A stretch of 25,643 nucleotides of DNA, from positions 1 through 25,643 of IMG/VR virus record IMGVR_UViG_3300026321_000236; one strand, given 5' to 3'. Positions within the stretch are counted from its first letter, which is position 1, and each line of letters opens with the position of its first letter. Shown in pieces: positions 1 through 25,643 of this stretch. This DNA comes from a virus. Under the pieces are notes generated by a model, which made no database searches, was not told where the DNA came from, and worked only from the letters and a program-made list of their open reading frames with translations. Both the position numbers and the translations under genes were made by a program.

Positions 1-1
1 A

Positions 2-2074
2 GCAGCAACACCACCTCAGAACGCTTCAAATAGAGTTGGGGAAGAACAGAAATTAACTAAAGAAGATGGATCAGAGGAAAAAGGAGAAAGAGAAGGTGGT
101 AGAGAGGGTATTAGTAAGGCAAGGGCATCTGATGTAGTATTTGCAAATACTAATTTAGGTACTCTGACAAGGAATAATGCGTGTGAGAATGATGCTCTTA
201 GTGATATTACACATACTATAGGAAGTTTTCTTACGACAGTAAATTCACTGACAGAATATGCTGGTGTTTATATTGATACTGCAAGAAATAAGTTGATGGA
301 TATCAACAAAATAATTGGTAAGGCAGGCCGTTTGATTAGTGGATTTGTTAAAAAGATTATTAAGAGTCTTAGAGATAAGATATTGGGGTTACTTGCTAAG
401 AGATTTAGGGACTTTGTAGGTTTAATAGTTCCAGAACCTCAGAAATCTCCAATAGTTAATGCCTTCAAAAGGATAATGGATATTATCTATTGTATTTTTG
501 ATAACCTAGGTATTGATCTTGGTAAGAATATTTTGGACATGTTGAAAAGCATGGTAGGTAAGGCTTTAAACAATACCGCTTGTGCAGTTGAACAGGCTGT
601 TGGCGCATTGATGGCTGAGGTTAACGATAGTATATCCGAAGGATTGAGACCAATTACAATGGGATTGGATTGGTTGACTGGAGCAATAGGTGGAATTGGT
701 AGTCTTTTGGGTAAGATCCAGAGTTACATTGATATGTTGCTTAGTTTCTTAGCTTGTGATTCCCTTCAGTGTAAAGAGTATGAAGATTGGACACAAGGAC
801 TAGGACTGAATAAGAAACCTAACGTTAGTTTTGCAGGTATGTTGGGTAGTATGGAGACAATTAACAGTCTTGATCAGGCTGCAAATTTGGGTTTCCAAGA
901 TAGATTCTCTCTGTTAAGTATATTGGGTAATGGAGTTCCTGAATTATTTGATTGCAATGAGAAGACAAATAATCCCAAGACTCAGGATGATTTAGGGAAT
1001 AGTATTCCGCCAGGATTTGTATGGGCAGATTGTATTCCTCCTAAAATAGAAGTTCATGGGGATGGTACTAAGACTGCTGCATTACTTCCTATTATATCCT
1101 CACAGGATGGTAGTTTATTAACACTGGAAATTTTAGAGAAGGGATTTGGATATACTGAACCTCCATTTATTGCCATTATTGATAAGACTAATCATGGTGG
1201 TGGAGCACAAGCACAAGCAATATTAGATAATAATGGTTCTATTGTTGATGTTTATATGATTGCAACTGGGAATGGATATTGTCCATCAACCAATGTTGTT
1301 CCTCCTAAGTATCCTGTTACAGAGGGGCCTGGTATTGGAGTTACATCTGGTATAGGAACAGATGGATTTAACTTAGATACTATTGATCCATATATTACAT
1401 TTACAACTCCTGCTGATAATGCAGTTGGAGTACAGACTACTGCTAATCTTTCAGTTACCTTTAATGAACCAATAAAAACTGGTCTGGGTGACATTACAAT
1501 TACTGAATCTACAACTAATGCCATTCATGAGGTAATAGATGTAAGAGATAATAATAAATTGATATACTTATCTGATAGAATCATACAGATTAATCCTTCA
1601 ATTGATTTTAAGAGTAATACTGAATACTTTATTTCAATGACGCAGGGTACATTCTTAGACTTTAATAATAATCAGTTTGCTGGTATGGCAAGGACTGATA
1701 CTTATAACTTTACTACTAGAGGAGTTTCTGGAATTGGTAGTGAGGCAGTTGGTATTGTAACAACTCTCATTCCATATAACCCTGGCATTGGATATACTTC
1801 TGGAGATACTGGTCAAGTTGGTGAGTGTTATTTTGATTTACTATTAACTCCTGCTGGTTCTGTTGTTGGGGTCAAGAATGTTAGTTGTCTAGACAAGCAT
1901 AAGATCGTCCCACCAGTAACAATAAATACAAGGACTGGTACTGGTGCTAGATTGATTCCTGTTATAACTTATAGTCCCGATTATGTTGCTGATGTGGGTG
2001 AGAGACCAGCAAAAGCACTTATTGTTGATGTGGTTGATTGTGTTGGTAAACCTTATACGGGGCCTGATAGATAA
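2..2074 (+). CDS. Virion structural protein with Big_5-like Ig domain, 5'-truncated by the window
   Basis: The frame is open from base 2 with no ATG before base 296, so the gene begins upstream; a TTG at 293 is only an internal codon. 690 residues are visible. A charged Lys/Glu/Arg/Gly-rich stretch (about nt 47-112) is followed by long amphipathic or hydrophobic helices (about nt 290-760), a Gly/Tyr beta-module seen as GFGY, GNGY and GIGY (nt about 1140-1310 and 1780-1800), and a stretch from nt about 1384 that reads like a bacterial Ig-like Big_5 domain (TFTTPADNAVGV). Large proteins built like this are typical of cyanomyovirus tails. The role, perhaps baseplate or tail-tip, is inferred from the neighbours. 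It ends in a TAATG overlap with the next gene, implying translational coupling. The structural call is fairly sure; the exact component is not. Confidence 0.75.
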   Translation, partial: AATPPQNASNRVGEEQKLTKEDGSEEKGEREGGREGISKARASDVVFANTNLGTLTRNNACENDALSDITHTIGSFLTTVNSLTEYAGVYIDTARNKLMDINKIIGKAGRLISGFVKKIIKSLRDKILGLLAKRFRDFVGLIVPEPQKSPIVNAFKRIMDIIYCIFDNLGIDLGKNILDMLKSMVGKALNNTACAVEQAVGALMAEVNDSISEGLRPITMGLDWLTGAIGGIGSLLGKIQSYIDMLLSFLACDSLQCKEYEDWTQGLGLNKKPNVSFAGMLGSMETINSLDQAANLGFQDRFSLLSILGNGVPELFDCNEKTNNPKTQDDLGNSIPPGFVWADCIPPKIEVHGDGTKTAALLPIISSQDGSLLTLEILEKGFGYTEPPFIAIIDKTNHGGGAQAQAILDNNGSIVDVYMIATGNGYCPSTNVVPPKYPVTEGPGIGVTSGIGTDGFNLDTIDPYITFTTPADNAVGVQTTANLSVTFNEPIKTGLGDITITESTTNAIHEVIDVRDNNKLIYLSDRIIQINPSIDFKSNTEYFISMTQGTFLDFNNNQFAGMARTDTYNFTTRGVSGIGSEAVGIVTTLIPYNPGIGYTSGDTGQVGECYFDLLLTPAGSVVGVKNVSCLDKHKIVPPVTINTRTGTGARLIPVITYSPDYVADVGERPAKALIVDVVDCVGKPYTGPDR

Positions 2075-2649
2075 TGCCTGAAGAAAATAAGTTAGACATA
2101 CAACAACAAACGACGCAGGAGTACTATGGAACGTATCCTGGCTTTAGGATTGCTTCGGGTATAAAGATTCCTGATGGGGATCTTAAGGGCGAGTATGTAG
2201 ATTTTGAAATCATAAGTAATGAACTTCAAGGAATTGCATTTTATAAGAATGGTTTACATAAACTAGTTGTAAATGGAACTTCTTACGAGACTGTTGGAAT
2301 TGACGGTAAGCCAGGTGAACCAACAAAGGTAATTTGTGCTTCTGTTGGAGATATTGTGCTTGAAGCGCAAGATGGTGATATAATATTAAAAGGAAGAAAT
2401 ATAAGATTTACTGCTGAAGAGGAGTTGACATTAACTTCTGGTAAACATATACTATTAGACGGTGCCATTATGAACTTGAAAGCAACTACTACTAATATTC
2501 TTGGGAAGAAGAATTTATCTATTGGTGGTCAGTTCATAGAAGTTAGTGGTGGTGTATCAGTAGAAGAAGGTACTCAGAGTGATAAGAAACAGGGTGGATT
2601 CCTTGGTAGTCTGATCTCTACCTTCGATAAGTTCAAGGATTTCTTATAG
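2074..2649 (+). CDS. Virion structural protein, possible spike-like beta-helix
   Basis: A 191-residue protein whose ATG overlaps the previous stop by one base. The middle (residues about 90-160) is a run of short alternating beta repeats such as GDIVLEAQDGDIILKG, then LTLTSGKHILLDGAIMNLKA. These resemble the C-terminal beta-helix of T4 gp5 and VgrG spike proteins. The C-terminus is a short hydrophobic/amphipathic helix (GGFLGSLISTFDKFKDFL). No lysozyme domain and no signal peptide are seen. The position inside a structural operon and the repeat pattern suggest a tail or baseplate spike element, but this rests on pattern alone. It abuts the next gene with no spacing (TAG then ATG). Confidence 0.65.
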   Translation: MPEENKLDIQQQTTQEYYGTYPGFRIASGIKIPDGDLKGEYVDFEIISNELQGIAFYKNGLHKLVVNGTSYETVGIDGKPGEPTKVICASVGDIVLEAQDGDIILKGRNIRFTAEEELTLTSGKHILLDGAIMNLKATTTNILGKKNLSIGGQFIEVSGGVSVEEGTQSDKKQGGFLGSLISTFDKFKDFL

Positions 2650-3597
2650 ATGGCAAAGACCGTTTCGATAATGATGGTCGGTGACAAAGAAGTCATCGGA
2701 GCATTAGATACATCATTCCTGGCGCCAGGATCTAAAATATATCCAGGCACACTGGCAGTTAATGGCCCTGTGTACATGGGATTAATTCCTAATCAAGGAA
2801 TACCACAGGCAACTGTAATGATAGGCCCTCCTATCGGTATCCCTGCTGCACCTCCATACTCCTTACAGGTTGATGGTATATCACATTATAGAAGTGGTAT
2901 AACTAACTTCTATACATTGAACAACTACTATGCTTTATGTACTAAGTATGCGCCTACTATTAGAAACTCCACAAGTATAACCAATGGAGTTAATACTAAG
3001 AATGCTTTAAATGTCGCAAATGATAATGCCCAGTTCAATGCTAACCACACTATTGCAGGTAAATGTACTGTTGGTGGAGTATTAACTGTTGGTGGTGCGA
3101 TATCTTGTGCATGGTTAAATGGTCAATTGGCAGTTGCAAGAGCATTGCCTGGAAAGTCATTTGATATTAAACATCCATCTAAGGATAACATGCGTTTGAG
3201 GTATGGATGTTTAGAGGGACCAGAGTTAGGTGTATATGTTAGGGGTAAGTTGGAAGATAAGAGTATGATTGAGTTGCCTTATTATTGGAAAGATTTGGTT
3301 AATCCTGATACAATAACGGTACAATTAACTTCTGAGAAAGTATATCAGGAATTGACTTACGAGGTATTGGATTGGGGAACTAAGGTGAAAGTAAAGAATG
3401 AAAGAGGTGGCGCAATTAATTGTAGTTATCTAATACATGCTATGAGGAAGGATCTAGAACCACTTATTACCGAGTATGATGGTACTTCTGCAAAAGATTA
3501 TCCAGGCCAAGACTTCTTAAAGATGAATGAAATCACAGAACCAACTGAACGTCTTCATGAGGATATGAGAAAAATTACTAAAAGGAGGAGGAAATAA
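2650..3597 (+). CDS. Virion structural protein of the KSFDI..HP / CLEGPE family
   Basis: A 315-residue protein. The N-terminal half is Gly/Pro-rich and beta-like. The C-terminal half carries a conserved block beginning KSFDIKHPSKDNMRLRYGCL, followed by EGPELGVYVRG, IELPYYWKDLVNPDTITVQL and INCSYLIHAMRKD. I recognise this block from structural or fibre proteins of cyanophages and other large viruses; its biochemical role is not known to me. The C-terminus is very basic (KITKRRRK), and the codons for this tail double as a strong purine-rich ribosome-binding site for the next gene. The stop overlaps the next ATG (TAATG), so the four structural genes at the left edge appear coupled. Confidence 0.7.
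   Translation: MAKTVSIMMVGDKEVIGALDTSFLAPGSKIYPGTLAVNGPVYMGLIPNQGIPQATVMIGPPIGIPAAPPYSLQVDGISHYRSGITNFYTLNNYYALCTKYAPTIRNSTSITNGVNTKNALNVANDNAQFNANHTIAGKCTVGGVLTVGGAISCAWLNGQLAVARALPGKSFDIKHPSKDNMRLRYGCLEGPELGVYVRGKLEDKSMIELPYYWKDLVNPDTITVQLTSEKVYQELTYEVLDWGTKVKVKNERGGAINCSYLIHAMRKDLEPLITEYDGTSAKDYPGQDFLKMNEITEPTERLHEDMRKITKRRRK
3583..3592 (+). promoter_or_regulatory. Strong Shine-Dalgarno AGGAGGAGGA inside the end of the upstream gene
   Basis: AGGAGGAGGA lies 4 bases before the ATG at 3597. It is embedded in the codons for the basic C-terminus of the preceding structural gene, so coding and initiation signals share the same bases. Confidence 0.7.
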
Positions 3598-5207
3598 TGG
3601 CTGACCCACAAGCAATTGCTAAGAGATTACGAGATAGTAAACAACAGTCAGCAACAGAGGCTGAAGTTCTTAATGAACAGTTGGCTCTTAAGGATGTTAT
3701 TATTGATGAGTATGATGAGTTAATTAATAAATTAGATGTTAAGATACCTCCTCTTATTGAACCTATTAATGTTAAGATAAAGGCAGTAGAGACTGCCTAT
3801 CATAATAGGATTTCTCATGGATGTAGAAGTGACCTTGTATGGCAACTTCAGGAATCAAATAATAATTGGTATAATCGAGATGTTCAAATTTATAAGGTAG
3901 TAAAAGATCCTGCCACATTTAGGTTCTTGGGATATTATGGTGCAAAATATTGGAAGTATCCTAAGAATAGGGAGTATGGTTCCAATGTAGTAGAGATTAT
4001 TGATAATGCAGATGCTATTGTGGGTAGTACATCTCTTATTCTAATGGATGAAGATGCTGGAGATATGACTGGACTCTCCACCACAACTGCTACACCCACT
4101 ATTAAAGTCGGAGATTTTATCACAGACTCATTAGATTTTGCAGTAATATATCAATCTGGTTCTTCGACAGCAGTTACAGGTGTGGGAACTACGAGTTATG
4201 ATGCTAAGACTTATGCTGTATCTGGATTCTGTACATCAGGTGATAATAAAGTTTATGGTGATCAGAAAGTAGGATTCCTTACAGAGTTTACTATCGGTGA
4301 CTCATTCTATGGAACTTCTGACAAGTATGGAGCTGGAGTCATACCTAACAATACTACAATTACTGGATTTGGTACTGCTGTAGGTATTGTGAGTTATACA
4401 ACTTCTAATGGTATTCAAAGTGCCATGAGTGTTGTTCTAGACTATGCAACTTTAAGTAATCCAGTTAGTGCAAGTATTGCTTCGACTATTGGTACATCAT
4501 TCTATGTTGGTGTTGTATCAACTTATTATAAGTTAGATTTGAGTGCAGCGGCTAGTGCAACAGGACTTAGCAGTTCATTCCTTGTCGTAAGACCAGGCGA
4601 TACATCAAATATAGATTTTGAATCTTCTAAGAACCCAATAGATCCAGTAGAGATAGCTTGTGCGAAGGGTGCTCAGATAGGTAAAGGACATAAATTGGTT
4701 CTTATTAATAATGGTGATCCTGATATTGTTGCTAACTGGAGTGAGATTAAACAGGAACCAGAACCTGCTGTTGGTAATGGTAGAGTGGAATATTGGATAG
4801 GAACTACTAATTGGCCTGTGTATTATCCATATAATGCAGAAGGCAGTTCAGTAGATCCAATATATGCTGCAGAAGGACATCAGATTATTATTTCTGTTGG
4901 TGGAACTGCTAATACTACTATGGATTATGAGAATACTCCTCCTGGCGGTGCCATTCCAGGCGATTGTGGAGCTTATGATTCCGCAATTGCAACGGCAGAA
5001 GAGGAAATGAATAATACTATTGCTGCCGCAGTACCAAAAATCAATCACTATATAAGTGGTGCAGACAGTTTACGACAATTGAGAAATGAGGATGAGACTG
5101 AGGCTTGGGGATATTTACAAGCAATAGGATACCTTAACGCCAAAAGTAAGAGACAGTTAGCACAGGCTGAGGATATAGAAGACTTTAACTGGGAAGAAAT
5201 TACGTAA
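3597..5207 (+). CDS. Virion structural protein with N-terminal coiled coil
   Basis: A 536-residue protein. Residues 1-75 are helical and coiled-coil-like (LNEQLALKDVIIDEYDELIN). Next comes an aromatic segment (YYGAKYWKYPKNREYGSNVV), then a long Ser/Thr/Gly/Val-rich beta region (about residues 145-420). A Glu/Gln-rich C-terminal helix ends the protein (AQAEDIEDFNWEEIT). Composition and position suggest a tail or neck-associated structural protein of the cyanomyovirus type. No enzymatic motif is visible. The start is well supported by the strong upstream AGGAGG. The stop overlaps the following ATG in TAATG, so the first dioxygenase-like gene is read on the same late transcript as the structural genes. 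Confidence 0.7.
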   Translation: MADPQAIAKRLRDSKQQSATEAEVLNEQLALKDVIIDEYDELINKLDVKIPPLIEPINVKIKAVETAYHNRISHGCRSDLVWQLQESNNNWYNRDVQIYKVVKDPATFRFLGYYGAKYWKYPKNREYGSNVVEIIDNADAIVGSTSLILMDEDAGDMTGLSTTTATPTIKVGDFITDSLDFAVIYQSGSSTAVTGVGTTSYDAKTYAVSGFCTSGDNKVYGDQKVGFLTEFTIGDSFYGTSDKYGAGVIPNNTTITGFGTAVGIVSYTTSNGIQSAMSVVLDYATLSNPVSASIASTIGTSFYVGVVSTYYKLDLSAAASATGLSSSFLVVRPGDTSNIDFESSKNPIDPVEIACAKGAQIGKGHKLVLINNGDPDIVANWSEIKQEPEPAVGNGRVEYWIGTTNWPVYYPYNAEGSSVDPIYAAEGHQIIISVGGTANTTMDYENTPPGGAIPGDCGAYDSAIATAEEEMNNTIAAAVPKINHYISGADSLRQLRNEDETEAWGYLQAIGYLNAKSKRQLAQAEDIEDFNWEEIT

Positions 5208-5725
5208 TGAAGAAAGAAATCTTTGCTATTCCTGTCTTTGAAGACAAGGTTGATCTTGACAAAATTAATATACCAGAGATGGTAACCGAACCCACATGGG
5301 ATGCTGGTGTTCCATCTACTTTTGCTAAGAAAATGGTTCTCGACAATGGAACCATTGAACATTTATCTAGTATAATTAATCAAAATTTATATGATGGAAA
5401 TCTTTTGGGTGCAAACCCCAAATTCGGGCATATATGGTATAATAGATATGATAAGCATCACTATCAAGATGCACATATTCATCCAAATTGTCAATGGAGT
5501 TTCATCATTTATATTGATCTCCGTCCCAAGACTTCTTTTTTAAACCCATCAATGGGTTTGATTCAGAATCAAATGGGTAATAATTTAGAGGCTTTTCCTT
5601 TAGATTATAAACCCGACCTAGAGCCAGGAAGTATTATTATATTTCCATCGTTCTTAATGCATATGGTTAACTCAGGCAATGAGGGTACTACCGTTTCTGG
5701 TAACATTTACATGGATTACTGTTAG
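5207..5725 (+). CDS. HxH-type 2OG-Fe(II) oxygenase-fold protein, paralog A
   Basis: A 172-residue double-stranded beta-helix protein resembling the TIGR02466-like family. Visible metal ligands are H90 and H92 in QDAHIHPNCQWSFIIY and a distal H152 in IIIFPSFLMHMV. In active relatives an Arg about ten residues after the distal His binds the 2-oxoglutarate carboxylate; here that position reads GTTVSGN, with no Arg. The co-substrate could therefore differ, or activity could be lost. It is clearly paralogous to the gene at 6095 (WSFIIY, FLNP, IIIFPSF and GTT[VI]xGN shared). It starts in a TAATG overlap with the structural gene, so late expression is likely. The substrate is unknown. Confidence 0.72.
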   Translation: MKKEIFAIPVFEDKVDLDKINIPEMVTEPTWDAGVPSTFAKKMVLDNGTIEHLSSIINQNLYDGNLLGANPKFGHIWYNRYDKHHYQDAHIHPNCQWSFIIYIDLRPKTSFLNPSMGLIQNQMGNNLEAFPLDYKPDLEPGSIIIFPSFLMHMVNSGNEGTTVSGNIYMDYC

Positions 5726-5730
5726 GAGGA
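5724..5730 (+). promoter_or_regulatory. Shine-Dalgarno AGGAGGA
   Basis: AGGAGGA, overlapping the stop codon of the upstream gene, sits 8 bases before the ATG at 5739. This is near-ideal spacing and fixes that start. Confidence 0.75.
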
Positions 5731-5738
5731 ATTAACTT

Positions 5739-6023
5739 ATGGACATGGAGGAGTATAAAAAGAAATGCGAAGAGGTAGAGGATACTGCCTATGCTGAAAA
5801 GGGTAACCCAACAGCATTTGGTAATGAGTTACTACTTCAAAACATTGATGCATTTGGGGTTGCCATTTCTGATATGCATCATAAAGTAAGAGCATTGGAA
5901 AGGGCAGTGGAGGAGAATGAAAGACAGATCCTTGGCCTGAACAATGAAGTTTCACTATTACATGAGGAGATTGAAAATGCCAAAACGCACTCACACGATA
6001 AAGAAGAAGAACGACAAGCATAG
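5739..6023 (+). CDS. Small coiled-coil protein, unknown function
   Basis: A 94-residue acidic protein. Residues 45-85 form a clear coiled coil with heptad hydrophobics (VRALERAVEENERQILGLNN, then EVSLLHEEIENA). A strong AGGAGGA supports the start; a second Met at residue 3 is the only alternative. No catalytic motif is visible. It lies between two paralogous dioxygenase-fold genes and may be a scaffold or structural helper, but nothing in the sequence proves this. The 3' end overlaps a short ORF in another frame (5977-6105). Confidence 0.65.
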   Translation: MDMEEYKKKCEEVEDTAYAEKGNPTAFGNELLLQNIDAFGVAISDMHHKVRALERAVEENERQILGLNNEVSLLHEEIENAKTHSHDKEEERQA

Positions 6024-6105
6024 TCAAATTTGGGAATGGGATGAGACACCAGAGGTTCTTGCTGCATTAGAGAAATTGCATAGTCACAAGACAGATGAGA
6101 AATGA
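5977..6105 (+). CDS. Possible 42-residue basic protein
   Basis: An ATG ORF of 42 residues (begins MPKRTHTIKKKNDK, contains IWEWDETPEVLAALEKLH). It overlaps the coiled-coil gene by 47 bases and the next dioxygenase-fold gene by 11. The basic N-terminus followed by an amphipathic helix looks protein-like, and the arrangement fits the overlapping style of the region. There is no clear ribosome-binding site of its own, so coupling from the upstream gene would be needed. The function is unknown and it could be a chance ORF. Confidence 0.4.
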   Translation: MPKRTHTIKKKNDKHSQIWEWDETPEVLAALEKLHSHKTDEK

Positions 6106-6616
6106 TTTCTTTTCTGTTCCATTTTTCACTGATAAGGTAGATTTAGAAAAGATCACAGTTATAGATGAGAGTCAACAACCCACCTTTAGGGCAGGGTTGA
6201 TGACCAGTCTCAGAACTAATAAACAAGTCAGTAATGAGACTATAGAACACTTGTCTGAAGTTATCAGTAGAAATATTGATACTCTTGGTGTTAAGTATGG
6301 TTCTGCTAAGATAGATGAGATTTGGAGGAATACTTATACTAATCAGGATTTCCAAGATCCTCATATCCATTGCTATTCACAGTGGAGTTTTATCATTTAT
6401 GAGGATGTGGATGTATCCAGAACAGTATTCCTCAATCCATATAGGTTTAGAGTCGAATCGCAGATGGCGATGTATGATGAGTATTTCATGATGGACTATA
6501 GACCAGAACTACATAAAGGTGATATAATAATATTTCCATCGTTCGTAGAACATTATGTTCTCAGCGGTGGTACGGGGACTACCATTGCTGGTAACGTATT
6601 CCTTTCACCAACATAA
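6095..6616 (+). CDS. HxH-type 2OG-Fe(II) oxygenase-fold protein, paralog B
   Basis: A 173-residue paralog of the protein at 5207, collinear over its length. Ligands visible are H90 and H92 (FQDPHIHCYSQWSFIIY) and distal H153 (IIIFPSFVEHYV). As in paralog A, the expected 2OG-binding Arg is absent (GTTIAGN, residues 161-167). Both copies kept the same substitution while the rest diverged, so the loss probably predates the duplication and may be functional rather than decay. The tRNA-Asp gene starts one base after the stop codon, so the mRNA and the tRNA cluster probably share a transcript. The substrate is unknown. Confidence 0.72.
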   Translation: MRNDFFSVPFFTDKVDLEKITVIDESQQPTFRAGLMTSLRTNKQVSNETIEHLSEVISRNIDTLGVKYGSAKIDEIWRNTYTNQDFQDPHIHCYSQWSFIIYEDVDVSRTVFLNPYRFRVESQMAMYDEYFMMDYRPELHKGDIIIFPSFVEHYVLSGGTGTTIAGNVFLSPT

Positions 6617-6617
6617 T

Positions 6618-6691
6618 GGGGTAGTAGTTCAACTGGTTAGAGCACCTGCCTGTCACGCAGGAAGTTGTGGGTTCAAATCCCATCTATCCCG
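6618..6691 (+). tRNA. tRNA-Asp (GTC)
   Basis: A full cloverleaf. The acceptor stem is GGGGTAG with CTATCCC (6684-6690, one G-U), the discriminator is G6691, the anticodon stem is CCTGC/GCAGG with loop CTGTCAC giving anticodon GTC, and the T arm contains GTTCAAATC. CCA is not encoded. It starts one base after a protein stop codon. Confidence 0.93.
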
Positions 6692-6693
6692 TC

Positions 6694-6778
6694 GGGTAAG
6701 TGTCCGAGTGGTTAAAGGAGATGGACTGTAAATCCATTGGCCATGCCTACGTTGGTTCAAATCCAACCTTGCCCACCA
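6694..6778 (+). tRNA. tRNA-Tyr (GTA), CCA encoded
   Basis: A class II tRNA. The acceptor stem is GGGTAAG with CTTGCCC (6768-6774, one T-G), the discriminator is A6775, and CCA is encoded at 6776-6778. The anticodon stem is ATGGA/TCCAT with loop CTGTAAA, giving GTA. The long variable arm (about 6736-6750) fits tRNA-Tyr. It abuts tRNA-Thr with no spacer. Confidence 0.92.
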
Positions 6779-6850
6779 GCCTCTATAGCACAGCGGTAGT
6801 GCAGGGCTTTTGTAAAGCCAAGGTCGGCGGTTCAAATCCGTCTGGAGGCA
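6779..6850 (+). tRNA. tRNA-Thr (TGT)
   Basis: The acceptor stem is GCCTCTA with TGGAGGC (6843-6849), the discriminator is A6850, and the D stem is GCAC/GTGC. The anticodon loop TTTGTAA gives TGT. The outermost anticodon-stem pair is a G-A mismatch; the other four pairs are good. The T arm GGCGG-TTCAAAT-CCGTC has a G-C closing pair and mostly standard pairing. The tmRNA acceptor piece begins directly at its 3' end. Confidence 0.9.
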
Positions 6851-6918
6851 TCCTCTTTTGAGGATAGGTGATGTCACCTACATTCTGGACAGGGGTTCGA
6901 TTCCCCTCATCTCCACCA
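6851..6918 (+). ncRNA. ssrA: Circularly permuted tmRNA, acceptor piece (3' part of mature RNA)
   Basis: This piece carries the 3' end of a tmRNA although it lies upstream of the 5' end. GGAC (6887-6890) directly precedes a T arm AGGGG-TTCGATT-CCCCT (6891-6907), as in E. coli tmRNA. The acceptor strand CATCTCC (6908-6914), discriminator A6915 and encoded CCA (6916-6918) follow. CATCTCC pairs over all 7 bases with GGGGATG at 6997-7003 (one G-U). The 5' portion has two hairpins, TCCTC/GAGGA (6851-6864) and AGGTGA/TCACCT (6866-6879). A tentative P2 helix pairs GTCA (6873-6876) and TTC (6883-6885) with TGAC (7032-7035) and GAA (7027-7029) of the coding piece. The 5' end is set by the 3' end of tRNA-Thr and is approximate. 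Two-piece tmRNAs from permuted genes are known in alphaproteobacteria and marine cyanobacteria. Confidence 0.88.
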
Positions 6919-6919
6919 A

Positions 6920-6992
6920 TGCTCCTTAGCTCAGTTGGTAGAGCGGTTGACTGTTAATCAATTTGTCGCTGGTTCGAGCCCAGCAGGAGCAG
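6920..6992 (+). tRNA. tRNA-Asn (GTT), lying between the two tmRNA pieces
   Basis: The acceptor stem is TGCTCCT with AGGAGCA (6985-6991), the discriminator is G6992, the D stem is GCTC/GAGC, the anticodon stem is GTTGA/TCAAT with loop CTGTTAA giving GTT, and the T arm is GCTGG-TTCGAGC-CCAGC. CCA is not encoded. It begins 2 bases after the tmRNA CCA end (6918) and ends 4 bases before the tmRNA 5' end (6997), so it fills the intervening segment of the permuted tmRNA gene. Confidence 0.93.
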
Positions 6993-6996
6993 TCAC

Positions 6997-7227
6997 GGGG
7001 ATGCCATGGTTTCGACAGGGTACAAGGAACATGACTGAAAACCTGCTCGGAGAGCAAACCACAGATGCTAATAACATCGACACTGCTGCGAATAACATCG
7101 TAGCGTTCTCTCGTCTTATGACAAGAGAATTTGCCCGCACTAACGAAGAACTCGTTACTGCCTAAGGGGCAATCGGGGTTTAGGTCGTCCTTGTTACCCA
7201 ATCGACACATAGGGGTGAGATGCCCCT
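6997..7227 (+). ncRNA. ssrA: Circularly permuted tmRNA, coding piece (5' part, tag reading frame)
   Basis: It begins with GGGGATG (acceptor 5' strand) followed by CCATGGTTTCGACAGGG, the conserved tmRNA start with its TTCGAC D-loop. A hairpin TGCTC-GGA-GAGCA (7044-7056) sits where pseudoknot 1 is expected. The tag frame runs from GCG at 7088 to TAA at 7163-7165. It starts ANNIVAFSR, as cyanobacterial tags do, but is 25 residues long and ends ELVTA instead of a typical VAA/LAA. A 10-bp hairpin with one mismatch (7106-7115 with 7120-7129) lies in the tag frame. A second hairpin (GCCC/GGGC with inner TAACGA/TCGTTA, 7133-7170) contains the stop codon. The 3' end is uncertain; I placed it after the AGGGG/CCCCT hairpin at 7211-7227. 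Confidence 0.88.
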
Positions 7228-7253
7228 CCTATATAAAGGTAAACTTTCCACCC

Positions 7254-7448
7254 ATGCGACTACAATTCTGGTATAGTAGAGACATGAAACTGTGGCGTTG
7301 GTCACTATATACGAAACACTACGCACCTGAAGGTAAAGACTATCATCAGGTCTCTGGACAAGAACCAGAGGTTAGGGATGCGATGAATCATGTAGCATCT
7401 GTTGTTGAGAAATTAGTACAAGAAAAGAATGACAAATGTTTGAGTTAA
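7254..7448 (+). CDS. Small hypothetical protein
   Basis: The frame is open from 7131, but that lies inside the tmRNA. The first plausible ATG downstream of the RNA is at 7254 (64 residues, MRLQFWYSRDMKLWRW); a second ATG at 7284 gives 54 residues (MKLWRWSLYTKHYAPEG). Neither has a strong ribosome-binding site. A TATATAAA-like element (7230-7237) that may be a late promoter lies just upstream. The protein is basic and Trp-rich at the start and helical at the end (VASVVEKLVQEKNDK). It overlaps the next gene by 13 bases. The function is unknown. Confidence 0.6.
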   Translation: MRLQFWYSRDMKLWRWSLYTKHYAPEGKDYHQVSGQEPEVRDAMNHVASVVEKLVQEKNDKCLS

Positions 7449-8149
7449 ACCCTGAAATGGATATTACGGCCGTTGTTGATATCGGCCCTGACAATAGAAG
7501 TGCTATGGTCATTGATAACTTCTACGAGAATCCCGAAGAGGTTAGACAACTTTCATTAAAAATACCAAGACAGAAAGATATACCTCTTACAAACCATAGA
7601 GATGGTGTAAGGGCAGCATGGCAGACTGATGAATTGAGGAGACATACTGAAAAAATGTGGGAGGAACTTCTTAGTGATGAAGATCATTGGGGAAGACCGA
7701 CTGATAAGAAGATGATAAAAGATAATATGTCATTGATGTGGTTCCTTGTTGATTATATGGATGAAGATGTAATTGATAAGGATCCTCTAGCACTTGTGCC
7801 ATTCCAAGTATGGTATCAACATAACCCATCTCCATTCCAATTCATTATAGAAATATTTTTGAATCCTCCTGACGAATGTTTTGGTGGAACAAATGTTTGG
7901 AACTTTGCTGGTAAGACAAGTATTATGGAAGATATAAAGAATATGTACGCTGATAAGGATAGAGAATGGAAGAAGTTTGATATAAGAAAAGATATATACG
8001 ACACTAAATTTACATGGAGTAGAGAGTTGACTTTTGGAATGAGATTTAACAGAGCAGTCATACTTCCCGCTGATATTTTGCAGGCTCCAATCATGCAAAC
8101 TGCTCATTTTACTGATAAGACAAGAATAACACAGAAAATATTTTTATAG
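7436..8149 (+). CDS. Degenerate DUF6445-like dioxygenase-fold protein
   Basis: A 237-residue protein that aligns by eye with the protein at 15392 (IDNFYENPEE vs IDNVLENPHD; FLNPPDECFGGT vs YLNPETALNGSLPGGT; MRFNRAVILPADIL vs MQFNRMIIYPSYMW). In that relative the metal site is HxD plus distal His. Here the HxD position falls on N130-P-S132 (preceded by H129), and the distal His is Q216 (ILQAPI). The Arg expected to bind 2-oxoglutarate is kept (R230 in TRITQKIF). The protein therefore seems to keep the fold but lack the iron site, and may be a pseudoenzyme or binding protein. The family assignment is from memory of sequence pattern, not a search. Confidence 0.6.
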   Translation: MFELNPEMDITAVVDIGPDNRSAMVIDNFYENPEEVRQLSLKIPRQKDIPLTNHRDGVRAAWQTDELRRHTEKMWEELLSDEDHWGRPTDKKMIKDNMSLMWFLVDYMDEDVIDKDPLALVPFQVWYQHNPSPFQFIIEIFLNPPDECFGGTNVWNFAGKTSIMEDIKNMYADKDREWKKFDIRKDIYDTKFTWSRELTFGMRFNRAVILPADILQAPIMQTAHFTDKTRITQKIFL

Positions 8150-8167
8150 ATAGTCATTCTGGCCTGT

Positions 8168-8174
8168 CTAAATA
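8168..8174 (+). promoter_or_regulatory. Putative T4-like late promoter motif CTAAATA
   Basis: CTAAATA lies 33 bases before the start of the giant fibre gene, in a 57-base gap. It resembles the T4 late TATAAATA -10 element used by T4-like cyanophages. The same heptamer precedes the gene at 15392. It is flanked by a short inverted repeat (GTCTA/TAGAC). Confidence 0.5.
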
Positions 8175-8206
8175 GACTTAGAAGAAATCCTATAGGTTGA
8201 AGGTCA

Positions 8207-11200
8207 ATGCCTCTATCAAGATTAGAAAACTTTCTGAAGAATGCTGAGGGTAACATACTCTATGTGAACCCTAGCGACTTCGATGCTACTGACAGTATCG
8301 AGAACAGAGGTAATTCACAAACCCGTCCCTTTAAAACTATACAGAGGGCACTGATAGAGGCTGCAAGGTTCTCATATCAGACAGGACAGAATAATGATAA
8401 GATAGACAGAACAACTATACTTGCATATCCAGGCGTACACTATATTGATAACAGGCCAGGATTTACTGTTACAAACAATGGTGGTAGTGCTCAGTTTAAA
8501 CAGAGAAAGAACGCAGGATGGCAGAATACTTCATTAACACAGTTTACTACTGAAAGTAACTTTGATATATTAGATCCTAATAACGAACTCTACAAGTATA
8601 ATAGTACCGAGGGTGGTGCCATTATGCCTCGTGGTACTTCTATTATTGGTTTTGACCTTCGTAAGACTAAACTAAGACCATTATATGTACCAGATCCTAC
8701 TGATGATAACATGGAGTACGCTGGTGTACTTCGTGTAACTGGTACTTGTTACTTTACTGCCTTTACTATCTTTGATGCAGATATACAGAAGACTGCATAC
8801 TATGACTATGATAGTAATACTAAGACACCTACATTCTCACACCATAAACTAGCGACATTCTCATTCGCTGATGGTATGAATAATGTGCTGATTGATGGTA
8901 CAGACAGCACATTGACTGACCTTGACATGTATTACTTCAAGGTTGCAAAGGCCTATGGAGATTCATCTGGACGCCCAGTTGGTGATTATCCTACCTTTAG
9001 TGACTTTGAACCTAACGTAGACGAATTTAGAATTGTTGGAGACTTACAATCAGACCCAGTTGGTGTTACATCTATTAAGGCTGGTGATGGTAATACTCCT
9101 ACTGCAACTATTACTGTTAATACAAGTAAGGCACACGGATTATTCAAGGATACTCCTGTTCTAATTGCTGGTATTACTACTGCAATTAGTTCTTACAATG
9201 GTTCTTTCCTTGTAGATGAAGTCTTAAATGATAATCAATTTACATTCCAGACTTCTAATGTACCTGGCAATGCACTACCTACTGCACAAGAAATTCAGAA
9301 CTCATCTGTTATAGTTGAGTCTGATACTGTAGGATCTGCATCTCCATACGTCTTTAACTGCTCACTCCGTTCTGTTTACGGTATGAATGGTTTAGATTGT
9401 GATGGTGACAAGGCAACTGGTTTCAAATCTATGGTTTGTGCCCAGTTCACTGGTATCTCAATCCAGAAGGATGATAATGCTTTCGTATTATATAATCCTT
9501 CGACTGCAATCTTTAACGATACTACTACTGTATCTGAGTCGGACAAACCATTACACTCTAACTCAAGGGCAATCTATAAGCCATCATATGAGACATCTCA
9601 CATGAGAGTTAGGAACAACGCTGTTGTTCAGTTGGTGTCTGTTTTCGCTATTGCATATGCTCGTCACTTCCATGCAGAGAGAGGTGGTGACGCATCTATT
9701 ACTAACTCTAACAGTAACTTCGGACAGACTGGTCTTGAGGCATCAGGATTCAGACCAGAATCATTTGATAGAGACGACACTGGTTATATTACTCATATTA
9801 TTCCACCAAGAGAGATTACAAGAGAAGACTCTACAGTTTCTTGGTTGACTATTGATACTAGAAAGACTATTGGTATTGGTGTTACTGATAGATTCTACCT
9901 ATTTGGATATAATAGTGAAGAGATCATACCTCCAGCAGAGATCGATTCATTCAGAATTGGTGCTAGAAAGGATGAACAACTTCATTTAAGTTTGGTTAAT
10001 ACTCTTTCTGGTCAGGCAGTTCAGGAGACATATACATCTCCAATCTTGATGCAGGTTCCTAGTGGTATTGGAACTTCATCTCTTAAGGAGTATGAGGTTA
10101 TTAGAAACTCTGGTGTTAATGCCATTATTTCTAACGTAATCCAGTTTAAGACTAATCACCAGTTAGTTAATGGTGAGAAAGTTCGAGTATTCAGTAATAC
10201 TGGTGAAACTCCTGCTGGTATTGTTAATGATAAGATATACTTTGCTATTGCTGGTGGTACACTTGCTGCAGATAGAATTCAGTTGGCATCTACCTTTAAT
10301 GATGCTGCTTCACGTAGACCTATCACTGGTATCTCAAATGGTGGTGGTAAGTTAAGTGTTAGATCTACTGTATCTGATAAGAATCCTGGCGATCCAGGCC
10401 ATCCAATGCAGTTTGACGAAGGTACTTATACTATTAATAGTGTACCTAATACTATTGGTGGTTGGTATCTATCAGGTCACCCAAGTACAACGTTCAACAC
10501 TATATTCCCTGCCCTTAATACTATAGGTGTAGGTGTTATTGGCGAAGAGACTGGTACTACATTCATCAAACGTCGTGTAGATAACAGATCTCTACTTGAT
10601 AGAGTTTACAGAGCAAGATATGTTATACCTAAAGAACATACAAATGCTCGTGCTCCTAAGCCTGGTTATATCTTACAGGAATCTAAGACTGTTGGTGTAA
10701 GTAGTGCATCATTCTTGAGTGCTGACCTAAGTAACCCAACTCAACTTAAGAACGTCAAGATCATTAAGACGGCATCTTATAGTGCTCAGACTCTTACATT
10801 TACTACAGAAGAAGCACACAGATTACAGAAGGATGATATCGTAACTATCAGGAATATTGATAGTGCCAATAATAGTACAGGTATATTCAAGTTAGGATAC
10901 AACGGTGTTCATCCAGTATCTAATGTTATATCAACTAAGAAGTTTGCTGTTGCTGGTATTTCTACTGATCCAGGCGTATTCCTCAATCAGGTCAACCAGA
11001 GAACTACACAACAACAGGTAGAGGCACTACCTACTGTTCAGAGATCTAAGGCAAGTGATAGTTTCGCAGTTTATAGGGTTCAAGAGAACAAACCTCATGT
11101 TCCTGGCACTGCTGGACAAGATGGTGTTTATAATATAATTCTAACTTGTGCATCAATTCCACTGGATAAAGACCTTGGATTTGGTGTCTCCATGAAGACA

Positions 11201-14200
11201 TTCTCTCAGGATGTTAGGAATCTATATCCACAACAGGATAGAGATAACTATGAGTCTGATCCAGAACCAACTGTTACTCACTCTAGTGCTAAGGTTGTTG
11301 GTGAAGTTATTACAAGTGATAAGAAGAGATCTATTACTAAGGAATCTCTTGCTTACTTTATGCAGGGTCAGCAAGTAGGTTTCGCTGCTACGGGTGCTGT
11401 TATCACTGGTACGGGTAATACTACTGTTACTCTTTATACTGATGTAGAACATGGATTCAATCAGATTAAGAGTCTTAGTGTTACTAATCCTGGCGCTGGA
11501 TACAATAATGGATCTGGTATTGCAACAGTAATATATGCTGCAGACTTAGAGAATGCTGCATTACTTGGTAAGAACGCTGCTGCTAAGGTCAATGTATCTG
11601 CTGCTGGTACTATTACTAGTGTATCACTACTTGATGGTGGTTGTGGATATGGCATAGGAAATACTATGACAGTATCTTCCTTCCCTGCTGGTGCTCCTAG
11701 TGTATCAGGTGTTGTTGAAGTTACTGGTATCTTTAATAATATCGGTGATGGACTGAACCTTTCTGGATTTGAAGATCCTAAGTTGAATGGAACATTTAAG
11801 ATTGTAGATATTCCTACATCTAAGTCTGTTTCTGTTGAGATTGGAACTTCAAGAAATCTTCAACCATATTTCATAGACAGAGACGATAGAAGGAAACCAA
11901 CTTACCATTTAACAAACGTTGGTGTTGGTGTTACTTATATTGATGTAAACCGTGAATTGGGTATTGCCACTATTAGAACAGATAACAACCATGCACTGAC
12001 TGCTGGTAATGGTTTCGTTATCCAAGGAACTAAGAATACACTATTCGATGATAGGAAACTCATTGTAGATAGCGTAGAGGATGATATACCTTTAAGGAGT
12101 GTCGTCTGTAGCGTAGGTATAATAACTGCTGGTATTGCAACAGATTACCTTGTAGCAGATACTAGACTATTTGGTAGTGGTATATCTGCTAACGGCAAAC
12201 CATTAACTGCTGGTGAGAACAATCTTGGTGGTAGAGGATCATACTTCTATGCAGGTATATCAACTACAATCAATGCTCCACTGACTTCAACTGATACTAC
12301 TATCACGTTGTCATCTACTGAAGGATTCAAACGTGGTGATTACTGTATGATTAATGCTGAGATTGTTAGATTTACTAACGATAACATCAACAACATACTT
12401 CGTGGTCAGTTTGGAACGTTATCATCATCTGCCATTACTGGTACTACTATTAAGAAAGTAGATGTTCTTGCAATGGAATTGCGTAGACCTTCTATTCTTC
12501 GTGCATCTGGTCATACCTTTGAGTACCTTGGATATGGTTCAGGTAACTATTCAACCTCATTACCACAGAAACAAGATAGAGTTCTATCAGATACAGAATC
12601 ACTCGTTGCTCAGAAGAAAGAACTAGACGGTGGTACTGTTGTTTACACTGGTATGAACGACTCTGGTGATTTCTTCACTGGATATAAGAAACTATCCTCT
12701 ATTACTGGTGAGGAAGAGGTTCTTGAGGCACCTGTATTCACCTATGTTGGTGATGATGCAGAGGCAGAGACAATTAAGAGGGCATCTGGAGTATTCGATG
12801 AAGTATTAATCAGAGAATCACTAACAGTTGAGGGTGGAGACAACAACAATAGAACTACACAGTTCTATGGTCCTGTCAACATGACAGAGAAACTTACCAA
12901 CACTTCGGAAGATGGTATTGAAACTGTAAACTTCTCACTTAGAGGTGATGCACCACAGGGTAAACTATTCACTGTTGGTATATCTACTCCTACTCAAGCG
13001 GCAAGATCAGGTGATATTTCATATATTGGTGTTCCTAACGCTGGTGGATTCTTAGGTCATATATTTGCAGAAGGTGAGTGGAGAAGGTTCGGTGTTATAT
13101 CACAAGAGAGAGATAGAAACTTTATTAAAGTAGATCAGATTGGTATTGGTCAGTCTGGTGTTGGTATATTTAACTTCAAAGATTCATTTGAATGTAATGG
13201 TGTTGCCAAGATCAAAGACCTATTTGTATCTGGTATCGTTACCTTCGCTGCTAACCAGTCATTCGCTGGTGTGTCTTATGACACATTGGTTATCAAGAAG
13301 AATGCCAACTTCTGGGGATACAATACCACTGGTGGTATATCTCCTGATGGTCTTCCTTGGGCAGATCATGGACACTATACTCAGACACATGAGGCAGGTA
13401 CATCTAGACTATATGATGTAGAGACTGTTGGTACTTACGTTTCATTCAAACCTGCATCGCAGATATTGATTGAAGGTCCCATGAAGTCTACCTTCTCTGG
13501 GGTAAGTACATTCACTGGAACACTTAAAGTAGGTAACTTAGAGAGTACTGGTGGTACATTCAACGGTACATTCGTTAATGCAACTAATGGTTCATTTGGA
13601 ACCCTTGAGGCAGTTAACTGGTTATATGCAAAGGCAGGTATCATTACTGATATGCATTGCACTGTTGGTGTTGTAACCAATGGATTGTATGCTGATATCG
13701 GTATTACAACTCTATCTCATGTAACGACAGAGTATGTAACAACATCTAATATCTACACTGGTATTGCTACTAACCTAACGGTATCTAATACTGCAACGGT
13801 TGCTAATGCCAATATCACTAATGGTACTATAACCAATTTGGTTGTTCCTGCCACTGGTGATGCTGATATTGAGATTGGTAACATTAAGACTCTGACATCT
13901 GAGGACATCACATTTACAGATGACCTTATAGGTCCCGATGCTTACTTCTCTAATGATGTTGAGTCTGATGGTACTCTTACTCGATATCTTGGTAGTAAGT
14001 ACGGTGTAACTCCAGGCAACAATGCTCATCAGTTACAGATATGTGCTAACGCTGGTATCTACACTTGTATCGTTGGTTACGCTGCTACCTTAGATAGAAT
14101 CAACATGGTATCAGGTGGTGATGGTCTATGTGCTCCTAAAGTATATGCCAACACTGGTATTATTACCGCACTGAACGCTGGTGCAACTGGTAGTATGACC

Positions 14201-15148
14201 ATTGATGCTGGTTCTGCTGGTCAGATTAAGTCATTCCAGTTTGAATCAACTGCAACAACTGTTCCACCTATCAAGACATCATCTACTGCCAAGTGTGTTA
14301 ACTTGAACGCTGACTTACTTGATGGTTTGACTATGAAGGACAATAACTGGACTTCTGGTGCATCCATCATGGCACGAGATAGTAATGGTGATGTTAATGC
14401 AAGGAACTTCAATGGTACTCTATTCCAAGGTGGAACGGGTGCGTTCCCTACAGGATTGACTGCTGGTACATCAACTCTTGGTGCAACATCCGTTACATCA
14501 CTAACAGTTTCGGGTGCATTTAGTGCCACTGGTACATTACAGGGTAATGCTCTGACTGCAACCACATCAACTAATGTAGTTGGTACTGCACAGAGAGTTC
14601 TTTATAATAGTTCTACTGATGTAACTACAACCTCATCTAACTTACAGTTTAACGGTACTACGATGACCGTTCAAAACTTGACAGTTAATGGTACTTTAAG
14701 TGCCAACCTCAGTAGTGCTACTGCTGGTAGGGCAGACAATGTTACAGGTACAGGTGGTAGGGTTCTCTACAACAGTAGTACTAATAATACTACTACATCT
14801 AGTAACTTAACATTTAATGGATCAAACTTAACTTGTGGTGGTAACATTACTGCTTACTCATCTATGGTTCTGAAGGATAATGTCACGACAATCACTGATG
14901 CTCTTTCTAAGGTATTAAATCTTCGTGGTGTTGAGTTTGACTATAAGGAAAGTGGCGAACATAACATTGGTCTTGTTGCTGAAGAGGTTGAGAAGGTTCT
15001 TCCTGATCTTGTTCACGATAATGACAATGGTATTAAGTCTCTTGCCTACTCAAATATAGTTGCTGTTCTTGTTGAGGCAGTTAAAGATCTTAAGTCAGAG
15101 ATTGATGAACTAAGAAAGGATAAGGTAGATAAGATTTACAAGTCATAA
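8207..15148 (+). CDS. Giant fibre/virion structural protein with C-terminal S74 intramolecular chaperone
   Basis: A 2313-residue protein. The N-terminal region has NRGNSQTRPFKTIQRALIEA (33-52), a pectate-lyase-like parallel beta-helix start typical of large cyanophage structural proteins. The middle is long and rich in Thr, Gly, Asn and Ser, with Gly/Tyr modules (NPGAGY and GGCGYGIGN, nt about 11490-11660) like those in the first gene of the window. Near the end come fibre-like segments (NLNADLLDGL) and a 21-residue duplicated motif (nt 14594-14821). Residues about 2218-2313 match the endosialidase chaperone domain Peptidase_S74 (LKDNVTTITDALSKV, GLVAEEVEKVLPDLV, then a terminal coiled coil). 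That domain normally drives trimer folding and may self-cleave; the Ser-Asp cleavage motif reads SSMVLK here. A CTAAATA late motif lies upstream. Host-contacting fibre is an inference. Confidence 0.85.
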   Translation: MPLSRLENFLKNAEGNILYVNPSDFDATDSIENRGNSQTRPFKTIQRALIEAARFSYQTGQNNDKIDRTTILAYPGVHYIDNRPGFTVTNNGGSAQFKQRKNAGWQNTSLTQFTTESNFDILDPNNELYKYNSTEGGAIMPRGTSIIGFDLRKTKLRPLYVPDPTDDNMEYAGVLRVTGTCYFTAFTIFDADIQKTAYYDYDSNTKTPTFSHHKLATFSFADGMNNVLIDGTDSTLTDLDMYYFKVAKAYGDSSGRPVGDYPTFSDFEPNVDEFRIVGDLQSDPVGVTSIKAGDGNTPTATITVNTSKAHGLFKDTPVLIAGITTAISSYNGSFLVDEVLNDNQFTFQTSNVPGNALPTAQEIQNSSVIVESDTVGSASPYVFNCSLRSVYGMNGLDCDGDKATGFKSMVCAQFTGISIQKDDNAFVLYNPSTAIFNDTTTVSESDKPLHSNSRAIYKPSYETSHMRVRNNAVVQLVSVFAIAYARHFHAERGGDASITNSNSNFGQTGLEASGFRPESFDRDDTGYITHIIPPREITREDSTVSWLTIDTRKTIGIGVTDRFYLFGYNSEEIIPPAEIDSFRIGARKDEQLHLSLVNTLSGQAVQETYTSPILMQVPSGIGTSSLKEYEVIRNSGVNAIISNVIQFKTNHQLVNGEKVRVFSNTGETPAGIVNDKIYFAIAGGTLAADRIQLASTFNDAASRRPITGISNGGGKLSVRSTVSDKNPGDPGHPMQFDEGTYTINSVPNTIGGWYLSGHPSTTFNTIFPALNTIGVGVIGEETGTTFIKRRVDNRSLLDRVYRARYVIPKEHTNARAPKPGYILQESKTVGVSSASFLSADLSNPTQLKNVKIIKTASYSAQTLTFTTEEAHRLQKDDIVTIRNIDSANNSTGIFKLGYNGVHPVSNVISTKKFAVAGISTDPGVFLNQVNQRTTQQQVEALPTVQRSKASDSFAVYRVQENKPHVPGTAGQDGVYNIILTCASIPLDKDLGFGVSMKTFSQDVRNLYPQQDRDNYESDPEPTVTHSSAKVVGEVITSDKKRSITKESLAYFMQGQQVGFAATGAVITGTGNTTVTLYTDVEHGFNQIKSLSVTNPGAGYNNGSGIATVIYAADLENAALLGKNAAAKVNVSAAGTITSVSLLDGGCGYGIGNTMTVSSFPAGAPSVSGVVEVTGIFNNIGDGLNLSGFEDPKLNGTFKIVDIPTSKSVSVEIGTSRNLQPYFIDRDDRRKPTYHLTNVGVGVTYIDVNRELGIATIRTDNNHALTAGNGFVIQGTKNTLFDDRKLIVDSVEDDIPLRSVVCSVGIITAGIATDYLVADTRLFGSGISANGKPLTAGENNLGGRGSYFYAGISTTINAPLTSTDTTITLSSTEGFKRGDYCMINAEIVRFTNDNINNILRGQFGTLSSSAITGTTIKKVDVLAMELRRPSILRASGHTFEYLGYGSGNYSTSLPQKQDRVLSDTESLVAQKKELDGGTVVYTGMNDSGDFFTGYKKLSSITGEEEVLEAPVFTYVGDDAEAETIKRASGVFDEVLIRESLTVEGGDNNNRTTQFYGPVNMTEKLTNTSEDGIETVNFSLRGDAPQGKLFTVGISTPTQAARSGDISYIGVPNAGGFLGHIFAEGEWRRFGVISQERDRNFIKVDQIGIGQSGVGIFNFKDSFECNGVAKIKDLFVSGIVTFAANQSFAGVSYDTLVIKKNANFWGYNTTGGISPDGLPWADHGHYTQTHEAGTSRLYDVETVGTYVSFKPASQILIEGPMKSTFSGVSTFTGTLKVGNLESTGGTFNGTFVNATNGSFGTLEAVNWLYAKAGIITDMHCTVGVVTNGLYADIGITTLSHVTTEYVTTSNIYTGIATNLTVSNTATVANANITNGTITNLVVPATGDADIEIGNIKTLTSEDITFTDDLIGPDAYFSNDVESDGTLTRYLGSKYGVTPGNNAHQLQICANAGIYTCIVGYAATLDRINMVSGGDGLCAPKVYANTGIITALNAGATGSMTIDAGSAGQIKSFQFESTATTVPPIKTSSTAKCVNLNADLLDGLTMKDNNWTSGASIMARDSNGDVNARNFNGTLFQGGTGAFPTGLTAGTSTLGATSVTSLTVSGAFSATGTLQGNALTATTSTNVVGTAQRVLYNSSTDVTTTSSNLQFNGTTMTVQNLTVNGTLSANLSSATAGRADNVTGTGGRVLYNSSTNNTTTSSNLTFNGSNLTCGGNITAYSSMVLKDNVTTITDALSKVLNLRGVEFDYKESGEHNIGLVAEEVEKVLPDLVHDNDNGIKSLAYSNIVAVLVEAVKDLKSEIDELRKDKVDKIYKS
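14594..14821 (+). repeat. Two-copy 21-residue repeat in the fibre C-terminal region
   Basis: Copies at 14594-14656 and 14759-14821 both encode RVLYNSST(D/N)(V/N)TTTSSNL(Q/T)FNG. The DNA differs at many third positions while the protein is nearly unchanged, so the duplication is old and under selection. It lies just before the S74 domain. Confidence 0.8.
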
Positions 15149-15372
15149 TGACCAAATATATACCCAAGGAATTCAAAGAGGGTGACTGGACATGTCGTGC
15201 CGTTCTGGGTATAGATGAGTGTAGAATATTATATGATACTATTAATCAATATCTCAAAAATGAGATGATTGCTAAGAGTATCCCTGAAGAAAGTAGAGGG
15301 TATTTGGAACATATCCATACGATGTTATTCAGTATGATTGCTGATTACAACTACAATGAACCCTCTAAATAA
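15148..15372 (+). CDS. Small hypothetical protein
   Basis: A 74-residue protein starting in a TAATG overlap with the fibre gene stop, so translational coupling is likely. It is mostly helical (DECRILYDTINQYLKNEM, then YLEHIHTMLFSMIADYNY), with no recognisable motif, signal peptide or membrane segment. Its last codons overlap the CTAAATA late-promoter motif of the next gene. The function is unknown; coupling to the fibre suggests a late or structural-assembly role, which is inference only. Confidence 0.65.
   Translation: MTKYIPKEFKEGDWTCRAVLGIDECRILYDTINQYLKNEMIAKSIPEESRGYLEHIHTMLFSMIADYNYNEPSK
15365..15371 (+). promoter_or_regulatory. Putative T4-like late promoter motif CTAAATA
   Basis: CTAAATA, identical to the motif before the fibre gene, overlaps the stop codon of the 74-residue gene and lies 20 bases before the ATG at 15392. 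This suggests that the dioxygenase-purC-dioxygenase cluster is expressed late. Confidence 0.5.
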
Positions 15373-15391
15373 TTTTAATTAGACTCTTGTT

Positions 15392-16171
15392 ATGCAACTG
15401 AATATCATAGATGATAAGACCCATAAGGTTAATGATGAGTTAAATTATGAGGTGACTCGTATAGAGAATCATCCTATAATAACTATAGACAATGTATTGG
15501 AGAACCCACATGATTTCTTAGAGAATGTGGTACAGAAAGTTCCAATGCAATTTAATAGCATGGACATTGAAGATGAAGTGTTCCCAGGCTATCAATCAAA
15601 ACTCAGATTAAATCTGCCAGAGTTAACATATCTCACCGCACATTTCATTCAGAAGTGTACTGATTTCACTAACATTGATCCTAAAGAAGTTAGGATGGGT
15701 TATCAAGTCAATGCAATGATGAGTGATGTTCAGGTTCCTAGAATTTCAGTTCAACCACACGTTGATCCAGCAATATTTGCAACAGTATTATATTTGAATC
15801 CAGAGACTGCTCTTAATGGTAGTCTGCCTGGTGGTACTGCCTTCTTTAGACATAAGGCAACTGGGTTAACTAATATGGAGAATGTTTATACTGGATTTAG
15901 AAGGACAGAAGAGTATTGGAATTTAAAAGAATGGATATATGATTTCTCTGATAAGTCAAATGAGTTGATAGATAATGATATTAGTTTAATAGAAGATGTA
16001 TGGGAAGAGGAACACTTCATCCCAATGCAGTTTAATAGAATGATTATATATCCATCTTATATGTGGCATACTGCCGTATGTCGAAATGGTTGGTATAAGG
16101 ACAATCCAAGAGTTTCAATGTCTGGATTTGTTCATGCCGAAACATTAAATGTAGATATAGATCACTCATGA
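15392..16171 (+). CDS. 2OG-Fe(II) dioxygenase-like protein (DUF6445-like)
   Basis: A 259-residue protein with an intact facial triad and co-substrate Arg: H123 and D125 in QPHVDPAIFATVLYLN, distal H226 in IYPSYMWHTAV, and R240 in PRVSMSGF. The GGTAFFRHKATG segment (148-159) is typical of the DUF6445-type family as I remember it. It is homologous to the degenerate protein at 7436, which lacks the metal ligands. A late-promoter-like CTAAATA lies upstream. It overlaps purC in ATGA, so the two are probably co-translated. The substrate is unknown; hydroxylation of a protein or small molecule is possible. The fold and metal site are well supported. Confidence 0.72.
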   Translation: MQLNIIDDKTHKVNDELNYEVTRIENHPIITIDNVLENPHDFLENVVQKVPMQFNSMDIEDEVFPGYQSKLRLNLPELTYLTAHFIQKCTDFTNIDPKEVRMGYQVNAMMSDVQVPRISVQPHVDPAIFATVLYLNPETALNGSLPGGTAFFRHKATGLTNMENVYTGFRRTEEYWNLKEWIYDFSDKSNELIDNDISLIEDVWEEEHFIPMQFNRMIIYPSYMWHTAVCRNGWYKDNPRVSMSGFVHAETLNVDIDHS

Positions 16172-16851
16172 CTTTAATTAAAGGTAAGGTAAAAACCGTA
16201 TATGAATCTGATAATCCTAATGAGGTTACTATTCAGTATGAGGACAGAGTTACTGCTGGTAACGGTAGGAAGGAACTATGGGTAGAGGATAAAGGTGCAG
16301 TATGTTGTGAGATATCCAGAATACTCTTTAATGTATTGGAACAGAGAGGGATAAGGACACACTACATTACTATGCCAACACGTAATTCTATGTGTTGTAC
16401 TAAACTTGATATTGTTCCCATTGAAGTAGTAGTCAGGAATATTGCTGCAGGATCTATAGTTAGACAGACAACTATTGAGGAAGGTACTAAGTTTGAACAT
16501 CCATTAGTTGAGTTCTATCTGAAAGATGATGAGAAGGATGATCCTTTACTTACAGATGATCGTGTTGTCCTAATGGGATATGGAATGATAATAGAACAGT
16601 TGGATGAGTTAGCGAGAGACGTTAATAGTGTATTGTCAGGCATCTTTAATCAGATGGATCTGACACTTGTTGATTTCAAGTTGGAGTTTGGATATGATGC
16701 CAATGATAATTTGGTGTTGGGTGATGAACTATCACCTGATGGCATGAGGTTATGGAGAGATGGTGAGAGTTTTGATAAGGATTTGTTTAGAAAAGAGAAG
16801 GGTAATATAATGAGTGCTTACAAATATATACTGGAAGAGTTGGGTGGATGA
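16168..16851 (+). CDS. purC: Phosphoribosylaminoimidazole-succinocarboxamide synthase (SAICAR synthetase)
   Basis: A 227-residue protein, close to the usual 235-240, matching PurC along its length. It ligates CAIR and aspartate using ATP in de novo purine synthesis. Visible motifs are the nucleotide-binding GKVKTVY (6-12), VVRNIAAGS (88-96), the family signature LVDFKLEFG (167-175) and GDELSPDGMRLW (185-196). All expected conserved blocks are present, so it should be active. It overlaps the upstream dioxygenase gene by ATGA and is followed 4 bases later by another dioxygenase gene. Cyanophages often carry purine genes to feed genome replication. Finding it among late-type accessory genes rather than other nucleotide genes is unusual. 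Confidence 0.93.
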   Translation: MTLIKGKVKTVYESDNPNEVTIQYEDRVTAGNGRKELWVEDKGAVCCEISRILFNVLEQRGIRTHYITMPTRNSMCCTKLDIVPIEVVVRNIAAGSIVRQTTIEEGTKFEHPLVEFYLKDDEKDDPLLTDDRVVLMGYGMIIEQLDELARDVNSVLSGIFNQMDLTLVDFKLEFGYDANDNLVLGDELSPDGMRLWRDGESFDKDLFRKEKGNIMSAYKYILEELGG

Positions 16852-16855
16852 CTCA

Positions 16856-17419
16856 ATGGAATTACTTCACTATATCTTTCATCATAGGGATGTGGTATCT
16901 CCACAGGATCACTCTAGACTCTTAGAACTATGTGAAGAGTTTGAGTTTCCAGAATATAATACGCCAGAACCAGATCATAACTACCATATCAAGGGTTATA
17001 GATCTCATGTAGTATTAGAACCTGAAGATGGAGAGATATTCAGATTGATTCATAAGGCACATCTTAGGATAATGCCTAAGATATATGAAGATTACCCTGA
17101 AACCTTACCAACAGACATATACGATAAATACTCAGGATACTGGTTGTGTAAGTATCCTGAAGGTGGTTACCTAAGTAAACACGCAGATATTGATGGTGAT
17201 GCTGGATCAGTAACTATATCATATAATATAAATGATGATTATGATGGTGGAGAACTCTGTTTTTGGGATGAACATGATGTAGAAAAACATGCAAACTCTA
17301 TGCACGTTTCTCCAAGCAATCATCTATTCATGCACGAAGTTAAACCAGTAACCAAAGGAACGAGATACTCTGTTATTACTTGGTTCAGTTATCAAAAAGG
17401 GAAACAATGGTTGATTTAG
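16856..17419 (+). CDS. Prolyl-4-hydroxylase-like 2OG-Fe(II) oxygenase
   Basis: A 187-residue protein of the P4H/PiuC-like type. The catalytic set is complete: H109 and D111 (LSKHADIDGDAGSVTISYNI), distal H160 (LFMHEV) and R170 in GTRYSVITWF, with GGELCFW (131-137) between. I chose the ATG at 16856, 4 bases after the purC stop, over a GTG at 16814 that lies inside purC; residues added by the GTG do not look like the family. Active family members hydroxylate prolyl or other residues using 2-oxoglutarate and O2. The substrate here is not known. The last 13 bases overlap the next gene. Confidence 0.8.
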   Translation: MELLHYIFHHRDVVSPQDHSRLLELCEEFEFPEYNTPEPDHNYHIKGYRSHVVLEPEDGEIFRLIHKAHLRIMPKIYEDYPETLPTDIYDKYSGYWLCKYPEGGYLSKHADIDGDAGSVTISYNINDDYDGGELCFWDEHDVEKHANSMHVSPSNHLFMHEVKPVTKGTRYSVITWFSYQKGKQWLI

Positions 17420-18402
17420 ACAATCTAGTTACAGTTGCTAATACGGGCAAGTATCCTAACTTGTTCAATAGTTCTGATGTGGATAATATCAGAGGTATTA
17501 TAGATACCTATCCTGATATGTTTTCTAGTAATTTTGATAATGGTTGTGCATTAAGTAATAGTACAGAGAAAGGCAATAGATATGGTTTCAGATATGAGAT
17601 ACCTACAGGTATAAATCAATACCAGTTCTTTGATGGTTCTATTGCTGAGAATAAGGTATTCACATACCTAAAGAATTTTAAGTGTATATTCTTTCAGAAT
17701 AGTGTATTTGACTTTGAGTTAGTTGATTTTGAACCAATACCACTATTTGCCCCAACTATAGATTCATTATGTGAACTTGCTACAGAGGTTACAGGGAATA
17801 GTGATACTGCTTCATTGAGAGGACTATTGGATGTGTTGGAGAATATTACTTCAGCGGAACATGATTATGAAATATCTACTATGATATTCAGTAAGGTTAA
17901 TCAGTCAATTAGAATAGGATTCGATAAGATGTCCTCAGTTTCAGTGTCAGATGAAGTATTTAAGTATCTTGGCACTAGATCAAACACAAAGGTATATCAG
18001 AATATTCAAGGATTGACCTATAGTTTAGACAACCTATTGGATGACTGGGAAAAGAATAGTGTTCAGATGTATATTGAATTCAATGCAACAGGTTTGGTTA
18101 AGAGTTTAGGATATGGCATATATCCAAGATGGAAGAAAGATGCCACTCATAATACAACTGAACATGATGATTTTGTAAAGTATAGTGAGAGACATGAATC
18201 ACATAAGGATTCTGTTGCCACTATATCAGGTGAGTCTAAGAATAGAAATTGGTTATCTTCTGACTGGGCAGATGAAATAAGTCAATGGGAGAATGAACCC
18301 AAGGCAATTCTTGCTGAACTTGTAGTAACTGCTGATGGAACAGGAGTTAGTTCAGAACTTGCCTACGGTATTCAGACTCAAATAGGAAATTGTTTATATT
18401 AA
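17407..18402 (+). CDS. Hypothetical protein, possibly structural
   Basis: A 331-residue protein. The ATG at 17407 follows AAAGGGAAAC, a fair ribosome-binding site, and overlaps the previous gene by 13 bases; the TTG at 17380 is less likely. There is no recognisable catalytic motif, signal peptide or membrane helix. It is acidic with Tyr/Phe-rich segments (YGFRYEIPTGINQYQFFDGS), a helical middle (SLRGLLDVLENITSAEHDYE) and a C-terminal part with DLDNLLDDWEKN-like and SSDWADEISQWENEP segments. It ends four bases into the convergent adhesin gene. The function is unknown; position next to the adhesin is the only hint of a late or structural role. Confidence 0.65.
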   Translation: MVDLDNLVTVANTGKYPNLFNSSDVDNIRGIIDTYPDMFSSNFDNGCALSNSTEKGNRYGFRYEIPTGINQYQFFDGSIAENKVFTYLKNFKCIFFQNSVFDFELVDFEPIPLFAPTIDSLCELATEVTGNSDTASLRGLLDVLENITSAEHDYEISTMIFSKVNQSIRIGFDKMSSVSVSDEVFKYLGTRSNTKVYQNIQGLTYSLDNLLDDWEKNSVQMYIEFNATGLVKSLGYGIYPRWKKDATHNTTEHDDFVKYSERHESHKDSVATISGESKNRNWLSSDWADEISQWENEPKAILAELVVTADGTGVSSELAYGIQTQIGNCLY

Positions 18403-20045
18403 GTTAGATTTATACTTCCAGAGTGACTCGTAGTGTATTTGGTGCCTGCACCTCCACCTGATCCACCGCCTGTTCCTGCCTTGCCTGCTTGTCCGCCTGG
18501 ATAACCGCCGCATCCTGCAGCATCACCGCCTCCATTGTTACCAGTTGAACCAGTATTACCATTTGCTCCTCCACTGCCGTGTCCGCCACCTGACCCGCCA
18601 GTTCCTCCTGTGCCTCCAGTTCCTCCTGCCCTACTATTTCCATTAGAACCACCTGAACCTCCTAGTCCAGATCCTTGCCCTGCATGATGGGAGTCAACCC
18701 ACCAGTTATTACTGCCGTCCCAATAATATCCATTTCCTCGTCCACCTTGTCCGCCATTGCCACCTGCACCTCCAGTACCTCCATTACCATGACACCAACG
18801 GTATTGTGAGTGACAGAACCAACCAGAACATTTATATCCACCATTATTACCACCTCCACCACCTGCTCCACCTTTGCCGCCGCCTCCGCCACCGCCGCCA
18901 CCTGCTGCGATACGACTATTGAAGTGACCTGATGGTATATTAACTGGACTTGCAACATGTAATGCTAGACCACCACCTCCACCATTACCACTGTTAGCAC
19001 TACCTCTTGATCCTGCATGACCTCTAACTGCGGGTCCACCTGATCCACCACCTCCACCAGCAGAGTTATTGATATTGAGAGTTATACTTCCTTGACCACC
19101 ATTATTGAGTCTTATCGCTGGGTTTCCAGTATCATAGGAACCAGTGTTGTAATTCATATTGATTACTTTCTGAACACCTGAATCCCACTCAGTTTGAGAG
19201 AATATCTCCCATCTTGCTTGTGCATGTGCCCAGTTACCATTACAGTTAGATGTTACTTTACTTACAACACCTCTAAGATTATTGAATGATATGGTTCCAT
19301 ATAAAGGTACATGACTATTTTGTGGTAGGTCTGCTATTCCTTGTCCTCTATAGTAATTATTGAGGGAGTATCCTGCACCGAATTTACTATTGATGTCACT
19401 AAATGATATTTGACCTGAAGGGAAAGCATATTCATAACTCTTAGATAGACTGCCGCCACCTACGGGACCTGATGTAAAGTCAGACAGAACATTATTGGAT
19501 ACGTCAGTAAATACACTAGATGATGTGAGATCATAACTCATATCATACATGGCATCATTATCCCACTGGTCAATGGCAGTAATCTTAGTAGGATCTGCAC
19601 CATAATGTGCAGCGACACCTGCGAAATACTTTACACAGTCTTTTAAGTCCTTATTACTTGAGAACTTAGTACCATTACGTCTAATGATAGGATTTACATA
19701 TATTACTCCTTCAGGTGACCATTTATCGTGAGATACATGGAAATACTCATTGATTTTATCCTCATCTTCTATTCTATGTTCTTCAGATGGCACTATATGG
19801 ATTCTCTTTGATCCTGGCGATGACCTTAGAGGATCATAATCATTATCATAGTACCATACGAAACACATAAAGTCTCCAAGTGTGGCAAGGGATTTATATA
19901 CCTTGGGATGCCACATGACTATCCGAGCAACAGTAGGGTTACCTTCAGTTCTTTGTAGTTCTGGGTTTGCATCTATCTCTGCCTCCGTATGGTACTGCTG
20001 AGAACTGTTGTTAATCAAGTCCATAAATTTTATACTACGTGCCAC
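18399..20045 (-). CDS. Glycine-rich adhesin/tail-fibre-tip protein
   Basis: A 548-residue protein and the only supported gene on this strand. The N-terminal half (1-200) is ordinary globular sequence. Residues about 215-265 contain GQISFSDINSKFG, SLNNYYRG and TISFNNLRG, a motif pair common in phage adhesins and fibres. From about 325 to the end it is dominated by Gly-Gly-X repeats, like the polyglycine-II lobes of gp38-type adhesins of T2-like phages. Two insertions interrupt the Gly tracts: a Cys/Trp/His-rich one (about 400-420, KCSGWFCHSQYRWCHG) and an aromatic one (about 436-457, GYYWDGSNNWWVDSHH). In gp38-type proteins such loops bind the receptor, so host recognition is a good inference. 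The start is GTG at 20045 or, equally possible, ATG at 20024. Its 3' end overlaps the convergent gene by 4 bases. Confidence 0.75.
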   Translation of the reverse strand: MARSIKFMDLINNSSQQYHTEAEIDANPELQRTEGNPTVARIVMWHPKVYKSLATLGDFMCFVWYYDNDYDPLRSSPGSKRIHIVPSEEHRIEDEDKINEYFHVSHDKWSPEGVIYVNPIIRRNGTKFSSNKDLKDCVKYFAGVAAHYGADPTKITAIDQWDNDAMYDMSYDLTSSSVFTDVSNNVLSDFTSGPVGGGSLSKSYEYAFPSGQISFSDINSKFGAGYSLNNYYRGQGIADLPQNSHVPLYGTISFNNLRGVVSKVTSNCNGNWAHAQARWEIFSQTEWDSGVQKVINMNYNTGSYDTGNPAIRLNNGGQGSITLNINNSAGGGGGSGGPAVRGHAGSRGSANSGNGGGGGLALHVASPVNIPSGHFNSRIAAGGGGGGGGGKGGAGGGGGNNGGYKCSGWFCHSQYRWCHGNGGTGGAGGNGGQGGRGNGYYWDGSNNWWVDSHHAGQGSGLGGSGGSNGNSRAGGTGGTGGTGGSGGGHGSGGANGNTGSTGNNGGGDAAGCGGYPGGQAGKAGTGGGSGGGAGTKYTTSHSGSINLT

Positions 20046-20048
20046 TTT

Positions 20049-20056
20049 TATTTATT
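20049..20056 (-). promoter_or_regulatory. Putative late promoter AATAAATA on the minus strand
   Basis: AATAAATA read on the minus strand ends 4 bases before the GTG start of the adhesin. It fits the T4-like late consensus. If transcription starts about 6 bases after it, the GTG would be nearly leaderless and the ATG at 20024 more plausible. Confidence 0.45.
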
Positions 20057-20058
20057 GG

Positions 20059-20067
20059 TGGTATAAT
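20059..20067 (+). promoter_or_regulatory. Extended -10 promoter TGGTATAAT
   Basis: TGGTATAAT is a perfect extended -10 element (TGnTATAAT) 24 bases before the ATG at 20091. There is no good -35, which such promoters do not need. It is divergent from the adhesin's late promoter and is probably used by host sigma-70-type polymerase. Confidence 0.5.
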
Positions 20068-20090
20068 ATATAATATTTTACTACCTACCA

Positions 20091-20264
20091 ATGGCAGACC
20101 ATAAAGAGCAACTTCAGAAGAGGGCGCAAGAGTTAAATGAGGAGATCGTATCAATCCAAAAACAGTTTGAAGCGAAGAAAGAGGAATTCCTCAAGGTACA
20201 GGGTGCTCTTGAAATGTTACAGATCATTGAGACAGAGAAAACAGAGAAGGGGACACCTGAATAA
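20091..20264 (+). CDS. Small coiled-coil protein
   Basis: A 57-residue ORF, almost entirely helical and highly charged (MADHKEQLQKRAQELNEEIV, then SIQKQFEAKKEEFLKVQGAL). The heptad pattern of hydrophobics indicates a coiled coil; no other motif is visible. It lies 24 bases downstream of a perfect extended -10 promoter and has no clear ribosome-binding site. Similar 55-65-residue coiled-coil proteins are common in T4-like cyanophages, as I recall, but have no known role. Confidence 0.65.
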   Translation: MADHKEQLQKRAQELNEEIVSIQKQFEAKKEEFLKVQGALEMLQIIETEKTEKGTPE

Positions 20265-20279
20265 GTGTCACAACCCCAC

Positions 20280-20308
20280 TTGCAACCCAGTGTTGGTTTT
20301 GGTACTAT
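20280..20308 (+). promoter_or_regulatory. Sigma-70-like promoter TTGCAA-N17-TACTAT
   Basis: The -35 TTGCAA (20280-20285) and -10 TACTAT (20303-20308) are separated by exactly 17 bases; each matches the consensus at 4 of 6 positions. The predicted start is about 20315, 15 bases before the ATG at 20330. Confidence 0.5.
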
Positions 20309-20329
20309 AGGTTCATATTAAATTTCGTG

Positions 20330-21409
20330 ATGACTCAACTTCCAAAAAGATTCCTGACTATACCTCAAGTTGTAGAGAAGTATGCACCTTCACTAATTGC
20401 TTGGAAAGAAACACCACACCCCAAGATAAAGACAGATGGCGCACTAGATGTACCATTTGAGGGTTGGAGTGGTGGGTTCATAGAAGTCCCAAAAATCTAT
20501 GTATCTGAAGATTCTCAACGTGTAAAGGGTATCAATGCTCAATATCTCATTGATAAACTAAAACAGTATGGTGGATTCTTACATGAGAAGACCATTGCAG
20601 ATCAAATTCATTGTCCAAAATATAATATTGACATCACAGTAGATGCTATGCACAGATCAATTCTTGCATGGTTATGTAATGTTCCTGAGATTCGCAGATC
20701 GATTGTTTCTTCACATGGGATGGATGATACTGATGAAGAAATGAATGAGCGAGAGTGTGCTTATATGATGAGTAGGAATGATGAGGGAAAAGCATTAACT
20801 CAGGCAGATAAAGAGAGAATGAGAAAGAAGACTGGTACACTTACTCCAGAGAAAATAAAACTTGATAAACTCTTTGCTGAAAGCAGTATTTCTATGAAAG
20901 ACTTCGGAGCAGTTGAAGAGGATGCCGATTTCGCATATGATGAGTCTGTTGTTAATATGGAGAATGCTTTAACGAAGAATAATATTTCATATTATATTGG
21001 TAAGGGTAAGTGGGATCTATATTGTAGTAAACTAAAAGATATATTTCCAGATAAGAGATCTACTCAAAAAGATATAATGCTACTAAGTTGTATTAATATC
21101 TGTGATGAAAACCAGTTGGAACATCTTCTTCAGTATTTGGACTCTGAGGAATTCCAAGAAGTTCCTTTTGATTCATGGACTGGTTCTTGTATTCATAGTA
21201 GGGCAATACAGACTGCTTGTTGTCGTTTGTTGATTCGTTTTAATGAATGGTATAGAGATTTTAATGAGGAGAATATTCTTGGTATCGAACAGTTTGAAAG
21301 ATATCTGAAGGAGTTGCCAAATGAGTTGCGCCACTGTGTAAAATCATGTATTACTGATGGTGTAGCATATGATCCTGCATTATGGGAGGTAACTCATGTT
21401 CAGTCATAA
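20330..21409 (+). CDS. Possible ParB/sulfiredoxin-fold protein
   Basis: A 359-residue protein starting at ATG 20330 (a GTG directly before it is a less likely start). Residues about 45-118 read like a ParB/sulfiredoxin-type fold: a beta strand with IEVPKIYVSEDSQR, a helix (NAQYLIDKLKQYGGF), then VDAMHRSILAWLCN, which resembles the G-x-HR-x3-A motif that marks these proteins. The middle is charged and helical (KERMRKKTGTLTPEKIKLDK), and the C-terminal part is a helical domain with several Cys. Phage ParB-like proteins can bind or cut DNA, but no nuclease residues can be assigned here. A sigma-70-like promoter suggests early or middle expression. It overlaps the next gene by 14 bases. Confidence 0.45.
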   Translation: MTQLPKRFLTIPQVVEKYAPSLIAWKETPHPKIKTDGALDVPFEGWSGGFIEVPKIYVSEDSQRVKGINAQYLIDKLKQYGGFLHEKTIADQIHCPKYNIDITVDAMHRSILAWLCNVPEIRRSIVSSHGMDDTDEEMNERECAYMMSRNDEGKALTQADKERMRKKTGTLTPEKIKLDKLFAESSISMKDFGAVEEDADFAYDESVVNMENALTKNNISYYIGKGKWDLYCSKLKDIFPDKRSTQKDIMLLSCINICDENQLEHLLQYLDSEEFQEVPFDSWTGSCIHSRAIQTACCRLLIRFNEWYRDFNEENILGIEQFERYLKELPNELRHCVKSCITDGVAYDPALWEVTHVQS

Positions 21410-21956
21410 AGTAGAAGTTAATTGTAAGAAATGCTTTAACAATCTGAATGCCAACCTACATGAGTGGGGAAATGGCGACCATGTATGGGATAGATCAATT
21501 ACAAGAGATTACTATCAACCTGTATTTGATTGTGGAAATCCATTTCCTACTAATTTAATTAGTAAGGATGCACTTGCTGCTTGGTATAATAGGGAGGAGA
21601 CATGTACAGATCACTGTTTTTCTCCACAATTCATGGGCAGATATGTTATGGATAATGCTGAACCATATCTAAAGGACTATGAGGGTAAGTTTAAACCTTT
21701 ATTCCGTATAGCATTAACGACAATTCAAGTTACTGCTAGAGAGAATACTCTACTCAGGACATTAACAAAACATAGAAATGGTATATTTAAAATAAAAGAA
21801 CCATCACATATGAAATATAATCATTTGGGTATTCAGTTATATAAGAAGGAAGATAAGGAAAATTGGGATAAGGCAAGACCTACAACTAACATATTAACTG
21901 AGTTAGTCCATTTGCCTGAAGAGTTTATAGAATATGAGAAGAAGTTTCTAGTATGA
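21396..21956 (+). CDS. Hypothetical Cys-containing protein, possible zinc or HNH-like domain
   Basis: A 186-residue protein overlapping the previous gene by 14 bases and the next by ATGA. It has a CxxC pair near the N-terminus (C10, C13) and a second group C70-x2-H73-C74 in ETCTDHCFSPQFMGRYV. These four Cys could bind zinc, and the DHCFSPQ pattern faintly recalls HNH-type endonucleases, but no complete HNH signature is visible. The rest is helical and basic (TARENTLLRTLTKHRNG). I do not recognise the family. Co-transcription with the ParB-like gene and the following dioxygenases is likely. Confidence 0.5.
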   Translation: MFSHKVEVNCKKCFNNLNANLHEWGNGDHVWDRSITRDYYQPVFDCGNPFPTNLISKDALAAWYNREETCTDHCFSPQFMGRYVMDNAEPYLKDYEGKFKPLFRIALTTIQVTARENTLLRTLTKHRNGIFKIKEPSHMKYNHLGIQLYKKEDKENWDKARPTTNILTELVHLPEEFIEYEKKFLV

Positions 21957-22477
21957 ACATAGAAGTTTATGATAACTTCTTACCAGAGGAGGTATATACG
22001 CCCATCAAGGACTATGTTCTTGGTGGGCAAATGCCATGGTATTATGCTCCTAACTCTGTAAAGGAGGGTGATGGTTGTCCACAGTTCTCTCATGCCTGTT
22101 ATGCTGATTGTGCTCCTATAAGTGATGTTTTCAATAGGATTCGTCCAGTATTTGCTACAATCAATCCATTTGGTATTAGGCGTGTTAAGTTTAATGCAAC
22201 AGCAAGAACTCCTGAGATAAAAGAGAAACCATTACATATAGACATTACTGGTCCTTCTGAGACGCCAGATCCACCATTTGAGAACATACCAAATTATACT
22301 ATTTGTGTGATATATTTCAATGATTGCAATGGATATACATACTTTGAGGATGGACAGAAGGTAGAGTCAAAAGAAAACAGAGCAGTGATATTTCCAGGCG
22401 ATCTATTACATGCTGGTACATCATGTACTGATGCTGACTTAAGAGTCGTTCTTAACATAGATTATAGTAAGTGGTAA
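21953..22477 (+). CDS. 2OG-Fe(II) oxygenase-like protein (HxD type)
   Basis: A 174-residue protein with a complete set: H95 and D97 (KPLHIDITG), distal H153 (FPGDLLHAGTS) and R164 (DLRVVLNIDY), with strands TICVIYFN and GYTYFEDGQ between. It opens with IEVYDNFLPEEVY, the usual start of small phage dioxygenases. It overlaps the upstream gene by ATGA and is followed one base later by the next dioxygenase gene, so it heads a four-gene dioxygenase run to 24547. It should be catalytically competent; the substrate is unknown. Confidence 0.75.
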   Translation: MNIEVYDNFLPEEVYTPIKDYVLGGQMPWYYAPNSVKEGDGCPQFSHACYADCAPISDVFNRIRPVFATINPFGIRRVKFNATARTPEIKEKPLHIDITGPSETPDPPFENIPNYTICVIYFNDCNGYTYFEDGQKVESKENRAVIFPGDLLHAGTSCTDADLRVVLNIDYSKW

Positions 22478-22478
22478 C

Positions 22479-23096
22479 ATGGATTTATTCCCAGTATTAT
22501 TTGAAGAGTATGATTTGTCTGGTGCGCCAGGTCTTGCAGAATTCAAAGAACATATTAAATCTAGTGGCAAACATGATGTTCATTCATTGGCGGTAGGCGG
22601 AGTCTCATCTCATGGTGGTTGGGATCCACTGAGAGATCCAAAGTCTGAACCAATATTGATTGCATTTCAGCAGTGTGTTAATCATTATGCTGATAAAGTG
22701 GGTAACTTTCCCTGTGTAATTAGTGGTAGTTGGTATAATATACTGCCTCATGGTGGATTTACAGAGAGACATAGGCATGAGTCTAGTGTAATTAGTGGTG
22801 CATTTTATATTGATTTACCAGATAAGAGTGGTAATTTCTATATGGTATCACCATTACAACCATATATGATGTGTGTTCATAATATAAAAGATGCCCCTTA
22901 TAATGAGTATCAACACGAGGCACCAATTAAAGAAGATCATCTATACTTATTTCCATCGTGGTTAGAGCATGGTAGTAGAATTAATATGAGTGGTAAAGAG
23001 AGATGGACAGTTAGTTTTAATACATCTTCATGTGATCCTAAGACATTACCCTCGGATTTTGTAGAGAAAGTATGGGGCAAAGGGCATGAGGATTGA
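22479..23096 (+). CDS. 2OG-Fe(II) oxygenase-like protein (HxH type, TIGR02466-like)
   Basis: A 205-residue protein. Ligands are H98 and H100 in TERHRHESSVISGAFYID, distal H164 in LFPSWLEHGSR, and R175 in ERWTVSFNTSS, in the TIGR02466-like order. It opens with the short LFPVLFEEYD segment seen in this family. It starts one base after the preceding stop and its end overlaps the next gene by 11 bases, giving a coupled run of dioxygenases. The HxH rather than HxD pattern is normal for this subfamily, but its iron chemistry and substrate are not established to my knowledge. Confidence 0.73.
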   Translation: MDLFPVLFEEYDLSGAPGLAEFKEHIKSSGKHDVHSLAVGGVSSHGGWDPLRDPKSEPILIAFQQCVNHYADKVGNFPCVISGSWYNILPHGGFTERHRHESSVISGAFYIDLPDKSGNFYMVSPLQPYMMCVHNIKDAPYNEYQHEAPIKEDHLYLFPSWLEHGSRINMSGKERWTVSFNTSSCDPKTLPSDFVEKVWGKGHED

Positions 23097-23787
23097 AGAT
23101 ATTTTACCAGTCAAACTTGGCGTGGTATTATATCCTGAACATGAGAAAGTTAAGTCGTTAATTATAGATGAAATCAACAGTCATGGTAAGGAATACGAAC
23201 ATAGGAAAAGAGATTCTACTGAGAAATCATTAGAACATTTCGATTATTACTCACCGTTATCTAATGATAAGTATAAAGATTTCAGAGAGTGGATACAATT
23301 ACAGGCAGAGATATATGCCAGAGATATACTTCACTTCGATACATCTGAGTATGTATTAACAGATAGTTGGATGAATGTATGTGATGCTGGTGGTTATCAA
23401 CGACCACACTATCATATTAATTCTGTTGTATGTGCCTTATATTATGTAAGTTTCAATGAATTGTATCACTCACCAACATATTTCTACAGACCTAATGATA
23501 GCGAACAGTATCCAGATTACCTACCATATATGTTGACAAATGATAAGAAGACAAAGTATAATGAAGTCAATGAAGTGGTAGGATTAGAAGGATCACTATT
23601 ACTTTGGCGTGCTAATTGTGTTCATGGTTATAGAACTAACCATACAGATAATAGAATTACTATATCCAGCAATCTGATGCCTAGATATATTAATTCTTTT
23701 AAAGTTGAACCATTAACTAATAACGAGAGACACACTGCCATGACTACATTTAGAAGTAGATTGTGGGACAATCCTAATTTTGAATAA
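23086..23787 (+). CDS. 2OG-Fe(II) oxygenase-like protein (HxH type), tandem copy 1
   Basis: A 233-residue protein with H108 and H110 (YQRPHYHINSVVCALYYV), distal H180 (LLLWRANCVHGYR) and R190 (DNRITISSNLMP). The next gene has its His, His, His and Arg at exactly the same residue numbers and shares TDSW[MF]N, GxYQ and EGxLLL, so the two are tandem duplicates. Here LLLFPS of the relative is LLLWRA. The ATG lies within the previous gene's end (11-base overlap), and the stop is one base before the next ATG. Tight coupling suggests equimolar production. The substrate is unknown. Confidence 0.75.
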   Translation: MRIEDILPVKLGVVLYPEHEKVKSLIIDEINSHGKEYEHRKRDSTEKSLEHFDYYSPLSNDKYKDFREWIQLQAEIYARDILHFDTSEYVLTDSWMNVCDAGGYQRPHYHINSVVCALYYVSFNELYHSPTYFYRPNDSEQYPDYLPYMLTNDKKTKYNEVNEVVGLEGSLLLWRANCVHGYRTNHTDNRITISSNLMPRYINSFKVEPLTNNERHTAMTTFRSRLWDNPNFE

Positions 23788-23788
23788 C

Positions 23789-24547
23789 ATGGAAGTTTTA
23801 AGTATCTTACCTACTCCAGTTGCAATCATACCTTGCCCGTTTGCTGATAAGGTGAAAGAAACTGTGATGGAACATATATCTAGTGAGAATGTTAATGATC
23901 TAGGATATAATGTTAATAGTGGTAATTTGAAACATATAGGACACTATTCTGTCCTAATGGATGATAAAAAATATGGAAGATTGCGGAGTTGGATGGAAGA
24001 ACAGGCATTAATATTTGCCAGAGATGTTAAAGGAGATTATATACAAGAACACATTCAAGTAACAGATAGTTGGTTTAATATATCAGGTGAAGGAGCATAC
24101 CAACATCCACATTGTCATGGTAATTCTTATCTAAGTGGTGTATATTATGTGAACTATGATGATACAAAAGGTCATGTAAATACACACTTTAGTAACTCTG
24201 AGAGTTTATATCAACAGTATAAACCTTCACTAATCAATCTACCAGTTAAATATACAGATTACAATCAGGATAATAAAGTTATATCAAATGAAGGAGAGTT
24301 ATTATTATTTCCATCACAAGTAATACATGGATATAATATCAATAGAGGTGAGAATAGAGTTACTATAGCAATGAACTTCATGCCAACAGTATTAACTAAT
24401 GGCGACTATGGTTGGCGAGTTGTCAATCTAACACAAGAAGAACGAGAGAGGGCATTCAATGCCCGCAAGGGATTAGCGGATCATTGGGGTATGGATCAGG
24501 AGTTAAATCCGCCTCATGGTATGAGTGAGTTGCCAAATACTGAGTAG
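23789..24547 (+). CDS. 2OG-Fe(II) oxygenase-like protein (HxH type), tandem copy 2
   Basis: A 252-residue protein starting at ATG 23789, one base after the previous stop; a TTG at 23780 inside the previous gene is rejected. It has H108 and H110 (YQHPHCHGNSYLSGVYYVNY), distal H180 (LLLFPSQVIHGYN) and R190 (ENRVTIAMNFMP). It is the duplicate of the gene at 23086, with an extra C-terminal helix and tail (LTQEERERAFNARKGLADHW). It opens with the typical LSILPTPVAIIPCP segment. All key residues are present, so activity is plausible; the target is unknown. Confidence 0.77.
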   Translation: MEVLSILPTPVAIIPCPFADKVKETVMEHISSENVNDLGYNVNSGNLKHIGHYSVLMDDKKYGRLRSWMEEQALIFARDVKGDYIQEHIQVTDSWFNISGEGAYQHPHCHGNSYLSGVYYVNYDDTKGHVNTHFSNSESLYQQYKPSLINLPVKYTDYNQDNKVISNEGELLLFPSQVIHGYNINRGENRVTIAMNFMPTVLTNGDYGWRVVNLTQEERERAFNARKGLADHWGMDQELNPPHGMSELPNTE

Positions 24548-24556
24548 TGTGCCATA

Positions 24557-24673
24557 ATGGCATTGGGAAACTTACCTACACCTATGCTAACTAGGGCAAG
24601 GTTAATGCAAAAGCAGGTAAAGTTTTCCTCACCCTATACTATGAATTGTCATGCTCTGGACTGCCCAGATTAA
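24557..24673 (+). CDS. Possible 38-residue protein
   Basis: An ATG ORF (begins MALGNLPTPMLTRARLMQKQ) just after the last dioxygenase gene. It ends one base before the ATG of the next small ORF. Tight chaining is the main argument for it; there is no strong ribosome-binding site. It is basic and has no known motif. It overlaps the longer version of the next ORF, so at least one start is wrong if both are genes. Confidence 0.35.
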   Translation: MALGNLPTPMLTRARLMQKQVKFSSPYTMNCHALDCPD

Positions 24674-24674
24674 A

Positions 24675-24791
24675 ATGAATGGTAAACTCTTCATAAAAGA
24701 GTTTGAGAGTTTAAGTGCATTTAGACGAGATGCCTTATTGGAGGCAAGATCAAGATTTGGAACAGATGAAATTGTATTATATCCAGCATAA
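24675..24791 (+). CDS. Small conserved-looking phage protein
   Basis: A 38-residue protein (MNGKLFIKEFESLSAFRRDA, then LLEARSRFG). An in-frame ATG at 24651 would add eight residues (MLWTAQIK) and may be the true start, since WTAxIKxNGK reads like a natural beginning. The TAA stop overlaps the next ATG (TAATG). The beta-then-helix layout is like small proteins I recall from T4-like cyanophages; the function is unknown. Confidence 0.5.
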   Translation: MNGKLFIKEFESLSAFRRDALLEARSRFGTDEIVLYPA

Positions 24792-25048
24792 TGACATTAT
24801 CTAAAGAGACAGTAAACAAACTTGCTGATGCTATGACTCTTGAAGTTATAGAATATATCACCAAATCACCTAAAATAACTACATTCTTATATGAAATGGT
24901 AGGTGAAGCATTGTGTGAAACACTTGGTAATAAACAAGCAGATGGATCTTGTTCATTTGATGGTAGCAAACTGGTTCCCGCAGTTGTTGATAGATTGAGA
25001 ATTAATATTATACCTAATAGTATGCCATCTGACCCAGCGGATTTATGA
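24791..25048 (+). CDS. Small hypothetical protein
   Basis: An 85-residue acidic, helical protein (LSKETVNKLADAMTLEVIEY, then FLYEMVGEALCETLG). It is coupled at both ends by stop-start overlaps: TAATG upstream and ATGA downstream. No catalytic motif is visible. I believe small proteins of this pattern recur in cyanomyoviruses, but their role is not known. The longer opposite-strand reading frame across this region is judged spurious. Confidence 0.65.
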   Translation: MTLSKETVNKLADAMTLEVIEYITKSPKITTFLYEMVGEALCETLGNKQADGSCSFDGSKLVPAVVDRLRINIIPNSMPSDPADL

Positions 25049-25251
25049 TTTGGAGGATATGGAAGTATGCCTTGGGAAGTTTCTCGGATAATACAACTGC
25101 AAAGTACGATAATACAGTCTGTATTATTAGGAGTCTTATTCTGCTTACTTATCTTACCACCAATATTTTTATTGTTGCTGGTGTTATAAGACACTGGGAT
25201 AAGGACAGTCAGGAAACTGGCACAAAGGTGGTTGAAATATATGACGTTTGA
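25045..25251 (+). CDS. Small membrane protein
   Basis: A 68-residue protein overlapping its neighbour by ATGA. It begins MIWRIWKYALGSFSD, a start I associate with a short membrane protein common in T4-like cyanophages. It has one strong hydrophobic helix at about residues 25-48 (CIIRSLILLTYLTTNIFIVA), followed by a charged tail (RHWDKDSQETGTK). A single inner-membrane span is likely. No holin or lysis motif can be claimed. The function is unknown. Confidence 0.65.
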   Translation: MIWRIWKYALGSFSDNTTAKYDNTVCIIRSLILLTYLTTNIFIVAGVIRHWDKDSQETGTKVVEIYDV

Positions 25252-25303
25252 GACTATATTATAGAAGTGGAGGGGAGTCATGCTATGTAAGGACTCTAAA
25301 CGG

Positions 25304-25333
25304 TAGACACCTCACCACATTCTTTTATATAAT
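25304..25333 (+). promoter_or_regulatory. Sigma-70-like promoter TAGACA-N18-TATAAT
   Basis: The -35 TAGACA (25304-25309, 5 of 6) and -10 TATAAT (25328-25333, perfect) are separated by 18 bases. The predicted start falls at about 25340, right at the ATG of the last gene, so the message may be nearly leaderless. Confidence 0.6.
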
Positions 25334-25340
25334 GTGAACT

Positions 25341-25643
25341 ATGTCATCAATCAAAGTGCCAGAAAATTACACTCAACCAACTGAAACACAGTTGAAAGTA
25401 TTAGTGTTAAGATGGACAACTGATTTATGCCGTTGTTTGGAAGCACAGTATAAGGACTATTCCTTACGCTCTGCAATTAGAAACAATCAAGGTGAAACAC
25501 CTTCACCATATCTTCAAGAAAGAGTAAGGAAGATTGAGAATGATGAGGATCTAATGAAGTTCCGAATCCAAAAAGGTAGGAAATATTATAAGATCATCCA
25601 ACAAGACTGCCGTGATGGTGAGTACAGGGATGGTTCAGTTCAT
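25341..25643 (+). CDS. Hypothetical protein, 3'-truncated by the window
   Basis: The frame is open from ATG 25341 to the window end (101 codons, no stop). It begins MSSIKVPENYTQPTETQLKV and continues VLRWTTDLCRCLEAQYKDYS; later it reads GRKYYKIIQQDCRDGEYRDG. The pattern (LRWTTDL...RKYYKII...SVH) looks like a small protein I associate with T4-like cyanophages, but I cannot give a function. It has its own good sigma-70-like promoter, separate from the upstream chain, which suggests early expression. Confidence 0.65.
   Translation, partial: MSSIKVPENYTQPTETQLKVLVLRWTTDLCRCLEAQYKDYSLRSAIRNNQGETPSPYLQERVRKIENDEDLMKFRIQKGRKYYKIIQQDCRDGEYRDGSVH

Follow-up and report, generated by a model that had tools for sequence, protein, structure and literature searches.

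The 25.6-kb virus record analysed here over its whole length (the window), which among named phages stands closest to the T4-like cyanophages S-SSM7 and S-SSM6a, carries a cyanobacterial-type circularly permuted, or two-piece, tmRNA gene. We consider it fairly probable, on the basis of sequence comparison, that this gene yields a working phage tmRNA which is processed by the host, acts with host SmpB, adds a tag of 32 residues and probably delivers the tagged proteins less well to ClpXP. ARAGORN, which classed the gene as tmRNA* (permuted), found it among genes for tRNA-Asp, tRNA-Tyr, tRNA-Thr and tRNA-Asn. The tmRNA matched the Rfam families cyano_tmRNA (RF01851) with 118.2 bits (cut-off 70, E 9e-32) and tmRNA_permuted (RF04321) with 95 bits (cut-off 47), and because of these scores the match cannot be attributed to chance. 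Chance or an assembly artefact could also be ruled out as the source of the arrangement, as the independent contig L047 has an identical tag and nested tRNA. The initial annotation had correctly read a tmRNA tag frame ending with ELVTA and a stop at 7165, but had missed the permuted layout, the acceptor piece and the nested tRNA-Asn. Two 2OG-Fe(II) oxygenase-like genes (5207–5725 and 6095–6616) lie directly upstream of the tRNA/tmRNA cluster, and a 2313-aa open reading frame at 8207–15148 matches the S-SSM7 tail fiber region and a peptidase S74 protein of Sf-FS3.

All parts of the gene lie on the plus strand. The acceptor (3′) piece, which is transcribed first, occupies 6851–6918, as delimited by the RF01851 and RF04321 alignments, the ARAGORN tmRNA* prediction and the sequence itself; it comprises a 5′ hairpin (6851–6864), a T-arm (about 6890–6907), the 3′ strand of the acceptor stem (6908–6914), the discriminator A (6915) and an encoded CCA (6916–6918). 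One base separates it from a complete tRNA-Asn(GTT) predicted by ARAGORN at 6920–6992, which is followed by a 4-nt spacer (6993–6996). The coding (5′) piece extends from the 5′ strand of the acceptor stem, GGGGATG (6997–7003), to a 3′ terminal hairpin at 7226, where the RF01851 match ends. According to the RF01851 alignment, it includes a PK1-region hairpin, TGCTC/GAGCA (7044–7056), which ends 10 nt 5′ of the resume codon, and, beyond the tag, a downstream structured region with the terminal hairpin GGGGTGAGATGCCCC (7173–7226). The marks of a permuted tmRNA are present, namely an acceptor piece upstream of the coding piece together with matches to the covariance models, a 7-bp acceptor stem with G3–U70, a resume Ala codon with A at −4 and 10–12 nt past PK1, and an open tag frame with its stop inside the H5 hairpin. 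The short gene-free intervening segment that is usual in such genes, though not strictly defining, is replaced by a segment holding the complete tRNA-Asn.

The tRNA-like domain appears to be maintained. The acceptor stem of the window, GGGGATG/CATCTCC, is paired at 7/7 positions and keeps the G3–U70 pair of alanine identity. The same holds for all eight distinct acceptor-stem types found in relatives, in which position 5 is occupied by five different pairs. Furthermore, a D-loop-like motif, TTCGAC, TTAGAC or TTTGAC (7011–7016 in the window), covaries with the T-loop, TTCGA or TTCAA (about 6895–6903), over 116 phage genes (90/5 versus 4/17), which suggests a tertiary contact.

Our comparisons drew on 125 phage genes (105 of type A and 20 of type B), mostly metagenomic and including many near-copies, and on 55 host genes, the host set being limited to the recognised marine picocyanobacterial loci. 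All 55 host tags are 16 residues long and end in Ala-Ala. The 45 complete distinct phage tags, on which the counts of endings are based, range from 14 to 32 residues, and an Ala-Ala (VAA) ending is found in 10 of them. The commonest alternatives are ATA (12/45) and VTA (8/45), the others being ALV, VAV, ALA, SLV, VSV, VPA, VVA, AVA and ATV. The claim of the initial annotation that the phage tag is longer than that of the host and departs from the VAA/LAA ending is thus borne out. On a gene tree built without the variable tail, about 11 switches between AA and non-AA endings were counted, at least seven of them forced by well-supported branches; this count is rough, the gene being short and cyanophages recombining. 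Loss of the Ala-Ala ending is, by this comparison of sequences, recurrent in this group of phage tmRNAs. Comparison with related phages, on which the initial annotation had staked its reading, gave a divided answer: the close relatives L016, L027, L090 and L119 end in ELVAA, one transition from ELVTA, but do so in the same long frame, while other relatives have short, VAA-ending tags.

An ssrA-type ClpXP degron has a C-terminal Ala-Ala-COO−, and the window tag ends in Val-Thr-Ala. In E. coli, substitution of either of the two terminal Ala residues increases the KM of ClpXP but hardly alters Vmax, the penultimate residues tested being G, I, F, D and K, not T (PMC7652416). Since penultimate changes act on KM in this way, it is plausible, by analogy, that recognition of the ELVTA tag by ClpXP is attenuated rather than abolished, and the suggestion of the initial annotation that Thr at this position may weaken recognition is a reasonable one. 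Cyanobacterial ClpX may differ from its E. coli counterpart, and recognition of the phage tags by proteases may partly persist, given that their endings stay small or aliphatic.

Selection on the ending may instead simply have been relaxed. If the phage needs only the release of ribosomes, the C-terminus would drift without purpose, and degradation would perhaps be reduced as a by-product. The diversity of the endings and their repeated changes speak for this explanation, as does the single transition that separates Thr from Ala between close relatives, and we regard it as a serious possibility, if short of an even chance. Free drift, however, would not be expected to leave TA both common and clustered, nor to confine the last two positions to A, V, T, L, S and P; D, E and G never occur there, although each is one base away from GCN. 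We consider it unlikely, but by no means negligible, that the altered tail still works as a usual degron, with -VTA and -ATA being handled as well as -VAA by the ClpXP of cyanobacteria or by some other protease. Phage endings do remain small and hydrophobic, and the E. coli effect on KM and not Vmax is compatible with such handling (PMC7652416), but the presence of AA in 55/55 host tags suggests that this ending matters in the host. Weakened delivery to ClpXP, with ribosome rescue retained, remains the reading that we prefer.

The length of the tag depends on where translation resumes. The initial annotation placed the start at GCG 7088 and described a tag of 25 residues (7088–7165); the count is right if read from 7088, but the start was not confirmed. 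Translation is strongly supported, from comparison of sequences, to resume at GCT 7067 (7067–7069), because the base at −4, A7063, is invariant there and never found at −4 of GCG 7088. In E. coli the equivalent base, A86, is nearly invariant and activity is abolished without it, and about 12 nt separate PK1 from the resume codon (PMC2481249). At the counterpart of GCT 7067 an A stands at −4 in every phage gene, of type A (105/105) and type B (20/20) alike, and likewise at −4 of the resume codon in 55/55 host genes. Resumption at GCG 7088, with the upstream hairpin as a mere non-coding spacer, has in its favour the homology of the codons from 7088 onwards with the start of the host tag, ANNIV; it is nevertheless very improbable, for the −4 base there is C or T in 65/65 genes counted, the codon would sit 31 nt past the PK1-region hairpin rather than 10–12 (10 nt for GCT 7067), and the two candidate codons are separated in type-A genes by exactly 21 nt, without indel or stop, even though 23 sequence variants of this extension occur among 65 listed genes. 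The tag frame, predicted by ARAGORN and by the comparative resume-codon test, would therefore run from GCT 7067 to the stop TAA at 7163–7165 and encode the 32 residues ANNIDTAANNIVAFSRLMTREFARTNEELVTA, which begin ANNIDTA-ANNIVAFSR, end ELVTA and are preceded by one more Ala, that charged on the tmRNA.

The template of the tag itself folds into hairpins. The extra segment of eight codons forms a hairpin at 7106–7129, which the initial annotation had given as 10 bp; the hairpin stands, with 9/10 standard pairs in the window, where C7112 and A7123 are mismatched (C–G at that pair in S-SSM7). The second hairpin that it had described as bearing the stop was likewise found, at 7131–7172: this H5-like structure has an outer stem (7131–7136/7167–7172) and an inner one (about 7141–7146/7152–7157) and holds the stop codon in its 3′ internal loop. 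The local fold of 7105–7172 has a z of −5.7, none of 200 shuffles being equally stable. In an alignment of 15 distinct relatives, the proposed helices are paired in 94% of their cells. Covariation, scored at 0.186, exceeds the 0.069 ± 0.012 of shuffled alignments (0/500 as high) and the values of at most 0.062 obtained when the helices are slid, in support of the earlier view that the extra residues are encoded across hairpins. In the outer stem of the stop-codon hairpin, 3/6 pairs show double changes and 100% of cells are paired. Two more hairpins were absent from the initial annotation. One, GCTGCG/CGTAGC (7085–7104), covers the host-like ANNI codons and reads GCT/TAGC in 64 phage genes and GCA/TTGC in 36, always matched. 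The other, GATG/CATC (7064–7078), surrounds the resume codon with 4 bp (5–6 bp in most relatives), and GAUG/CAUC is replaced by UCUG/CAGA in some relatives; it was assessed outside the main alignment, in which its columns are offset by one base from one subgroup to another. A similar pairing has been proposed to be inhibitory in the E. coli A86C mutant (PMC2481249), whereas in the phage genes pairing round the resume codon is the conserved state. The hairpins of the tag template are, as judged from their covariation across relatives, real. It is hardly credible, then, that the RNA is a decoy titrating SmpB or a decaying copy instead of a working tmRNA: there is a published phage tmRNA reduced to the tRNA-like domain (DS6A), and tmRNA is inhibited by a molecule that resembles it (PMC4131195), but here the tag frame, its stop, the −4 A, the acceptor stem and the hairpins are all preserved, with compensatory change.

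Both pieces can be read in 116 phage genes, and in these the intervening segment measures either 4–11 nt (93 genes) or 79–89 nt (23 genes), and each of the 23 long segments consists of a complete tRNA plus a few flanking bases. The nested gene is tRNA-Asn in eight cases, with two unrelated sequences, and tRNA-Tyr in 15. Five of these cases are the window itself or contigs fetched by patterns aimed at the feature; the other 18 come from an unselected first scan, about ten of them being near-identical. The tRNA-Asn of the window occupies this site in six contigs in all; the same arrangement is seen in L047, L058, L091 and L245–L247. The junction of acceptor piece, tRNA and coding piece seen in the window is covered by no phage in the annotated collection. 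The nested tRNA represents a variant arrangement of the gene and not a loss of its function. Excision of the tRNA-Asn would, by analogy with known tRNA processing, also free both pieces of the tmRNA.

Searches for SmpB (PF01668) gave no match in the complete genomes of S-SSM7, Sf-FS3 and S-CAM1 or in the window, a fragment, although control genomes were positive; the ClpP family likewise had no match in the three relatives. A complete phage-borne trans-translation system would include an SmpB of its own, which was found neither in these three relatives nor in the window fragment. Since the three complete relatives lack matches to SmpB and ClpP, the tmRNA probably relies on the SmpB and the proteases of the host. 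We therefore picture a working two-piece tmRNA that would derive from that of marine picocyanobacteria. Host tRNA-processing enzymes would cut the transcript of the tRNA cluster into tRNA-Asn and the two tmRNA pieces, which would pair to form a tRNA-like domain, be charged with Ala through G3–U70, bind host SmpB and enter stalled ribosomes. Translation would then resume at GCT 7067 and append the tag, and with the Ala-Ala ending lost, rescue would go on, with the tagged proteins probably reaching host ClpXP less readily but not being shut off from it. It is tempting to go further, albeit only tentatively, as we hold the following to be rather improbable: cyanophage tmRNAs may repeatedly have abandoned the Ala-Ala degron so that ribosomes are recycled while tagged proteins, including viral ones, escape host ClpXP, and some may have linked tmRNA maturation to a nested unrelated tRNA whose excision splits the tmRNA.

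With the cyanobacterial two-piece tmRNA (RF01851/RF04321) the window gene shares the layout, the tRNA-like domain, G3–U70, the −4 A, the resume Ala codon, the NNIVxFSR motif and the stop-codon hairpin. It differs in having a tag of 32 instead of 16 residues with a 7-residue N-terminal extension, an extra 8-codon hairpin, a VTA instead of a VAA ending and a nested tRNA-Asn. Homologous genes occur in S-SSM7, whose tag is nearly identical (AKSSDTAANNIVAFSRILTREFARTDELVTA), Sf-FS3 and S-CAM1, but with a 5-nt intervening segment and no nested tRNA. Two-piece tmRNAs in marine phages are already known. The accessible part of the report on the lytic Methylophilales phage Melnitz describes a permuted tmRNA together with tRNA genes, as here, but of alphaproteobacterial type and with a glutamine riboswitch, and contains no analysis of tag endings or nested tRNAs (PMC9004378). 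In the most recent paper on the tmRNA database, a tRNA-Ala lying in the intervening sequence of one permuted gene is termed unique (PMC11915505). That gene, from the archaeal-labelled MAG GCA-2688965 sp002688965.2, likewise encloses an intact tRNA gene, but it is a single non-phage case, whereas tRNA-Asn or tRNA-Tyr is nested in 23 phage contigs. In the searchable open literature we found no description of the N-terminal tag extension, of recurrent Ala-Ala loss or of recurrent tRNAs inside phage tmRNA genes. Variants of the gene were also seen among the contigs: in L111, imperfect AATACTC repeats fill the region 5′ of the coding piece in place of a nearby acceptor piece, while the phage tmRNA of L008 and L103, with the tag ANNIVAFSRTSAPSLV, apparently has no downstream structured region of the usual kind and ends at a terminator-like hairpin.

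The tmRNA is not annotated as such in the deposited records of S-SSM7, Sf-FS3 and S-CAM1 (for the latter two, in the regions seen); in S-SSM7 (NC_015287.1, 21009–21227) a hypothetical protein, SSSM7_025, is annotated over it. At least three deposited cyanophage genomes thus carry an unannotated tmRNA of this kind. The nested tRNAs indicate that the two pieces of a tmRNA can accommodate an unrelated RNA gene in between. In the usual description, tmRNA couples the rescue of ribosomes to the destruction of the product. Phage tags that repeatedly drop the invariant ending of their hosts make it possible to examine, in a natural setting, whether viruses uncouple rescue from destruction in the course of infection.
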